Source: Acidobacteriota bacterium (GTDB lineage Bacteria > Acidobacteriota > Vicinamibacteria > Vicinamibacterales > 2-12-FULL-66-21). Taken from it: a stretch of DNA of 64,000 nt. Below the pieces are notes generated by a model that worked only from the letters and a program-made list of their open reading frames with translations, was not told where the DNA came from and searched no databases. Of the stretch, positions 1-64,000 are shown piece by piece; within the stretch, counting starts at the first letter, position 1, and each line of letters begins with the position of its first letter. Made by a program: the position numbers and the translations under genes. The stretch is from the NCBI GenBank assembly GCA_003222675.1, contig QHWT01000084.1, forward strand, positions 1 to 64,000. Reading direction: 5' to 3'.

Positions 1-158
1 CAGTCCACCTTCGCGCCTGCGGCGCTCCGGTGGACACCCTTCGCGTATCTGGTGGCGTGAGCTCGCGGGACGGCGAGCCTTCGCCTGAGATCGTGCGCGA
101 AGGTTGGCTTGCCACCCGTAGCTCGCTCACGGATGCGGGCGAGCGAAGGGTGGTGGAC
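1..158. repeat. MITE-like intergenic repeat abutting the tRNA
   Basis: This gene-free stretch downstream of tRNA-Ala has imperfect inverted ends: GTCCACCTTCGC at 3-14 and GCGAAGG followed by TGGTGGAC at 143-158. Between them lie further CCTTCGC and GCGAAGG words. The right end overlaps the last eight bases of the tRNA. A similar style of sequence, with alternating CTTCGC, GGCTTCGC and GCGAAG words, occurs at 54830-54960. The classification is an inference and no transposase is present. Confidence 0.45.
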
Positions 159-226
159 CTGACCGGGATCGAACCGGTGACCTCCTGAATGCCATTCAGG
201 CGCGCTCCCAACTGCGCTACAGGCCC
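151..226 (-). tRNA. tRNA-Ala (anticodon GGC)
   Basis: The minus strand folds into a 76-nt tRNA. The acceptor stem GGGCCTG pairs with CAGGTCC, with one G-U pair. The D arm starts TAGCGCAGTTGGGAGCGC, the anticodon stem is CCTGA/TCAGG around the loop ATGGCAT, and the T arm contains GGTTCGATCCC. The anticodon GGC reads GCC alanine codons. The 3' CCA is encoded in the DNA. Confidence 0.95.
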
Positions 227-351
227 ACGGCTTGGGAAGGCGAACCTTGATTGTAACACCAAGGCGCCGGCTTGACGAAAAGGCTCGATACTCGAGAGGG
301 CTGGTGATCGTGCGAGGCGGCGCACAACGGCACCGCCTCGCCATCGATGCC

Positions 352-2079
352 TCACTTCGTAACGGTCGTGGTCGCCGTCGCTGTGTTATTCGCCAGGTCC
401 GGATCCGGAGAACTGGCGCGCACGGTCGCGGTGTTCGTCAGCGTCGCGCCGGCACGCGATGGACTCACGACGATCGTCACTGTCGTCGTCGCGAACACGT
501 TGAGCGTCCCGAGCGCGCACGTGATCCGATTGCCACTGCGGCTGCACGAGCCCTGCGATGGGGTCGCCGACACGAACACCACGTCGGCCGGGAGCTGATC
601 GAATAACGTCACGCTGCGCCCGGCAGACGGACCGAGGTTCCGCGCCGTCACGGTGTAGGTCAGATTCGTGCGGACCGCGACCGGATCGGGCGAATCGTTC
701 TTGGTCACGGCGACATCAGCCGCCGGACCAGTGTCGAGCACGTACACGTCGAACGCGAAAACGCCGATCGGCTGCTCGGGCAGGAGTTCCGCTCGCGTCA
801 GGAGCGACACGATCAGACCATTGGGCGTAATGCCGCTTCCGATGACATCGAAGTGGGACGACGTGGTGTCCGCGGCGAGGCGCTCGGTCGTGTTCGTCGA
901 AAGGTTCCGACGGAACACGTCGAACACGCCGTTGGTGTCGTTCGCGACGAGATTGGAAGCCCGCGAGCTGAACACGACGAAGTTCCCGTCCGCGCTGACG
1001 AGCGGGCTGAAGCTCGAGTCGTTCCCCTGGACGCCCGGGTTCGCCGGGTTGGTGCTGCTGGCCCGGCTTACCAACCGCACGGTGCGGTTCTGGCCATCGA
1101 ACACGAAAGCGTCCTCGACGAACCCGTTCGTGTCGGAGACGCCGAGCGTCGGATCCGCGGAGCTGAACCCGACGAAGCGGCCATCCGGGGTGATCGACGA
1201 GAGAAAACTATTGCCTTCAAACGTCCCGGTGTCTCCCACCGTGCTGATTCCGTCCGTCGTGTGGTTCACGCGATCGCGAACGAAGACGTCGATGCCTTGC
1301 TGATCGCCGGGCCCCGACACGAGATTGTCGGCGGAGCTGTCGAACGCCACGTAGCGGCCGTCGCTACTGATCGCGAGGTTGTTCGCCTGGCCGGCGGCGA
1401 GGACGCCGTTAGAATCCACATCGACGCGTTCGATGGTTTGGGCCTGACGATCGAACGCGTAAACGTGTGTCGTGAAATTCGGGTTGCCGTCGCTGACGAG
1501 CGTCGCAGAGGACGATCGAAAGGCAACGACCTGCCCGTTGGCACTGATCACCGGGTCGTCTCCGCTGGCCGGCGTGCCATCGAGGCCCCGGCTGACGAGT
1601 TCCGTCGTGCCGGTGAGTCGATCGCGGACGAAAACGTCGGGATTGGTGTTCACGTCACCCCTCGCAAAATTCGATGCTTGTGATGCGAACACGACGAAAC
1701 GGCCGTCGTCGCTGATACCGGCGCCAGCCGGCGCTCCCAGCCCGCTGTGACCGTCGCCCTGACGTCCTTTCGAACTCAGGCTCACGAGCTCCGTGGTCCC
1801 CATCAGCCGATCGCGAACGAAGACGTCTGCGACCTGATTTATATCGCCCGGTACGAGATTGTCCGCGAGCGACATGAACGCGACGAAGCGACCGTCGGGA
1901 GTGAGGGACGCGCGATCGTTGCTCGGACTTGTCAAAAAGGACGTGCCACTGTCGTTGTTCCCCTGAACACCCGCGCTGCTGACACTGATCAGCTCCAAAA
2001 CCGCAGACGGTGACTGAGCAGGTACCAAGGTACTCGCCGCGAGGAGGGCCCCCACCAGGGTGAGAATTCTGACTCGCAT
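352..2079 (-). CDS. Exported TolB/WD40-like propeller protein with C-terminal DUF11
   Basis: A 575-aa secreted protein of unknown role. It begins with a signal peptide (MRVRILTLVGALLAASTLVPAQ). Repeated blades follow with the recurring motif PDGRFVAF or DGRFVVF and DVFVRD, typical of TolB/WD40-like beta-propeller repeats, over residues of about 35-450. The last 110 residues match the DUF11 'conserved repeat' domain (LTYTVTARNLGPSAG, then NTATVRASSPDPDLANNTA), usually a cell-surface Ig-like module. A strong Shine-Dalgarno TAGGAGGA precedes the ATG. It lies downstream of another exported propeller protein on the same strand, so the two may act together on the cell surface. Confidence 0.85.
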   Translation of the reverse strand: MRVRILTLVGALLAASTLVPAQSPSAVLELISVSSAGVQGNNDSGTSFLTSPSNDRASLTPDGRFVAFMSLADNLVPGDINQVADVFVRDRLMGTTELVSLSSKGRQGDGHSGLGAPAGAGISDDGRFVVFASQASNFARGDVNTNPDVFVRDRLTGTTELVSRGLDGTPASGDDPVISANGQVVAFRSSSATLVSDGNPNFTTHVYAFDRQAQTIERVDVDSNGVLAAGQANNLAISSDGRYVAFDSSADNLVSGPGDQQGIDVFVRDRVNHTTDGISTVGDTGTFEGNSFLSSITPDGRFVGFSSADPTLGVSDTNGFVEDAFVFDGQNRTVRLVSRASSTNPANPGVQGNDSSFSPLVSADGNFVVFSSRASNLVANDTNGVFDVFRRNLSTNTTERLAADTTSSHFDVIGSGITPNGLIVSLLTRAELLPEQPIGVFAFDVYVLDTGPAADVAVTKNDSPDPVAVRTNLTYTVTARNLGPSAGRSVTLFDQLPADVVFVSATPSQGSCSRSGNRITCALGTLNVFATTTVTIVVSPSRAGATLTNTATVRASSPDPDLANNTATATTTVTK

Positions 2080-2376
2080 GTATCCTCCTAATTGGATCGC
2101 AGGGGCCTCGAGTTTGAAACTGTGCCGGACCGCACTTCACGATCGACGCCGCATTGCGCGGCGTGAAAGATCTGAGGAAGTCACCTAAGAGGAAGACAAG
2201 TTTCGTCGCGCCACGTAAGTGCGCGACGAGGCCCGTAAAACGTCAGACAGCCTGCTCAGCGCTCGGGTAAAAGCCCGATTTTGCGAGAGATCGTGTCCGG
2301 AGGCAGGTGCCCAGGCAGGTCAAACGCCCGACGCCATTCCGACGCGTCGGCCGGCGAAACCATTCCTCCTGGAATG
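2080..2376. other. Intergenic region between two exported-protein genes
   Basis: This 297-bp stretch holds the ribosome-binding site (complement of CCTCCTA at 2084-2090) and presumably the promoter of the downstream minus-strand gene. It contains a GC hairpin candidate, CGCCGCATTGCGCGGCG near 2148-2164. No gene, tRNA or clear regulatory motif was seen. Confidence 0.4.
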
Positions 2377-5300
2377 TCACTGCACGTTCGCGGTCACGGA
2401 TGCAGTGCCGTTCAGCGTGAAGCTGCAGGTCTTCGTCTTGGTTCCGTTGCTCGAACATGCACCGGACCAGATCGCATCGCGGCCATTTGAGACCGACAGC
2501 GTGATCGAGGTTCCCGTCGAGAACGACGCCGACGCGGTGCTTCCGACGGCGACGTTGATACCGGCGGGACTCGACGTCACCCGTTCGCCGCTGCGGCCCT
2601 TGGCGGTAACCGTCAGCGTGACGGCTTGTCCTGGCGGCGGTGGCTGCGGTGTAACGGTCAGCGTTGCGGTCTTCGTGGTGCCTCCGAACGCGCCGGTGAT
2701 CGTCACGAGCGTGGAGGCGCCCACGGCGGTGGTCGTGACGCTGAAGTTCGCGCTCGTCGCGCCCGCGGCGACAGTGACGCTGGCCGGCAGGCTCGCGACC
2801 GCCCGGTTGTTGCTCGACAGCGTCACGACTGCGCCGCCTGCCGGCGCGGCGCCCGTCAACGTCGCCGTCCCTTGTGACGCGCTGCCGCCGGTCACGCTCG
2901 TCGGATTGAGCGCGATGCTCGACAGCGAGGGTCCACCCGGCGGCGGTGGCGGAGCATTGGACGGCGTCACCGTGAGCGATGTGCTCGCGCTCAGACGAAG
3001 GAGGCCGCTGATTGTGGCAGTCGTGGTGGCGGTTACTGACGCGGTCGTAATCGGGAACGTGGCAGTCGCTGCGCCGGCGGGCACCGTCACGCTTGCTGGC
3101 ACGCTCGCTGCGGCGTTCGAGCTGAACAACTGAACGACGGCGCCGCTCGATGGCGCCGCGCTCTGCAGTGTGACGGTCCCCATAGACGATGTGCCACTGT
3201 TCACAGTCGCTGGCGAAACCGTCACGTCGATGAGCGGCGGCGTCGCCGCGGCTGGTGGATTCACCGTCAGCCCGAGACTCGCAGCGCTTGCGCCGTATGC
3301 AGCCGTCAGCGATACCGGCGTGGACGAGGTAACTGCCTTGCTCGTGACGAAGGCGAACGACGCCGTCGTCGATCCGGTGAACACCGTCACGTTCTTCGGC
3401 AGCGACGCGAACAACTCCGGATGATTGGTCGACAGCGTCACGAGCAGCGGCGCCGGTGCGGCCGCTCCAAGAGCAACCGTTGCGACGCCCCCTTCGCCAC
3501 CGCGTAACGTCGTGACGTTCGCTCCAACCGACGACACCGTGACGCCCGTGACGGCACCGACGGTCAGCACGCCGCTGAGCGCTGTCGAATCGAAGTATGC
3601 CGTGAGCGTCACGTTGCGCGTCGTCGGGACACCACGCGTAAAGATGCGGAATGTGTGCTGCGTCGAGCCTGCGACGACGTAATCGTCGCCCGGAAAGAGC
3701 GCCGCGACGTCAGGATCGCTGCTCGAAAATCGCACGACCGCATCCGGCAGCGCGGGCCATGTGCCGACCGGGATCGGACCGCTGAATGTGAGGGTGCCTC
3801 CCGAATTGTTGCCGCCGGTCACGGCGCCCGGCGAGATCGTCATCGATGTGAGCTTCGGCAGATGATTCAGCGGGCGCACATAGAAGGGGCGATTCCATGT
3901 CGTGCCTCCGCTTCTCGCGAACAGCAGAACGTCCATTTCTGTCGTGACGGCAGATGTCGTGACGGAGAAGGTCGCGCTGCGCGATCCGGCGGGCACCGTG
4001 ACGCTGGCCGGAACGCTCGCGACCGCCGGGTGCGTGCTGGCAAGCGCGACGACCGTGCCGCCCGCCGGCGCGGCCTGATTGAGCGTGACCATGCCCGTGG
4101 CCGAAGTGCCGCCGGTCACGATGCCCGGCAGAACAGTGACGTCCATCGGCGCCGGACCGCCGGCATCAGCGGGCGCCACGCTGATCGTTCCCGTTGCGCC
4201 AACGCCGTTGATGGTCGCGACGAGGCTGACGCCCATCACATCCGAGACGGCACTCGTTGCGATCGGGAACGATGCGGAGAGTGCGCCTGCCGGAACGTTC
4301 ACGAGATCCGGAATGCTGACGGGCACCGGCAGTGTGCGGGTGCGGTCGAGCCCTTGCGATCGATCGTGGTAGGCAGTCAACTTCGCGACGAGGCCGCCTG
4401 CCGGTGCCGGATCGTAGAGCTGAAGCATGCCTGTCGCCTGGGCACCGCCCGTGACGGTCGGGGAGTCGACATCGATCGAAGAGATCGTGGGTTGTCCCGT
4501 CGAGGGACTCACGGTGAAGGTGCGCACGGTCGACCAGGCGCTCAGATTCCCCGCGTTGTCGACGGTGCGGACGCGCCAGAAATACGTGATCTGGGCGAGT
4601 CCTCCGCTCGAGCCGACGCTTGGCGGAATGATGGCGGTCGTCGCCGGGATCGCGCCGCGGAAGAGGATGAAGTCCTTCGGGAAATCAGAACGATTGGATA
4701 TCTGAAACTCGTAGGCATGGACGCCGGACACATCGGTCACGCCGTTCCAGTCCAGACGACCGATGAGTCCGTTGTGAAAGACCGCACCATCTGCGGGACT
4801 CGCCAGCGTCGGTGGATCCGCCGTGAGATCGCCGCTCGCGTCCGGATCGAGCGCGACTCTCATGACGAATCCTTCATTCGATGCGCCGCCGCCGATCGCA
4901 TTGCTCGATGTGCGATCGACCGTACCCGCCGTAATCGGAAAGTCATTCGAGGTGGTCTGGCCGCTGACGATCACGGTGTTCGCCGCGACATACGCGACCT
5001 GCGGCACCGTTTGAATGTTGTCCGACACGCCGCCGCTGCCGCCGAAAAACGACTGATATGCGTATTGCGTCGCGCTGGCATCCAGCCGACTGATGAATCC
5101 GGCGCCCGGCGCCCCCGATCCATCAGCGGTACGATCGACCGCGCCGCGGGTCGTGACCATGTCCCACGCCGCCGACGGACCGACGACGATCGGCTCGCCA
5201 GCGCTGGTGACGGTCAGTCCGGTGATGCGATCGGCGTGGTGATACGTCGACCACACGAGCGATCCGCCGCCGGCTGCGGGAAAGCGAAAGCGGGTGATGA

Positions 5301-6963
5301 TGCCCGCTTCGACGTCGGGAAAAAGTTGTGAGAAGGGCGGATTGGTCGGACGGACGACGCCTGCGGTGACAGGGTAGTTGTTCGACCAGCTTCGGCCCGC
5401 GAAGGTGACCAGTTCAGGGTTGGTCGGATCGATGGCTGCGACCCAGAGATTGTCCTGGCTGGCGCCGCCGATGAGCGTGGCGTATTTGAGATCCCCGGCG
5501 CCGGCGCCGTCGAGTTTCAGACGGGCGATAGCCGCGTCCTGCGATCCGTTCCAGGTCCGATCGAACGCACCGGCCGTGGTCACGAACACCTGAACGTTGT
5601 TGCCAGTCACCCAACCGCACACGGTCACGAACCCGTTCGAATCCACGACGAGATCTTCGAGCACGTCGCTCTGCGGTCCGCCGAGAAACGTGCCGTAGGT
5701 CAGCGCCGTTCCGTCGGGCGTGAGGCGCGCGATGAACATGTCGCCATCCGCGCCGCCATCAGCCGGAGCATTCGGTGTGTTGTACGACGGATCGAAGGCC
5801 GTCGGCGTCGTCGGAAAGTCCGGCGACGCCGTCGTGCCGCCGACGATGATGTTGCCGGCGGGATCATACGCGACGGCGCTCGCATCGTCTTCGCCGGATC
5901 CGCCAAGCAACGTCGAAAAGATCAGACCGCCGGTGGGATTGAGGCGAACCACGAATGCATCCTTGTTCAGACCGACGCGGTCGAACGCAGATGCGGTCGT
6001 CGGAAAGTCCGGCGAGAAGGTCTGTCCCACGAGAACCGCGTTGCCCGCGGCATCCACCGTCAGCCCTCGCCGCACGATCTGCGCGTGCCATCCACCGATG
6101 AACGTCGCGTATTTGAGGACGGAGCCGGCCGGGTTGAGTCGTACCACGAACGCGGGAGTCTGAATACCGGGCGCAAACGAGTCACCGGTCCCGTCGCGCG
6201 CGACGACTGCGGGCCCGATGAAGTCGGCGCCCGCACCGCCGAGAAACGTCGACCACTCGATTCCGGGATCGATCACCAGAGGCAGCGCCCGATCGTAGCG
6301 GTCGACTTCGAAGCCGTATCGTTGTCGGTCGATCTTTCGGAAACGGCTTGGCACGTCGCGTCGACGCCCGTCCGGCAACTCTACCCAGCTTCGCGGCGGC
6401 GACTGTCGAAGCGGAGCGATCGATGTGTCGAGAACGAGGGAACCGTCTCGGTCGATGTGGAGATCTGACGTGCCGTCGGCGCGCATGATTATCCGGTCGA
6501 GGTCCGCGCCGGGAGCAAGTCGCAGTTCGTACTCGAGGTGTCCGCCTCGATCCTGCAGCATCGCATCGACGTGGTTGTAGAGATCGTGAAAGGAGACGCC
6601 GCCGTATGCCGGCACGGTCGAGCGCCATCGGGCCGGATCGCCGCCAAGATAAAAGTTGTAGTAGGTGGGCTGTTTGCCTTCTCCCGCGACCGTGACATTG
6701 TCGAATGCGCCTTCGAACGTCAGCGAGACAGCCGCGTCCGGTCGTGCATCCGTTCGCAGCGTCAGGGTACGTTGCTCGACCCCGGCGGTAACGGTGCCGA
6801 TTCGTGACATGAAGCGGATGTGGTCATTCCACTGGCCACGGTTCTCGATGAAGGTAATAGGGCTTCCGACCTCGCTTGGCGCCACACGCGCACGAGAGTC
6901 GATGTCGATCGTGGTGAACAGGACGATGGCAATGAGCACACAATGCGACGAGGTGCGACGCAT
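2377..6963 (-). CDS. Large exported SBBP-repeat protein with Ig-like/FN3 modules
   Basis: A 1528-aa secreted protein. An N-terminal signal segment is followed by the ENRGQWN motif typical of the DUF7948 domain that precedes SBBP repeats (residues about 38-230). Seven or so SBBP beta-propeller blades follow (motif YATFIGG...D, AVDAAGNAVLVGQT) to about residue 690, then an FN3-like domain (GLIGRLDWNGVTDVSGVHAYEF). A long series of bacterial Ig-like repeats runs from about 830 to 1440 (recurring VTGG..A.G.VTL..AAPAGG..V.LSS). The C-terminus resembles an InlB-B type repeat ending in a cysteine pair. The Shine-Dalgarno AGGAGG is well placed. Its likely role is a surface or adhesin-like structure; the substrate is unknown. 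Confidence 0.85.
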   Translation of the reverse strand: MRRTSSHCVLIAIVLFTTIDIDSRARVAPSEVGSPITFIENRGQWNDHIRFMSRIGTVTAGVEQRTLTLRTDARPDAAVSLTFEGAFDNVTVAGEGKQPTYYNFYLGGDPARWRSTVPAYGGVSFHDLYNHVDAMLQDRGGHLEYELRLAPGADLDRIIMRADGTSDLHIDRDGSLVLDTSIAPLRQSPPRSWVELPDGRRRDVPSRFRKIDRQRYGFEVDRYDRALPLVIDPGIEWSTFLGGAGADFIGPAVVARDGTGDSFAPGIQTPAFVVRLNPAGSVLKYATFIGGWHAQIVRRGLTVDAAGNAVLVGQTFSPDFPTTASAFDRVGLNKDAFVVRLNPTGGLIFSTLLGGSGEDDASAVAYDPAGNIIVGGTTASPDFPTTPTAFDPSYNTPNAPADGGADGDMFIARLTPDGTALTYGTFLGGPQSDVLEDLVVDSNGFVTVCGWVTGNNVQVFVTTAGAFDRTWNGSQDAAIARLKLDGAGAGDLKYATLIGGASQDNLWVAAIDPTNPELVTFAGRSWSNNYPVTAGVVRPTNPPFSQLFPDVEAGIITRFRFPAAGGGSLVWSTYHHADRITGLTVTSAGEPIVVGPSAAWDMVTTRGAVDRTADGSGAPGAGFISRLDASATQYAYQSFFGGSGGVSDNIQTVPQVAYVAANTVIVSGQTTSNDFPITAGTVDRTSSNAIGGGASNEGFVMRVALDPDASGDLTADPPTLASPADGAVFHNGLIGRLDWNGVTDVSGVHAYEFQISNRSDFPKDFILFRGAIPATTAIIPPSVGSSGGLAQITYFWRVRTVDNAGNLSAWSTVRTFTVSPSTGQPTISSIDVDSPTVTGGAQATGMLQLYDPAPAGGLVAKLTAYHDRSQGLDRTRTLPVPVSIPDLVNVPAGALSASFPIATSAVSDVMGVSLVATINGVGATGTISVAPADAGGPAPMDVTVLPGIVTGGTSATGMVTLNQAAPAGGTVVALASTHPAVASVPASVTVPAGSRSATFSVTTSAVTTEMDVLLFARSGGTTWNRPFYVRPLNHLPKLTSMTISPGAVTGGNNSGGTLTFSGPIPVGTWPALPDAVVRFSSSDPDVAALFPGDDYVVAGSTQHTFRIFTRGVPTTRNVTLTAYFDSTALSGVLTVGAVTGVTVSSVGANVTTLRGGEGGVATVALGAAAPAPLLVTLSTNHPELFASLPKNVTVFTGSTTASFAFVTSKAVTSSTPVSLTAAYGASAASLGLTVNPPAAATPPLIDVTVSPATVNSGTSSMGTVTLQSAAPSSGAVVQLFSSNAAASVPASVTVPAGAATATFPITTASVTATTTATISGLLRLSASTSLTVTPSNAPPPPPGGPSLSSIALNPTSVTGGSASQGTATLTGAAPAGGAVVTLSSNNRAVASLPASVTVAAGATSANFSVTTTAVGASTLVTITGAFGGTTKTATLTVTPQPPPPGQAVTLTVTAKGRSGERVTSSPAGINVAVGSTASASFSTGTSITLSVSNGRDAIWSGACSSNGTKTKTCSFTLNGTASVTANVQ

Positions 6964-7226
6964 GGCGACCTCCTGCAGGAAGTCGCATGCGCCCGCAAGT
7001 CGAATGCCGCTATCGCACGTCGGATTCTTGCGGAGAGCACGCGTCGGCGACTTGAATTGACTGTCGCGACGCTTCTCGCATTACGTAAGGATTACGCACT
7101 GCAGCCGCCGCGTCGCCCGGCAACAGCCCTGCTCGGCGCCCGAGCTCAGGGTCCCCATTAGATCGACCTCTGTTGCTCATCGGGAGAAACGGGTACCATT
7201 GGCCTCCCAACGAGGTGAGGCGATCT
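6964..7226. other. Divergent intergenic region
   Basis: These 263 bp separate the minus-strand SBBP gene from the plus-strand ABC transporter and must hold both promoters. A Shine-Dalgarno GAGGTGAGG at 7212-7220 serves the ABC ATPase. GC-rich inverted segments at 7100-7150 could form stems. I compared them with GEMM (c-di-GMP) riboswitches without a convincing match. Confidence 0.4.
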
Positions 7227-8018
7227 GTGTCCATGATCCGTGTTGAGCATCTGGTCAAGTCCTTCGGCGACGTGAAAGCGGTCGACGACGTGTCGTTCGA
7301 GATCGCCGCCGGCGAGATCTTCGCGTTTCTCGGCCCGAATGGCGCCGGCAAAACGACGACCATCCAGATGCTCACGACACTCATCAGGCCCACGAGCGGA
7401 TCGATGCTGCTGGATGGCCTCGATCCCGGGACGCACCCGCATGACGTGCGGCGCCGCTTCGGCATCGTCTTTCAGGATCCGAGCCTGGACTCGGAGCTGA
7501 CGGCGTACGAGAATATGGAGCTGCACGGCGTGCTGTACCATGTGCCGCGGCGCACCCGCGTGGAGCGCACTCAGCAGCTGCTCACGCTGTTCGAGCTGTG
7601 GGATCGCCGTCAGACGTTGGTGAAGCAGTTCTCCGGCGGCATGAAGCGGCGCCTCGAAATTGCGCGCGGGCTGCTGCACACACCCAAGATTCTCTTCCTC
7701 GACGAGCCCACGCTGGGCCTCGATCCGCAGAGCCGCAATCAGCTCTGGACGCATGTGAAGCATCTGAACGCCACCGAACAGGTGACCGTATTCCTGACCA
7801 CCCACTACATGGACGAAGCGGATCGCGTGGCACACCGCATCGCGATCATCGATCACGGCCGCATCGTCGCGCAGGGCAGCGCGCAGGCGTTGAAGGAACA
7901 GACCGGGACCGATTCGCTGGAGCTCGCGTTCCTCGCGCTCACAGGAAACACAATTCGCGATGAACGCGCCGACGCTGCGGACCAGATGCGGCAGGTCGCG
8001 AAGATGTGGAGGCGGTGA
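7227..8018 (+). CDS. ABC transporter ATP-binding protein (DrrA-like)
   Basis: A 263-aa cytoplasmic ATPase of an ABC-2 type exporter. Walker [11 protein letters not shown]-loop VFQDPSLD, signature FSGGMKRR, Walker B ILFLDEPT and the switch histidine in [11 protein letters not shown] are all intact. The family matches daunorubicin-resistance-type ATPases, which drive export of drugs, lipids or polysaccharides. The GTG at 7227 is favoured because the Shine-Dalgarno GAGGTGAGG ends 6 nt before it; ATG 7233 is the alternative. The permease follows immediately, and its Shine-Dalgarno GGAGG lies inside this gene's end, so the pair is translationally coupled. Confidence 0.93.
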
Positions 8019-8020
8019 CC

Positions 8021-8767
8021 GTGAGCGCCATTTACATTCTCTGGCTTCGGGAGCTCAAGCGATACTCGCGCTCGCGCGCACAGATCTTCGCGTCGCTCGG
8101 TTCGCCGCTGCTCTATCTGATCGCGTTCGGGTTCGGGCTCGGCCCGGTGTTTCAGAAGGCCGGCCAGGGCAGCTACCTGCAATTCGTCGCGCCGGGCGTC
8201 ATCGGCATGTCGGTCCTGTTCGCGTCGATCTTTTCGGGGATTGGCCTGTTGTGGGATCGCCAGTTCGGCTTCCTCAAGGAGACGCTCGTCGCACCCGTTC
8301 CGCGCCTGCACATCATGATCGGGCGAACGTTCGGCGGCGCGACGACGGCGATCCTGCAGGGCCTCCTGGTGCTGATCGTCTGCCTCTTTGCCGGTTTCCG
8401 GCCGGCGCACATCGCGACGCTGCCGCTCGTGGCGTTGTTCATGGTTCTCATCAGCGTCGTGTTCGCCGCGCTCGGCACCGCGATCGGCTCGCAGCTGCAG
8501 AACATGCAGGGCTTCCAGCTGATCATGAACTTTCTCGTCATGCCGATCTTCTTTCTGTCGGGCGCCCTGTTCCCGCTGACGGGGCTGCCGAAGGCGCTGG
8601 CAGTGGCCACGCGGATCGATCCGCTCACCTACGGCATCGACGGGCTGCGCGGCGCGTTCATCGAGACGGCGCACTTCAGCATGGCCACCGACATCGCGGT
8701 GCTCGCCGTCACTGCGTGCGTGTTTCTGATGCTCGGCGCTCGCGCCTTCGCGAAGATTCAGATTTGA
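8021..8767 (+). CDS. ABC-2 type transporter permease
   Basis: A 248-aa integral membrane protein with about six hydrophobic segments, of the ABC2_membrane/DrrB type, including the conserved region FLVMPIFFLSGALFPL near the C-terminus. It forms the channel for the ATPase encoded directly upstream. The GTG at 8021 is chosen because GGAGG at 8008-8012 lies 8 nt upstream; an in-frame ATG at 8006 is possible. Its stop codon overlaps the TTG start of the next gene (TTGA). Confidence 0.92.
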   Translation: MSAIYILWLRELKRYSRSRAQIFASLGSPLLYLIAFGFGLGPVFQKAGQGSYLQFVAPGVIGMSVLFASIFSGIGLLWDRQFGFLKETLVAPVPRLHIMIGRTFGGATTAILQGLLVLIVCLFAGFRPAHIATLPLVALFMVLISVVFAALGTAIGSQLQNMQGFQLIMNFLVMPIFFLSGALFPLTGLPKALAVATRIDPLTYGIDGLRGAFIETAHFSMATDIAVLAVTACVFLMLGARAFAKIQI

Positions 8768-9183
8768 GCAGCCGGCACTCTTCTTTGCCGAGGCTGATCA
8801 GGCAGCGTTCCAGCCTTCACGGCTTTGGCGTCTTCGCCGCCGAATCGATCAACAAGAACAGGCGGCTCATCGACTACGCCGGAGAGCTCGTGCGCAACTC
8901 GGAAACCGCCGGGCGCGAGGCGCGGTACCTGGAGGAAGGCTGCATCTGGGTCTTTCGCGTGAATCGCGCCTGGAGCCGCGATGCCGGCGTCGGCGGCAAC
9001 ATCGCACGTTTCATCAATCACTCCTGCACGCCGAACTGCTGGTTCGAGATCGTCGACAAGACGATCTGGATTCGCGCGTCCAGGTTGATTTGTAGAGGCG
9101 AGGAACTGACCTACGATTACGCCACCGTCGGAGATCACACGATCGCGTGCCGATGCCGTCCCGGCTGTACGACAATGCTGTGA
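8764..9183 (+). CDS. Small SET-domain protein (putative lysine methyltransferase)
   Basis: A 139-aa protein consisting almost only of a SET domain. It has the N-terminal SET-I entry HGFGVFAAESI, the S-adenosylmethionine-binding and pseudoknot motifs INHSCTPNCWFEI and EELTYDYA, and a post-SET cysteine cluster CRCRPGC. Family members methylate lysine in proteins, and bacterial targets are rarely known. The start is inferred as TTG 8764, overlapping the permease stop (TTGA); no ATG or GTG lies nearby in frame. The coupling to an ABC exporter is unusual. The family call is firm, the start less so. Confidence 0.85.
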   Translation: MSSRHSSLPRLIRQRSSLHGFGVFAAESINKNRRLIDYAGELVRNSETAGREARYLEEGCIWVFRVNRAWSRDAGVGGNIARFINHSCTPNCWFEIVDKTIWIRASRLICRGEELTYDYATVGDHTIACRCRPGCTTML

Positions 9184-9239
9184 ACCTGATCGCCGAGCGC
9201 CGGCTGCGGGATTCGCGGCGCGAACAGTCTCGGGGAGGG

Positions 9240-10175
9240 TTACGTTGCACCGGCATGCCGCGCAGATTGACCCGCTGTCGCGGACGCGCGATCGAGCACG
9301 GCACGGTCCCACTTCGCGAGCGTGGCGCCTCGCTCGTAGGTGCTCTCGATGAACGCGAGGATCTCCTGCTCCGGTGACGCGGCGGTCCGTACCGCCTCGT
9401 ACGGAAGGATGAATTCCCCCATTTCGCGATGGTAGTACGCGGCGCGCGGCCGCACCTGCGCTTCCTTGAATCCCGCCGGCTCAGGGACCGCGTACGCGTA
9501 GAACGAGGGCTCGAGGACTGGCCCGCTGCCCGGCCAGAAGCCATGACTGATCACTTCGTGCGAATACGCCTCGCGCATGAATGCGGGTCCCTCTCGCGGC
9601 GGCGCGAGCCGGCCCGAGAAGCGCGTGACGGCCAGATCGAAGCTGCCCCAGAAAAAATTCGCTGGACTGCACTTGCCGACGAACGAGCAGCGCGCGTCGG
9701 TGAAGACGCGCTCGATGTCGGCAAAGATGCGCCACGCCTTCGTCGCAAAGGCCGGATCGTATGAATGATGGTCGACGTCGGTGTCCAGGCGAATCGGCGT
9801 CGGAATCTCGACGGCTACCGGCCAGATCTTCACCTCAAGACGCATCTCGTTCAGTAATGCCATCATCTCGCCGTAGAAATCGGCGACCGTCCGCGGCTCG
9901 AGCTTCAGCGCGCGCTCCTCGCCATCTGACGTGCGCACGACGAGACGATGATCGATGAAGTCGAACTCCATCGTGAACGAGCGGCGATCGTGCGGCAGCG
10001 AATGCGTCGAGAGCCCGCGCGGCGTGATGTGGAAGGCGACGCCCCACGAGTGATTGACCGGCGGCGCGAGAGCGAGCGCCACCTTGCCCACAACCTGCAT
10101 CCACATGTGCAGCGTGGCATATGTATCCTTCCACGCGTCGTACGGCAGCGCCGGCCAAGGTTCAATCTTGGTCAT
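9240..10175 (-). CDS. DUF5996 family protein
   Basis: A 311-aa protein without signal peptide or membrane segments. It matches the DUF5996 family, with an N-terminal WPALPYDAWKDTYATLH, a central HHSYDPAFATKAWRI, and a C-terminal YHREMGEFILPYEAV. The biochemical function is unknown. It stands alone: a plus-strand gene ends about 56 bp to its left, and a repeat-filled gap separates it from the PQQ protein upstream on the same strand. Confidence 0.85.
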   Translation of the reverse strand: MTKIEPWPALPYDAWKDTYATLHMWMQVVGKVALALAPPVNHSWGVAFHITPRGLSTHSLPHDRRSFTMEFDFIDHRLVVRTSDGEERALKLEPRTVADFYGEMMALLNEMRLEVKIWPVAVEIPTPIRLDTDVDHHSYDPAFATKAWRIFADIERVFTDARCSFVGKCSPANFFWGSFDLAVTRFSGRLAPPREGPAFMREAYSHEVISHGFWPGSGPVLEPSFYAYAVPEPAGFKEAQVRPRAAYYHREMGEFILPYEAVRTAASPEQEILAFIESTYERGATLAKWDRAVLDRASATAGQSARHAGAT

Positions 10176-10195
10176 GCTCGTTTCTCACTCGCTTC

Positions 10196-10262
10196 GTAGC
10201 GCAGGCCTTTTAGGCCTGCCCCGGGGGCGCTGATGCAGCCCTGAAGGGCTGCACTACGCAAT
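10196..10262. repeat. REP-like double hairpin
   Basis: Two perfect short hairpins, GCAGGCC-TTTTA-GGCCTGC-type and GCAGCCCTGAAGGGCTGC, are joined by a GC linker. The whole unit is bounded by CGTAGCG on the left and CACTACG on the right. This two-stem form is typical of REP/BIME-type dispersed elements. It sits between two minus-strand genes and could end or stabilise the transcript. Confidence 0.6.
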
Positions 10263-10275
10263 GTCGTAAACCGCT

Positions 10276-11949
10276 CTAGGGTAGTCCATAGACGACCACG
10301 CGCGCGGACCCACCCGTCACCGGCCAGATCTTCGAATTCAAGCCCACCGCCGCGGCAACGAATTGCCTGCCGCCCACCTCGTAAGAAATGACGCCCCCAC
10401 CGACGGCTTTCCCCGTAGCGCTCTGCCACACGGCTTTCCCCGTCTGCGCGTCGAACGCGAGCACATCGCCATCGAGATTGCCCGTGAACACCATGCCGCC
10501 GGCGGTTGCCGTGATGCCGGCCACCATCGGCTTCGGCGTCTGCACCTTCCACTTGATCGCGCCGCTCTCCGGATCCAGGGCGGTGACCCAACCCTTCCAG
10601 CGATCGGTCGGGTCCATTTTCCCGAACGGGCTCTGAGGATCGTCCACGCCGCTCCACGGCAACCCCGGCGTGCCTTTGAGCGTATCGAGCCGTTGCAGCT
10701 TCACGGACGTGCACCAGTCGATCGCGTTGACGTACACCAGGCCGAGCTCGTGGTGAAAGGTCGGTCCATTCCATTCGATGCCGCCCTGAGTGCCCGGACA
10801 GAACCGTGTCGTGCGCGCCGAGGTGATTGGCGTTTCCGCGTTTGCACGCGTCGTCGCGATGCCCTTGGAGCGCACGACCAGCGTGGTGCCGCCAGGACCT
10901 CTCTCGCCCAGGTGCGTTGTTGTCGTCCGCTCGATGCCATAAACGTAACCGTCCTTCGCGCCAGCCGCCACGAAGTGACGCCCGCTTTTCGTGGTGATCA
11001 GCGCCGGCGCGGCCGAGATATCCCAGTCGTGGAAGTCTCCCTTGATCGGCTGCACGTAGGCGGCGAGGCGTCCGGTCTTCGCGTCGATCGCGAGCACCGA
11101 GTTGGAATACAGGTTTTCGCCGGGATGCAGTTGCGCGACGAAATCAGGAGCCGGATTGCCGGTTGAGACGTAGAGTAATCCGCTCGCTTCATCCAACGCG
11201 TAACTCGTCCACGTCGCTGCACCTCCCGGAGGATTCCCGGCGGACGCCCGCCACGTCGCGCGCTCGGGGCCGGATTCGGCAATCGTGCTGAACTGCCAGA
11301 CCGTGCGGCCCGTCGCCGCATCGAGCGCGTAAATGCGTCCCGACACATTGAAGTTGTCGCCGCCCGCGTTGCCGACGAAGACGAGACCGCTCCAGGCAAT
11401 CGGCGCCATCGGCACTGACTCGCCTTTCTTCCCGTCGCCGATCGCGACGTCCCAGAGCACGCTGCCGTTCGATGCATCGAGCGCCAGCACGTGCGCGTCA
11501 CCGGTGCCGCGGAACACCTTGCCCGCAAGATAGCCAACGCCGCGATTCACGTCGAGAAAGGTCTCAGGCTCGGCGCGCGTCTGCTTCCACTTCTGCCGGC
11601 ACGTCGTCGCGTCGATCGCGTACGTGTTGTTGAATGCGGTGAAGTAGAGCACGCCGCCCACGGCGACGATGCCACTCTGAAAGCTGACGGTGTCGGCCGT
11701 ATCGAATGCGCACACCTGGCGCAGCCCGGTCACGTTGGACGGGGTGATCTGCTCGAGCGGCGAGTAGCGATCGCCGGCGAGCGAACCGTTGTAGGCGATC
11801 CAGTCGCCGGGCCCGATGCGCGTGGCCGGCGTCGTCGACGCTGCCGGTGGCCTCGAGGCTCCGCGCTCGGTCGAGGAGGGCTGTGGCTTGCCGCTGCAGC
11901 CACCGGCGAGGCTGACGACGAACAGGATGAGCAACGCGCGATTGTTCAT
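10276..11949 (-). CDS. PQQ-dependent dehydrogenase-like beta-propeller lipoprotein
   Basis: A 557-aa protein of the quinoprotein dehydrogenase fold. It starts at MNNRALLILF and has a lipobox LAGGC (cysteine about residue 18), so it should be a lipid-anchored periplasmic protein. Eight-blade propeller W-motif repeats such as YAIDATTCRQKWK, YALDAATGRTVWQF, ITALDPESGAIKWK-type and LAFDAQTGKAVWQ run along the chain. A GDFHDWD motif matches quinoprotein alcohol/glucose dehydrogenases. No cytochrome domain is attached. The likely activity is oxidation of an alcohol or sugar with PQQ, but loss of activity cannot be excluded without checking the metal ligands. Confidence 0.8.
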   Translation of the reverse strand: MNNRALLILFVVSLAGGCSGKPQPSSTERGASRPPAASTTPATRIGPGDWIAYNGSLAGDRYSPLEQITPSNVTGLRQVCAFDTADTVSFQSGIVAVGGVLYFTAFNNTYAIDATTCRQKWKQTRAEPETFLDVNRGVGYLAGKVFRGTGDAHVLALDASNGSVLWDVAIGDGKKGESVPMAPIAWSGLVFVGNAGGDNFNVSGRIYALDAATGRTVWQFSTIAESGPERATWRASAGNPPGGAATWTSYALDEASGLLYVSTGNPAPDFVAQLHPGENLYSNSVLAIDAKTGRLAAYVQPIKGDFHDWDISAAPALITTKSGRHFVAAGAKDGYVYGIERTTTTHLGERGPGGTTLVVRSKGIATTRANAETPITSARTTRFCPGTQGGIEWNGPTFHHELGLVYVNAIDWCTSVKLQRLDTLKGTPGLPWSGVDDPQSPFGKMDPTDRWKGWVTALDPESGAIKWKVQTPKPMVAGITATAGGMVFTGNLDGDVLAFDAQTGKAVWQSATGKAVGGGVISYEVGGRQFVAAAVGLNSKIWPVTGGSARVVVYGLP

Positions 11950-11984
11950 TGAGAATCTCTCGACGACGATGATCGCCGGAGGAT

Positions 11985-14486
11985 ATGTCAAAGCAGCCAT
12001 GGTCGCAACGAACCGCCAATGAGAACCGGGCGGCCGCCGAATTCGTCTTTAGTGACGTGCATCAGCTGCTGACAGATATCCGCTCCGGCCTTCGGATGCT
12101 CGTCAAGTATCCGACGCTGTCGATTGTGGCGGTCCTGACGCTCGGACTCGGGATCGGGCTGAGCACGACGGTTTTTTGCGTCGTGAACGGCGGCCTTTTC
12201 AAGGGGCTCCCGTTTCCGGGCGCGGATCGCCTCGTGGCCCTCGTCGCGACGAACCCTTCGCAACAGCAGCCGCGGCAGCCGATCAGCGTGCACGATCTCG
12301 CGGTTTGGCAGGCGCGGCAGACGGTGTTCGAGCGATTCGGCGCGTACGGGTTTGCGCCCATCAATCTGTCGACGGAGGAAGGAAGGCCCGAGCGGTTCAG
12401 CAGCGGCCAGCTCTCGGTGGCGGCCTTCGAGACTTTGAGTGTCCAGCCCATGTTGGGCCGCGGGTTTCGCGACGGCGACGATCGGCCGGGCGCCGAAGCC
12501 GTGATTCTCCTGGGGTACGAGCTGTGGCGCGATCGATACGGGCGATCCCCGTCCATCATCGGTGCGACCATTCGCGCCAATGGCGTGCGGCGCACGGTGA
12601 TTGGCGTCATGCCCGAGCGGTTCGCGTTTCCCATTCGCGAGTCGCTCTGGACACCGCTTTCGATCGATCCGCTCGCCACGCAACGAGGCAAGGGGCCAAG
12701 CTACCTGGTCATCGCACGGCTGAAGCCGGACGTCAGCCTCTCCCAGGCCCGGGCGCAGGTCACGACGATCGCATCGCAGCTCGAAACGGAATACCCCGCA
12801 ACCAATCGCGGTGTCGGCGCCAACGTGATGCCGTATACGGAAACCATTCTCGGTCCGGAAATTTACGCGTTGCTGTATACGATGCTCGGCGCCGGCATCG
12901 GCGTGCTGCTCATCGCGTGCGTTAACGTATCGAACCTGCTCGTCGCCCGGGCGTCGTTGCGGAGGCGGGAGGTTGCCGTGCGCATGGCGCTCGGCGCCCG
13001 GCGCCATCGGGTCGTGCGGCAGCACCTGACGGAAGTGCTCGTCCTTGCCGTCCTCGGTGGCAGCATCGGGATCGTGCTGAGCGTCTTCGGCATGCGCTGG
13101 TTCACGCGGGCGCTGTCCGTGAACCCGCCGCCATTCTGGATCACCTTCGAGCTCGATTATCGCGTGATGCTGTTCGTGCTCGGCGTGATTGTGCTCGCCA
13201 GCTTGTGCGCGGGTGCATTGCCTGCGATGCATGCGGCGCGGGTGAGCGCCGGCGCGGCCCTCAAGGACGACAGCCGCTCTTCCACGAGTGCGAGCCTGGG
13301 CAAGTTCAGCAGCGCACTGGTTGTCGCGGAGCTGGCAGTGTCGTGTGGCTTGCTGATTGCCGCGGGCCTGATGATCAAGAGCGTCGTCGAGCTGAAGAAC
13401 GTCAAAATGCCGTTCGCGATTGAAAACGTCTTGACCGCGCGCGTGGATTTGCCGCGCGGCAAGTATCCAGACTCCGCCGCGAGCATCAGATTCTTCGAAC
13501 AGCTGCTGCCGCGGCTGCGGGCCGTCCCCGGGATCGAAGCCACGGCGCTGTCGGACGGCTTGCCGGCGGCGGGCAACGGGCTGATCACCGTGCAGATCGA
13601 GGGCAAGGCGTACCCGCACGCGATCGACTATCCCGCGGCGCGCGAGGGGATCGTGACGGCCGGTTACTTCGAAACCTTTCAGACGCCGCTCGTCAGCGGA
13701 CGGGAATTCACGGCGGCGGACGTCGCGACAAGCCAGCCCGTCGCGATCGTCAACGAGTCGTTCGCGCGCGCGCACTTTGCGAACATCGATCCGACCGGGC
13801 ACCAGTTCAAGCGCATCCGCCCCGAGTCAAAAGAGCCGTGGCTCACCATCGTCGGCGTGGTGCCCGATCTCCTCATGGAAGGCATCGGGAACAACAACGC
13901 GAGCCCGGTTGGCTACTACATTCCGATCGCGCAGAGCGATGTAGCGAACGGCGTCCGCGTCGCCGTCCGCACGCGGGGCGAGCCCGGCGCGCTGACATCG
14001 CTCGTGCGCTCGGCCGTGTCATCGCTCGATGGCGACCTGGCCATCTACGAGATCCACACCATGCGGTGGGTAATCGATCGACAGACGTGGTTCTACACGG
14101 TATTCGGCAGCTTCTTCATGACGTTCGGCTTCTGTGCGCTCTTCCTCGCGGCGGCGGGACTCTACGGGGTCATGTCCTTCGCGGTGACGCAGCGGACGCG
14201 CGAGATGGGCGTGCGATCGGCGCTCGGGGCGCCGGGAGTTCAGCTCGTGCTGCTGGTCATGCGCAAGAGCATGCTGCAGCTGACGATTGGTCTGTTCCTC
14301 GGGTTGGCGCTCGCGCTCCTCGCGTCCGGCGCTCTCCAACCGGTCCTGTATCACGTGGATCCGCGCGACCGGCTCGTGTTCGCCGCCGTGATCGCGACGC
14401 TGGCGCTTGCCAGCCTCATCGCGAGCATTCTGCCGGCGCGCCGGGTGACGAAGATCGATCCGGTCCTCGCGCTCGCGAGCGAGTGA
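11985..14486 (+). CDS. FtsX-like ABC permease of the ADOP type
   Basis: An 833-aa membrane protein with two MacB-like periplasmic core domains alternating with two FtsX permease domains. The first transmembrane helix is at about residues 45-65, three helices follow at about 290-420, a middle helix lies near 445-470, and three C-terminal helices run from about 700 to 825. Motifs include GIGLSTTVFCVVNG, REVAVRMALGARRHRVVRQ and TREMGVRSALGAPG. An internally duplicated permease without a neighbouring ATPase is characteristic of the 'acidobacterial duplicated orphan permease' group. The substrate is unknown. The Shine-Dalgarno GGAGG lies only 2 nt before the ATG, so the start is slightly uncertain. 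Confidence 0.9.
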   Translation: MSKQPWSQRTANENRAAAEFVFSDVHQLLTDIRSGLRMLVKYPTLSIVAVLTLGLGIGLSTTVFCVVNGGLFKGLPFPGADRLVALVATNPSQQQPRQPISVHDLAVWQARQTVFERFGAYGFAPINLSTEEGRPERFSSGQLSVAAFETLSVQPMLGRGFRDGDDRPGAEAVILLGYELWRDRYGRSPSIIGATIRANGVRRTVIGVMPERFAFPIRESLWTPLSIDPLATQRGKGPSYLVIARLKPDVSLSQARAQVTTIASQLETEYPATNRGVGANVMPYTETILGPEIYALLYTMLGAGIGVLLIACVNVSNLLVARASLRRREVAVRMALGARRHRVVRQHLTEVLVLAVLGGSIGIVLSVFGMRWFTRALSVNPPPFWITFELDYRVMLFVLGVIVLASLCAGALPAMHAARVSAGAALKDDSRSSTSASLGKFSSALVVAELAVSCGLLIAAGLMIKSVVELKNVKMPFAIENVLTARVDLPRGKYPDSAASIRFFEQLLPRLRAVPGIEATALSDGLPAAGNGLITVQIEGKAYPHAIDYPAAREGIVTAGYFETFQTPLVSGREFTAADVATSQPVAIVNESFARAHFANIDPTGHQFKRIRPESKEPWLTIVGVVPDLLMEGIGNNNASPVGYYIPIAQSDVANGVRVAVRTRGEPGALTSLVRSAVSSLDGDLAIYEIHTMRWVIDRQTWFYTVFGSFFMTFGFCALFLAAAGLYGVMSFAVTQRTREMGVRSALGAPGVQLVLLVMRKSMLQLTIGLFLGLALALLASGALQPVLYHVDPRDRLVFAAVIATLALASLIASILPARRVTKIDPVLALASE

Positions 14487-14493
14487 ATCGTCA

Positions 14494-14620
14494 ATCCCTG
14501 ATCCCTGATCCGGGATCCCTCATCGCGAATCCTTCATCCTCGATCTCCAATCAACCATCGAGAATGAAGGATGAGGATTCGCGATCGACGATTAGTGATT
14601 GCGGATCAGGGATCAGGGAT
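14494..14620. repeat. Long imperfect palindrome built of GATCCCT units
   Basis: The left arm (14494-14544) reads as repeats of ATCCCTG and GATCCGG followed by CGCGAATCCTTCATCC. The right arm (14557-14620) is nearly its reverse complement (GGATGAGGATTCGCGAT, then GGATCAGGGATCAGGGAT). The arms could form a stem of about 50 bp. It lies exactly between two convergent genes and may act as a bidirectional terminator, although it lacks a classic U-tract. Confidence 0.7.
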
Positions 14621-14629
14621 GGGCGATTG

Positions 14630-17287
14630 TCATCGTTGGAACCAGTAAGCGATCTTGAAGAGGATGACGTCATCACCCGGTGCGCCGAAGACGCCGGCGA
14701 GGTCGCGGTGGAATACGAACTGTCCGGGGTTCGCCGAGTCCCGGCGCTGTTCCGTCCACACCAGGTACATCGCGGAGCCCCGCTTCCATTCCCAGCGGAA
14801 GATGCCATTCACGCGCAGCGATTTGAAGTTGAAGTTGGGATCGCCGAAGTGGAAGGCATCGCCCCCGTCTCCTGGCTCGATGGTGTAGATCCGCGCGGTC
14901 GGTTCGTACGACAGGTCGCCGCGATCGATACCGTAGCGGACGAAGTCGAACGTGCGCGGACGCGCGAGTTCCTTGAACTCGCGGTAGTCGGCGACCGACA
15001 CGAGCGGCTGCATGTAGAACTGGATCGACATTCTGGGCGAGAGCACGACGTTCACGCGCGTCTGCAGGCCGAACTCTTTCTGGTCGATTGTCCCGAAGAC
15101 GTAGCGTGAGCCGAACGTTGACGTCGCCGCCGGATCGACGAACGTGCCGACGTACTGCGCCAGCTGGTGGGTGCGATTGAAGGTTGGTCCGCTGGAGATC
15201 TCGAGAGAAGCGGCGGGCCTGTAGCGGACGCTGACGCTCCCACTGTAGGTGAACCCCGCGTCGCTCGTGAACGTGTTGCCGTTCGCCCCGACGGACAGGC
15301 GCTTCCGCCCGTCACTCTGCAGGCCCATGAATGCACCGCGCGTCGATGGCGAGGCCATGGATGGTCCGCCCCGGGTCAACCGATCGTCCTGCACCGGCCG
15401 GAAGAAGAGCGCATCGCCGAACAGCGTCCAATAGTTCTTGAACTGGATGTTCCCCAACAGGAAAAGGCCGTCGCTCTGCCGCTCCCGCGCGAAGTTCCAC
15501 GTGTAAAATTTCGCGACCGCAAGGAAACGGTCACGCGAGAATCGATTCACCTTCGGATTGTGCCACTGGTAGACCACGTGCGCGCCGGCGCGATCGCTGT
15601 TGAAGTTGAATCCCGCATCTCCTGATTCGAACCCGGGACTCACACTCCAGAGCGCCGCATTCAGGCCGTGAACGCCGCTGTTGCGATTCACGTTGACGCT
15701 GCCGGTCCAGCCCCCGAGCGCCGTGGCGCTCGGATCAAAATGAAGATGTGGTGCGTCCGGACGCTGATAGTACCGCTGCGCTGCCTGCTGCAGACGCGAG
15801 ACGGCGGGTTGGCTGCCGGTCAGGTAACTGCCCGCGATGCTGCCGGTGACGACCCAGTCGCGCTTGCTGTCGAGGAAGTAATGCGCATCGGTGCCGGCGA
15901 CGTACGCCTGGCCAGGCACGAGGTTGTGGAGCGCCGGCGTGTGCAGGTCGCGGTTCACCGCGGTCGCCAGCAATCCTACGGAGGCGCGGCGACCGATCTC
16001 GCGCTGGACGCGTCCGACGAAGTAATTGGTCAACGGTTCCACCTCGGTTTCGCCGTGGAACGCGTTGGTCACCGTCTGCGCCTGCTCCCGTCCGGTCACC
16101 GCCTCCAGAAAGCCGAGGCTCCAGCCGTTTCGTGTCTTGCCCGTGAGCTTCGCCGCACCAAGAATCGTCGACGAGGACGGCTGATCGACGAAGTCCCCGT
16201 CGGCCCTGCCTTGTGGCGCGCGCCCGATGCGCCGCGAGTAGAACAGCATTGGCTCCGATCGGTTGAAGCCCCAGAAGTTGTTGGCGCCGCCATGGCCGAA
16301 GTTGCTGAAGATGTTCGCGCCCTCGATGAAGAACGGGCGCTTCTCCTCGAAGAACGTTTCGAACGCGGTGAGGTTGACGACCGCCGGATCCACCTCCACT
16401 TGCCCGAAGTCCGGATTGATCGTGCCGTCGAGCGACAGATTGCTGCTCAGCCGGTACTTCAAATCGACGCCCGCGCCGGCGAACATCCGCGAGCCGTCAT
16501 TGAATGGATCGTTGGGCCCGGGTGGCGCCACGAATTCCGCGCGACTCACCGCATATGGCAGCACCTCCACGCTCCGGTGCGGCGAAATCCCTTCGAGCCC
16601 CTCCAGATGACCCATGCGCGATGCCAGGCCACTCTCCGTCTTGGGCACGTGCACCAGCCACGAGCGCTCTCCTTTGCGCTGGATGTATCGCATCGCGTTG
16701 ATGCCGAAGGTGTGATGCGCCGCCGCCGGAAAGCGAAGCTGCGAGTAGGGGAGGCGCATTTCGAGCGTCCATCCACTTTCATCGATCTTCACCGCCGATT
16801 CCCATACGGCATCCCACGCGTTGTCCTGCCACGAGTCGTTGTAGATAGTGGAGTCTCCCTGCACGCCCGCGGCGGTGACGGTGAACGCCGCGCCCGTCAG
16901 ATGGTCGTGATGAGGATCGAGGAACAACGTGAAACTGTCGGCCTCCGCGTCGAGATCGCGCCGCGATAACTGGCGGGCGATTCGTGATGGCTCCCGATCG
17001 TAGAGCCGCACGCCGACGTACAACGCCGCGGCATCGAATGCAATGCGAAGCTCGGTCCGTTCGGTGACCGGCTTCCCCTCCTCGGGATCGCGCTGCGTGA
17101 ATTCGGTGGCGGCCGGCGCACGTAGCCAGACCTCGTCGTCGAGCCGCCCGTCAATCGACACAGCCGTCGTCGCACGAATGGCCTGGACTACGGGCACGCC
17201 CGGGTGGGCAGACTGCGACTGCCTCGCCATCGCGGGAGGAACACACAGCGAGGCTGCGAGCAGCGCGAAGAGAATGCGGCGGAACAC
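14630..17287 (-). CDS. DUF5916 outer-membrane-type protein with CBM9-like domain
   Basis: An exported protein of about 885 aa. After a signal peptide (VFRRILFALLAASLCVPPAMA) comes a carbohydrate-binding family 9-like domain (VSIDGRLDDEVWLRA..., about residues 40-230). A DUF5916 domain follows, rich in alternating beta strands and containing the conserved SLDGTINPDFGQVEVDPAVVN and FFEEKRPFFIEG. The C-terminus ends in an aromatic strand (LFKIAYWFQR) as outer-membrane barrels do. It is probably a surface protein for glycan binding or uptake. The start is uncertain: GTG 17287 is used, TTG 17299 is possible, and starts beyond about 17400 would run into the divergent PIG-L gene. Confidence 0.82.
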   Translation of the reverse strand: MFRRILFALLAASLCVPPAMARQSQSAHPGVPVVQAIRATTAVSIDGRLDDEVWLRAPAATEFTQRDPEEGKPVTERTELRIAFDAAALYVGVRLYDREPSRIARQLSRRDLDAEADSFTLFLDPHHDHLTGAAFTVTAAGVQGDSTIYNDSWQDNAWDAVWESAVKIDESGWTLEMRLPYSQLRFPAAAHHTFGINAMRYIQRKGERSWLVHVPKTESGLASRMGHLEGLEGISPHRSVEVLPYAVSRAEFVAPPGPNDPFNDGSRMFAGAGVDLKYRLSSNLSLDGTINPDFGQVEVDPAVVNLTAFETFFEEKRPFFIEGANIFSNFGHGGANNFWGFNRSEPMLFYSRRIGRAPQGRADGDFVDQPSSSTILGAAKLTGKTRNGWSLGFLEAVTGREQAQTVTNAFHGETEVEPLTNYFVGRVQREIGRRASVGLLATAVNRDLHTPALHNLVPGQAYVAGTDAHYFLDSKRDWVVTGSIAGSYLTGSQPAVSRLQQAAQRYYQRPDAPHLHFDPSATALGGWTGSVNVNRNSGVHGLNAALWSVSPGFESGDAGFNFNSDRAGAHVVYQWHNPKVNRFSRDRFLAVAKFYTWNFARERQSDGLFLLGNIQFKNYWTLFGDALFFRPVQDDRLTRGGPSMASPSTRGAFMGLQSDGRKRLSVGANGNTFTSDAGFTYSGSVSVRYRPAASLEISSGPTFNRTHQLAQYVGTFVDPAATSTFGSRYVFGTIDQKEFGLQTRVNVVLSPRMSIQFYMQPLVSVADYREFKELARPRTFDFVRYGIDRGDLSYEPTARIYTIEPGDGGDAFHFGDPNFNFKSLRVNGIFRWEWKRGSAMYLVWTEQRRDSANPGQFVFHRDLAGVFGAPGDDVILFKIAYWFQR

Positions 17288-17450
17288 GGACGAACTCAAA
17301 ACCGCGCCACCGGAGGGCAAAGCACAGTGTAACCCGGACGGGTGCGCTGTCAGGCGACCGGCGTTCCAGTAGAATGCGCGGCGAACTGCCGCAGGACTCA
17401 CACGACCGGAAAACCCATCTGCGACAGTGAAGTGCGGTGAAGGAGAGACC

Positions 17451-18356
17451 ATGCTCAGAACACTCAGCGTCATAGCAGCGGTTTCGATGGCCGGGTTGGT
17501 TGCCAGCGTCGCTCCCGCGACCGCGCAGGACGGCAAGCTGCGCATCATTGCGTTCGGCGCGCACCCCGACGACAACGAACTGCGCGTCGCCGGCACGGCG
17601 GCGATGTGGGCGGCGGCCGGACATCACGTGAAGTTCGTGTCCGTCACCAATGGAGATATCGGCCACTGGAGGGAAGCGGGCGGGCCGCTGGCGCGGCGGC
17701 GCACGGCCGAAGTCCAGGAAACCGCGAAGATTCTTGGCATCACCACGCAGGTCCTCGACCTGCACGATGGCGAACTGGAGCCGACGCTCGCGAACCGGCG
17801 CACGATCACACGCCTGATTCGCGAATGGAAGGCGGACATCGTGCTCGCCCATCGTCCGAACGACTATCACCCGGATCACCGGGCCGTTGGTCAGCTCGTG
17901 CAGGACGCCTCCTACATGGTGACGGTGCCGTTCTTCTGCCCTGATACACCAAATCTCGACCGCAACCCCGTGTTCCTCTCCTACGAGGATGACTTCACGA
18001 AGCCCAATCCATTTCAGGCCGATATCGTCGTGGCGATCGACGGGGTGGTGGAGAAGAAGCTGGCCGCGACCGAAGCGATGCCATCGCAGTTTTACGAGGG
18101 CGGAGCGAATGGCGGACCGCAGCTGGTGCCGTCCGACGAAGCTGCAAAGACGAAGCGGACGAATGACGTGCGCGAGGGGTTCAGGAAGCGATTCGCCTCG
18201 ACGGCGACCCAGTACCGCGCGAAGCTGCGTGAGATGTATGGCGCGGAGCGCGGGGACGCTGTGCAGTACGCGGAGGCGTTCGAGATTTCGGAGTACGGCC
18301 GTCGGCCAAACGCCGAGGAGATCAAGCGATTGTTTCCGTTCTATGCGCCGAAGTAG
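17451..18356 (+). CDS. Exported PIG-L/LmbE family deacetylase
   Basis: A 301-aa secreted hydrolase. It has a signal peptide (MLRTLSVIAAVSMAGLVAS...ATAQ), then the PIG-L zinc motif AHPDD at residues 37-41 and a second metal motif HPDH at about 140. Family members remove N-acetyl groups from GlcNAc-containing molecules; the substrate here is unknown. The start ATG 17451 is preceded by the Shine-Dalgarno AAGGAGAG. The gene is divergent from the DUF5916 gene and its stop is only 3 bp from the permease stop on the other strand. Confidence 0.9.
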   Translation: MLRTLSVIAAVSMAGLVASVAPATAQDGKLRIIAFGAHPDDNELRVAGTAAMWAAAGHHVKFVSVTNGDIGHWREAGGPLARRRTAEVQETAKILGITTQVLDLHDGELEPTLANRRTITRLIREWKADIVLAHRPNDYHPDHRAVGQLVQDASYMVTVPFFCPDTPNLDRNPVFLSYEDDFTKPNPFQADIVVAIDGVVEKKLAATEAMPSQFYEGGANGGPQLVPSDEAAKTKRTNDVREGFRKRFASTATQYRAKLREMYGAERGDAVQYAEAFEISEYGRRPNAEEIKRLFPFYAPK

Positions 18357-18359
18357 CCG

Positions 18360-19742
18360 CTACGCCCGCGCGGCCGCGAAGGGCCACTGCCGCAGCCGGC
18401 GCGACCAGACGAGGAAGCACACGACGCCGAGCGCCAGGATGCCGAGACCGAAGCCGATGACGCGCACGTCCGTTGTGATGAAGACGAAGACCCAGCCGAC
18501 CAGCGCGACGAGGGCCGGCACGGGATAGAGCCAGATCCGATACGGGCGCGGCATATCAGGACGCGTCCGCCGCAGGCGCATCACGCCGGCGACCTGGCCG
18601 ATGAACTGTACGAGAATGCGCGTCGCGATCAGCGCGTCGATCACGATCCCGAGCGCGAAGAGAGACGCCAGGATCGAAATGACGCCAAGCACCAGCAACG
18701 ACACGTGCGGAAAGCCCTTCGTCGGATGGAGCTGGCCGAACGCCCTGAAGAAGTATCCGTCACGGGCGGCGGCATACGGAATGCGCGAGTATCCGAGCAA
18801 CAACGCGAACACGGATCCGAATGCGGTCCACAGGATCATCAGCGTGAACATCGTCGCGACGCCGGAGCCGTAGATCTTCTCCATGAAAATCGACACGATG
18901 AAATTCGACTCCGGGTGCACATCAGCGGGAACGAAGCTGCGCCACGGCACAACGCCGATGATCGAGAGATTGATGCCGATGTAGATCACCGCGACCGCCA
19001 CGGTGCTCATCAGAATCGACCGCGGGATCACCCTGCCGGGATTCTCCACCTCGTCGCCGATGTAGCAGACATCGTAGTAGCCGAGGTAGTCGTAAACGCC
19101 AATGCGCGACGCGGTGCCAAGTCCGAACAGAAACCCTAATGACATGTCGAACGCGTGCGGCGGGAAATCGAACGCGACGCGCGAATCGAAATGTGCCATG
19201 CCCGTGACGATCACGGCGATCGTCGTCGCCAGTGTGCCGACCCAGAGGCTCACGGTGATTGTGGCGATCGAATGGATGCGTCGATACAGCAGCGCGATAT
19301 TCAGGATGCCGACGGCTGCCGCGACGAGGAACACCGTGCGCGCAGACAGGCCGTGCCAGATGTAGCCGAGATACTGCGCGAAGCCGATGTAGCCGGACGC
19401 GATCTCGAGCGGTCCGCTCAGGATGAACTGCCACACGAAGAGGAACGCCATCAACCGACCCAGACGTTGGGGTCCGAATGCCTCGCGCAAATAGCCGAAC
19501 GATCCGCCCGGACCCGGCATCGCGGCGCCGAGTTCGCTCCACACCATGCCGTCGCAGACGACAATCACGAGTGCGGCGAGCCAGCCGATCATCGCCTGCG
19601 GTCCACCGAGCGCCGTCAACAACAACGGGATCGTGATGAACGGCCCGATCCCGATCATGTTGTTCATGTTCAGGGCAGTGGCCTGCACGATCCCGAAACG
19701 GCGCGGTACTTGGGTCGCCGGCTGGGTGCTCGAAGGCTCCAC
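18360..19742 (-). CDS. APC-family amino acid permease
   Basis: A 460-aa inner-membrane transporter with about 12 hydrophobic helices. The first helix carries the APC signature MIGIGPFITIPLL, and SELGAAMPGPGGSFGYLREAFG marks helices 2-3. The GTG start directly follows the TAA stop of the asparaginase gene (TAAGTG), so the two genes form a tightly coupled operon. An amino acid such as asparagine, aspartate or glutamate is a reasonable substrate by context; this is inference. Confidence 0.9.
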   Translation of the reverse strand: MEPSSTQPATQVPRRFGIVQATALNMNNMIGIGPFITIPLLLTALGGPQAMIGWLAALVIVVCDGMVWSELGAAMPGPGGSFGYLREAFGPQRLGRLMAFLFVWQFILSGPLEIASGYIGFAQYLGYIWHGLSARTVFLVAAAVGILNIALLYRRIHSIATITVSLWVGTLATTIAVIVTGMAHFDSRVAFDFPPHAFDMSLGFLFGLGTASRIGVYDYLGYYDVCYIGDEVENPGRVIPRSILMSTVAVAVIYIGINLSIIGVVPWRSFVPADVHPESNFIVSIFMEKIYGSGVATMFTLMILWTAFGSVFALLLGYSRIPYAAARDGYFFRAFGQLHPTKGFPHVSLLVLGVISILASLFALGIVIDALIATRILVQFIGQVAGVMRLRRTRPDMPRPYRIWLYPVPALVALVGWVFVFITTDVRVIGFGLGILALGVVCFLVWSRRLRQWPFAAARA

Positions 19743-20867
19743 TTAGTACTCGATGAACATGCGCTGAATGTCGGTGGGATCCTGCGTCTTCGTGAGCGCG
19801 AGCATCAGCAGGATGCGCGCCTTGAGAGGAGCGAGGTCTTCGCCCGCGATCTGGTATTCAGATCTCCGCGATGACGCGGTGGCGCCCGGCGCACCCGGCG
19901 TGCGCAGGCGCGCCGCAATCCGGCCGCTGCCCGTACGCGTGGTGATGACGACAAAGACGCCTTTACCGGTCGCATAGGCGATACCCTCGTCCTGTGTGCC
20001 GCTCGTGGCGCCGGCGCCGGCGGCTGCCATCACGATGCCCTTGGCTCCCCGGTCGACGGCCGCCTTGATCAAATCTCCGGGCGCGCCTTGATAGACCATC
20101 ACGATGTCGACGCGAGGCAGCGCGGAGACGGTCGTAAGATCGAGTTCGCTCTTGATGCTGTGCCGCTTCACGACGTCGCGGTAGAAGACGACACGGTCGG
20201 CGTCAACGACGCCGAGAATGCCGTAGCCGCGCGACTGGAACGTGTTCAGGCGCAAGGCGTCGGTCTTCGTCACCTCGCGCGCCGCATTGATCTCGTCGTT
20301 CAAGACGACCAGCACGCCGCGGCCGCGCGCGACAGGCGTTGCCGCGACGCGAAAGGCTTCCTGCAGGTTGGCGGCGCCTTCATAGCCCAGCGTGCTCGGG
20401 TTGCGCATCGAGCCGACGACGACGACCGGTCGATCGGATCGGACGGACAAATCGAGAAAATACGCAAGTTCCTCGAGCGTGTCGGTTCCGCTGGTGACGA
20501 CAATGCCGGCCAGCCCGCGATCGTCATCGAGCAGTGCGTTGATCCGCTTGGACAGCGCGAGCCACTGATCGAGCGTCAGCTCGCTGCTCGACTGGTTCGC
20601 GAACTGTTCTGTTTCCGGCTTGGCCCAGCGCGTCACGTCGGGGACCAGCGTGACGAGCTCGGCAGCAGTGAGACGGCCTCCCACCTTGTTTGAGATCGTT
20701 CCGCCCGTCGCGATCAGCCGCACTCGCGGCATCTCCGGTGCCGTGGCCGGCTGCGGACGCGTCTGGACCGCCGCATGGACGGACCAAGGGCTCAGCAGGA
20801 ACGTCAGAAGGAAGAGCGGCCACAGAAGAACACACAGAAAAACACAGAAATAAACAAAGAAAGACAC
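19743..20867 (-). CDS. Exported L-asparaginase (type II-like)
   Basis: A protein of about 374 aa that hydrolyses asparagine to aspartate and ammonia. Both threonine motifs of the family are present: ATGGTISN at residues 53-60 and VVTSGTDTLEE at 123-133, plus GYEGAANL and KGIVMAAAGAG. A very hydrophobic leader (FFVYFCVFLCVLLWPLFLL) should target it to the periplasm. That leader is encoded inside a CACAGAA-type dispersed repeat, so the start is uncertain. GTG 20867 is used; ATG 20963 would add a charged repeat-derived stretch. It is followed without a gap by an amino acid permease. Confidence 0.85.
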   Translation of the reverse strand: MSFFVYFCVFLCVLLWPLFLLTFLLSPWSVHAAVQTRPQPATAPEMPRVRLIATGGTISNKVGGRLTAAELVTLVPDVTRWAKPETEQFANQSSSELTLDQWLALSKRINALLDDDRGLAGIVVTSGTDTLEELAYFLDLSVRSDRPVVVVGSMRNPSTLGYEGAANLQEAFRVAATPVARGRGVLVVLNDEINAAREVTKTDALRLNTFQSRGYGILGVVDADRVVFYRDVVKRHSIKSELDLTTVSALPRVDIVMVYQGAPGDLIKAAVDRGAKGIVMAAAGAGATSGTQDEGIAYATGKGVFVVITTRTGSGRIAARLRTPGAPGATASSRRSEYQIAGEDLAPLKARILLMLALTKTQDPTDIQRMFIEY

Positions 20868-20960
20868 AGAACTACACGGCAAATTCGTTCCCTGTCTCGT
20901 CTGTGTTTTTCTGTGTTCTTCTGTGGCGTGTTCTTCCGTGGCCTGTCTTTCTCTGGCGCC
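20813..20960. repeat. CACAGAA-type imperfect inverted repeat
   Basis: The left arm is purine rich, with repeated CACAGAA and GAACACA words (20818-20872). The right arm has the complementary TTCTGTG and TTCTTCTGTGG words (20890-20955). Two relatives occur at 40168-40283 and 48417-48487. Base composition is sharply AT-richer than the neighbours. Its left arm lies inside the N-terminal coding region of the asparaginase gene. Confidence 0.75.
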
Positions 20961-20973
20961 CATGGCGCGGCCA

Positions 20974-21195
20974 CTATACCTGAGGGATGGGACGGCCATG
21001 CGCAAGGCTGAGCCAGCGGCTCAGCTGATGTGCGGCCTCGTCGGGCGTTCGCCCGTAAAACGGCATCAGCGCGCGAGAACCACCAGGCACGCGCGCGATC
21101 TGCGCACGCCATTGATCGCGGTCCACCAGCGACACTTCGATATGGTACTCGCGGCCATTGATGGTTTCTTCGAAGCGATGAACGGTGAGCGGCAT
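20974..21195 (-). CDS. Small conserved protein of unknown function
   Basis: A 73-aa soluble protein with no recognised domain name. It has a compact alpha/beta look: RFEETINGREYHIEVSLVD followed by WRAQIARVPGGSRALMPFYG and a C-terminal helix TPDEAAHQLSRWL. I recall similar short proteins from other Acidobacteriota, which would support it, but I cannot name the family. It lies upstream of the asparaginase gene on the same strand, separated by the repeat. Confidence 0.6.
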   Translation of the reverse strand: MPLTVHRFEETINGREYHIEVSLVDRDQWRAQIARVPGGSRALMPFYGRTPDEAAHQLSRWLSLAHGRPIPQV

Positions 21196-21362
21196 GCGAC
21201 GCGATCGAAAGCGAAAACGATGAAGTGGGTGGCAAACCCGGCGAGCATTTTCTGCGTCCCGTCACCGAGACGCAAGCGAAAGAATCCGCGAAGGCGCACC
21301 CACATGCAGCGTGCTTCGGCAAAACGGAACAATGCGCGAAAAAAAATCCGCAGCATGTCAGA

Positions 21363-22778
21363 ATGTCCACAAGCTTTCCACCGCTCATCCACATGTTTTC
21401 CACAGCCGCGGTGCGCTCGGCCTTCGCCTCGCTGATGATCGTCGTGTGCGCGTCTCACGCGGACGCGCAATCTTCGGCGAACGTGACGCTGTACCGCATT
21501 TTTCTGCAGGACGGCACGACGCTCGTGAGTTACGGCGACTACGCGCGCGTGGCCGATCGCGTGGTGTTGTCGGTTCCGATGGGTGGATCCTCTTCGGCGC
21601 CGAATATCCAGCTGCTCACGATCCCCGCCTCGGTCGTCGACTGGGAACGCACCGATGCGTATGCGGAATCCGCCCGCGCGGCGCACTACGCTGTCACGCG
21701 CGGTCCTGATGATTACGCGCTGCTCGCGTCGGCGGTTGCGCGCGCCCTCTCCGACATAGCCGTCACGCGCGATTCCGCGACGAAGATCGCGATGGCGGGC
21801 GAAGCGCGACAGAACGTCACGCGCTGGGTGGCGGAGCATTACGGCTATCGCGCCTCAGATGTGGCGCAGCTCGCCGGCATGTTCGACGACGTGATCGCGG
21901 AAACGCGAGCGGCGTCAGGCGCGGCGAATGTCGATCTCGCGCTCGTCGCGAACATGGCGGTGCCCCCCTCGATGCCTCTGATGGGGCCGCCGACGCTGCC
22001 CGAGAGCCTCGAACAGGGATTGCGCGCCGCGACGCTCGCCGAGCCCAGCGAGCGGCTCTCGCTGCTGCGCGCCGTCGCGGCCACACTGTCCACTGTCGGC
22101 CCCGAGGCGACATGGTCGGGGTCGCTGCGCGCGCGTGTGAGCGCGGCGATTGCGGGAGAGGAGCGCACCGACCGAGACTATGCGACGCTGTCGCGCGACG
22201 TGCTGCGGACGGCCGATCGGCGTGCGCGCGACGCCGACGTTCGCGGCGTCGCGCGCCTCCTGTCGCGCGTGCTGCAGGACGATCAGCGGCTGGGTAATCG
22301 CCGTCCTCAAGCGATCGCGTCCCTGCTCGCCTCGCTCGATGCACGGCTCGACTCGGCGCGGCGGCTGCGGCTCGCGCGTGATCAGTGGGAAGGCCGGCTC
22401 GACTTGTTGCGCGGCTACTCGCGCCTCATCTCGGAGCCGCTCGCGACGCTCAGGCGCGGTCGATCGTCGCTGGAGCGGATTCGGCAGTTCGAGGCGACGT
22501 CACGGGTGATGCTGCAACGCCTCACCGATCGCACCGCCGACGCGTCGCGGCAGCTCTCCGCCGTGACTCCTCCGGTCGAAGGTGAGACAATCCAGGGATT
22601 GTTGACGAGCGCCGCGCAGCTCACCTCGCGCGCGGTCTCGGCGCGGCAGCGCGCCGTCGCGTCGGGCGAGATGCCGACGGCGTGGGAAGCGGCATCAGCC
22701 GCGGCCGGCGCAATCATGTTGATCGAACGCGCGTCCGACGAGCTCCAGAGACTGACCAAGGCCCCTGAACTGAAGTGA
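21363..22778 (+). CDS. Exported alpha-helical protein of unknown function
   Basis: About 471 aa (461 if the ATG at 21393 is used). A signal peptide MFSTAAVRSAFASLMIVVCASHADAQ is followed by a beta-rich segment (VTLYRIFLQDGTTLVSYGDYARV) that looks like a carboxypeptidase- or protease-regulatory-like module. A long helical, arginine-rich region follows with no recognised domain. The gene overlaps the AddB-like gene by GTGA, so it is co-translated with the DNA-repair pair even though the product is exported. The choice between the two starts is open; a TCCAC array covers both. Confidence 0.7.
   Translation: MSTSFPPLIHMFSTAAVRSAFASLMIVVCASHADAQSSANVTLYRIFLQDGTTLVSYGDYARVADRVVLSVPMGGSSSAPNIQLLTIPASVVDWERTDAYAESARAAHYAVTRGPDDYALLASAVARALSDIAVTRDSATKIAMAGEARQNVTRWVAEHYGYRASDVAQLAGMFDDVIAETRAASGAANVDLALVANMAVPPSMPLMGPPTLPESLEQGLRAATLAEPSERLSLLRAVAATLSTVGPEATWSGSLRARVSAAIAGEERTDRDYATLSRDVLRTADRRARDADVRGVARLLSRVLQDDQRLGNRRPQAIASLLASLDARLDSARRLRLARDQWEGRLDLLRGYSRLISEPLATLRRGRSSLERIRQFEATSRVMLQRLTDRTADASRQLSAVTPPVEGETIQGLLTSAAQLTSRAVSARQRAVASGEMPTAWEAASAAAGAIMLIERASDELQRLTKAPELK
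21364..21405. promoter_or_regulatory. Four TCCAC words at exact 11-bp spacing
   Basis: TCCAC occurs at 21366, 21377, 21388 and 21399, one helical turn apart and in the same orientation. The last is TTTTCCACA, which fits the DnaA-box consensus TTWTNCACA; the third, TCATCCACA, has one mismatch to TTATCCACA. Eleven bases is not a codon multiple, so the phasing is not a protein repeat. It lies across the start of the exported-protein gene. An operator or DnaA-binding array is an inference. Confidence 0.4.
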
Positions 22779-25705
22779 TCACCCCGCGCAGTACCCGGCT
22801 CGTCCGGGTTCCGGATCTACAAGCCTTCCAGCGTGCCATCGTGCGTGCTCTTCCCCGGACGATCGATGCCGTGCGCGACTGCGCGGTCATTGTGCCGACG
22901 CGCGGCGCGGCGGAAGAACTGCGGCGGACGATTGAGAACCTTGCACTCGGATCCGGCGGCGTGTTCGCGAGCGCCGATTCAGGTGCGATCGCTGTGGTGC
23001 TGCCCGAGCTCTCGACCAGAGATCAGTTCTACGTGCGAATGCGTGAACGGATGCCCGATGTGCCGGCATTGCTCTCTGGATTTGCCCGTGAAGTGCTGTT
23101 GCGCCGCGCCGCCCGCGACGCGAGTGCGGCTGGCGCCGAGCCGCCGTTTCAATTGCGGCCCGGATTGATTGTCGAGATACTCGCGCTGTACGACGAGCTG
23201 CGCCGGCGCCATAAGACGGTCTCGGACTTCGAGCGGCTCCTCGTCGCAGCGCTCGCGCCCAGCGCGGATCACGATCGCGGCGCGGCGCGGCTGCTCGAGC
23301 AAACGGTCTTTCTCGCATCTGCGTTCACGCGGTTCGAAGCGGCAATCGCCGCGACGGGCCGGCTCGACGAGCACGCCCTGCGCCTCCGGGCGCTGCAACC
23401 GTCACCGGGCGCACGCGCCGTGTTCCGCCAGGTGATCGTGACGGTCGGCGACCAGGCAGCGGATCGCCGCGGCTTGTGGACCGCGGATTTCGATCTGCTC
23501 GCGCGCCTGCCGGGCCTCGAATCGATCGACGTGATCGCGACCGAATCGGTCCTGGAATCCGGGTACCACCAGCGCCTCCACGATTTGATGCCTGGCATTG
23601 AAGAGGTGCGCGCCGAAGGGCCCGCGGCACCGACGATTTTGGTTGTGCCCGCCTCCGCTCGCGTCGCATCTTCCGCAAGCTTTGGCGAGGCCAGTCCCCC
23701 AAGCGACGCCCGAGCGTTCGTGTGTCGCGATCGCGAAGAAGAGCTGGCCGAGTTCGCGCGAGCGATCAAGAGCGAGCCGCGGCGCGCCACGCCGCTCGAT
23801 CGCACGGCGATTGTCTTTCAACGACCGCTCCCTTACCTCTATCTCGCCCGACAGGTGTTTTCGGACGCGCGTATCCCTTACCAGGCACTCGATTCGATGC
23901 CGCTCGCCGCGGAACCCTTTGCCGCCGCCGTCGACCTGATTTTCGCGGTGATCGCGGCGAACTTCACGCGTGGGTCGCTGATCGAGCTGCTGCGATCGCC
24001 GCACTTCGCCTTCGGGCACGCGTCGCACGCGGTCGCAGCGAGCGAGATCGCCGCGCTCGACCGGTTTCTCGTCGATCGGAAGTACCTCGGCGGCGCCGAG
24101 CGGCTGGCGGAGTTGTCGTCAGAAGCCGGCTCCGGCGCGCGAACGGGGTACGCATCAGCACTCGCCGCGGCGGCGGCGGTTGCCGATGCATTGACCAGCG
24201 TGTCGACAGCGGCCAGCGCGCCAGAACAGATCGCGGGCATCCTCGGCTTCATCACGGCACACGAACGCTTACCCCGTGCAACGGATGCGTGGCGCGCGCG
24301 TCACATGCGCGCGCGGGGCGCGGTGCTCGCCGCGCTCGAAATGCTCCGCGACGCGCACAAGGCGTACGATGCCGAGCCGCTCTCGATTGCCGAGCTGGCG
24401 GGTGCGGTCCGCCGGTGGATCGAAGGACAGACGTTCTCGCCGCGAACGGGCGCAACGGGGCTCGTGCTGCTCGATGCCCGTGCCGCCGCCTACGCCGACC
24501 TCGACGAGATCCGCATCGTCGGACTCAGCGAAGCGGACTGGCCCGAGCGCGCGACGCGCAGCATCTTTTATCCACAATCGTTGCTGTCGCAGCTCGGATG
24601 GCCCGCCGAGCAGGACCGTGTGACGGCGGGGCGCGCGCGGTTCCTCGTCTCAGCGTCGCCGCTGCTCGACGACATCGATGCCGTGGGTCTGCCGATCGAG
24701 CAGGCGCCCGCGCCGAGATTCACGCGGGCCTTCGCGCATGAAGCGCTCGCAATCGAGCCCGTGGCGTTCGACGCGGTCGACGGCTCGTCGCGTGAGTGGC
24801 TGACGCTGCGTGTGGCTCGAACGTTCGACGAGGAACGATTCCGCGGCGCCGCAGGATCGCGCGCCCCCATATCCTACGCCGTGAGCCACGTCGAGCGGTA
24901 TCTCGCGTGTCCGTTCCGTTATTACGCCGCATATGTGCTGCGATTGCCGGAGGAGCGCGAAGAGGAATCGTGGATGACACCGCAGGAACGGGGACAGTTC
25001 GTGCACGAGGTGTTCTGCGAGTTTTTCACGGAATGGCAGGCGTGCGGCAGCGGCGCGATCACGACGGCCAACCTTGGCGAGGCCGTCGAGCTGTTCCGAC
25101 AGGTCGCGGAAACGCACCTCGAGAATCTCCCCGAAGGGGACCGCGCGCTCGAACGGACGCTGTTGCTCGGGTCGGCCGCGGCGCCGGGGCTTGCGGAGCG
25201 CGCCTTTGCGTTCGAGGTCGAGCAAGGCGTCCCCGTCCTCGAGCGGCTGCTCGAGTACGAGCTCGAAGGCGTGTTCGCCTTCACGGGTCCTGACGGCCCC
25301 CGCTCCATCCATCTGCGCTCGAAAGCGGATCGTATCGACCTCTTGCAGGACAGCACGCTGCGGATCATCGACTACAAGCTCGGACGGGCGCCGAATCGCG
25401 ATCGATCGCTGCAGTTGCCCGTCTACGGCGCGTGCGCCCAGCACGCATTGAAAGGACGGCACAACCGCGAATGGACCGTTTCGCGCGCCGGCTATGTCGC
25501 GTTTCGCGAGAAGCAGCCGTTCTCGCCGCTGGGGAGGAACGAAGAGGAAATCGCGGCGGCGCTTGCGGATGGGCAGGCCAGGCTCGTTGCCGCGGTCGAG
25601 AGTATCGAGCGGGGCGAATTCCCGGTGCGTCCCGACGAACCGTACCTCTGCAACTGGTGCGCGTACCCGACCGTCTGCCGCAAGGATTACGTCGGCGATG
25701 AGTGA
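22775..25705 (+). CDS. AddB-like PD-(D/E)XK nuclease
   Basis: A 976-aa protein of the AddB/PD-(D/E)XK family, partner of the helicase-nuclease downstream in double-strand break resection. The nuclease domain is C-terminal: KADRIDLLQDSTLRIIDYKLG (about residues 850-870) holds the acidic residues and lysine. Four cysteines for a probable Fe-S cluster are present, one in LACPFRYY (about 711) and three in CNWCAYPTVC (about 959-968). The N-terminal helicase-like half starts with IVPTRGAAEELRR where Walker A would be and lacks GxGKT, so it should not hydrolyse ATP. It starts with GTG overlapping the previous stop and ends overlapping addA (ATGAGTGA). Confidence 0.85.
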   Translation: MITPRSTRLVRVPDLQAFQRAIVRALPRTIDAVRDCAVIVPTRGAAEELRRTIENLALGSGGVFASADSGAIAVVLPELSTRDQFYVRMRERMPDVPALLSGFAREVLLRRAARDASAAGAEPPFQLRPGLIVEILALYDELRRRHKTVSDFERLLVAALAPSADHDRGAARLLEQTVFLASAFTRFEAAIAATGRLDEHALRLRALQPSPGARAVFRQVIVTVGDQAADRRGLWTADFDLLARLPGLESIDVIATESVLESGYHQRLHDLMPGIEEVRAEGPAAPTILVVPASARVASSASFGEASPPSDARAFVCRDREEELAEFARAIKSEPRRATPLDRTAIVFQRPLPYLYLARQVFSDARIPYQALDSMPLAAEPFAAAVDLIFAVIAANFTRGSLIELLRSPHFAFGHASHAVAASEIAALDRFLVDRKYLGGAERLAELSSEAGSGARTGYASALAAAAAVADALTSVSTAASAPEQIAGILGFITAHERLPRATDAWRARHMRARGAVLAALEMLRDAHKAYDAEPLSIAELAGAVRRWIEGQTFSPRTGATGLVLLDARAAAYADLDEIRIVGLSEADWPERATRSIFYPQSLLSQLGWPAEQDRVTAGRARFLVSASPLLDDIDAVGLPIEQAPAPRFTRAFAHEALAIEPVAFDAVDGSSREWLTLRVARTFDEERFRGAAGSRAPISYAVSHVERYLACPFRYYAAYVLRLPEEREEESWMTPQERGQFVHEVFCEFFTEWQACGSGAITTANLGEAVELFRQVAETHLENLPEGDRALERTLLLGSAAAPGLAERAFAFEVEQGVPVLERLLEYELEGVFAFTGPDGPRSIHLRSKADRIDLLQDSTLRIIDYKLGRAPNRDRSLQLPVYGACAQHALKGRHNREWTVSRAGYVAFREKQPFSPLGRNEEEIAAALADGQARLVAAVESIERGEFPVRPDEPYLCNWCAYPTVCRKDYVGDE

Positions 25706-28700
25706 CCAGTTGTCGCTTTTCGGCAGCGTCAGCGTGGAGCCGGACGCCGACGCGGATGCGCGAATCTTCGCGCAGGACCCCGCGCACAACGTGGTGCTCG
25801 AGGCGTCGGCGGGCACAGGCAAGACCACCGTGCTCGTCACGCGTTACGTGAACCTCCTGATGCGCGGCGTCGATCCCGCCAACATTCTCGCGATCACCTT
25901 CACGCGCAAAGCGGCGGCCGAGATGCGCGAACGGATCCTGCGCGACCTGCGGCGCGCGGCCGAGCTCAACACGTTCGATCGCGCACGCTGGATCGCGTTG
26001 CGCGATCGTCTGGCCGACATCCAGATCAGCACGATCGACGCCTTCTGCCTGTCGCTGCTCCGCGAGTTTCCGCTCGAAGCGGATCTCGACCCCGGGTTCA
26101 CAATGGCGGACGAGACCGAAGTGCCGCGTCTGGTCGAGCAGGCGCTCGATAAGTCGCTCGCAATCTTCGTGGGGCTCGCGAAGCGCGAACCGGATTTCGC
26201 GCTGGTGCTCGCCCAGCTCGGCATCTCGCGCACGCGCGAAGGGCTCGCCTCGCTGCTCGATCGACGGCTCGTCGCAGGGGACGTGCTGGATCGCTTCCTG
26301 GCGCGCGGTCCCGCGGATTTGACCGCCGCCGCCATCTGCCGGCGCGCCGTTGACGGCTTGATCGATCTCTTTTACCAACTACCCGGTGGCTTCGAGCGAT
26401 TCATCGCCGAGGGACCGCTCGACCATCCGCGCTACCAGCTGCTCGCGCGCGATCTTCGACGGCTCGAGACGTTCCGGAACGCCGACGATGCCGCCGTGCG
26501 CGGGCTGATCGACCGGGTGTCGGCGCACTTCCTCAAGAATGACGGCAAGCGGCGCAGCAGCGATCGAATTCATCCGTACACGAACGGCGACTATCCGTCC
26601 CCGGACCTAGGGAAGCGTCACCGCGCCGCGGCGCTGCAGCTCGGCGAGCCGATTGAGAATCTCGCGCGCGCGTTCAGCCGCGACCTCAACACGGTGCTCG
26701 CGCGCGGTATCCGGCGGATGTTCTCGATCGCGCTCGCGCAATATCGCATCGCGTTGAACGAGCGATCGGTCCTCGACTTTTCCGACGTCCTCGAGCGAGC
26801 CGTCGATTTGCTCGGGCGGATGGACGAATTTTCGCAGAGCCGCTACCGCCTCGAGGGGCGCTATCACCACGTGCTCGTCGACGAATTCCAGGACACCAGC
26901 CGCAAACAGTGGGAGCTCGTCTCCCTGCTCGTCAAGGCATGGGGCGAAGGACTCGGGCTCGCGTCGAACCCGTCCATCTTCATCGTAGGCGACCGCAAAC
27001 AGTCGATTTATCGCTTCCGTGACGCGGAGGTTGCCGTTCTCCAGGAAGCGGGCCGCTTCATCGAAGGGCTGCGTCCGGGATCCAGCGGACGGCGATCGAT
27101 CACGCGAAGTTTTCGCGCGGTGCCGCAACTGCTGTCGTTCGTCAACGAGGTGTTTACGGAGATGGGGCGCGGCGCCCAGCGCGCCGATGACTTCAAGTAC
27201 GACGAGGCCGACCGCTTCCCGGTCGATGCTGTCCGGGATCCGCGCGGGCCGATGCTGGGCCTCGCGTTCGCCGGGGATTCGACCCTCTGCGCCGACGCGG
27301 TTGCTGACGAGATCGCGCGCGTGCTGCGCGAAGAGACCGTCCGCGACAAACAGTCCGGCCTCGCGCGCGACGTGAAGCCCGGAGATATCGCGATTCTCTT
27401 CCGCTCGCGCGCGAGCCATCGGGAGTTCGAGGCCGCGCTCGAAGCGCGCGGAATTCCAACGTACGTTTACAAGGGTCTTGGTTTCTTCGACGCGGACGAG
27501 ATCAAGGACATGTCGGCGTTGATACGCTACCTCGCGAATCCTTCGTCGGATCTTCGGGCCGCAGCCGTGCTGCGTTCGCGATTCGTGCGCCTGTCCGACG
27601 CCGCGCTCAGCGTCCTGGCCCCGCGGCTCGCCGCGGCACTCATCGATCCCGAGCCGCCATCGGCGCTTCCTGCGCTCCTCGACGATGACCGCCGCGCGCT
27701 CGAGCAGGCGCGAGCGCACGTGCCTGGCTGGCTCGCAAAGGTCGATCGCGTGCCCCCTGCGGATCTCATCGAATCGATTCTGCCCGACGTCGCCTACGCG
27801 TATGAGCTCCGCGGCCCTCGCCGCCAGCAGGCGTGGGAGAACCTGAAGAAGATGCGTGCGCTGGTGCGACGCATCCAGAACCGCGGCTATGCGACGCTGG
27901 CGCGCATCGCGGATCATCTCGATGCGCTCACGGCCGGAGATGAATCGAACGCGGTGATCGAAGCGCTCAACGCGGTAAACCTCATGACGGTCCACGCGTC
28001 AAAGGGCCTCGAGTACCCGGTAGTATTCGTCGTGAATCTCGCGAAAGGCGCCAGTGGTCCGCCCAAGCCCGTGCGTGTGAGCGGAGATGACGTGTCGGTC
28101 GGTCCGTTCGTGTCGGCAACCGATGAGGATGAAAAGGCGCGGGAACGCGAAGAGACGAAGCGGCTGCTCTACGTCGCGCTCACGCGCGCGCGCGACCGGC
28201 TGTATCTCGCATCCGTATTGAAGGACGGCCGGCTTGCGCCCGGACGCGGCAGCCTTGCGGAGGTGCTGCCCGAATCGGTGAAGGCGCTGTTCGCCCGAGC
28301 CTGCGCGTCACCGTCAGCGGATGCGCTCGAGCCGCTCGAATGGACCCCGGAGTCAGCCCCTTCGACAAGCTCCGGGCAGGGGCGCACATTCGCGTTCAGA
28401 ATTTGCCCTCCACCGGCGAGCGATGTGCGAGTGCAGCCGGCGTCGGCCGGCGAACCGCGTCAGCTCGATGACAACTTCGCGGCCATGCCCGATGATCGAG
28501 GGACCGCGCGCGTGAGCGTGACGAGCTGGCTCGAGACGTGCGATTCAGAAACGGACTGGGGCGCCGGCGCCGATCCGGAGGATGCGTTTGTCGGTACCCT
28601 CGTGCACCGCTTGTTTCAATTCGGCGGAGCGCTGGGGGCAACCGCACCGGTCGAAGAGCTCGTCGCGTTTGCGGACTCGCTTGTCACGCCCGAGGACCGA

Positions 28701-29042
28701 GCATCACTGATGGATGTCGACACCGTTGAGCGTCGCGCGATTGACGTGTGGACCTCGATGAACCAGCAGCCGGAGGTCGCGCGGCTCCTGGGCGGCGAGC
28801 GCCTGCACGAAGTGCCGTTCTCGATCGTCTTGCCTGAGACCCCCGATCAGGTGATGCGCGGCACTATTGACTGCCTCATCCGGCACGCTGACGGATCGTT
28901 GACAGTCCTCGAGTTCAAGACGGGCCGGCCGCGCCCGAGCCATCAAGCGCAACTGAACGTCTATGTGCGCGCGGCGCAGGGATTGTTCCCCGAAGCATCT
29001 GTGAACGGACGCCTCATTTATCCAATGGGATTCGGTCCGTGA
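25698..29042 (+). CDS. AddA-like UvrD-family helicase/exonuclease
   Basis: A 1114-aa superfamily 1 helicase with a C-terminal nuclease. Motifs in order: Walker A ASAGTGKTT (about 35-43), motif Ia ITFTRKAAAEMRER, Walker B VDEFQDTS (about 395), motif III VGDRKQSIYRFRDAE (about 430), motif V MTVHASKGLEYPVVF (about 765) and motif VI LLYVALTRARDRLYL (about 824). The nuclease motif LEFKTGRPRPSHQAQLNVY is near residue 1071. With the AddB-like protein it should resect double-strand breaks for RecA loading. An in-frame repeat insert (APSTSSGQGR) lies in the linker before the nuclease domain. The ATG overlaps the addB stop. Confidence 0.9.
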   Translation: MSDQLSLFGSVSVEPDADADARIFAQDPAHNVVLEASAGTGKTTVLVTRYVNLLMRGVDPANILAITFTRKAAAEMRERILRDLRRAAELNTFDRARWIALRDRLADIQISTIDAFCLSLLREFPLEADLDPGFTMADETEVPRLVEQALDKSLAIFVGLAKREPDFALVLAQLGISRTREGLASLLDRRLVAGDVLDRFLARGPADLTAAAICRRAVDGLIDLFYQLPGGFERFIAEGPLDHPRYQLLARDLRRLETFRNADDAAVRGLIDRVSAHFLKNDGKRRSSDRIHPYTNGDYPSPDLGKRHRAAALQLGEPIENLARAFSRDLNTVLARGIRRMFSIALAQYRIALNERSVLDFSDVLERAVDLLGRMDEFSQSRYRLEGRYHHVLVDEFQDTSRKQWELVSLLVKAWGEGLGLASNPSIFIVGDRKQSIYRFRDAEVAVLQEAGRFIEGLRPGSSGRRSITRSFRAVPQLLSFVNEVFTEMGRGAQRADDFKYDEADRFPVDAVRDPRGPMLGLAFAGDSTLCADAVADEIARVLREETVRDKQSGLARDVKPGDIAILFRSRASHREFEAALEARGIPTYVYKGLGFFDADEIKDMSALIRYLANPSSDLRAAAVLRSRFVRLSDAALSVLAPRLAAALIDPEPPSALPALLDDDRRALEQARAHVPGWLAKVDRVPPADLIESILPDVAYAYELRGPRRQQAWENLKKMRALVRRIQNRGYATLARIADHLDALTAGDESNAVIEALNAVNLMTVHASKGLEYPVVFVVNLAKGASGPPKPVRVSGDDVSVGPFVSATDEDEKAREREETKRLLYVALTRARDRLYLASVLKDGRLAPGRGSLAEVLPESVKALFARACASPSADALEPLEWTPESAPSTSSGQGRTFAFRICPPPASDVRVQPASAGEPRQLDDNFAAMPDDRGTARVSVTSWLETCDSETDWGAGADPEDAFVGTLVHRLFQFGGALGATAPVEELVAFADSLVTPEDRASLMDVDTVERRAIDVWTSMNQQPEVARLLGGERLHEVPFSIVLPETPDQVMRGTIDCLIRHADGSLTVLEFKTGRPRPSHQAQLNVYVRAAQGLFPEASVNGRLIYPMGFGP
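28357..28382. repeat. TTCGACAAGCTC-type short repeat inside addA
   Basis: CCCCTTCGACAAGCTCCGGG followed by CAGGGG lies in frame in the AddA-like gene and encodes APSTSSGQGR. It resembles a short dispersed CCTTCGAC...GCTC(A)GGGCAGG word that I recall from many bacterial genomes. It falls in a variable linker, so it probably does not destroy function. Confidence 0.5.
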
Positions 29043-29573
29043 CCGGGGACGCGCCAGGGATTTATACGATCGGCCACTCGATTCATCCGGCGGAGCGGTT
29101 TTTAACACTCCTTGAGGCGCATGAAGTCCGCCAGGTCGCGGATATAAGAACCATCCCGAAATCGCGGCGTCACCCGCAGTCGAATGGCGGCGCGCTCGAG
29201 ACCTACCTGGGCGCTCACGGGATCGTCTATCGTCACTTTCCGGCGCTCGGTTGGATTGCGGAAACCTCGCCCCGATTCCGTCAACACCGGTTGGCGTCAT
29301 TCCGGCTTTCGCGGTTACGCAGATCACATGCAAAGCGCGGAATTTTTTGCAGGTGTGGAGGCACTGCTCGCCTTCGCCGCGACTGCCCGGACGACGGTCA
29401 TGTGCGCTGAGGCGGTGTGGTGGCAGTGTCATCGCCAGTTACTTGCGGACGCACTTTTCGCGCGGGATGTTCCGGTGCATCACATCCTGAATGCCGCCGA
29501 CCCTAAGCTTCATCGCCTGAGCGACTTCGGGAGACTTAACAACGGTCGAGTCACGTATCCCGGTCTGCTGTAG
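29039..29573 (+). pseudogene. DUF488 family protein gene, frameshifted
   Basis: The first frame, from a GTG overlapping the addA stop, gives the DUF488 N-terminus IYTIGHSIHPAERFLTLL, then VADIRTIPKSRRHPQSNGG and YRHFPALG. The rest of the family pattern (LRKPRPDSVNTGW, SFRGYADHM-like, MCAEAVWWQCHRQLLAD) continues in another frame to a TAG at 29571. Removing one T at 29251-29252 would restore LGGLRKPRP. It is either a real frameshift or an assembly error. An intact product would be a protein of about 177 aa of unknown biochemical role. Confidence 0.8.
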
Positions 29574-29659
29574 CCCTGAGCGGTCACCGCCAAAGGAATG
29601 TTCCTTTTCCGCGTCCATTTCCCGCAAATGTCTGTTTTTCATGGATTTTTCTGGGGCTG

Positions 29660-29688
29660 GGAACCAACGACTCCGCTTGCCTGTCTAA
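29660..29688 (+). promoter_or_regulatory. Putative ECF-sigma promoter
   Basis: GGAACC at 29660-29665 and GTCTAA at 29683-29688 are separated by 17 bp. This matches the GGAAC...GTC pattern bound by many extracytoplasmic-function sigma factors. It lies about 80 bp upstream of the 81-aa protein gene starting at 29768. The promoter is predicted from sequence only. Confidence 0.45.
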
Positions 29689-29767
29689 CCGGATAGCTGG
29701 CGTTAGGATTGCAGAGACGCCGGCAGCGCCCACCGCACGAGCGGCAGGGCGAGCGGGAGGTAACGGT

Positions 29768-30013
29768 ATGGCAGTCCCATCGGGATCGCTCAGCAGCTCC
29801 GTCAGGCCGACAGGCACTATCTTCGAGCTCGAAGCGCTCGAGGGGCTGCCGTGCGGCTGTGTGGCGGCGGCCTACCGTGCCCGTCCCTGGGACGTCGCGG
29901 TCGTCTCGCTCGAAGCGAAAGGACCGCATTGCATCCTCGCCGGACACACGTCCGGGCAGATTCTGCGGCTTGGTGATCCCGCGGAGTTCGAGGAGGAGGA
30001 CGCCGACGAATAG
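29768..30013 (+). CDS. Small acidic-tailed protein of unknown function
   Basis: An 81-aa soluble protein: a beta-rich middle (IFELEALEGLPCGCVAAAYRARPWDVAVVSLEAKGPHCILAGH) and an acidic end (AEFEEEDADE). It has three cysteines, two in CGC. No family was recognised. The Shine-Dalgarno GCGGGAGG lies 8 nt before the ATG and an ECF-type promoter is predicted upstream. It converges on another very small gene. Confidence 0.6.
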   Translation: MAVPSGSLSSSVRPTGTIFELEALEGLPCGCVAAAYRARPWDVAVVSLEAKGPHCILAGHTSGQILRLGDPAEFEEEDADE

Positions 30014-30025
30014 CGCGCTCGCGCA

Positions 30026-30205
30026 TCACCGCGCGAGGCGTTCGGCGGCCCACCGTCTCGCTCGCTCCTCGGCTTCTTCTCGCGTCGGCGCTACCAGCAC
30101 AATCGAGTTCTCGGGTTTTCCGTTCGCATCTGCGATCCAGGCTACCCAGTGGGGGCCGTGGGCCTCGCTGCGGATGTCAGGAGTGTCTGGCGCGTTCGCA
30201 TCCAA
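30026..30205 (-). CDS. Small protein with TTG start, unknown function
   Basis: A 59-aa reading frame without an ATG or GTG start. TTG at 30205 is preceded by a perfect GGAGG 8 nt upstream, which fixes the start. The protein has a beta segment (HGPHWVAWIADANGKPENSIVLVAP) and a charged helix (TREEAEERARRWAAERLAR), a compact layout that looks coding. The codon third positions are GC rich as in the neighbours. It converges on the 81-aa gene with 12 bp between stops. No name is known to me. Confidence 0.6.
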   Translation of the reverse strand: MDANAPDTPDIRSEAHGPHWVAWIADANGKPENSIVLVAPTREEAEERARRWAAERLAR

Positions 30206-30303
30206 GTGCCAATCCTCCGAAGATCTTGATTGCGTATGCCTAAGCCATTCCGTACAATTCGAGGGTTTGATTGGCCCCCCCGGGCCGTGAGGAGTGCGTT
30301 TCG

Positions 30304-30525
30304 ATGGCGTTGACCTGTCCGAACTGCGGGAATGACCGGAATTTTCTGGTCAAGACCCTGCAGATGCATGTCGTCCGGCTGGACGATGCGCGCGTGGAAG
30401 TGAATGAGGAAGGCCGTCCCGCGGTGATCGAGGTCCTGTGCGACGAGTGCGAGACGGCGCTGAACTTCGAGGATTTTGATCTGGCGCTGCGCAAGGAGAT
30501 GCTGCTGACGCTCGGCGCGCGCTGA
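30304..30525 (+). CDS. Small zinc-ribbon protein
   Basis: A 73-aa cytoplasmic protein with two CxxC knuckles, CPNCGNDRNFLVKT at the N-terminus and LCDECETALNF in the second half, as in a treble-clef or rubredoxin-like zinc ribbon. No catalytic domain is attached. The start ATG 30304 follows GAGGAG. Its role could be in transcription or protein binding; this is not known. Confidence 0.7.
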   Translation: MALTCPNCGNDRNFLVKTLQMHVVRLDDARVEVNEEGRPAVIEVLCDECETALNFEDFDLALRKEMLLTLGAR

Positions 30526-30571
30526 CCCTCCAGGTCCGTCCCGTCTCACGTCCTCAGGCATTTCGGTTGCA

Positions 30572-30730
30572 TCATTCTTCGGTGTTCTCGGCTTCTTCCC
30601 AGTAATCGCATTCAGGGCAGATCCATTCGCGCACCTCGCGCGTGGTGGTCTGCCCCGTACCTGGCACGCGATCGGCCTGATCACGCGTCACCAGGCGCAT
30701 GGTCTCGCCGCACATCGGACATTCTTTCAT
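30572..30730 (-). CDS. Very small zinc-finger protein
   Basis: A 52-aa protein: MKECPMCGETMRL, a linker, then WICPECDYWEEAENTEE. The two CxxC pairs should bind one zinc ion. The ATG at 30730 lies in the short gap before the divergent DnaJ-like gene. Similar mini-proteins occur widely but have no assigned role. Confidence 0.65.
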   Translation of the reverse strand: MKECPMCGETMRLVTRDQADRVPGTGQTTTREVREWICPECDYWEEAENTEE

Positions 30731-30760
30731 AACGCACAAACTACCATTGACTTGCCGTGA

Positions 30761-31321
<561 letters not shown>

Positions 31322-31359
31322 ACTAGTAGACGCGGCCAATCGAGGCTGCAGCGTCTTCC

Positions 31360-31740
31360 ATGCGTTCTCACGTCAACTTGCTCGGGATGCTCCAGCTGGC
31401 CTGGGGCGCGATGGGTTTGCTGCTCGGCGGCTCGCTGTTGTTGCTCGCGGCGGGAGCGGCCGCGATTGCGCGCACTTCGCCCGGCGATCCATGGACGGCG
31501 GTCTTCACCGCGGCGCTGTTCGTGATGTTCGCCGGAGCCCTGGGCGCGAGCGGATGGGCGAATGCGTGGGCGGGTCGGGCACTGCAGCAGCATCGCGCGC
31601 CGGCGCGTATCGTGACGCTCGTGCTCGCGGTGCTGAACCTGTTCGTGCTGCCGTTCGGAACGGCGCTCGCGATTTATGCCTTCTGGGTTCTGTTGCACAA
31701 CGATGCGCGCGCGCTGTTCGAGACGCGCGCAGCCGCATGA
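31360..31740 (+). CDS. Small multi-pass membrane protein
   Basis: 126 aa with about four hydrophobic helices (LLGMLQLAWGAMGLLLGGSLLLLAAGA, AVFTAALFVMFAGALGASGW, IVTLVLAVLNLFVLPFGTALAIYAFWVLL). No family was identified; the layout is common in small inner-membrane proteins. Its stop overlaps the start of the next membrane protein gene (ATGA), so both are likely made together. Confidence 0.65.
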   Translation: MRSHVNLLGMLQLAWGAMGLLLGGSLLLLAAGAAAIARTSPGDPWTAVFTAALFVMFAGALGASGWANAWAGRALQQHRAPARIVTLVLAVLNLFVLPFGTALAIYAFWVLLHNDARALFETRAAA

Positions 31741-32105
31741 GGCCCATGTTGCCGCTGCACAGCGAGAAGACGTCAACCGGACTCGACGCGAATGTCGCCG
31801 CGGCCTTGAGTTATCTCTTCGGCTTCGTGACGGGCGCCGTATTTCTCGTCGTCGAGAAGAAAGACAGGTTCGTTCGATTCCACGCAATGCAGTCCGCGCT
31901 CGCGTTCGGCGCGATTACGCTCTGTTGGCTGCTGCTGAACGCGATTCCCCTGCTCGGGTTCCTGATCGGTGTGCTGTTCATCATTCCGGGCTCGGCCATC
32001 CTGTGGCTGGTGCTGATGTTCAAGGCGTACCAGGGCGAGGAATTCAAGCTGCCGATCGTCGGCCAGATTGCCGCCGATCGGATTTCCCTGTGGCCTCCTC
32101 CATGA
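31737..32105 (+). CDS. DUF4870/Tic20-like membrane protein
   Basis: A 122-aa protein with three membrane helices. The first follows TGLDANVAAALSYLFGFVTGAVFLVVEKKDRFVRFHAMQS, the hallmark of the DUF4870/Tic20-like family; the C-terminus has the short amphipathic tail AYQGEEFKLPIVGQIA. Family members have no firm biochemical role. It overlaps the preceding membrane protein gene by ATGA. Confidence 0.75.
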   Translation: MRPMLPLHSEKTSTGLDANVAAALSYLFGFVTGAVFLVVEKKDRFVRFHAMQSALAFGAITLCWLLLNAIPLLGFLIGVLFIIPGSAILWLVLMFKAYQGEEFKLPIVGQIAADRISLWPPP

Positions 32106-32132
32106 ATCTTGTGGCTCCCGCCTTCAAGACGG

Positions 32133-32156
32133 AAGATTTGGTGATTTTGTGATTTC
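32133..32156. repeat. GATTTGGTGATTT-type repeat at the mrp start
   Basis: An AT-rich 24-bp word, GATTTGGTGATTT followed by TGTGATTTC, covers the GTG start of the Mrp gene. Relatives lie at 50376-50390 and, in reverse complement and extended, at 53563-53616. The base composition contrasts with the GC-rich surroundings. Confidence 0.6.
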
Positions 32157-33228
32157 TGAAGCCGCAGTTCTCGACGCCTTGCGGGCCGTGAAGGACCCTG
32201 ACCTCCACCGCGATATCGTCTCGCTGAAATTCATCAAGAACCTCCGCATCGACGATGGGGCGGTTGCCTTTACGATTGAGCTGACGACTCACGCGTGCCC
32301 GGTCAAGGATCAGATGCGCGACCAGGCGCGCGAGATCGTGTCGCGGCTGCCAGAGGTGACCTCCGTGGACGTCACGATGACGGCGCAGGTGCGGCAGAAC
32401 CTCGGGCCCGACTGGAACAAGCAGCCTGTGGCGGGCGTGCGCAACATCATCGCTGTCGGCGCGGGCAAGGGGGGCGTCGGCAAGACCACGGTCTCGGTCA
32501 ACCTTGCGATTGCGCTGAGCCAGGCGGGGGCGCGCGTTGCGATGATCGACGGCGATGTCTACGGGCCGAATGTCCCGATCATGCTCGGCATCAGCACGCA
32601 GCTCACGACCGACGGGCAGAAGATCGTCCCCGCGGAGCAGTACGGCATCCAGCTCGTGTCGATGGGGTTTCTCACGCAGGATGACGCGCCGGTGATCTGG
32701 CGCGGGCCGATGTTGCACGGCGTCATCCAGCAGTTCTTCCGCGAAGTGGCGTGGAAGGACATCGACTACCTGATCGTCGATCTGCCTCCCGGCACGGGGG
32801 ACATCGCCCTCAGCCTGAGCCAGAGCGTACCGGTCGCGGGCGCCGTCGTGGTGACGACGCCGCAAACGGTTTCGCTGGCGGACACGCGGCGCGCGATCAA
32901 GATGTACGAAAAGCTGAACGTGCCGCCCCTGGGCCTCATCGAGAACATGAGCCACTTCATGTGCCCCTCCTGCCATGCCGAGAGCGACATCTTCGGCAAG
33001 GGCGGAGGAGAAATGCTCGCGACGGAGACGCGCGTGCCGTTTCTTGGACGCATCCCTATCTATGAACCGATTCGGATCGGTGGCGATACCGGTGTACCGA
33101 TCGTCGTCGGCGAGCCGAAGTCGCCGGCCGCCGCGGCCTTCCGCGCCGCTGCATCGCAGCTCGCCGCGCAGCTGTCGATTTCCAGCTTCAGGCAGAAGAC
33201 GGCAATACCGCTGTTGCCGGTCAGATAG
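32149..33228 (+). CDS. mrp: Mrp/NBP35-type iron-sulfur cluster carrier ATPase
   Basis: A 359-aa cytoplasmic P-loop protein that binds and delivers Fe-S clusters to apoproteins. An N-terminal MIP18/DUF59 domain (residues about 3-80, VKDPDLHRDIVSLKFIKNL) is followed by the deviant Walker A GAGKGGVGKTT (about 102-112), DGDVYGPNVP, VDLPPGTGD and the paired cysteines MCPSC (about 272) that bind the cluster. No ATG is available upstream without crossing unrelated sequence, so GTG 32149 is used. That codon sits inside a dispersed AT-rich repeat. Confidence 0.9.
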   Translation: MISEAAVLDALRAVKDPDLHRDIVSLKFIKNLRIDDGAVAFTIELTTHACPVKDQMRDQAREIVSRLPEVTSVDVTMTAQVRQNLGPDWNKQPVAGVRNIIAVGAGKGGVGKTTVSVNLAIALSQAGARVAMIDGDVYGPNVPIMLGISTQLTTDGQKIVPAEQYGIQLVSMGFLTQDDAPVIWRGPMLHGVIQQFFREVAWKDIDYLIVDLPPGTGDIALSLSQSVPVAGAVVVTTPQTVSLADTRRAIKMYEKLNVPPLGLIENMSHFMCPSCHAESDIFGKGGGEMLATETRVPFLGRIPIYEPIRIGGDTGVPIVVGEPKSPAAAAFRAAASQLAAQLSISSFRQKTAIPLLPVR

Positions 33229-33305
33229 CCATCAGCTGTCAGCTGGTAGTTTTCTTTGAACTTCCCGCGAAGCTGGCAGCTGAAGGCTGGGCGCTGGTAG
33301 CTGAC
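33229..33305. repeat. CAGCTG-rich repeat between convergent genes
   Basis: CAGCTGTCAGCTGGTAG, GCTGGCAGCTGAAG and GCTGGTAGCTGAC words fill the 3' ends of two convergent genes. The C-terminal tail of the MFS protein (about QLPAPSLQLPASREVQ...) is entirely encoded by it. It is similar in style to the other intergenic low-complexity repeats of this window. Confidence 0.6.
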
Positions 33306-34479
33306 TCGCGAGGCGCTTCATCGCAAGTGCGCCGAGCACAGGACCTGGCACCAGAAACACGAACGCCCACTTCCATCCCGCCGCCGCGCTGATCTGTGTC
33401 ACGAGTCGCATGCTAATCATCGTCAACAGAAACCCCGCGCATGTCTGAAGCGTCAGCGCCGTGCCGACGTGGGTGCGCGGGCTGTGTTCCGCCACGAGCG
33501 CGGAGAACTGCGCCGAGTCGGCGACGATGGTGAAGCCCCAGACGATCACCAGGATGAGCAATGCCGAAAACGGCGCGCCGAACGCCAGCGGCGACAACGC
33601 CGCACACGTCGCGCTCGCGAGCATCGCAGCCGCGGCCACGCGTGCCTTGCCCCATTGGTCGGCCCAGCGGCCCGCGAGCACGCATCCAACGGAGCCGCTG
33701 GCAATGGCGATGAAGGCGACGAGCGAACCAGTGCCCGTTGCGGCGCGCGCACTGAGCGACGTCGAAGCACCTCTGCTGAGCGACGTCGAAGCAAATGCTG
33801 CAATCCAGGTCCACATCGCATAGAGCTCCCACATGTGACCGAGATAGCCGAACGTCGCGAGGCGGACGCCGCGGTTCTGCAGCACCATTCGAAGCGCATG
33901 ACGATCGAACGGGGCTGATGCGCTGACGTGCGGACCATCCCGTACCGCGAGCGTGATAATCACGGCGCCGCCGACGGCCAGGGCCGACGAGGCGGTCACG
34001 ATCCCGCGCCATGGCAGACCCGCGCCGAGCCATGCGAGCAAGTGTGGAAACGCCGAGCCCACGCCGACGGCGCCGACGATGAAGCCGAGCGCCGTGCCGC
34101 GACGCTCGAGAAACCAGCCTGCGGCGATCTTCATCCCAGGCGGATAGACCCACGCGAGCGCGGCGCCCGTGCAGAACCGCAACGCGATGATGACGGCAGC
34201 CGAGGGCGCCAGCGCGACACCCGCGTTCGTGATCGCGCCGATGACGCAACCCGCCGCGAAGAGCCGTCGCGCCGCGATCGCATCCGCCGCGTTCGTCACG
34301 GCCGTGAGCAGCGTGCCGCCGACGAACCCTGCCTGCACCGCCATCGTCAGCCACGCACGCACGGATACTCCCATTGCGAACTCCGCGGCGACGGCTGGGG
34401 CGGCGGCAGTGGCGGAAAACCACAGCGTCATCCCGAGAAACTCGGCCAGGGCAATCAGCACCAGCATCCGGCGGGGCAT
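33232..34479 (-). CDS. MFS transporter
   Basis: A 415-aa major facilitator protein with about 12 hydrophobic helices (LVLIALAEFLGMTLWFSATAAAPAVA, CTGAALAWVYPPGMKIAAGWF). The substrate is unknown. Between helices 6 and 7 a duplicated 24-bp unit has inserted ASTSLSRGASTSLSARA. The C-terminal tail derives from an intergenic repeat. The ATG at 34479 is preferred; the reading frame is open back to a TTG at 34518, only 2 bp from the divergent gene. Confidence 0.82.
   Translation of the reverse strand: MPRRMLVLIALAEFLGMTLWFSATAAAPAVAAEFAMGVSVRAWLTMAVQAGFVGGTLLTAVTNAADAIAARRLFAAGCVIGAITNAGVALAPSAAVIIALRFCTGAALAWVYPPGMKIAAGWFLERRGTALGFIVGAVGVGSAFPHLLAWLGAGLPWRGIVTASSALAVGGAVIITLAVRDGPHVSASAPFDRHALRMVLQNRGVRLATFGYLGHMWELYAMWTWIAAFASTSLSRGASTSLSARAATGTGSLVAFIAIASGSVGCVLAGRWADQWGKARVAAAAMLASATCAALSPLAFGAPFSALLILVIVWGFTIVADSAQFSALVAEHSPRTHVGTALTLQTCAGFLLTMISMRLVTQISAAAGWKWAFVFLVPGPVLGALAMKRLASQLPAPSLQLPASREVQRKLPADS
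33752..33793. repeat. 24-bp direct repeat inside MFS gene
   Basis: CTGAGCGACGTCGAAGCA occurs at 33752-33769 and again at 33776-33793, a period of 24 bp and thus eight codons. It is an in-frame tandem duplication in the loop after helix 6 of the transporter. The word resembles the dispersed CTGAGCGAAGTCGAAG element I recall from many genomes. Confidence 0.65.
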
Positions 34480-34520
34480 TTGCCGTTTACGATCGGCGAG
34501 ATTGCCGATAGGATTCAACT

Positions 34521-36335
34521 GTGATCATTCAGTCGTGCCTGCGAGCGACGACGGCGTTCGCGCTCGGCGGCGCGGCGCTCGCCGCTGACCAGCCCGCCTC
34601 GACTCGCACCGTCCGCTCTGAGATCCGCGCGACGCACGGCGTGGTGGCGGCCGGACGCACGTTCACCGTAGACGCGGGGGCCCGATTGCTCGCCGCGGGC
34701 GGCAATGCGGTCGATGCCGGGGTCGCGTCGATCTTTGCCGCGGCAGTTGTCGAAATCTCTCACTTCGGTCTCGGCGGAGAGGCGCCGATCATCATCTACT
34801 CCGCGCGGGATCGCCAGGTGCGGGTCATCAACGGGCAAGGGCCCGCGCCGCGCGCGGCAACACCGCAGCTGTTCGGCGGCAAGACTGTGATTCCCGGGAA
34901 CGGCCCGCTTGGCGCGACCATTCCGGCCGCCGTCGATTCAGCCTCGATCGCGCTCGCAAAGTACGGCACGAAGTCGTTGTCGGACGTGCTCGCACACGCA
35001 ATCGAGCTCGCCGACGGCTTTCCGATGTACGAGTTCCTGCACCACTATCTGGAGACGGAGCGTGCCACGACCGAGATCTACGCGTGGTCGAAGACCACGT
35101 ATTATCCCGATGGCCGCATCATCCCGACCGGCGAGATGTTCCGCCAGCCGAATCTTGCGGCCACGCTGCGTGCGATCGCCGCTGGAGAGAAAGACGCGCT
35201 TGCACGCGGCGCCACTCGCGAGTCGGCAATCGACGCCGGCCGCGACGTGTTCTACAAAGGGCCGATTGCCCGCGAGATGACTTCCGCTGTGCGGGAAGCG
35301 GGCGGCGTGATGACCGAGGACGATCTGGTGTCCTATCACGGTCGTGTGGAGGAGCCCGCCGTTGCGCCGTATCGCGGTTACACGATCTACAAGGCAGGTT
35401 TCTGGACGCAGGGGCCCGCACTGCTGCAGACGTTCCGGATTCTCGAGGGCTTCGATCTGCGCGCGATGGGACAGGGGTCGGCAGATGCCCTGCACACCAC
35501 CGTCGAAGCAATCAAGCTCGCGTACGCGGATCGGGATCGGTATTACGGCGATCCGGATTTCGCGCGCGTTCCCGGCCAGATGTTGCTGTCGGAGCCTTAT
35601 GCCGCGATGCGGCGTGCGCTGATCGACGCGCGCCGCGCGAGCCTGGAGCAGCGCCCCGGGGATCCGATTCGCGGCACCGCGGAATTGCCGCAGGCGATCG
35701 CGGATGGGCACGCGACTGCCGCAAGGTCGAGTCGCGCGAAGGAATACGGCGACACGACGTCGGTGCAGGTGGCCGATGCACAGGGCAACCTGTTCTCCGC
35801 TACGCCAAGCTCCGGGTGGCTGCTCGGCGGCGCGTTCGTCGCCGGCCGCACCGGTGTGCCGATGAGCAACCGCATGCAGGCGTTCAACCTCGATGCGGCC
35901 AGCCCCAACGTGCTCGCGGGCGGGAAGCGCCCGCGCACGACGCTGACGCCCACGATCGTGTTGAAGGATGGCCGTCCGTTCCTCGCGATCGGAACGCCCG
36001 GCGGCGACAGCCAGGACCAGCAGATCCTGCTTGTCCTGCTGAACATCATCGACTTCGGGATGGACGTGCAGGCAGCCATCGAAGCGCCGCGCGTCAACTC
36101 GCTGCACCCCGTCAGCTCGTTCGAGGATCACCAAGCGCTTCCCGGCGTGCTCGAAGCGGAGGCGACGCTGCCCCCGTCTGTGCTGGCCGACCTTGGCGCG
36201 CGGGGACACGTGCTGCGGATGCGGCCGGCCAACGGCATCTCCACGGGCGTGGTCGCGGCCGGGATCGATTCCGCGACCGGACGTCTGCGCGGCGGCGCTG
36301 ATCTGCGACGCGAGCGCGCACTGGTGGCCTGGTGA
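34521..36335 (+). CDS. Gamma-glutamyltransferase family protein
   Basis: A 604-aa N-terminal-nucleophile hydrolase of the GGT family. It acts on gamma-glutamyl compounds such as glutathione, or as a related acylase. The precursor would cleave itself before the threonine of DTTSVQVADAQGN (about residue 411) into large and small subunits. GGNAVDAGVA near residue 55 and GKRPRTTLTPT in the small subunit also match the family. It begins with GTG and a weak signal-like stretch (CLRATTAFALGGAALAA), so it is probably exported. Its stop overlaps the next start (GTGA), forming an operon with two M16 proteases. Confidence 0.88.
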   Translation: MIIQSCLRATTAFALGGAALAADQPASTRTVRSEIRATHGVVAAGRTFTVDAGARLLAAGGNAVDAGVASIFAAAVVEISHFGLGGEAPIIIYSARDRQVRVINGQGPAPRAATPQLFGGKTVIPGNGPLGATIPAAVDSASIALAKYGTKSLSDVLAHAIELADGFPMYEFLHHYLETERATTEIYAWSKTTYYPDGRIIPTGEMFRQPNLAATLRAIAAGEKDALARGATRESAIDAGRDVFYKGPIAREMTSAVREAGGVMTEDDLVSYHGRVEEPAVAPYRGYTIYKAGFWTQGPALLQTFRILEGFDLRAMGQGSADALHTTVEAIKLAYADRDRYYGDPDFARVPGQMLLSEPYAAMRRALIDARRASLEQRPGDPIRGTAELPQAIADGHATAARSSRAKEYGDTTSVQVADAQGNLFSATPSSGWLLGGAFVAGRTGVPMSNRMQAFNLDAASPNVLAGGKRPRTTLTPTIVLKDGRPFLAIGTPGGDSQDQQILLVLLNIIDFGMDVQAAIEAPRVNSLHPVSSFEDHQALPGVLEAEATLPPSVLADLGARGHVLRMRPANGISTGVVAAGIDSATGRLRGGADLRRERALVAW

Positions 36336-37642
36336 ACATTCCCTTCACGAAGCACACGCTCGCGAACGGCCTCGACGTGCTGGTCCACGAGGATCATGGC
36401 GTTCCGATCGTCGCGGTGAATGTCTGGTATCACGTCGGCTCGAAGAATGAAGTACCGGGTCGGACGGGCTTCGCGCATCTGTTCGAGCACCTGATGTTCG
36501 AAGGCTCCCAGCATTACGACAAGGGTTATTTTCATCCACTACAGGAAGCGGGAGCGTCGTTGAACGGCTCGACGAATGCGGATCGCACGAACTATTGGGA
36601 GGTCGTGCCAACCAACGCGCTCGAGCTCGCGCTGTGGATGGAATCGGATCGCATGGGCTACCTGCTGCCCGCGCTGACCGACGCCAAGTTCGAGAACCAG
36701 CGTGACGTGGTGCTGAACGAGCGCCGTCAGAATTACGAGAACCGGCCGTACGGTCTCGCGGGGATGGCTATCGTCTCGGCGCTTTATCCCGAAGATCATC
36801 CTTATCACTGGCTCACGATTGGCGCCGCCGCTGATCTTCATGCGGCGCGCCTCGAGGACGTGCGCGCGTTCTTTCAAATGTACTATCACCCGGGAAACGC
36901 ATCGCTTGCGCTCGCGGGAGACATCGACGTGAGCACGGCGCTCGCGCTCGCGGATATCTATTTCTCCGAAATACCCGGCGCGCCCCCTCCTGGTCCCGTG
37001 CGGGTGACCAGGCCCGCGTCGGCCGCCGACGAGATTCGGCTCGTGCTCGAAGATCGGGTCGAGCTTCCGCGGCTCTATATGGCCTGGCATTCCCCGGCGC
37101 TCTTCTCGGAGGGTGATGCGGAGCTCGACCTGGTCGGCGACTTGCTCGCCAATGGAAAGACGTCGCGGCTCTATCGCGCGCTCGTGTACGAGCAGCGCAT
37201 TGCGACCGAGGTAGCGGCGTCTCAGAATTCGCGCGAGCTTGGCAGCTTCTTTCAGGTGGTCGCCACGGCCGCCCCCGGCCGGACGCTCGGGGAAGTGGAC
37301 CGCGCGATCATGCGCGAGATTGCCGCGCTCGTCGAGAAGGGACCAACGGAGGCCGAGCTCGAACGCTGTCTCGCGCAAGCGGAAGCACACTTCATCTTCC
37401 GGCTGCAGACCGTCGGCGGCTTCGGCGGCAAGTCCGATCAGTTGAACGCGTACAACACGTTTCTCGGCGACCCCGGCTTCTTCGAACGCGATCTGCAGCG
37501 CTACCGCGGTGCGTCTGCGGAGGTTTTACGCCAGGAAGCCGCACGCTATCTCGTCGGCAATCGGCGCGTCGTCTTGAGCGTCGTACCGCGGGGCCGTCTG
37601 GCGCTCGCGCTCGACGCCTCTCAGCCGGTGGGCGTATCGTGA
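36332..37642 (+). CDS. M16 metallopeptidase, catalytic subunit
   Basis: A 436-aa zinc peptidase of the pitrilysin/processing-peptidase clan. The inverted zinc motif HLFEH lies at about residues 49-53 (FAHLFEHLMFEG), and the downstream glutamate ligand is in FENQRDVVLNERRQN (about 125-139). Such proteins usually work as pairs with an inactive partner, which is encoded next. No clear signal peptide is visible. The start GTG overlaps the GGT stop. Confidence 0.9.
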   Translation: MNIPFTKHTLANGLDVLVHEDHGVPIVAVNVWYHVGSKNEVPGRTGFAHLFEHLMFEGSQHYDKGYFHPLQEAGASLNGSTNADRTNYWEVVPTNALELALWMESDRMGYLLPALTDAKFENQRDVVLNERRQNYENRPYGLAGMAIVSALYPEDHPYHWLTIGAAADLHAARLEDVRAFFQMYYHPGNASLALAGDIDVSTALALADIYFSEIPGAPPPGPVRVTRPASAADEIRLVLEDRVELPRLYMAWHSPALFSEGDAELDLVGDLLANGKTSRLYRALVYEQRIATEVAASQNSRELGSFFQVVATAAPGRTLGEVDRAIMREIAALVEKGPTEAELERCLAQAEAHFIFRLQTVGGFGGKSDQLNAYNTFLGDPGFFERDLQRYRGASAEVLRQEAARYLVGNRRVVLSVVPRGRLALALDASQPVGVS

Positions 37643-39012
37643 GGCGGGCGGATCGTACGAGGCTGCCGTCGCGCGGACGCGAGAAGCCGTTTACGTTTCC
37701 CGAGATCCGCCGTCGCACGCTCGCTTCGGGTCTGCGCATTTGCACGGTCGAGCATCGGCAGGTGCCGCTCGTGAGCGCGCTGCTCCTGGTGCCGGCCGGC
37801 GCGGCCGCCGATCCGCAGGATCGTCCAGGTCTTGCGGCCATCACGGCCGACATGCTCGACGAGGGGTGCGGCGATCGATCCGCCCTGGATGTCCACGAAG
37901 CGCTGGGCCGGATTGGGGCGCAGCTCGACACCGACGTCGGCCACGACGCCACCGTCATCGGCCTCACCACCCTCGAGCGGTCTCTCGACAAGGGGCTGGA
38001 GCTCGTCGCCGACATGGTTATGCGCCCGCGGTTCGAGCAGCGGGAGTTCGATCGCGTGCGCGATTTGCGGCTGCACCGACTGCTGCAGCTTCGCGATATG
38101 CCGCCGGCCCTCGCCGACCGCGTATTCGCGCAGCTCCTTTATCGCAATCATCCGTACGGTCACCTGCCGATCGGATCCGAAGGATCGCTGCGCGCGATGA
38201 CCGTGCGCGAGATCGCCGGCTTCCACCGCCGCACGTTCAGCCCCACGCGCTCGACGTTGATTGCCGTCGGCGATGCATCGCACGATGCGCTGGCGACCGC
38301 GGCCGAACGGGCCTTCGGTGGATGGCAGCCGCCCGCGGACGGCGATGCGCCACCGGATCCTGAAACATTCACGGCGCCGGCGCCGCCGACCAACCGCCTG
38401 GCGATCGTGCACCGCTCTGCGGCCGCGCAATCCGAACTCAGGATAGGTCACGTGGCGCTCGCGCGCCGGACGCCGGACTACCACGCGGCGCTCGTCCTCA
38501 ACATGGTGCTCGGCGGCCAGTTCGTCAGCCGCATCAACATGAACCTGCGGGAGGAGAAGGGCTATACCTACGGCGCGCGGACGGCATTCGAGTTCCGCCG
38601 CGCTCCGGGCCCGTTCGTGCTGCAAGCGAGCGTGCAATCGGAAGCGACGGCGGATGCGGTGCGGGAGGCGCTGGCCGAGATGCGCGCGATTCGCACCGAT
38701 CGCCCCGTCACGCGCGAGGAGCTCGAGCTCGGACGCGCCGCGCTCACGCGCGGGTATCCACGCAACTTCGAGACCGCGGATCACATCGCGCGCGCGGCCG
38801 CGCAACTCGCGTTGTACGATCTCCCGGACGACTATTTCACGACGTTCGTGCCCAAGATGCTCGCGCTCGATGAAGCGGCGATTACGCGCGCTGCCGAGGC
38901 ACACATCGATCCGTCTCGCCTGATCACGGTCATCGTGGGAGATCGCGAAAAGCTTTCCCCATCACTCGCCGCGTTAGAGCTCGGAGATGCATCCGAAGTC
39001 GCGGTGGGATGA
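37639..39012 (+). CDS. M16 metallopeptidase, non-catalytic partner
   Basis: 457 aa with the same fold as the preceding gene. The zinc motif is absent; the equivalent region reads ADMLDEGCG. The arginine-tyrosine pair that completes the active site of heterodimeric M16 enzymes is present in NLREEKGYTYGAR. It is therefore the regulatory subunit of a two-subunit M16B protease. It starts with GTG overlapping the previous stop. Confidence 0.9.
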   Translation: MRRADRTRLPSRGREKPFTFPEIRRRTLASGLRICTVEHRQVPLVSALLLVPAGAAADPQDRPGLAAITADMLDEGCGDRSALDVHEALGRIGAQLDTDVGHDATVIGLTTLERSLDKGLELVADMVMRPRFEQREFDRVRDLRLHRLLQLRDMPPALADRVFAQLLYRNHPYGHLPIGSEGSLRAMTVREIAGFHRRTFSPTRSTLIAVGDASHDALATAAERAFGGWQPPADGDAPPDPETFTAPAPPTNRLAIVHRSAAAQSELRIGHVALARRTPDYHAALVLNMVLGGQFVSRINMNLREEKGYTYGARTAFEFRRAPGPFVLQASVQSEATADAVREALAEMRAIRTDRPVTREELELGRAALTRGYPRNFETADHIARAAAQLALYDLPDDYFTTFVPKMLALDEAAITRAAEAHIDPSRLITVIVGDREKLSPSLAALELGDASEVAVG

Positions 39013-39063
39013 AGAACTGGCTCATGGCTCACGCCTCATGCAGGCCCGTGGCTCACGCCGTAC

Positions 39064-39123
39064 GCCGGGTCTTCAGATCCGGCACCCTGAGCTCGCGCCG
39101 TAGGCCGGGTCTTCAGACCCGGC
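39064..39123. repeat. Two GCCGGGTCTTCAGACCCGGC hairpins
   Basis: Imperfect inverted repeat at 39064-39083 and a perfect one at 39104-39123, 40 bp apart in the same orientation. They are preceded by a GGCTCATGGCTCACG low-complexity stretch at 39019-39058. A variant occurs at 40573-40594, and the two halves of another bracket 50335-50462. They are probably dispersed REP-like units and potential terminators. Confidence 0.65.
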
Positions 39124-39137
39124 ATCAGTGTTGAATC

Positions 39138-40160
39138 GTGAAGGCAGTTCGCTTCCACCAACATGGTGACCCCGATGTCCTCCGATACGAGGATGCGCCG
39201 GATCCGCAGCCTGCCTCCGGACGCGCGATTGTTCACGTGCGCGCGTGTGCGCTGAATCACCTGGACTTGTGGGAGCGGCGTGGCATCGAGCGCGTGACGC
39301 TGCCCTTGCCGCACATCTCGGGAAGCGACGTCGCCGGTGAAGTGGCGTCGGTCAGCGACGCATCGGTCCCGCCAGGCACGAAAGTGATGCTGCAGCCCGG
39401 CGTCCGCTGCGGCGAGTGCACGCCATGCCGATCGGGGCGTGACAATCACTGCGTCCGGTACGACGTCCTCGGTCTCCAGTCCGATGGTGGTTACGCCGAA
39501 ATGATTTCGATCCCAATCGAGAATCTGATCCCGTTTCCGGCACACGTAGACTTCATCACCGCGGCTGCGTTCCCGCTCACCTTTCTCACCGCGTGGCACA
39601 TGCTCATGACGCGCGCGGGCATGCGCGAGCACGACACGGTCCTCGTGCTCGCGGGCGGGAGCGGCGTCGGCCAGGCGGCCATCCAGCTCGCGCGCGTGTC
39701 CGGCGCGCGCGTGTTCGCGACATCGGCGCCGGACAAGATGGATCGCACGCGCGCACTCGGCGCCGAGGACGTGTTCGACCACTACACGGGCGATTACGCG
39801 AAAGAGATCAAGCGCGTCACCGGCGGCCGCGGCGCTGACATCGTCGTCGAGCACGTTGGAGAAGCGACGTGGGAGCGGAGCGTCCGCGCGCTGGCGAACG
39901 GCGGACGCCTCGTCACCTGCGGCGCGACGACCGGGCACCGCGCCGCAATGGATCTCCGTCACCTGTTCGCCCGCCAGCTCTCGCTGCTGGGGTCCTACAT
40001 GGGCACGTTTGCCGAGTTGCGCGAGGCCGCGTCGCTCCTCTTCGCTGGACGCGTGCGGCCCGTCATCGACGAGGTGTTCCCGCTCGCGCGCGCAGCCGTT
40101 GCCCAGCGTCGACTCGAAGAGAAAGGACAGTTCGGCAAGATTGTGCTGCAGGTGGCGTGA
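39138..40160 (+). CDS. Zinc-type alcohol dehydrogenase/quinone reductase family protein
   Basis: A 340-aa medium-chain dehydrogenase. The structural-zinc loop has four cysteines (CGECTPCRSGRDNHC, about residues 92-106). The nucleotide-binding fold has the glycine motif AGGSGVGQAAIQLA (about 172-185). The C-terminal EEKGQFGKIVLQVA is typical. It should oxidise or reduce an alcohol, aldehyde or quinone with NAD(P)H; the substrate is unknown. The gene stands alone between repeats. Confidence 0.88.
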   Translation: MKAVRFHQHGDPDVLRYEDAPDPQPASGRAIVHVRACALNHLDLWERRGIERVTLPLPHISGSDVAGEVASVSDASVPPGTKVMLQPGVRCGECTPCRSGRDNHCVRYDVLGLQSDGGYAEMISIPIENLIPFPAHVDFITAAAFPLTFLTAWHMLMTRAGMREHDTVLVLAGGSGVGQAAIQLARVSGARVFATSAPDKMDRTRALGAEDVFDHYTGDYAKEIKRVTGGRGADIVVEHVGEATWERSVRALANGGRLVTCGATTGHRAAMDLRHLFARQLSLLGSYMGTFAELREAASLLFAGRVRPVIDEVFPLARAAVAQRRLEEKGQFGKIVLQVA

Positions 40161-40167
40161 AGCCCGG

Positions 40168-40283
40168 CCACGGAACAACAGAGAAAAGGGCCACAGAAGA
40201 ACACGGAAAAACACTGAAAAACACCGAAAACCCAACCTGCATGTGCTTGCGCGTTCTTCCTGCCCTTCTGTGTTGTTCTGTGG
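40168..40283. repeat. CACAGAA-type imperfect inverted repeat
   Basis: The left arm (CCACGGAACAACAGAG and CCACAGAAGAACACGG) and right arm (TTCTGTGTTGTTCTGTGG) are complementary around a loop of GC sequence. It is the second copy of the family seen at 20813-20960 and 48417-48487. It lies downstream of the dehydrogenase gene. Confidence 0.7.
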
Positions 40284-40353
40284 CGAGGAACCAGTTTCAG
40301 GCCTCGTGCGTCCAACTGACAGACTCGAAGCGTCGGTATACACTGCCTCCGTA

Positions 40354-40557
40354 ATGAGCTTCGCCCGCCTCAGCTTGAGCCTCGCCGGCGTCGTGGGGGT
40401 TCTCGCGGCGGCGGTGGCGGCCGCGACGATCTGGCTGATCATGACGCAGCCGGTCACCGTTGCGACCGCCGTCGCGCAGGGCGAGGTGTCACCGCTGGTG
40501 AAGGCGCTTGCCGGCGTCCTCTACAACGCGCTCCAGGGAATCATGAAATATCTGTAA
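40354..40557 (+). CDS. Small membrane protein
   Basis: 67 aa with one strong membrane helix (LAGVVGVLAAAVAAATIWLIMT) and an amphipathic C-terminus (VKALAGVLYNALQGIMKYL). No family was recognised. A TATACACT box at about 40337-40344 with CTGACA upstream could be its promoter. It is probably real because of the clear helix and the well-defined start. Confidence 0.55.
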   Translation: MSFARLSLSLAGVVGVLAAAVAAATIWLIMTQPVTVATAVAQGEVSPLVKALAGVLYNALQGIMKYL

Positions 40558-40572
40558 ACAGGGGCAGTCCTA

Positions 40573-40594
40573 GGCCGGCTCTTTAGACCCGGCC
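40573..40594. repeat. GGCCGG...CCGGCC hairpin
   Basis: GGCCGGCTCTTTAGACCCGG followed by CC is a variant of the GCCGGGTCTTCAGACCCGGC element at 39064 and 39104. It lies in the 64-bp gap between two convergent genes, where it could act as a terminator. Confidence 0.6.
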
Positions 40595-40621
40595 TCAGGC
40601 ACACTGCTGACCGCCTCCTGC

Positions 40622-41632
40622 CTACTGCAAGCTTCTGCTCAGGAATCTGCAGAGCGAAATCCCATCGATCCACTTGAACGGCGTTACACCCGTGCTGTAG
40701 TGCCCGCACGGCAGGATCGTGAGCTGATGCTCGATCGCGCGGGACCGGAACTCTCTGACGAGCATCTTCGACAGGTCAACCGGGAACGTCAGATCGTACA
40801 AGGCGTAGACAAGAAGGATGCTCCGGCCGCGCACGCGGTCGACAAATGGCAGCGGGCTGATCGGCAGCCACATTCGACGCAGGGCGTCGAGCGTGACGCG
40901 ATCGTCGAGGCTCTCGCGGACGTGCGCGGTCGAGAGGCCATGCCAGACCACATCCGCGAAGTACGGCGAGATGTGATTCAGTGCCGCGGCTTGGATCAGC
41001 GGCTCGTGCGCCGTGGTCAGCATCGCGAGGCACGAGCCGAGGCTCGTGCCCAGAATGCCGATCGACTGGTAGCCCTGTAACTTCAGCCATGCGATTGCGC
41101 GCCGCGCGTCGAGCACGGCCTGCCGGCAGACCTGCGCCGTCCGTCCGATATTTGCGCTCACGATGTAGTCTGCTCGCGTCAGTTCCGCGGGCATGCGCGC
41201 ATCGTGATACGGAAGACTCAATCGAAGCGCGCTGATCCCGAATCGATTCAGCAGCCGGCACAGACCGACGTGGCCGTCCGCATCTGAATTCCACTGCGGC
41301 AGCACGAGCACGGCGCGGCGGCGGCCCCGAGCGGTGGTGTCCGGAAAGTACCGCGCGACGACCGTGTTGTTGCGTTCGTGCGGCGTCTGGATCGCGCTCG
41401 TAAACGTGAGGCGGTCGTCGTCCAGCGCGTAGTCGTCCGCGGGAATGACGGTATAGAACGGCACGCTGTCCGCGACGGTCCTTTCTCCCCACGACTGAAA
41501 TGCCGTCGACGGATCTTCGTGTGCGATGTGCTGATCCGCGAGCCACTCGAACCCCCACTCGAACGGCCGGACGGTTCTGTTGGCCGTGGAGGCGAGCTTG
41601 CGTTCCCAGCGATGAAAGGTGCGAGCGATCAC
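40622..41632 (-). CDS. Alpha/beta hydrolase, ABHD18-like
   Basis: A 336-aa protein with the alpha/beta-hydrolase fold. The nucleophile elbow is GTSLGS (GILGTSLGSCLAMLT, about residues 196-210). A C-terminal GHYSTG carries the likely catalytic histidine, and DLTFP the likely acid. The N-terminal part (WADQHIAHEDPS-like) and the size resemble the ABHD18 group. It has no signal peptide. The substrate is not known. Confidence 0.78.
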   Translation of the reverse strand: MIARTFHRWERKLASTANRTVRPFEWGFEWLADQHIAHEDPSTAFQSWGERTVADSVPFYTVIPADDYALDDDRLTFTSAIQTPHERNNTVVARYFPDTTARGRRRAVLVLPQWNSDADGHVGLCRLLNRFGISALRLSLPYHDARMPAELTRADYIVSANIGRTAQVCRQAVLDARRAIAWLKLQGYQSIGILGTSLGSCLAMLTTAHEPLIQAAALNHISPYFADVVWHGLSTAHVRESLDDRVTLDALRRMWLPISPLPFVDRVRGRSILLVYALYDLTFPVDLSKMLVREFRSRAIEHQLTILPCGHYSTGVTPFKWIDGISLCRFLSRSLQ

Positions 41633-41806
41633 GCGTCAGCGTCCTTCGTCAGGCTTCTTCTGAAGCGCGTTCCGATAGCAGACGGAAGCGAGCAGGTCGG
41701 CCGCCTGCAGCGACCGTGCGCCGGCCTGACAGCCGACGAGGAGCGGCGCGTAAGTCGCATGGGGTCGAGCTCTGGCTGAGCTTCGGGCACTTGTCCTGGG
41801 GGTCTT

Positions 41807-41843
41807 GGGGTCAGATGTCAATTTTCCATTATTTCTGAAAAAT
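41807..41843. repeat. GGGGTCAGATGTCA remnant
   Basis: GGGGTCAGATGTCAATTTTC followed by an AT-rich imperfect palindrome (ATTTTCCATTATTTCTGAAAAAT). The GGGGTCAGA...word is, from memory, typical of repeats mobilised by REP-associated tyrosine transposases. No transposase reading frame was found. The rest of the 41633-41901 gap shows nothing recognisable. Confidence 0.35.
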
Positions 41844-41901
41844 CGAGACGGCAAAGAGCGGCTGACCTCGGGGCGGCGCGCATGTTGCAAAACGGCACAA
41901 T

Positions 41902-42066
41902 ATGATTGAACAACCGCCCGAACCTGACGTGCCGAAGCCGCCTGACGTCGTGAACAGCCCGATCGATGTGAATCGGCCCATTCCACCGGGAAAGCCGCAG
42001 GGTGACGACCGCCCGGACATTCATCCGACGCCGCCCCCGACCGATCCTGCGCCGCCGATCATCTGA
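41902..42066 (+). CDS. Proline-rich short protein
   Basis: A 54-aa frame of which about one third is proline (MIEQPPEPDVPKPPDV... TPPPTDPAPPII). It overlaps the 3' end of the amidase gene on the other strand by 46 bp. GC-rich third positions and the stop are reasonable, but no good Shine-Dalgarno is seen and the antisense strand is coding, so it may be spurious. Confidence 0.35.
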   Translation: MIEQPPEPDVPKPPDVVNSPIDVNRPIPPGKPQGDDRPDIHPTPPPTDPAPPII

Positions 42067-43394
42067 CGCTCGATCGCGGCCGCAACGGCGAGCAGCCGCT
42101 CCGTTCCGCCGCGATGCCCGACGAGCTGCAGCCCCCGGGGCAGACCGTCGCGTCCGCGGCCGCACGGAATCGCGATCGCCGGGTGCCCGGTGATGTTGAA
42201 GAGCTGTGTCAGGCGCAGCATGATCCCGCGCACCGGTTCCATGCCGCCCTCCACGCCCACCGATGCCGCTCCAATCGGCGGCCCGGCGATCGCCAGCGCC
42301 GGCAACATCAACGCATCGACGCCTTCCAGCGCGCGATCGACGGCCCGTCGCAGCACGGTGCGCGCGTGCATGGCCCGCGCGTAGTCCTCCGCCAGGATGT
42401 AGCCGCCCATCTCGAGCCGCAGCCTCACGCCGGGTGAGTATCGCTGCGCATGAACGGCGAGCAGCGGCGCGTGATACCACGCCGCCTCCGGCAGCACGAT
42501 ATGCAGGTACACGTCGGCCGTACGTTCCGCGTGCGCGATCGCCACGTCCTGAATGCCGTGTCCCGCGCGTTCGAGCGCCGCGCGCGCGTCGCCGAATAGT
42601 CTCCGCACGTCCGCATCGAGCTTGTCGAGGAAGTACGGGGCCGGGACGCTGAGCCAGAGCGCACAGTCCGGCGCAACCGGCCGATCCGAAGCGTCGACCT
42701 TGCCCTCTCGCATCGCCGCATAGAGCAGCGCGGCATCGTCCACCGTGCGTGCCATCGGGCCGACGTGATCCAGCGTCGTGCTCAGCGGGACGACTTCATC
42801 GCACGAAATCTCCCCGACGGTTGGCTTGAGTCCCGTGATGCCGCAGGCCGCGGATGGAATGCGAATCGATCCGCCCGTGTCGGTGCCGAGCGACCCGAGG
42901 CACATGCCTTCGACGATCGCCACTGCGGCTCCGCCGCTCGAGCCACCGGGTGATCGCGCGGGATCCAGCGGATGCCGCACGGGGCCGAAAGCTGTTTCGT
43001 CGCTGGTCGTGCCAAACGCAAACTCGTGAAGGTTCGTCTTGCCGATGATGATTGCGCCGGCGCGGCGCAGGTTCGCGACAACGGGCGCATCGTAAAGAGC
43101 CCGCCGCGCCGGAACCGCCGAGCCGCAGGTCGTCGGCACACCTGCGACGTCGATGAGATCTTTGATGGAAACGGGAATGCCGTGCAGCGCTCCCCGGTAC
43201 TTGCCGTTTGCGATCTCCTTTTCGGCGCGCTTCGCTTCCGCGAGCGCCTGATCGGCGAGCACGGTGATGAAGGCGTGCAGCGCGTCGTTCCGGGCCGCGA
43301 TCCGCTCGAGGCAGGCGTTGGTGAGCTCCACCGGCGAGATCTCTCGCCCTTCGATGCGCTGGGCGGCCTCGACGAGGCTAGCGGGAATCACCAT
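42021..43394 (-). CDS. Amidase-signature hydrolase (GatA/AtzF-like)
   Basis: A 457-aa amidase of the Ser-cisSer-Lys type. Catalytic motifs: lysine in VSIKDLIDV (about residue 77), GGSSGGAA (cis-serine, about 151-158) and the nucleophile serine in DTGGSIRIPSA. It could hydrolyse an amide, carbamoyl or acyl-amine substrate. A transamidosome role is unlikely because no GatB or GatC is nearby. The start overlaps a 61-aa gene upstream by 17 nt. Confidence 0.9.
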   Translation of the reverse strand: MVIPASLVEAAQRIEGREISPVELTNACLERIAARNDALHAFITVLADQALAEAKRAEKEIANGKYRGALHGIPVSIKDLIDVAGVPTTCGSAVPARRALYDAPVVANLRRAGAIIIGKTNLHEFAFGTTSDETAFGPVRHPLDPARSPGGSSGGAAVAIVEGMCLGSLGTDTGGSIRIPSAACGITGLKPTVGEISCDEVVPLSTTLDHVGPMARTVDDAALLYAAMREGKVDASDRPVAPDCALWLSVPAPYFLDKLDADVRRLFGDARAALERAGHGIQDVAIAHAERTADVYLHIVLPEAAWYHAPLLAVHAQRYSPGVRLRLEMGGYILAEDYARAMHARTVLRRAVDRALEGVDALMLPALAIAGPPIGAASVGVEGGMEPVRGIMLRLTQLFNITGHPAIAIPCGRGRDGLPRGLQLVGHRGGTERLLAVAAAIERQMIGGAGSVGGGVG

Positions 43395-43563
43395 TGGTGT
43401 CGGCAGGCTCGGATGAAGGCGCCGCCGGATGGCCGAACTCCGCGTCGGCGTCGCGCAACGCCTGCGTCGAGCGCGCGAGCGTTTCGAGCAGCGTCTTCAG
43501 TTGTGGAAGTCCTCGCGCCTCGGCATCTTCGGACGCGCGGGCCAGCCAGTTCGCGACATCCAT
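43378..43563 (-). CDS. Small helical protein upstream of amidase
   Basis: A 61-aa protein dominated by one helix (WLARASEDAEARGLPQLKTLLETLARSTQALRDADAEFG) and a loose tail. It overlaps the amidase start by 17 nt and begins one base after the stop of the exported protein, which implies an operon. Small GatC-like or AtzG-like subunits accompany some amidases; by position this could be such a subunit, but I see no clear motif. Confidence 0.6.
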   Translation of the reverse strand: MDVANWLARASEDAEARGLPQLKTLLETLARSTQALRDADAEFGHPAAPSSEPADTNGDSR

Positions 43564-43564
43564 A

Positions 43565-44254
43565 TCAGAACGACACCGTGCCGCGCACGCTGACGGGAAT
43601 CGTGTAGAAGCGATGGGCCACAGGCGTGTCGAAGCGATTCACCGCGAATTTCACCGACAGATCCACGCCGAGCGGTCCGCTCGTGAGACCGCCACCCCCC
43701 TCGACGAAGTACCGCGTGCCGTCCATTTGATCCGTCTGCGCGTGCCCTACGCCGCCGAAGAAGAATGCGTGGCTGCCCAGCCCCCATCCCGGCGCGCGAT
43801 CGCTCATGTCGACGCCGATCGCAGCGTCGAGCGCGCGGCCGTTCGTCAGCGCGTGCACCGGCGCCGGCGCAGGACCGCTGAACGCGAGCCTGATGTCCGG
43901 CAATTGTTCGATGCTGCCGCGCAGCGCGAGCGTCGCCCCAGCGCTCGATCCGAACGGATACACCGTCGCGCCGACGCCGTTGCCGGGATGGCGGAACTCC
44001 AGGACATTCACGAGCGTTCGACCGTCGGCCGTCCGGTATTGAAAGGTCTCGAGGTGTACTTCGCTCACCGGCATGCCGAGCAGTTCTTCGAGCGGATGCT
44101 TTGCGAACGCCAGCGGATGTGTGTACTGCCAGTCATAGCTGAGGGTGATGAAATGCCGCCGCGCCTTCGCCGAGGAGTACTGCGCCGGTTGTGCCGATCC
44201 CGGCAGCGTCATCGCCGCGACGAGCCATGCGGCCGACAGTGTTTGAAACAGCAT
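43565..44254 (-). CDS. Exported protein, probable small beta-barrel
   Basis: 229 aa with a signal peptide (MLFQTLSAAWLVAAMTLPGSAQ). The mature part is beta rich with alternating hydrophobic residues and ends in an aromatic strand (FYTIPVSVRGTVSF), as outer-membrane proteins do. No family was recognised. First gene of a three-gene minus-strand operon ending in the amidase; divergent from a dehydrogenase gene 24 bp away. Confidence 0.65.
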   Translation of the reverse strand: MLFQTLSAAWLVAAMTLPGSAQPAQYSSAKARRHFITLSYDWQYTHPLAFAKHPLEELLGMPVSEVHLETFQYRTADGRTLVNVLEFRHPGNGVGATVYPFGSSAGATLALRGSIEQLPDIRLAFSGPAPAPVHALTNGRALDAAIGVDMSDRAPGWGLGSHAFFFGGVGHAQTDQMDGTRYFVEGGGGLTSGPLGVDLSVKFAVNRFDTPVAHRFYTIPVSVRGTVSF

Positions 44255-44278
44255 CCGTTCAAGGATAACGTAAACGGT

Positions 44279-45382
44279 GTGAGCGACCGGATTCTGGCGG
44301 CTGTCATGACGGCGCCGCACCAGCCGATTGACATTCGCGAGTATCCGCGGCCCGATCTTCCGCCCGGCTCCGCGCTGCTGCGCACCTCGTCGTCTGAGGT
44401 GTGCGGAACGGACGTGCATCTCTGGCACGGGCGCCTGGCGGGTGTGCCGTATCCGATCATCCCAGGTCATGTTTCCGCCGGTGTGATCGATGCCGTCCGA
44501 GGGCCACTGACCGGCATCGACGGCGCGCCGATCCGCGAAGGGGACGCGGTGGTCTTCTTCGACGTGCATCGCACGTGCGGCCGGTGCCGCGCGTGCACGG
44601 TGCATCGCACGCCGACGCGGTGCAGTGCGCGCCGCGTCTACGGGATCACCGATCCTGCCGCCGAAGGGCTGTTCGGAGGATGGGCGCAGGCGATCTTTCT
44701 GGAACCAGGCGTGGGGCTCGCGCGTTTGCCCGACACGGTCAGCGTCGACGACTACATCGGCGCCGGCTGCGGTCTGCTGACGGCGGTGCACATCGCCGAG
44801 CGCGCGGGGATACGGCTCGGCGACACCATCGTCGTGCAAGGCGCCGGCGCCGTCGGCCTGAGCGCGGTTGCGCTCGCCCGCCTGGCGGGCGCGTCGCTCG
44901 TCATTGCGATTGGCGCTCCCGACGCGCGGCTCCGGCTCGCTGAGCGAATGGGAGCGGACATCGCGCTCGATCTCGCAGCCACGTCCGAGGCTGAACGGCT
45001 GGATCAGGTGCGTGCCGTCACGCATGGCGAAGGGGCCGACATCGTCATTGAGGCCGCGGGCTCCGCGGCGGCCATTGGAGAGGGATTGAATCTCGCGCGC
45101 GATGGCGGCCGCTACGTAATCGCCGGACACTACACCGACGTCGGCACCAGCGCGATCAACGCCCATTGGCAGATCAACCGCAAGCACCTGGACATCCGTG
45201 GCTGCTGGGGCAGCGAGGCGCGGCACTTCCTGCGGGCGCTCTCAATTCTGGAGCGGCATGCCGCATCGATCCCGTGGCGCGAGATCGGCGCGCGGCGCTA
45301 CGGCCTACGGCAACTCGATGCCGCGCTGGCGGATGCGGAAGCGATGCGCATTCCCAAGGCGCTCGTGGATCCATGGGTGTGA
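44279..45382 (+). CDS. Zinc-binding alcohol dehydrogenase family protein
   Basis: A 367-aa medium-chain dehydrogenase. The catalytic-zinc cysteine lies in EVCGTDVHLWHG and the histidine in IPGHVSAGV. The structural-zinc loop is CGRCRACTVHRTPTRC (about residues 98-113). The Rossmann motif is QGAGAVGLSAVALA. Substrate unknown; sorbitol- or threonine-dehydrogenase-like. GTG 44279 is used; ATG 44306 is an alternative. It overlaps the pyruvate kinase start. Confidence 0.85.
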   Translation: MSDRILAAVMTAPHQPIDIREYPRPDLPPGSALLRTSSSEVCGTDVHLWHGRLAGVPYPIIPGHVSAGVIDAVRGPLTGIDGAPIREGDAVVFFDVHRTCGRCRACTVHRTPTRCSARRVYGITDPAAEGLFGGWAQAIFLEPGVGLARLPDTVSVDDYIGAGCGLLTAVHIAERAGIRLGDTIVVQGAGAVGLSAVALARLAGASLVIAIGAPDARLRLAERMGADIALDLAATSEAERLDQVRAVTHGEGADIVIEAAGSAAAIGEGLNLARDGGRYVIAGHYTDVGTSAINAHWQINRKHLDIRGCWGSEARHFLRALSILERHAASIPWREIGARRYGLRQLDAALADAEAMRIPKALVDPWV

Positions 45383-46785
45383 GACGGCACACCAAAATCA
45401 TCGCCACGCTCGGGCCCGCGAGCTCGGAACCTGCGACGCTTGATGCGTTGATCGCGGCGGGCGTCGACGTGTTCCGATTGAACTTTTCTCACGGCACGCA
45501 CGACGCGCATGCCAGCGTGTTTCGCCACGTTCGCGACGCCGCGGCGCGCGCCCGACGGCACGTTGCGGTCCTGCAGGATCTCAGCGGCCCGAAGATCCGC
45601 ACGGGCAGGTTGAAGCACGGTCAGGCGCTGACGCTCCGTCCAGGTGACGAGCTGCGCCTCTTCAGCGGTGACGAAGAGGGGAGCGCCGGCCATGTCTGCG
45701 TTCCGTACGCGCCACTCATCACGTCGGCGCGTCCTGGCGATCGGCTGCTGCTCGACGATGGACGGATCGAGCTGCGCGTCAGCGATGGCAACGCGCACGA
45801 GCTGGTGACCGAGGTCGTCAGTGGCGGCACGCTCGGCGAGCATAAAGGCATCAACGCGCCCGGCGTGAAACTGCCGTCGAATGCCATCACCGAGAAGGAC
45901 GAGGCGGACCTCCAGTTCGGGCTCGACCTTGGCGTCGATCTCGTGGCGCTCAGCTTCGTGCAGACCGCCGATGACGTCCTTCGCGCGCGCGAGATCGCGC
46001 GGAGCGCCGGCCGGGAGGTCCCGTTGATCGCGAAGATCGAGCGTCCCCAGGCGGTGGACAACCTCGATGCGATCACCCGCGTCTCGGACGGCGTGATGGT
46101 CGCCCGCGGCGATCTCGGTCTCGAATGCCCGCTCGAAGAGGTCCCGCGCGTGCAGAAGTTGATCATCCGTCACGCGCGCACGCTCGGCCGTCCCGTCATC
46201 GTGGCGACGCAGGTGCTCGAATCGATGCGGACCGAGCCGCGTCCGACGCGTGCCGAGGTTAGTGATGCCGCTACGGCGGTCGATCAGGGTGCGGATGCGA
46301 TCATGCTCGCGGGAGAGACGGCGGTCGGCGCGTACCCGGTCCGGGCGGTCCAAACGCTGGCCTCCGTCATCTGCGATGCGGAGACGTTGCCGGCGGGCGA
46401 CATGGTCCTTCCCGAAGTCGAGCTGACGCTGTCGCGGCATGGCCGCGCGATGGGCGAGGCGGCGGTGACGCTGGCCACCACGGGTCAGGCCGCCGCGATC
46501 GTGGCGGTGACGCGGCAAGGAAAGACCGCGCAGCTGCTCTCGGCGCTGCGCCCGCGCGCCGCAATTATCGCGGTCACGCCGTCCGTCGCGGTGGCGCGGC
46601 GGCTCGCCCTCCACTGGGGCGTCACGCCCATCGTGTCGCCGCTGCGTCAGGTGGGGCACCTGCAGGTGCCGCTCCGCGAGATCGCAGGCATCCCTGCTGG
46701 GTCCGTCGTTGTCTTCGTTAACGTCAGCCAGGAACTGAGTCGCGTCGACGCGAACTTCGTCAACGTGCAGCAGCTTGGTGGATGA
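45373..46785 (+). CDS. pyk: Pyruvate kinase
   Basis: A 470-aa glycolytic enzyme that makes pyruvate and ATP from phosphoenolpyruvate and ADP. Motifs: KIIATLGPAS at the N-terminus, RLNFSHG, the K+/Mg2+ region IAKIERPQAVDN, MVARGDLGLECPLEEVPRVQK, ATQVLESM and the allosteric-domain start IVAVTRQGKTA. ATG 45373 overlaps the dehydrogenase stop by 10 nt; GTG 45379 is an alternative. The C-terminal TTGQAA differs a little from common versions. Confidence 0.95.
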   Translation: MGVRRHTKIIATLGPASSEPATLDALIAAGVDVFRLNFSHGTHDAHASVFRHVRDAAARARRHVAVLQDLSGPKIRTGRLKHGQALTLRPGDELRLFSGDEEGSAGHVCVPYAPLITSARPGDRLLLDDGRIELRVSDGNAHELVTEVVSGGTLGEHKGINAPGVKLPSNAITEKDEADLQFGLDLGVDLVALSFVQTADDVLRAREIARSAGREVPLIAKIERPQAVDNLDAITRVSDGVMVARGDLGLECPLEEVPRVQKLIIRHARTLGRPVIVATQVLESMRTEPRPTRAEVSDAATAVDQGADAIMLAGETAVGAYPVRAVQTLASVICDAETLPAGDMVLPEVELTLSRHGRAMGEAAVTLATTGQAAAIVAVTRQGKTAQLLSALRPRAAIIAVTPSVAVARRLALHWGVTPIVSPLRQVGHLQVPLREIAGIPAGSVVVFVNVSQELSRVDANFVNVQQLGG

Positions 46786-47250
46786 TTATTTCTCCAGATA
46801 CTCCTTCAGCGCCGCGAGCGACGACCGCCAGCCGCCCGCAATCACCGTGTAGTAGCGCCGCCAGCGCTGTCCCTCTTCGAAGCCCGTCTGCCGCACGCGC
46901 AGGCGGCATGCGGGACCATCCATCCGGCAGCTCACCGCGAGCGCCATCGGGCCAATCGGATCACCGTCCGGCGGAATCCACCACGCGTTGCCGATGAACA
47001 ACTCACGTCCCGGGACGTACTCCATAACCGTGCCGTGAAAGATTCCGCCCAGTCGCCCGAGCACCTCGTCGGCATCGATCGTCGGCGCCCACTCCACCGC
47101 GAACACCCCCATCACGCGTGCGGTCGTCACCGACCGCATAACCCTCCACCATGTGGCCAGCGCTTCAGGATCGACGAACGCAGTGAGCACGCGCGTCGGC
47201 GCGGCGTTGATGAGCATCGACTGATCGAACTCGGGCGTTTGGATCTCCAT
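46786..47250 (-). CDS. SRPBCC/AHSA1-like domain protein
   Basis: A 154-aa protein with the START-like (SRPBCC) fold: SMLINAAPTRVLTAFVDPEALATWW at the N-terminus and a C-terminal helix WRSSLAALKEYLE. Family members bind hydrophobic ligands or activate Hsp90. The ATG at 47250 avoids overlap with the divergent gene starting at 47270; an in-frame start at 47271 also exists. It converges directly (0 bp) with pyruvate kinase. Confidence 0.8.
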   Translation of the reverse strand: MEIQTPEFDQSMLINAAPTRVLTAFVDPEALATWWRVMRSVTTARVMGVFAVEWAPTIDADEVLGRLGGIFHGTVMEYVPGRELFIGNAWWIPPDGDPIGPMALAVSCRMDGPACRLRVRQTGFEEGQRWRRYYTVIAGGWRSSLAALKEYLEK

Positions 47251-47269
47251 CACATGTACACTGTAGGTC

Positions 47270-48385
47270 ATGACGAGCGAGCGGCCGCAGGCCGACGAGA
47301 GCTGGGACGAGCATTACGCCGACGAGAAAGACGCCGCGTTTCTGTATCGTGCGCTCGCACGCGTCGAGGAGGACCAGGAACGACGCGATCTGTTCGATCG
47401 GCTGGCTGTGGTCGAAGACCAGCATGTGGCGCGGTGGGAGACGCTCTTCGCGCAGGCCCAGCGGCCGCTGCCCTCCTACGCGACGTCGCGGCGCACGCGC
47501 CTGCTTGCGTGGGTGGCAAAGCAGTTTGGTCCGTCGAGCGTCCTCCCGTTAATCCTCGCAGAAGAGGGGCGCGAGGTGCAGGCGTACCTGGGACTCGCGC
47601 GGCAGTCGACCAATCGTCAGACGCACGAAGCGGCGGTCGACATCGCATCCGAATCGGCGGTTCACGCGCGCGAACTCTCGGAAGTGATGGGACGCGAGGG
47701 GGAACCATGGCACGTGGGCGGCGCTGGCGGCCTCCTTCGCAGCATCGTCTACGGATTCAACGATGGGCTGACCGCGAATTTCGGACTGGTCGCAGGCGTG
47801 CTCGGCGCAGACGTGGCGCCACACGTGGTGATCATCAGCGGCGCCGCGGGCGCGATAGCCGACGCGCTGTCGATGGGATCGAGCGGGTACCTCGCGGCGA
47901 AGAGCGAGGCGGAAGTGCAGGCCCACCAGATTGAGATGGAGCGTCACGAGATGCGGCTGATGCCGGATCTCGAGGAAGACGAGCTCGCGCTCATCTATGA
48001 AGCGAAGGGACTGACCAAGGAACGCGCGCGCGAAACCGCGAAAGCGATGATGAAGGATCCGGTGCGTGCGCTCGAGACACAGGTGCGCGAGGAGCTGAAC
48101 ATCCATCCCGCGGAGCTCGCGCCGCTCAAGGACGGGCTGGTGACCGGCACCGCGACGGCGGTGGGCGCGTTCATACCGATCGCGCCGTTCCTCGTGATGG
48201 CGCACGACACGGCCATGTGGACGTCGCTGGCGATCAGCATGCTCGCACACTTCGCGATCGGCGCCGCCCGCAGCCTGTTCACCGGCCGCAGCGTCTGGGC
48301 GAGCGGCCGCGATATGTTCCTGGTCGGTTTCGGCGTCGCGGCGGTGGGCTACGCGATCGGCGAGTTGATCACGCGGCTTCTGTAG
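47270..48385 (+). CDS. Membrane-bound ferritin-VIT1 fusion (MbfA-like)
   Basis: A 371-aa protein. Residues about 10-145 form a ferritin-like di-iron four-helix domain (ADEKDAAFLYRALARVEEDQERRDLFDRLAVVEDQHVARWE and LAEEGREVQAYLGLA) with the usual E...ExxH ligands. Residues about 150-371 are a VIT1/CCC1 membrane domain (SIVYGFNDGLTANFGLVAGV, GLVTGTATAVGAFIPIAPF). Such fusions export iron or manganese. In alphaproteobacteria this protein, MbfA, protects from iron stress. No Fur or Irr box was recognised in the short divergent gap. Confidence 0.9.
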   Translation: MTSERPQADESWDEHYADEKDAAFLYRALARVEEDQERRDLFDRLAVVEDQHVARWETLFAQAQRPLPSYATSRRTRLLAWVAKQFGPSSVLPLILAEEGREVQAYLGLARQSTNRQTHEAAVDIASESAVHARELSEVMGREGEPWHVGGAGGLLRSIVYGFNDGLTANFGLVAGVLGADVAPHVVIISGAAGAIADALSMGSSGYLAAKSEAEVQAHQIEMERHEMRLMPDLEEDELALIYEAKGLTKERARETAKAMMKDPVRALETQVREELNIHPAELAPLKDGLVTGTATAVGAFIPIAPFLVMAHDTAMWTSLAISMLAHFAIGAARSLFTGRSVWASGRDMFLVGFGVAAVGYAIGELITRLL

Positions 48386-48416
48386 GTGATGACGTGCGGA
48401 TTCGTAGATCCGAGTC

Positions 48417-48487
48417 ATCCCTGTGATCTGCGTTGTTCTGTGTGACTCTGTATCGTGCGGTGTTGCTCCGTGTTGTTCTGTGGCTCT
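48417..48487. repeat. CACAGAA-type repeat between convergent genes
   Basis: TTGTTCTGTGTGACTCTG, GTGTTGCTCCGTGTTGTTC and TGTGG words form one arm of the repeat family seen at 20890-20955 and 40266-40283; the complementary arm is missing or short here. It fills the gap between the MbfA-like and cytochrome c genes and may act as a terminator. Confidence 0.6.
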
Positions 48488-48929
48488 ACTTGCGGCGGAG
48501 AGTCTGCACGTAGGTGACCACCTGCCAGATCTGTTGCGCCGAGAGTTCGCCTTTTTGGGCCGGCATCTTCGGCTTCTTGCGCCCGTTCATCACCTTGTAG
48601 AACACGACCCCGTCCGGATTGCGCGCGGCTCGCCGCGCGACAGTCAAGTCCATGTCCTGCTGCGCGTCCGGATCCGCATCCTTGCCGTCGCCGAGTCCGC
48701 CGGGACCGTGGCAGCGCTCGCACTTCTTGTGGAAGACGTCCTTGCCGGCCGCGAGCGTCGCTGCATCAGCGGTCAACGGGTTCTTCTCGTCGGCCGCGTT
48801 CGGCGGCAGGGTCCATCCACCTTTACCACCACCATTCGTTTCTTGCTGAGCCTGTCCGACGCTGACGAATGTGATCGCGACGACGTAGACGAGGGCTGCA
48901 AATCCGAGGACATTGACCGTTCGGAGCAT
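48486..48929 (-). CDS. Single-heme cytochrome c
   Basis: A 147-aa exported cytochrome. Signal peptide or anchor MLRTVNVLGFAALVYVVAITFVSVGQA; heme motif CERCH at residues 70-74; the distal methionine is probably in KPKMPAQKG. It should carry electrons in the periplasm. It is divergent from the LOG gene with 24 bp between, an AT-rich stretch that likely holds both promoters. Confidence 0.88.
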   Translation of the reverse strand: MLRTVNVLGFAALVYVVAITFVSVGQAQQETNGGGKGGWTLPPNAADEKNPLTADAATLAAGKDVFHKKCERCHGPGGLGDGKDADPDAQQDMDLTVARRAARNPDGVVFYKVMNGRKKPKMPAQKGELSAQQIWQVVTYVQTLRRK

Positions 48930-48953
48930 ACAGAATGATACATTTTTTCCAGC

Positions 48954-49808
48954 ATGCATAACCAGCCGCTGGCGTATCACGACCTGGAGTTTCTCGAGAG
49001 CGATGAAGCGCGTCCGATCCGGATCCTTGCAGAGTACCTGGAGCCGTTGCGGCGATTCCGCGATCAGAATATTCAGGACACGGTGGTCTTCTTCGGTTCG
49101 GCGCGGGTGCACAGCCGTGTGAAGGCCGAACGCGCGCTCCAGAAGTTGCGCAGCGGCAAGCGAGGGCCCGACTACGCCGTCGCGTTGAAGCGCAGCCGCA
49201 AGGCCGTGCAATGGTCGCGGTATTACGAGGACGCACGCGAGCTCGCGAAGCAGCTCACGACGTGGAGCCTGTCGCTGCAGTCACCTCGGCATCGTTTCGT
49301 TGTGTGCTCGGGCGGCGGGCCAGGCATCATGGAGGCAGCCAACCGCGGCGCACACGAGGCCGGCGGCAAGACCATCGGATTGAATATCCGGCTCCCGTTC
49401 GAGCAGGGCGCCAATCGGTACATCACGCCAGGGCTGCATCTCGAGTTCCACTACTTCTTCATGCGGAAGTTCTGGTTTGCATACCTGGCGAAAGCGCTCG
49501 TGATCTTTCCCGGCGGTTTCGGCACGCTCGACGAGATGTTCGAGATCCTGACGCTCGCGCAAACGCAGAAGCTGTCGAAGCAGATGTGCGTCATCCTCTA
49601 TGGCCGCGAGTACTGGGAGCAGATCCTCGACCTGAAGCCGATGGACGAGTGGGGTGCAATCAATGCCGCGGATCTCGAGTTGATGAGATGGGTCGACTCT
49701 CCCGAGCAGGCGCTGGAGCAGCTTCGGGGGCACTTGATGGAATACCACCTCGTGCCGGAGACTGCGCAGGAGAATCGCGCGCCCGGCATTGCAAAGACAC
49801 GCGGGTAG
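48954..49808 (+). CDS. LOG family protein
   Basis: A 284-aa protein of the LOG (lysine-decarboxylase-like) family, with phosphoribohydrolase activity on cytokinin-type nucleotides in some members. The motif CSGGGPGIMEAANRGA (about 121-136) and the active-site PGGFGTLDE (about 185-193) are intact. The N-terminal 110 residues extend the basic LOG domain. It forms an operon with the DinB-family gene 9 bp downstream. Confidence 0.88.
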   Translation: MHNQPLAYHDLEFLESDEARPIRILAEYLEPLRRFRDQNIQDTVVFFGSARVHSRVKAERALQKLRSGKRGPDYAVALKRSRKAVQWSRYYEDARELAKQLTTWSLSLQSPRHRFVVCSGGGPGIMEAANRGAHEAGGKTIGLNIRLPFEQGANRYITPGLHLEFHYFFMRKFWFAYLAKALVIFPGGFGTLDEMFEILTLAQTQKLSKQMCVILYGREYWEQILDLKPMDEWGAINAADLELMRWVDSPEQALEQLRGHLMEYHLVPETAQENRAPGIAKTRG

Positions 49809-49817
49809 GAGACTCTG

Positions 49818-50294
49818 ATGGAACATGAAGAACGCGAACAACTGATCGCGCAGTACAAGGATGGCTACCGCGTGGTCGCTGAGGCGCTCGTGAAGATTTC
49901 GAAGGAGGAGCTCGACGCACGCCCGGCGGCGGGCAAATGGACCGCGCGCGAGATCATCCATCACCTCGCGGACAGCGAGATGACGGCCGCGGTACGGTTC
50001 CGGCTGCTGCTCGTTGAAGATCGCCCCGCAATCAAGGGTTACGACCAGGACCAGTTCGCCCGGCGATTGCATTACGAACGGCCGCACGAGGCGTCGCTGG
50101 AGCTGTTTCGCGCCGCGCGTGCCGACACCGCGGAGCTGATGGCGTGTCTGACGGAGGCTGACTGGCTGCGCGAAGGCACGCACAGCGAAGTCGGGCGTTT
50201 CGGTCTCGACACCTGGCTTCGAATCTATGGTCCTCACGCGCATCGCCACGCGGATCAGATCCGCATCGCGCGCGCGTCGTTGAATAAGGTATAG
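49818..50294 (+). CDS. DinB-family metal-dependent hydrolase-like protein
   Basis: A 158-aa four-helix protein of the DinB/YfiT family. Metal ligands are the histidines in EIIHHLADSE (about residues 46-55) and the HAHRHADQI near the C-terminus. Some family members use bacillithiol or mycothiol as cofactor; the role here is unknown. Starts 9 bp after the LOG gene with an ATG preceded by GGAGA. Confidence 0.8.
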   Translation: MEHEEREQLIAQYKDGYRVVAEALVKISKEELDARPAAGKWTAREIIHHLADSEMTAAVRFRLLLVEDRPAIKGYDQDQFARRLHYERPHEASLELFRAARADTAELMACLTEADWLREGTHSEVGRFGLDTWLRIYGPHAHRHADQIRIARASLNKV

Positions 50295-50334
50295 GTCGCG
50301 GTATAGGTCGCGCCCCTTCGGGTCGGATGTGTGG

Positions 50335-50462
50335 GCCGGGTCTTAGCAGGCTGCTGATGAAGAAGACAGCCCTGCGAGATTTGGTGATTTCGGGATTGGG
50401 TAATCCGGTGATTGTGCTTCGCACGCGCTCCCGCGCGTGCGTCTCTAAGCTAAAGACCCGGC
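50335..50462. repeat. GCCGGGTCTT element with nested repeats
   Basis: GCCGGGTCTTAG at 50335-50346 and CTAAAGACCCGGC ending at 50462 are the two halves of the GCCGGGTCTTCAGACCCGGC hairpin. They are pushed apart by about 105 bp that include the GATTTGGTGATTT word (50376-50390) and a palindromic GCACGCGCTCCCGCGCGTGC at 50421-50440. It sits between convergent genes. Upstream, GGTATAGGTCGC is present twice (about 50289-50312). Confidence 0.6.
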
Positions 50463-50467
50463 TCGTA

Positions 50468-51640
50468 TCAATACAGCAGGAACTTCTTTCTCAACTTCCG
50501 GAACGCCTCTTCATCCCGCGGCCACTCCCCGGTGACGGCGGTCCCGTCCTGCCCGGTATCGATCGCGCGCCGCAGACGGTCGGATCCATAGAGGATGTCG
50601 ATCGGCAGCTTCTCGTGCTCGTACTCGTACGGCGGATCGCGCCACATCACCTTGTTGGGCGCTTCACGGCGGAACTCGGCCAGCATTTCCACCGCTGCGC
50701 GCATCGGCGCGAACGTGTCACGGTTCGTCACGTGTACCTGGCAGCCGCCGCACAGCTGCTGTGCCTGCTTCTGGAAGGTCGGTTCGAAGAACGCCGGACG
50801 GAAGAATACGCCCGGCAGGCCGCGCGCGTTCATCGCATCCGCGAACCGCTCGCCGTCGATCCACGGAGCGCCGATCAGCTCGAACGGTTTGTTCGTACCG
50901 CGTCCCTCCGAGAGCACCGTCCCCTCGAAGAGCACGCCGCCCGGATACACGACCGTTGTTTCGAACGTGGGAATGTTTGGTGAAGGCAGAACGAAGGGCA
51001 ACCCGGTCTGATCGAAATACATCGACCGCCGCCAGCCTTCCATCGGGACAACGTCGACTGCGGCGCCGATGCCGAAATGGTCGTTGAAGAGCCGCGCCGC
51101 TTCGCCGATCGTGAGGCCATGCCGCATCGGAATTGCGAACTGCCCAACGAACGAGGCATAGGCCGGATCGAGCGTGGCGCCTTCGATTCGCTCTCCGCCG
51201 ATCGGGTTCGGGCGATCGCAGACGACAACGCGCAGTCCATGACGGCGCGCCGCGCGCAGGCAGTTCGCCATCGTATAGATATAGGTGTAGATGCGCGTGC
51301 CGACGTCCTGTAGATCGACGACGAGCACCTCCACGTCTGCCAGCATCTCCCGCGTCGGCTCCCGCGTCTCGCTGTAGAGTGAGTGTACTGGCACGCGCCG
51401 CTTCGCGTCGCGCGCGTGCGGCGATTCGATCATGTTCTCCTGCAGATCGGAATGAAACCCGTGCTGCGGGCCGAAGAGCGCCGTCAGCGTCCAGTCGCCA
51501 GGCGCGGCGAGCCGATCGGCGGAATGACGAAATGCGCCATCGATGGACGCGGGGTTGCAGACCAGGCCGACGCGGCGTCCCGCGATCAAAGTGCGATCGG
51601 GACCGTCGATCAGCCGTTCGATACCGACACGCACGGGCAT
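50468..51640 (-). CDS. namZ: Exo-beta-N-acetylmuramidase NamZ-like (DUF1343)
   Basis: A 390-aa protein of the DUF1343/GH171 family, whose characterised Bacillus member removes N-acetylmuramic acid from the non-reducing end of peptidoglycan fragments. Conserved blocks: GLVCNPASIDG, FGPQHGF, VDLQDVGTRIYTYIYTM, CDRPNPIGG, and YPGGVLFEGTVLSEGRGTNKPFELIGAPW-type segments. No signal peptide is apparent, unlike secreted members, so a role in cytoplasmic wall recycling is possible. Confidence 0.88.
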   Translation of the reverse strand: MPVRVGIERLIDGPDRTLIAGRRVGLVCNPASIDGAFRHSADRLAAPGDWTLTALFGPQHGFHSDLQENMIESPHARDAKRRVPVHSLYSETREPTREMLADVEVLVVDLQDVGTRIYTYIYTMANCLRAARRHGLRVVVCDRPNPIGGERIEGATLDPAYASFVGQFAIPMRHGLTIGEAARLFNDHFGIGAAVDVVPMEGWRRSMYFDQTGLPFVLPSPNIPTFETTVVYPGGVLFEGTVLSEGRGTNKPFELIGAPWIDGERFADAMNARGLPGVFFRPAFFEPTFQKQAQQLCGGCQVHVTNRDTFAPMRAAVEMLAEFRREAPNKVMWRDPPYEYEHEKLPIDILYGSDRLRRAIDTGQDGTAVTGEWPRDEEAFRKLRKKFLLY

Positions 51641-51647
51641 CCGCGGA

Positions 51648-52217
51648 TTATAGCGTGCGGGATCGCGCGCTCCCGCGCGCGCGGCCGGCGAGGTGACGCG
51701 CGATCGCCGCGGCCGTCAGCGCGTCTCCGTAGTTGTTGCACCGGAACCGGTACGCGGTCTCGCGATCCGATCGAATCAGCAGCACATCGCGATCCGCCTG
51801 CCAGACGTCCGCTGCCGCATGCCACGCGAGCGTCGTCGGCCGCGCGCCGCCGGCGAACACGGCACGCGTGCCGGTCAGCAGCAACCGCCCCGTGGGCTGT
51901 GAAGCGTCTTCCGGCATCGACACCGGCGCACTGAAATGGCAGGCGTCGCCGCCGACGATGCGATGGCTGGTTTCGAGGTGGGGGAGGCGCCCGGCGGCGA
52001 GATCCGCCGTCACGGCCACCAATCGCTCGAGACCTTCGAGCATTTCCTCTTCGATTTCAATATCGTCAGCGAGCGGCGGCTGCACGTGGAGCGCGCTTCG
52101 TAACCGTTCGAATGTGGCCGTATTCGGCGATCTCACCGCGTCTAACCACTCTCGCCGCCAGGCGTTGAGTCCGTCGGCCCGTGCCGCGGAGCCTTTCAGC
52201 CAACCAAAGAGTCCCAT
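51648..52217 (-). CDS. Uncharacterised protein with PH-like C-terminal half
   Basis: A 189-aa soluble protein. The N-terminus (MGLFGWLKG) and a helical middle are followed by a beta-rich half (GRLLLTGTRAVFAGG...LAWHAAADVWQADRDVLLIRSDRETAYRFRCN) that resembles PH-like modules. It ends in a helix (DALTAAAIARHLAG). No exact family is known to me. The ATG at 52217 is used. It lies 7 bp upstream of namZ, so it may be co-transcribed. Confidence 0.6.
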   Translation of the reverse strand: MGLFGWLKGSAARADGLNAWRREWLDAVRSPNTATFERLRSALHVQPPLADDIEIEEEMLEGLERLVAVTADLAAGRLPHLETSHRIVGGDACHFSAPVSMPEDASQPTGRLLLTGTRAVFAGGARPTTLAWHAAADVWQADRDVLLIRSDRETAYRFRCNNYGDALTAAAIARHLAGRARGSARSRTL

Positions 52218-52341
52218 GCCGTGCGTCAATTATCCGCGAAACGCCCGTGGTCAGCCAACGCAGAGCTTGAACTAAGTCCCCCTCATCGTATTGAATACGG
52301 CAACTCAGCTTCACAGCCGCAGACGGCCTTCCGGAGCCACC

Positions 52342-52592
52342 ATGGCGCGCCAAGAAGCACCGCCTCAAGGACGACGACCAGGCCGTCCCCCTGTTCACGA
52401 TGAAGCCTGGACGAAGGTTACGGTTGTACCAACATCCGCGCGCACAGCGGCGCGGCGATCAGCCGCGCGCAACTGATCCGCGCGTTGCTGGATGCGGTTG
52501 CCGACGCGGACGTCGACTTGACGTCTTCAATGTCAGAGGCGGATTTGAAGGCGACGATCCTCGCGAGACTCGGGCATCTCAATTCTGAATAG
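52342..52592 (+). pseudogene. Broken small DNA-binding-like gene
   Basis: The frame from ATG 52342 gives MARQEAPPQGRRPGRPPVH and DEAWTKVTVV, a basic AT-hook-like start. It then runs into junk and stops near 52476. Another frame ending at TAG 52590-52592 gives HSGAAISRAQLIRALLDAVA, DADVDLTSSMSEADLKATIL. The two halves look like one protein of ribbon-helix-helix style that lost its middle and frame. The link is an inference from memory of such proteins. Confidence 0.5.
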
Positions 52593-52723
52593 CCCGCACA
52601 GCGGCTACGGCGCGGCAAGCGCCGTTTCGTCCAAGCTGCACGGCAGGCCAGCCGGCCGGCAGATCCGAGGTCCGCCAACCATCCTCCGGCAACCGTCCTC
52701 CCGCAACCGATCTACGATGGGGC

Positions 52724-53119
52724 ATGCGCGCGCTGCTGCTCGTGACTGGCGTGCTGTTCGCGTTTTGGCAGGCATCGACTGAATACGTGCTCGTCAAGCC
52801 GGGTTCGAAGGAATATCACCGGCCCGGGTGCGATGTGGTGCGCGACGCAAAGGATGTCGTGGCGATGACGCGCGCGGAAGCGGAATCGCGAGGCCTGAAG
52901 CCGCATGCCGCGTGCGATCCCGACAAGGCGCCTTCCGCAAAGAGCGGCGCGCCCGCAGTGCAGTACGTGTTCGTCGAACTCGGCGACAAACGCTACCACC
53001 GCGCGACGTGCCCGAAGCTCGGGAAGTCGCACGAGCGGATCACTCTCGCTGCCGCGGCGGAGAAGAAGTACTGGCCATGTCCCGTCTGCAAGCCGCCGAT
53101 CCGTAAACGCGCCGCATGA
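52724..53119 (+). CDS. Exported protein with tandem Cys-containing repeats
   Basis: 131 aa. A signal peptide (MRALLLVTGVLFAFWQAS) is followed by two similar units, YVLVKPGSKEYHRPGCDVV... and YVFVELGDKRYHRATCPKLG..., each ending in a second cysteine (HAAC; PCPVC). The spacing recalls the Ada-type or 'hit' metal-binding repeat. Metal binding in the periplasm is likely, but the role is unknown. The stop overlaps the start of the kinase gene (ATGA). Confidence 0.65.
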   Translation: MRALLLVTGVLFAFWQASTEYVLVKPGSKEYHRPGCDVVRDAKDVVAMTRAEAESRGLKPHAACDPDKAPSAKSGAPAVQYVFVELGDKRYHRATCPKLGKSHERITLAAAAEKKYWPCPVCKPPIRKRAA

Positions 53120-53601
53120 CGCCCGAAGTGGCGATCCTCGTCGGCCTCCCCGGCGCGGGAAAGTCCACGTTCTATCGGGAGCGGCTCGCCGCAACCCACC
53201 GTCACGTGAGCAAGGATCTCCTGCAGAGCGCGAAGAACAAGCAGACGCGACAGGATGCCCTCGTCCGCGAGGCGCTGAAGGCGGGGCATTCAGTGGCAGT
53301 CGACAATACCAACGTGTCTCAGGCGGAGCGTGCAACTGTGATCGCCATCGCGCGGGAGCTCGGCGCGCGCGTCGTGGGGCATTACATCGAGGCGACCACG
53401 CGCGAAGCGGTCGCACGAAACGAACGTCGCGAAGAAAAGAAGGGGCGCGTGCCGAAGGTCGCCATCTTCACGTGCGCGAAACGACTCGTGCCACCGTCGC
53501 TCGAGGAAGGATTCGATGCGCTGCACACCTGGCAGGTGACGGTGGACGGCGCGTTCGTCGACATCACCAACCACCAAATCACTAAATCACCAAATTACTA
53601 A
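53116..53601 (+). CDS. P-loop kinase (polynucleotide-kinase-like)
   Basis: A 161-aa ATPase/kinase: Walker A GLPGAGKST (residues 10-18), then VSKDLLQSAKN and VDNTNVSQAERATVIAIAREL, as in the AAA_33/zeta-toxin-like and Pnkp 5'-kinase families. RNA, DNA or a small molecule could be the substrate. The last residues (NHQITKSPNY) are encoded by the AT-rich intergenic repeat, so the native end was probably shorter. Confidence 0.75.
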   Translation: MTPEVAILVGLPGAGKSTFYRERLAATHRHVSKDLLQSAKNKQTRQDALVREALKAGHSVAVDNTNVSQAERATVIAIARELGARVVGHYIEATTREAVARNERREEKKGRVPKVAIFTCAKRLVPPSLEEGFDALHTWQVTVDGAFVDITNHQITKSPNY

Positions 53602-53664
53602 ATTACCGAAATCACCAATTCCCCAATTCCCCAATTCCCCAATTCCCCAATTCCCCAATTCCCC
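53563..53664. repeat. AATTCCCC tandem array and AAATCACC repeat
   Basis: CACCAAATCACTAAATCACC and related words run from 53563 to 53616 and overlap the kinase C-terminus. Six perfect copies of the 8-mer AATTCCCC follow at 53617-53664. The whole stretch is far lower in GC than its neighbours and lies between convergent genes. It is related by its AAATCACC words to 32133 and 50376. Confidence 0.8.
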
Positions 53665-53868
53665 TCACTCTCCGCCGGCCTCTCCTGCGCGGCGCTTCGC
53701 GCGCGCGGCGGCACTTGGAAAAGCGACGATCTTCGCCTCCCGCTTGGGGCGTGCGACGAGCCATGTCCGGCCGCACGCCTCGCACTCGTACTCATGCAGA
53801 TCGTGGACGGGCAGCCTGGCCTTGATTTGGGACGATTGGCAGAATGGACAGAGAGTGGGACCAGGCAT
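53665..53868 (-). CDS. Small zinc-ribbon protein
   Basis: A 67-aa protein: MPGPTLCPFCQSSQIK, LHEYECEACGRTWLVAR, then a basic tail. The two CxxC pairs form a zinc ribbon. ATG 53868 has GGAGG nine bases upstream. Its start lies inside the 3' part of the sugar-isomerase reading frame on the same strand, but in another frame. Confidence 0.65.
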   Translation of the reverse strand: MPGPTLCPFCQSSQIKARLPVHDLHEYECEACGRTWLVARPKREAKIVAFPSAAARAKRRAGEAGGE

Positions 53869-54799
53869 GTGCAGAGCCTCCGATAAGGCCACGATCCAGT
53901 GTTTTTCCTCGCTCGTCTGAATGCAATTGGGCGATCTCGGCCATGCGATCGGATCCCGCCGGAATGGGGTATTCGAACTCGATGGTCGCCTGGATGTTCC
54001 ACTTCTTGTCGCGAAGCAGTTGCAGCACTTCTTTAATCGGTGTGTCCCCTTCCCCGAACGGCACGTTCGGCCCCTTGTTCTTCTTCCGATCCTTCACGTG
54101 CACATGCGTGATTCGATCGTGATACTCGGTGATGAACGGCAGTGGTGACGTGTTGTTCCCCGCGACGAAGTGCCCGATATCGACGTTGGCGCCGTTATAC
54201 TTTGCTTGTTTGAACGCCGCCTCCCAGTGTTCGGGCGCGGTTTCAGCGTGGCCATGGTAACCGACCATCAGCTTGTGCTTGTCGGCGAATTCTCCCACCC
54301 GCTTCGTGCCGTCTGCGGAGATCTCGCAGGAAATCGCGCGCGCGCCCACGGTCTTCGCGAGGGTGAACCCATAGTCGAGTACGTCGTCAGTCATGTTGTA
54401 GATGCCGTCCAACTTGAGGATCTCGATTCTGACGCCGGCGTCCTCCCAGTGGTTGCGAAGCGCCTTCGCCTTGTCCATCGACGCTGACAGCCGTGGCTGC
54501 CTGAGCGCATCGACGTCAGCTTTCTGCGACGCTCTGCGCAGCAGTTCCGTGGGGACGCCCATGAACGCTTCGACCGGCTGCGAACGCAATTCGACCGCGC
54601 TCACCCCGAGTTGAACGCAGTCGCGCAGCGTTTCATCCGCTGGCATCAGGTTGTTCCCGAAGCTGTATGGGACGTTCAGCCCGATCTGGACACCGTTGAT
54701 CTTCGAATCGGGTTTGGCTTGAAAGCGAATGAGGGAAGCCGCCGGGACTGCCAACGCCATCTTGCCGAGCTCGCGTCGTGTATACAACATCAGCGACAT
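53792..54799 (-). CDS. Sugar phosphate isomerase/epimerase (TIM barrel), Tat-exported
   Basis: A 335-aa xylose-isomerase-like TIM barrel protein. The N-terminus has a twin-arginine signal (YTRRELGKMALAVPAASL). Metal-binding blocks include GYHGHAETAP, NVDIGHFVAGN, HVHVKDRKK and IEFEYPIPAGSDRMAEIA. After AEIAQ the frame continues with LHSDERGKTLDRG, which looks foreign. Removing one T (CAATTGC to CAATGC at about 53921-53927) would give AEIAQCIQ, as in relatives. So the C-terminus is probably frameshifted. Function by family: isomerisation or epimerisation of a sugar. Confidence 0.8.
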   Translation of the reverse strand: MSLMLYTRRELGKMALAVPAASLIRFQAKPDSKINGVQIGLNVPYSFGNNLMPADETLRDCVQLGVSAVELRSQPVEAFMGVPTELLRRASQKADVDALRQPRLSASMDKAKALRNHWEDAGVRIEILKLDGIYNMTDDVLDYGFTLAKTVGARAISCEISADGTKRVGEFADKHKLMVGYHGHAETAPEHWEAAFKQAKYNGANVDIGHFVAGNNTSPLPFITEYHDRITHVHVKDRKKNKGPNVPFGEGDTPIKEVLQLLRDKKWNIQATIEFEYPIPAGSDRMAEIAQLHSDERGKTLDRGLIGGSAHAWSHSLSILPIVPNQGQAARPRSA

Positions 54800-54970
54800 A
54801 CTAGTCGGAACCGGCGCGAGTTGTCATTGCAAGGATGATCGCCGCCTTCGCGGCTTCGCCGCTTCGGCGCGACGGAGTTCACGCGCTGGGGAAGTCGCTT
54901 GCCCTGTCGAGACGAAGCTCGCCGTAAGGCGAGGGAAGTCCGGCCTTCGCGGTTCCATCGCTGTTCAATC
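54800..54970. other. Intergenic gap with CTTCGC/GCGAAG words
   Basis: 171 bp between divergent genes. GGCTTCGCCGCTTCGG, CTTGCCCTGTCGAGACGAAG and CTCGCCGTAAGGCGAGGGAAG occur, the last forming a small hairpin (CTCGCC...GGCGAG). It is similar in style to the repeat at 1-158. Confidence 0.4.
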
Positions 54971-55999
54971 ATGATCGTGCTCGTCAGTGTGGTTGCGCTC
55001 GTCCTTGCCGCAGGCGTCCTCTATCAGTTCGTCGGGGCACGAGCCAGCGCACGGCGATATACGGCGCCGGGCGTGATGATCAGCGTTGAGCGGCAGCGCC
55101 TGCACGTGGTCTGCGCAGGGGACGGTCAACCACAAGTGCTTTTTGAGTCCGGGATCGCTGCGTCGTCGCTGAGTTGGGCGAGCGTGCTGCCCGAGGTCGC
55201 GACCTTCACGCGCGCATGTGCGTACGATCGCGCCGGGCTGGGCTGGAGCGCGCCCTGTAGAGGGGCGCGGACCGTGCCGCGGATGCTGTGCGAATTGGAC
55301 GGCGTTTTGGCCGACGCAGCGAGAACAGGACCAGCTGTGTTGGTCGGCCACTCGTTTGGTGCCCTGCTCGTTTGCGCCTACGCCGCGGCGAGTCCGACCG
55401 CCATCGCCGGCCTCGTGCTGCTCGATCCACCGAGCGAGTGGCAGGCGATCACGCGAGAGCAGGCGCGCCTGCTCCGGGGAGGCATTCACCTCTCGCGTAT
55501 TGGCGGCATCCTCGCGCGAATTGGAGTCGTGCGCGCGTGTCTTGCCCTCTTGACCGGGGGAGCGCCAGGCGTTCCACGAAATGTGGTACGTGTTTTTGGA
55601 CCTACCGCCGCTCGCACACTGGAGCGACTCGTTGGCGAAGTGCAAAAGCTGCCACCAGACGTGCACCCCGTCGTGCAGGCGCTGTGGTGTCAGCCGAAAT
55701 GCTTTCAGGCGATGGCCAGTCACCTGGCCTCTCTTGAAGAGACTGCGGCGGTTGCGAGTCGCGTCACATCGCTTGGCGATGTTCCCCTCGTGATCATCTC
55801 GAGCGGCGACCAACCGCCAGAAACGATCGCGAAGCATCGACAGCTGACGCGTCTGTCATCGCAGAGCCGCCACATCGTCGCGACCAACAGCGGACACTGG
55901 ATACAGTTCGATGAACCGGCGCTCGTAATTGCGGCCATTCGTGACACTGTCGAGCGCGTGCGCCGCACGAGTGAGGGAACAACCGGGAGCGGTCTCTGA
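54971..55999 (+). CDS. Alpha/beta hydrolase with N-terminal membrane helix
   Basis: A 342-aa protein. Residues about 1-22 form a membrane anchor (MIVLVSVVALVLAAGVLYQFVG). The hydrolase domain has the oxyanion segment VLFESGIAASS, the nucleophile elbow GHSFG (about 127-131), the acid in DPPSEW or SGDQPPE, and a C-terminal NSGHWIQFDEP with the catalytic histidine. Substrate unknown. No Shine-Dalgarno is obvious; the upstream 170 bp are repeat-like. Confidence 0.8.
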   Translation: MIVLVSVVALVLAAGVLYQFVGARASARRYTAPGVMISVERQRLHVVCAGDGQPQVLFESGIAASSLSWASVLPEVATFTRACAYDRAGLGWSAPCRGARTVPRMLCELDGVLADAARTGPAVLVGHSFGALLVCAYAAASPTAIAGLVLLDPPSEWQAITREQARLLRGGIHLSRIGGILARIGVVRACLALLTGGAPGVPRNVVRVFGPTAARTLERLVGEVQKLPPDVHPVVQALWCQPKCFQAMASHLASLEETAAVASRVTSLGDVPLVIISSGDQPPETIAKHRQLTRLSSQSRHIVATNSGHWIQFDEPALVIAAIRDTVERVRRTSEGTTGSGL

Positions 56000-56024
56000 G
56001 GATGCGGTCTTACGATTCTAAATT

Positions 56025-56990
56025 GTGACGCGCACCGTTCGTTTGCTGCTCCTCGTGTTCGGTCTCAGCGTGGTGGCGTTTCTCGTCTGGCGCGCCGGCC
56101 CGCGTTTCCTATGGGCCATGCTCGTACGCACCGGCTGGAGCTTCCTAGCCGTGGTGGGGATTTACGCACTCCATGTGGGCGTCCGCGCCGCAGCGCTGTG
56201 GCGAACCATGCTGGGCGGACGTGTCCGTCTTGGGGACGTGCTGCGCATCCGGCTAGCAGGCGAGGCTGTGGAGATGCTCACCTTCACGGGACCGTTCATC
56301 GCGGAACCGGCGAAAGGATGGCTCCTGACGCGTCGCGGGTTGACGCCGGCCGATGCGTTCGCAGCGGTCGTCACCGAATATCTGCTCTACACCGTCGCTT
56401 CTTCATGGCTGGCAATTGTCGCGTTGTGGCTGCTGCTCGCTCGGGGCACGCTTCCCCCAGGCGTCCAATCCGGCGTTGTGGTCGTTATCGCTCTCACGAT
56501 CGCGTTCCTGGGCGCGTTCGCGTTTGCGGCGATCAGTGGCATTGGCCTAATCGTACCAGTCCTGCGGGCCTCGCGCGTCGTCATCGGCGCGCGGCGGGCC
56601 GAGCGGGCGGCTCACGGATTCAGCCGCGTCGAAGATGCGATCCTCCATTTCCTCCACGAACATCGCGGACGCCTCACAGAAGTGCTCGCGATCGAGACCG
56701 CGGCGCATCTTCTTCTCGTACTCGAGATCTGGATCGTGCTCGTAGCCCTTGGAACATCGCATTCCTGGAACCAGCTCCTCATCATCGAAGGGGGCGTGAA
56801 GTTCGTCCCGATCGCGTTTGCGTTCATTCCCGCTCAGTTCGGTGCATTAGAAGGCGTCCATGCCCTGCTCGCCGCCGCGATCGGACTACCTGCTGCGGTC
56901 GGGCTCACGCTGGCGCTCGTGCGGCGCATGCGTGGTCTGCTCGTAGCCGCGGTTGGCGTGGTCGTCTTGGCGTTCTCGAGTGATCGGTAA
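56025..56990 (+). CDS. YbhN/AglD-like (LPG synthase TM) membrane protein
   Basis: A 321-aa multi-pass membrane protein of the lysylphosphatidylglycerol-synthase TM/UPF0104 family. It has about eight helices and the conserved region LTFTGPFIAEPAKGWLLTRRGL (about 85-106) and GGVKFVPIAFAFIPAQFGALEG (about 263-284). Such proteins are associated with glycolipid or glycan pathways. It starts at GTG 25 bp after the hydrolase gene and may be linked to the polysaccharide genes downstream. Confidence 0.82.
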   Translation: MTRTVRLLLLVFGLSVVAFLVWRAGPRFLWAMLVRTGWSFLAVVGIYALHVGVRAAALWRTMLGGRVRLGDVLRIRLAGEAVEMLTFTGPFIAEPAKGWLLTRRGLTPADAFAAVVTEYLLYTVASSWLAIVALWLLLARGTLPPGVQSGVVVVIALTIAFLGAFAFAAISGIGLIVPVLRASRVVIGARRAERAAHGFSRVEDAILHFLHEHRGRLTEVLAIETAAHLLLVLEIWIVLVALGTSHSWNQLLIIEGGVKFVPIAFAFIPAQFGALEGVHALLAAAIGLPAAVGLTLALVRRMRGLLVAAVGVVVLAFSSDR

Positions 56991-57326
56991 TGTGGGTGGC
57001 TGGCGGCAGCCGCATGCCGGTTGGCGTGACCTGCCAACGATCCAACAGCGATGGTGCGGCTCGCCAGAATTCAAGTCCAGAACTTCACGATTTCACGGCT
57101 CAGATTCCACACGGCAGAGCTTTGCTTCGGGGTCGATCTGTCCGAGTTGCTCTCGCAGATCAGCGCGAGATGCGACGTGGATCTCCTGGCGGCAGGGCCC
57201 AAACGCGATCTGGCGCCGCTGACTTCGCTGACGGCGGTCAGCGGATACTGCCCAGATCCATTGCGGCGTGCGTTCGATTTTGTACGGAATGCCGACGCGA
57301 ACCTTTGCCAAAGCCGCGAAAAAGAT
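56991..57326. other. Gap upstream of the HlyD-like gene
   Basis: 336 bp without a convincing gene. A frame in phase with the HlyD-like gene is open back to 57051, but it lacks a domain or good start. No repeats were recognised. The region should contain the promoter for the adaptor/glycosyltransferase pair. Confidence 0.4.
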
Positions 57327-58730
57327 ATGGCACAGCTGTTGCCTCTGCCGTTTCCGATGAGCAGCGAACTCCCCACACCACCCGTCACGGATTTTGTCCG
57401 GCCACACACGGGCCGGTCGGCAAGAGCGCGTGAACTTGTCGACGTTCAGGAAAGGTTCCAGCACGCACAGGCCGTTTACGACGAGTACCAGGCCACACGC
57501 CCTCCACAGCCCGCGATCGAACCGTCCGCGGCCGCGACGCCTGTCAACGCTGCACCGGTAATTGTCAGCAGCGTCGAGCCGCCGACTGTCGCGGCGAATG
57601 CCCTGATACGCCGATCATGGCTATGGGTGACGGCGCTGGTCTTCGCCGCGTCGATGAGCAGCCTGGGGGTCGCGCACTACGAGCTGCGAGGCGGCACGCT
57701 GGCGATGCAGGCTGGTGCCATCGAGGGCACCGTGTTCGAGGGTACGATCCAGCCCGCCACGACGTTCGCGATCGCGGCGCCGGCAGGCACGATCGTCCGG
57801 CAGGTGCTCGTGGCGGTCGGCGATCGTGTCGCCGAAGGGCAGCCTCTGCTCGTGACGGACGACCGTGATGCGATCGCGGCCCGTGATGCTGCGACCCTCG
57901 AAGTTCGCGCGGCGCAAGCGAGGCTCGACGACCTCGGTGCGAAGCTCGCGACCATCGATCGCACACCCGTGGAGGAGCTGGTGCTCGCATCCGCCCGCCT
58001 GTCCACGGCTGAGCGCGAGGTCACACAGGTTCCAACGCGGCAATGGCGCGATTCGCCCGAACGGGCGCAGGCGGCTTACGATCAGGCAAAGCTCCATGCC
58101 GATCGATTGCAGAGGCTGTTCGACCAGGGATTGATCGCGCGGCAGGAGGTCGAAGACGCGCAGATTGCGGCTCGCGTCGCGCAGGACGATCTCGTCAACG
58201 CGCGCCAGGCCGCGGCGGCCGGTACATTGGTGCGGACCGCGCAGTCGGAGCACTCCGACGTGCAGCTTCGAGTCGCACGCGCCGACCGGGAGCAACGGCG
58301 GCTCGACCTGCGCGGCGAGCTGCGGACCGCGCGGGTCCTACGCGAACAGGCTGACTACCGGCTGAAGATAGCCGACGAACACATTCGCGCCTGCACCATC
58401 ACCGCGTCGGCTCCGGGCGTTGTCATCGAATTGCCGACGCATGCGGGCGATCAGGTGTACGCGGGCGCGCCACTCGCGCGACTGGCAGTTCTCGACCGGC
58501 TGATCGCCGAAATGCAGGTCGCAACATCGTTGGTCAATGTCCTGCGGCCTGGTGCCTCAGCGCGGGTACGGCTGCCGGGCTTTCCGCCTGTGGACGCGAG
58601 CGGAACGATTGCGACGGTCAATCCGATTCCCAACCGGAACGGCAATTACGTGGTGACGGTGCGCTTCGAGAACCGCACCGGACGCGTACTCGCGGGCCAA
58701 CTCGCGGAAGTTCGATTCATGCTGCCATGA
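57327..58730 (+). CDS. HlyD-family membrane fusion/adaptor protein
   Basis: A 467-aa periplasmic adaptor. An N-terminal cytoplasmic tail rich in proline and alanine (residues 1-95) leads to one membrane helix (WLWVTALVFAASMSSLGVA, about 98-116). A biotinyl-lipoyl half-motif follows (APAGTIVRQVLVAVGDRVAEGQPLL), then a long coiled-coil hairpin (about 190-340), the second lipoyl half (ITASAPGVVIELPTHAGDQVYAGAPLA) and a beta-barrel part. The next gene starts within its stop (ATGA). Similar adaptors accompany Alg44-type polysaccharide export, but no PilZ domain is visible. The start is uncertain; ATG 57357 is possible. Confidence 0.82.
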   Translation: MAQLLPLPFPMSSELPTPPVTDFVRPHTGRSARARELVDVQERFQHAQAVYDEYQATRPPQPAIEPSAAATPVNAAPVIVSSVEPPTVAANALIRRSWLWVTALVFAASMSSLGVAHYELRGGTLAMQAGAIEGTVFEGTIQPATTFAIAAPAGTIVRQVLVAVGDRVAEGQPLLVTDDRDAIAARDAATLEVRAAQARLDDLGAKLATIDRTPVEELVLASARLSTAEREVTQVPTRQWRDSPERAQAAYDQAKLHADRLQRLFDQGLIARQEVEDAQIAARVAQDDLVNARQAAAAGTLVRTAQSEHSDVQLRVARADREQRRLDLRGELRTARVLREQADYRLKIADEHIRACTITASAPGVVIELPTHAGDQVYAGAPLARLAVLDRLIAEMQVATSLVNVLRPGASARVRLPGFPPVDASGTIATVNPIPNRNGNYVVTVRFENRTGRVLAGQLAEVRFMLP

Positions 58731-60271
58731 GGGCGCGGCCGCTCCGCGTGCTCATGACGACCGAGGGAACGTATCCCTTCCACGGCGGCGGCGTCTCCAC
58801 GTGGTGCGACGCACTGATCTCTCATCTGCCTGAGATCGATTACACGCTGCTGGCGGTCGCTATGCACCCGTACGTGCAAAAGCGCTATCAGCTGCCCGCG
58901 AACCTACGCCGATTGGTGACGGTGCCGCTCTGGGGCATCGAAGAGCCCGCGGAGTATTCCTGGGACGTCCCGTTTTCCGAGCTCCTGCGACGCCGCTGGT
59001 CGACCACGTCGATGGTGATCGGCAGCGAATTCATTCCGGCCCTCGGCTCCTTCTTCGAGCTTGCGCTACAGGGTGGCGCGGACACCGATGCGCTCGCAGC
59101 CGCGACGCTCCATCTGCACGAATATTTCGTGCGCTACGATTACCACTACGCGCTGCGAACGCCGGACGCGTGGAAGTGTTTCCAGACGGTCGTGGCGTCG
59201 CTTCGCGCCCGCGGCGCGCTCGACGTCGTCGAACCAACGTACGCGGAGCTGGCCGAAGCGCTGCGCCTCTTCTACCGTTTTCTCCTGGTGCTCAACGTCC
59301 CGGTACCCGATGCCGACGTCCTGCACTCGACTGCCGCGGGCTTCTGCGGGCTGCCATGCGTGATCGGGCGGCTCTCGCGCGGCACGCCCTATCTGCTGAC
59401 GGAGCACGGCGTCTATCTGCGGGAGCAGTATCTCAATCTGCGCCGGCAAGTCCCATCGACGTTTGTTCGCACGCTGCTCTATCGGCTGATGGAATCGGTC
59501 GTGCGGCTCAATTACGCGGCGGCCGACCAGGTGTCTCCAGTGTGCGATTACAACACGCGCTGGGAGGGATGGCTTGGTGTACCCGCCGCACGCATCCGGG
59601 TCGTTCACAACGGCGTCGATCCAGCGCGATTCGCGCCGCCAGAAGCGCGGCTGCCCGGACCTCCGCGCGTCGTCAGCGTCGGACTGATTTATCCACTGAA
59701 AGGGCAGCTCGACTTGATCGAGGCGGCGGCGGCGGTCGCGCGTGAACGTCGTGACGTGCAGTTCGAGGTGTACGGCTCGGCCAGCGATGAGAAGTACTAC
59801 GCGGAGTGCCTGGCACGGGCACGCGAACGACAGCTCGACGACGTCGTTCATTTTCGCGGTCCCACGCATACGCCTTGGATCGCCTATCAGCAAGCGGACG
59901 TTGTCGTCTTGCCGAGCATCTCCGAGGCGTTTCCGTACGCGATGATTGAAGCCATGCTGTGCGGAGCGGCGATCGTGGCCACCGATGTCGGCGGCGTGGC
60001 CGAGGCGCTCAGAGGATGCGGCGTACTCGTCCGGCCTGCGCGTCCTCAGGAGATGGCTGATGCGATTCTCGAGCTGTTGAACAGTCCGGCCGAACGGCAG
60101 CGCCTGGGCACAGCAGCACGCGCACGTGCGCTTCAACAGTTCACGCTGCAGACGATGCTTGACGGCTATCGCGAAAGCTACGCGCGTTTAGCGGGTGAAG
60201 CGCCCGCGGCGGCGGACGGTATCGATGTGGATGACGCCGGCGGATGTCGGTCGCTGGAACCCGTTGTGTGA
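58727..60271 (+). CDS. PelF-like GT4 glycosyltransferase
   Basis: A 514-aa cytoplasmic retaining glycosyltransferase. The N-terminal half matches the DUF3492/PelF type (VLMTTEGTYPFHGGGVSTW, LTEHGVYLREQYLNLRR). The C-terminal GT4 domain has the donor-site motif SISEAFPYAMIEAMLCG (EX7E, about residues 400-410) and GGVAEAL. PelF polymerises UDP-N-acetylhexosamine for the Pel exopolysaccharide. The ATG overlaps the adaptor stop. The 3' end overlaps the convergent gene by 84 bp. No second PelF-type copy lies in the window. Confidence 0.88.
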   Translation: MRARPLRVLMTTEGTYPFHGGGVSTWCDALISHLPEIDYTLLAVAMHPYVQKRYQLPANLRRLVTVPLWGIEEPAEYSWDVPFSELLRRRWSTTSMVIGSEFIPALGSFFELALQGGADTDALAAATLHLHEYFVRYDYHYALRTPDAWKCFQTVVASLRARGALDVVEPTYAELAEALRLFYRFLLVLNVPVPDADVLHSTAAGFCGLPCVIGRLSRGTPYLLTEHGVYLREQYLNLRRQVPSTFVRTLLYRLMESVVRLNYAAADQVSPVCDYNTRWEGWLGVPAARIRVVHNGVDPARFAPPEARLPGPPRVVSVGLIYPLKGQLDLIEAAAAVARERRDVQFEVYGSASDEKYYAECLARARERQLDDVVHFRGPTHTPWIAYQQADVVVLPSISEAFPYAMIEAMLCGAAIVATDVGGVAEALRGCGVLVRPARPQEMADAILELLNSPAERQRLGTAARARALQQFTLQTMLDGYRESYARLAGEAPAAADGIDVDDAGGCRSLEPVV

Positions 60272-61192
60272 CGAGGCGATCGGACCGGTGAACGACGAGC
60301 GCGACACGGCCGCGGGCATCGACGGACGTCCGCGCCACGGCAGTTGGCTATCAGTCGCACTGAACGACGGCTCACCCCATCCAAAGGCATCCACGCCCGC
60401 CATGACGGCTGCCCACCACGCGTAATTCAACAGCGACCGATCGAAGTCGAACGACCCGGCGGTTGCCGTCGCGAACACGGACGCGCCCGTGGCGGCGGCT
60501 CCCCTCATCGCGCGCTCGACGCGATCGCACCACGCATGAGGGTCCTCGGCTACGCCCTGGCGAATCATGAAGGACTCGAGCAGGTACGCGTCGCCTGCCT
60601 TCAGTCGCGGCGCGACGCCCTCAGCCGTCACCGAGAACGCGTCGTCGGGATTGAACGCGTTCAGCAGTACCCGAAGTCCCGCGCGGTGCACCGCATCAAC
60701 GGCCGCGTTCTGGCGATCGCGAGTAACGCCAAAGTCGGTGCCGGCTTCATCGAAGAGAATGCCACCCGCTCCAATTGCCTTCCACCGATCGATGCGCGTG
60801 CGGATTTCGTCCAGCGTCAGCTGCTCGGTCCGGCCGAGATCGATATAGCCGAACACGATGGGTTTGCGGCGCGTCGCCGCCAGCTTCGCAATTAGCGCGG
60901 CCGTTCTGCGATACTCGACGGCGCCCACACCGGCTGGACGGCGCGAGGCCACGACATCATCGAACTCGAGTCCGTCTCCCAACACGATGAATTCATAGTC
61001 CGCGAAGACGGCGGCCGCGCGGGCGAGGTCGCCGGCCGCGCCGTTCACCAGGCTCGGAATGCCGTAGTAAATCGCGAGCCTCCTCGGCTCGACGACACGC
61101 GACGCCGCAGCCTGCAGCAGATCGGAGAGCACGAGGCTTGCGACGATCAGCGCCGCGCCGTATCCGACGCACGATGTCCGGGGGTCAGCCAC
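60188..61192 (-). CDS. Exported TIM-barrel glycoside-hydrolase-like protein
   Basis: About 334 aa. A membrane-anchor or signal stretch (CVGYGAALIVASLVLSDLLQAA) precedes a barrel that starts LAIYYGIPSLVNG and has DYEFIVLGDGLEF, PIVFGYIDLG, GAGGILFDEAGTDFGVTRDR and VLLNAFNPDDAF. These fit the GH114/GH135 (spherulin-4)/PelA-hydrolase (GH166) superfamily, enzymes that cut galactosamine-rich polymers; the acidic residues in FDEAGTD and GDGLE are candidate catalysts. GTG 61192 overlaps the upstream stop; ATG 61225 is possible. Confidence 0.78.
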   Translation of the reverse strand: MADPRTSCVGYGAALIVASLVLSDLLQAAASRVVEPRRLAIYYGIPSLVNGAAGDLARAAAVFADYEFIVLGDGLEFDDVVASRRPAGVGAVEYRRTAALIAKLAATRRKPIVFGYIDLGRTEQLTLDEIRTRIDRWKAIGAGGILFDEAGTDFGVTRDRQNAAVDAVHRAGLRVLLNAFNPDDAFSVTAEGVAPRLKAGDAYLLESFMIRQGVAEDPHAWCDRVERAMRGAAATGASVFATATAGSFDFDRSLLNYAWWAAVMAGVDAFGWGEPSFSATDSQLPWRGRPSMPAAVSRSSFTGPIASSHNGFQRPTSAGVIHIDTVRRRGRFTR

Positions 61193-62897
61193 GGACGCGG
61201 AACCGGAAGATGGTGAGCTGCTCATCGTCGTAGTAGACGGACGCACCGTGATGCGAGCGTCCGTACGCTTCGCACAACGCGAACAGGCGTGCCTGGAGGC
61301 TCGCGCGCCCTGCAAGCGAGCGATAGTGACGATAGCTCGGGTCGGCCAGTCTCGAGAACGGCACCTCCGGCGGTTCTGCTGCGAATGTCTTGAACGGACG
61401 TTTCTCGACGAACACCAACAGGTCGTCGACGGCGAAGTCGAAGCTGAAGTCGGGATCGGCGACGCGCTGCGCGTATCGATCGACGAAGGCCGATGGCTCT
61501 TCGTACCATCCGCGGCCGAACGCCTCCGCGAGCTGCTCCACCGGCGCCACGATGAGCCACTTGCCGCGCGGCAAATTGGATACAATCTCGAGGGTCTTCT
61601 GCGGCGTGACCGGGTGTTCGAGGTAGAGCGCGCCGTTCGTGCGCGGAACCAGCACCACGAGCGCGCACGCCACGGTCGACGCGAGCGCGTACTCTACCTG
61701 CGCTCCTGCGAACTGGCGAACCAGCGCCGTCGCCAATGCGTAGAGCGCGCCTGCGGTCAACGCGATTGTGATCGGCAGCGTCAATGCAATGGTGCGTGCC
61801 GCATCTCCCGCCCCAGCCACTGCTGCCGCTGCAATGCACGAACACACCGCCATGCTCGCAAGGAATGCGGCACGGTACGGCATTACTGCGTGCAGGAGAA
61901 CGACAGGCACGAGCAGAAGGAGGATCAGAGGCTGTGCGAGCGCTGCAGCTGCCACGCATGCGGCAGCAGTCGTGGACGAGGCGGGACGCCGCATGGCGAT
62001 CGCAATAGCTCCCAGCACGAGAAACAGTACGGCTACCTCGAGATCTCCGGGACACCATTGGCGCGTCAGCGCTTGGCGCAGAACGCGCGCGAACTCGCCG
62101 CCGCCGTCGGTATATTTCGCGATGCCGAACGGGTAGCCGCCCAGCACCCAGAGGGTCATGACGCCGGCCGTCGGCTCTCTCGTGGCGCAACGCACGAGCC
62201 CTGCGCACGCGATCACAAGAGACAGTCCGATGATGGGCCCTGTCAGCCGAACCACGTGAAGCGGATTCAAGGAAGACGCGCAGCTGAGCGCGGCCGCCAC
62301 GGCGCTGGTGACGGGAACGAATCCTTCTGGCGCATCGAACAGCGCGCGCCGCGCGCTGAGCAGAATGGCATACGCGTCAGGGTCGCCAAGTCGCAGATCG
62401 CCGAGGACGGGTTGCACTCGCAGATATCCAGCAACCGCAAGACCAGCAGCCGTGGTCGCGGCGAGCATGGCGCTCCGATGCGGCAGCCGATCGAGCTGCC
62501 GTCGCATGCTCGTCACGCGCCCGAGAACCGTGCGACGCGCAATGTTCGGCCACTGACGCCGGAGATCGATCGAACCGTGCTGCTCGAGGCGACGGACCAT
62601 CCCAATGGTCCACTCTCGCATGACCATCCGCACCGCATGCCCGGCTGCCCAGTTGTAGCGGATCAGCCACCTCGTCGCCGACCACGCGAGGATGGCGGCC
62701 AGCAGCGTCGCCGCATTGAGAATGTGGAGACGCGCGAGGATGTTGACGGCGATAACGGTCACGAGAGTCGCGCGCGCGATCAGCGCAAGACGCGCGATCG
62801 GATCGCCGAAGACGCCGCGCCGATCTGCGCTGAACGCGCGCAGGAGCACGGTAGCAACGATCAGCAGCCACGCGGTCCTCAACAGGTCGTTGACCAT
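61185..62897 (-). CDS. Large multi-pass membrane protein of the polysaccharide locus
   Basis: 570 aa with a dozen or so hydrophobic helices over residues 1-420, then a soluble end of about 150 residues (GKWLIVAPVEQLAEAFGRGWYEEPSAFVDRYA, VDDLLVFVEKRPFK, HGASVYYDDEQLTIFRFRV). The topology resembles GT-C type or oligosaccharide-transferase-like membrane enzymes, but I recognise no motif. It lies between the PelG-like and TIM-barrel genes with overlapping or 4-bp junctions, so it should act in the same pathway. ATG 62897 is used; ATG 62912 would overlap the upstream stop. Confidence 0.7.
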   Translation of the reverse strand: MVNDLLRTAWLLIVATVLLRAFSADRRGVFGDPIARLALIARATLVTVIAVNILARLHILNAATLLAAILAWSATRWLIRYNWAAGHAVRMVMREWTIGMVRRLEQHGSIDLRRQWPNIARRTVLGRVTSMRRQLDRLPHRSAMLAATTAAGLAVAGYLRVQPVLGDLRLGDPDAYAILLSARRALFDAPEGFVPVTSAVAAALSCASSLNPLHVVRLTGPIIGLSLVIACAGLVRCATREPTAGVMTLWVLGGYPFGIAKYTDGGGEFARVLRQALTRQWCPGDLEVAVLFLVLGAIAIAMRRPASSTTAAACVAAAALAQPLILLLLVPVVLLHAVMPYRAAFLASMAVCSCIAAAAVAGAGDAARTIALTLPITIALTAGALYALATALVRQFAGAQVEYALASTVACALVVLVPRTNGALYLEHPVTPQKTLEIVSNLPRGKWLIVAPVEQLAEAFGRGWYEEPSAFVDRYAQRVADPDFSFDFAVDDLLVFVEKRPFKTFAAEPPEVPFSRLADPSYRHYRSLAGRASLQARLFALCEAYGRSHHGASVYYDDEQLTIFRFRVRG

Positions 62898-62901
62898 GGC
62901 G

Positions 62902-64000
62902 TCATGCCACATAGCAGCCGTAACCGGGGCGCTCCAACGCGACAGCAACCGCCACGTGCGACCGCCACAGGAAGACGGCGGCACCGGCACACATCGCGGC
63001 CGCTGCGTAGGTACTGCCGAACACGTTGCTCGACACATAGCCGCCGAGGGCGTTCACCATTACGCCGGCAACGAGTGCGCGCAGGACGGGCACCGGCGCG
63101 TTCACGCTGAACAACACGAGCGCGTTGAATAGGCCAAGTTCTAGGAGCAGGTATCCGCAGAGGCCAAGCACCATCACGCGTGAGGCGATCGGATCCGTCA
63201 GCGTCGGACGCCCGACTGGTAGCACCAGCAGCGCGATCGCAACGAACGCGACCGCAACGAGCGCGCGCGAGCGGACACATCGGCGTTGAATGCGGGCCTG
63301 ATACTCCACACCGGCCGAGGGTGTCCACCGCGACGCCTCCTGCTGCCAGAAGTGCACGAAGCGATAGTTGATGAATTCCACCGCCGCCATCGAGAGGAGG
63401 AAACACAGCAGTGCAGCGTCCATACCCGCCTGATATCGTGCGTCGATCGCGAACTCAATGCCCGCCGCAGCAGGCACCGAGGTGCCTGCCGCAATGCGAT
63501 CGGCAAAGACGAACGCGAAGTAACCGGAGCCATAGCAGAAGTACGGCGCGAGCGCGCGAACCAGGACCGCATGGCGCGGTGACGCGAGTTCACCGACCGC
63601 CGTGGCGCCATGTCGGCTGAACGCGAACGCCACCAACCCCAGCGCGATGCCGAGCGCAACCGAGACCGCCAGAATCTGCGAGACGAGAGGCGACACATGC
63701 ACCGCGCGACACAGCGCGAACGCGGCGCCAGCGCCGCCGAACGCTGCCGGCACCTGCCAGTAACGCCGCTCGAGCCACAGCACACCACACGTGAGCCAGA
63801 ACGTCCCGAGCATGATGTAGACGCCTGCGCCGAGCGCTGCGTACCTGAGCTCGAACAAATCCAGGTACCACGCCGCGCTGGTCGCCATTAATGCCGTCGC
63901 CGCAATGGTGGCGACACCGCACTGCCAGATGCGCTCGGTCACCGCGGCACCGAGCGCGTGCTGCCCGAGGCCAATGTAGAAGCTCCCTTTGCGCGCAATG
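62902..64000 (-). CDS. PelG-like polysaccharide transporter (5' end cut)
   Basis: At least 366 aa of a MATE-like inner-membrane transporter. The frame is open to the window edge: before the in-frame GTG at 63942 it reads IARKGSFYIGLGQHALGAA, matching the usual N-terminal RKGT-type start of PelG proteins, so the true start lies beyond 64000. Further PelG-like features are GYFAFVFADRIAAGT and ARYQAGMDAALLCFLLSMA, AVEFINYRF. About 10-11 helices are visible. PelG is thought to move Pel polymer across the inner membrane. Confidence 0.82.
   Translation of the reverse strand, partial: IARKGSFYIGLGQHALGAAVTERIWQCGVATIAATALMATSAAWYLDLFELRYAALGAGVYIMLGTFWLTCGVLWLERRYWQVPAAFGGAGAAFALCRAVHVSPLVSQILAVSVALGIALGLVAFAFSRHGATAVGELASPRHAVLVRALAPYFCYGSGYFAFVFADRIAAGTSVPAAAGIEFAIDARYQAGMDAALLCFLLSMAAVEFINYRFVHFWQQEASRWTPSAGVEYQARIQRRCVRSRALVAVAFVAIALLVLPVGRPTLTDPIASRVMVLGLCGYLLLELGLFNALVLFSVNAPVPVLRALVAGVMVNALGGYVSSNVFGSTYAAAAMCAGAAVFLWRSHVAVAVALERPGYGCYVA

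Follow-up and report, generated by a model that had tools for sequence, protein, structure and literature searches.

Close to the end of a 64,000-nt stretch of acidobacterial DNA (the window), genes for an HlyD-type adaptor and a PelF-like glycosyltransferase face genes for a PelG-like transporter, a multi-span membrane protein and an exported TIM-barrel protein, which raises the question of whether this is a Pel operon in rearranged form or a different machine for making and exporting a polysaccharide. A sequence-only reading had described a Pel-like system whose gene set departs from the standard one, and this description holds: the genes it named are all present where it had placed them (Table 1), including pelF and a relative of pelG, and HlyD takes the place expected of PelB and PelC. 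Neither outcome that this reading had named as refuting was seen: the profiles do not put the glycosyltransferase and the transporter outside the PelF and PelG families, and relatives conserve the gene set.

The plus-strand hlyD and pelF genes overlap by 4 bp and converge on a minus-strand operon, of which the TIM-barrel gene, with a GTG start, shares the last 84 bp of its 3′ end with the 3′ end of pelF on the opposite strand. The contig extends beyond the window, to 90094. Reading past position 64,000 had been proposed as a way of finding pelD, pelE or pelB; neither these nor PelC are present at the locus, but the operon continues with a fourth gene, for an Agd3-like deacetylase, separated from the PelG-like gene by a 12-bp gap. 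Beyond it, tRNA-Leu(GAG) (66847-66933), secG, tpiA, pgk and gap mark the locus boundary. Upstream of hlyD lies a YbhN/HpnL-like gene (56025-56990), which is not seen next to hlyD in the relatives’ loci and was dropped as a locus member.

Table 1. Predicted products, positions and supporting matches for the six genes of the locus.
Predicted product	Position	Strand	Basis
HlyD/RND-type periplasmic adaptor	57327..58730	+	HlyD_D23 and HlyD_3 above cut-offs
PelF, GT4 glycosyltransferase (predicted polymerase)	58727..60271	+	NCBIfam PelF, DUF3492
Exported TIM-barrel protein, GH135 (Sph3)-like endo-galactosaminidase candidate	60188..61192	-	AlphaFold fold, acid pattern
Multi-span membrane protein of predicted GT-C fold, soluble domain at the C-terminus; no Pfam family	61185..62897	-	AlphaFold model, PDB fold matches
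PelG-like transporter with extra N-terminal domain	62902..64440 (window ends at 64000)	-	PF16933 in relatives, hhalign
Putative Agd3-like CE18 deacetylase with CBM87, first-transcribed gene of the operon	64453-66414 of the contig, wholly outside the window	-	Agd3_CE, CBM87, 6nwz

Judged by its sequence, the glycosyltransferase is a bona fide PelF, as had been proposed, lying outside the canonical Pel clade. It scores 154.5 bits with the curated NCBIfam PelF equivalog model (cut-off 100), carries the single DUF3492 of the genome (149.9 bits, 1.6e-43) together with a GT4 domain, and has the E-x7-E motif as SEAFPYAMIEA. In a PelF tree it groups with cyanobacterial and Deinococcus/Streptomyces homologues, the canonical Pel PelFs forming a group of their own (100/100). 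Its substrate cannot be predicted from sequence.

The transporter gives no match in direct Pfam and NCBIfam scans, and its assignment as a PelG relative comes through its family: two relatives pass the PF16933 (PelG) cut-off of 29 bits (29.8 and 31.2), 7 of the 22 family members match this model, and hhalign aligns the family profile with canonical PelG over its full length (E 1.3e-5, prob 80.7). These profile comparisons suggest that it is a divergent PelG carrying an extra N-terminal domain. A rearranged canonical Pel operon, with PelB, PelC, PelD and PelE encoded elsewhere in the genome, is a formally available explanation, as pel operons have been found both split and rearranged (PMC7112194). 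It is nevertheless very improbable, given the separate position of the window PelF in the tree, the different domain architecture of the PelG-like protein, and a 99.9% complete genome with no match to PelD_GGDEF or the PelB barrel domain, for both of which the control genomes were equally silent.

Rather than being missing, PelA appears to be replaced by two separate enzymes, the first encoded just outside the window. This protein scores 108.8 bits with Agd3_CE and 35.1 bits with CBM87 (against 27.6), aligns with PDB 6nwz at E 2.4e-18, and retains all four catalytic motifs, CM1-CM4 (PMC7229062), as QVDD, HTWDH, the R of PRYP, and MFH. It is thus a putative CE18 deacetylase, the activity being predicted from these motifs.

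The second enzyme, the TIM-barrel protein, returns nothing in direct Pfam and NCBIfam scans, and its profile finds no useful match among PDB sequences. Its AlphaFold model is a TIM barrel with D145/E146 and E203 at strand ends (beta4 and beta6); these residues are invariant in the family and correspond to the FFDE and FE positions of Sph3. The Spherulin4 profile scores 25.0, 18.9 and 12.5 bits on relatives, below its cut-off of 30.2, and hhalign of the family against true Spherulin4 gives E 2.8e-4 and prob 40.8. A fold search with the model ranks generic TIM barrels highest, not Sph3. A fucanase reading was not adopted because the GH168 fucanase matches reach TM ≤0.57 with rmsd ≥6, and kinship with GH114 is unsupported (hhalign prob 1.4). 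The protein keeps the acid pattern of endo-galactosaminidases of the Sph3/GH135 type, making it a candidate hydrolase.

The adaptor exceeds the cut-offs of HlyD_D23 (52.8 bits) and HlyD_3 (51.1 bits), and scores 87.1 bits, below cut-off, with RND_mfp. The window operon itself contains no gene for TolC; in two related loci (L082 and L087), a TolC-type (OEP) gene lies between hlyD and pelF (50.9 and 53.9 bits), giving the gene row hlyD-TolC-pelF-pelG-GT-C. By analogy, HlyD/TolC probably takes the place of PelB/PelC.

The membrane protein had been called unknown; it indeed belongs to no Pfam family, returning nothing in direct Pfam and NCBIfam scans, and its profile has no useful match among PDB sequences, yet a glycosyltransferase fold could be recognised. 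The AlphaFold model (pLDDT 82.9) has as its top PDB fold matches PglB (4.8e-4), OST, AglB, DPY19 and AftD, with prob 0.92-1.00 and low TM of about 0.3, and on this model the protein has a GT-C fold. GT-C glycosyltransferases include PglB, STT3, AglB, DPY19 and ArnT, as well as Rv3779, which with PpgS uses polyprenyl-P-GalNAc. Besides the predicted fold, the membrane protein shares with them the acid of a D-x-Y motif, situated in the loop after helix 140-166, and PpgS-like GT2 genes lie near some relatives; it differs in having no sequence-level family match, and in being tied to PelF and PelG, beside whose genes it recurs across phyla, rather than to protein glycosylation or arabinogalactan.

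This protein could instead be a non-enzymatic structural partner of PelF and PelG, standing in for PelD/PelE, a minority reading that still deserves weight. The first-loop acid is D in the window protein and most of the 30 members and missing in a few, whereas the Tyr is nearly invariant; the acidobacterial loci contain no polyprenyl-P-sugar synthase; and Deinococcus and Actinobacteria operons manage without a GT-C protein. Set against this, D or E occupies the first-loop site in most members, the window protein included, and GT2 genes whose best models are of the PpgS/AglJ type adjoin the GT-C gene in Firmicute and Delta loci.

Three further acidobacterial genomes, namely G026, G130 and a Terriglobia MAG, have the same six genes in a cluster, and the grouping of these genes is therefore not due to chance. 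As their orientation there is divergent or co-directional, it is gene content that is conserved, and the convergent layout, once presented as a trait of the system, is incidental. The set is rare, and adjoins tRNA-Leu at a site where relatives lack it. Nor is the system specific to Acidobacteriota, as had been suggested: pelF, the pelG-like gene and the GT-C membrane protein are also found in Cyanobacteria, Firmicutes, KSB1 and others. Left uncounted were a further 36 Acidobacteriota in which the membrane-protein profile gives weak matches (E 1e-9 to 1e-3), for the most part over its central transmembrane portion. Cyanobacterial loci include GalE, Spherulin4 and Polysacc_deac_1, and Firmicutes loci GH114, suggesting that relatives carry the same functions through replaced enzymes. 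Homologous Agd3-PelF-PelG-like operons, with Spherulin4 and/or polygalactosaminidase genes, occur on plasmids in Deinococcus, Streptomyces and Kocuria, their multi-span protein belonging to the same PelG-like family; the GT-C protein was not found in the plasmid search.

The locus shares with the Aspergillus galactosaminogalactan (GAG) cluster, which consists of uge3, sph3, gtb3, ega3 and agd3, a deacetylase of the Agd3 family and an Sph3-like hydrolase; its synthase and export components are separate bacterial proteins, and Uge3 and Ega3 are absent from it. GAG-like operons that include Agd3 have already been described in bacteria (Bamford et al. 2020, PMC7229062), and have in common with it the Agd3-type deacetylase, PelF, the PelG-like multi-span protein and a galactosaminidase-type hydrolase, the last matched here by acid pattern only. 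Unlike them, the window locus adds HlyD and GT-C, lacks an epimerase and GH114, and belongs to a Gram-negative phylum absent from the text of that survey. Pel operons, in the form pelABCDEFG (Pseudomonas and others) or pelDEADAFG (Bacillus cereus, PMC7112168), share PelF, a PelG relative, and hydrolase and deacetylase functions, whereas the window locus lacks PelB, PelC, PelD and PelE and has two unrelated proteins for PelA.

Taken as a whole, the locus is likely to encode a pathway for a partly deacetylated, Pel/GAG-like GalNAc polymer, with HlyD/TolC in the role of PelB/PelC and the GT-C protein where PelD and PelE are missing. UDP-GalNAc would be supplied by GalE, encoded elsewhere in the genome (C51:53140-54102), and polymerised in the cytoplasm by PelF, the PelG-like protein moving the chain through the inner membrane. 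The GT-C protein would most likely partner these two, using a polyprenyl-phosphate donor to add a sugar. Removal of acetyl groups by the Agd3-like enzyme and trimming of the chain by the Sph3-like barrel would take place in the periplasm or outside, and the HlyD adaptor would guide the polymer to an outer-membrane channel of the TolC type. The predicted product is an alpha-1,4-linked, GalNAc-rich exopolysaccharide, comparable to the biofilm polymers Pel of Pseudomonas and GAG of Aspergillus; partial de-N-acetylation would make it cationic and adhesive. That the PelF and PelG homology reflects shared ancestry only, the product being another hexosamine polymer or a lipid-linked glycan such as a glycolipid or S-layer glycan, is unlikely: the membrane protein does resemble oligosaccharyltransferases and other lipid-donor enzymes, but a GalNAc-specific Agd3-family deacetylase and a galactosaminidase-type hydrolase share its operon, and groups of relatives have functional equivalents.

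More tentatively, and at somewhat less than even confidence, the GalNAc-polymer pathway may represent a third type of Pel/GAG machine, shared by Acidobacteriota, Cyanobacteria and Firmicutes, among others. Its membrane core would combine PelF with a PelG extended at the N-terminus and a GT-C enzyme that resembles oligosaccharyltransferases and takes GalNAc or a different sugar from a lipid-linked donor. Gram-negatives would export the polymer through HlyD-TolC rather than PelBC, and in Cyanobacteria, c-di-GMP control would have shifted away from PelD, to a GalE that carries a fused c-di-GMP-binding domain of the MshE type. The open-licence literature yielded no paper on this gene set (PelF with PelG and HlyD, cyanobacterial PelF, Gtb3 with PelF, or acidobacterial Pel); Agd3 operons are known, and it is the GT-C and HlyD/TolC parts for which no earlier description was found there.

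These results connect a membrane protein family that Pfam does not model with the synthesis of GalNAc polymers in several phyla, with a GT-C mechanism that can be tested, and suggest an adaptor/TolC exit for a synthase-type exopolysaccharide. As the unnamed multi-span protein of bacterial GAG-like operons is a PelG relative, these operons are linked to Pel. Finally, Agd3-type deacetylases are extended to the Acidobacteriota, a finding relevant to the bacterial origin that has been proposed for the Aspergillus cluster.

Six genes make up the locus (Table), on a contig (C91) that extends to 90094 in an assembly of 7.16 Mb; those described in the sequence-only reading were found where it had placed them, from 57327 onward, the last running on to 64440. 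The minus-strand genes form one operon, given spacings of -8 bp between the TIM-barrel and membrane-protein genes and 4 bp between the latter and the pelG-like gene, and its first gene, encoding a 653-aa Agd3-type protein, lies beyond the window edge. The far border is marked by tRNA-Leu(GAG), followed by a secG-tpiA-pgk-gap block.

Table. Genes of the proposed exopolysaccharide locus and their positions on contig QHWT01000084.1
Feature	Position	Strand	Remark
HlyD adaptor	57327-58730	+	4 bp overlap with PelF
PelF	58727-60271	+	
TIM-barrel protein	60188-61192	-	
Multi-span membrane protein	61185-62897	-	
PelG-like protein	62902-64440	-	extends past window end
Agd3-type deacetylase (predicted), 653 aa	64453-66414	-	outside window, 12 bp upstream of pelG-like gene

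PelF scored 154.5 bits with the NCBI PelF equivalog model, above its cut-off of 100, and also carries DUF3492. In the PelF tree, canonical Pel splits off with support of 100/100, leaving a non-canonical side that contains the GAG-like operons of Deinococcus and Actinobacteria (99/97) and a group (98/98) joining the window sequence to those of seven cyanobacteria and two further acidobacteria. The PelG-like protein gave no profile match in a direct scan; within its family, PF16933 was matched by 7 of 22 aligned members, two of them over its cut-off, and profile comparison with canonical PelG (drawn from Caballeronia, Sulfitobacter and Pseudoalteromonas) aligned 407 columns (E 1.3e-5, probability 80.7). 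Outside this alignment lies the family's extra N-terminal domain of ~85 residues (WE-x-AA-x-ESLGYTD...FG), also present in unnamed membrane proteins of the Deinococcus, Streptomyces and Kocuria GAG-like operons (probability 99.2, E 2e-19).

The 653-aa protein is a predicted Agd3-type deacetylase, matching Agd3_CE (108.8 bits), CBM87 (35.1 bits) and PDB 6nwz (2.4e-18), and having all of the DD, HxxxH, Arg and His motifs of Agd3, as defined by Bamford et al. (PMC7229062). The Agd3-like deacetylase of a relative, G130, ends in two C-terminal PASTA domains (L010:7051-9291), and in G122 a 1407-aa protein with about ten CarboxypepD_reg repeats (L009:3333-7556) lies upstream of the pelG-like gene, where agd3 is expected. 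The TIM-barrel protein of the window had no direct profile match; its AlphaFold model is a TIM barrel, and one relative matched Spherulin4 at 1.6e-5, under the curated cut-off. Invariant acids end β4 (FDE) and β6 (LLES) in this family, at a distance of 58 residues, and Sph3 has FFDE...VFE at the corresponding positions; in endo-galactosaminidase families, the nucleophile and acid lie at the β4/β6 ends (PMC12054363). We call the protein GH135-like, rather than a proven GH135.

The multi-span membrane protein belongs to no Pfam family, and was modelled with AlphaFold from 30 relatives (pLDDT 82.9, pTM 0.84). Of the first 12 matches in a PDB fold search, 11 were named GT-C enzymes or oligosaccharyltransferase complexes, including PglB, yeast OST, AglB, DPY19 and AftD; the one exception was a chain from a secretory translocon complex, and ArnT ranked 14th. 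TM-scores were low (0.25-0.35), placing the GT-C relation at superfamily level. PMT was weakly matched by one relative. The loop after helix 140-166 carries a D-x-Y motif, its Tyr conserved in 28 of the 30 aligned rows and preceded, two positions earlier, by D or E in most; we take this to resemble the first-loop acid of PglB/STT3. A GT2 gene is nearby in nine Firmicute/Delta loci (L030, L032, L033, L039, L041, L042, L043, L047, L048); among the four of these that were tested, the best-scoring models were PpgS (polyprenyl-P-GalNAc synthase) or AglJ, under cut-off. In M. tuberculosis, PpgS makes polyprenyl-P-GalNAc, consumed by the membrane glycosyltransferase Rv3779 (PMC3485146). From this, a lipid-donor GT-C step can reasonably be inferred.

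These genes are rare: the PelG-like protein was found in 4 of the 149 genomes from the order, and Agd3_CE and strong GT-C family matches in 2 and 8, respectively, of 396 genomes of the phylum. As far as contigs reach, the six genes are absent beside tRNA-Leu/secG/tpiA/pgk in G082, a member of the same genus, and in G054 and G035, of the same family, and the locus therefore lies at a variable site adjoining a tRNA gene. The tRNA-Leu(GAG) itself (C91:66847-66933), by secG-tpiA-pgk, is kept in the family (L097, L100, L101), while the adjoining stretch varies, suggesting an insertion hot spot.

Bamford et al. described Agd3 homologues from 45 species of bacteria; the operons also encode a glycosyltransferase, a multi-span membrane protein, GH114 and, in some cases, spherulin-4, and some of them lie close to Pel genes (PMC7229062). 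The general kind is therefore already known. Among open-licence papers, we found none that describes the GT-C partner or HlyD/TolC arrangement, identifies the multi-span protein as a PelG, or extends the kind to Acidobacteriota and Cyanobacteria.

The neighbourhood is conserved as a set, all six genes recurring in G026 (L008, divergent), G130 (L010, co-directional) and a Terriglobia MAG (L026, likewise co-directional, in a different order); the convergent layout, which had been read as a trait of the system, is not. Two further acidobacterial loci (L082, L087) have a single row of hlyD, TolC/OEP, pelF, pelG and GT-C, the best evidence that HlyD would work with a TolC channel. In L084 (11032-13437), an AAA_22 ATPase domain precedes the HlyD adaptor in the same open frame, a candidate fusion.

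Beyond the phylum, pelF and the pelG-like gene, in many cases with the GT-C gene, are found in Cyanobacteria, Firmicutes, KSB1, a deltaproteobacterium and a Chloroflexi contig. One record titled Cyanobacteria bacterium (L014, JAIEMQ010000002.1) appears mislabelled, its genome being placed in the order of the window. Cyanobacterial loci carry GalE, Spherulin4 and a Polysacc_deac_1 protein, and Sulfobacillus-type loci GH114. In L016, L018, L020, L021, L022, L027 (3348-4601), L028 and L037, the GalE beside the pel-like genes has an MshE-related c-di-GMP-binding domain at its C-terminus (45-60 bits against a cut-off of 38), lacking from that of L023; this domain suggests that c-di-GMP control acts at UDP-GalNAc supply in cyanobacteria, instead of through PelD. 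Large proteins also adjoin the cyanobacterial locus (L029:1175-5128; relatives in L016, L018-L023, L025, L027, L028, L037, L045), and the one tested combines a polysaccharide-deacetylase domain with RTX calcium-binding repeats and may be a secreted enzyme that deacetylates the same polymer. In Firmicute loci, a GAF and HD_5 protein, possibly a c-di-GMP phosphodiesterase, lies between the pel-like genes and GH114 (L041:13558-15129; also L030, L039, L040, L042-L044, L046-L048).

The sequence-only observation holds, and its Pel-like reading was broadly right. We regard the locus as a variant Pel/GAG-type pathway rather than an export system found in a single phylum; the partner enzymes differ between groups and the pathway steps stay.
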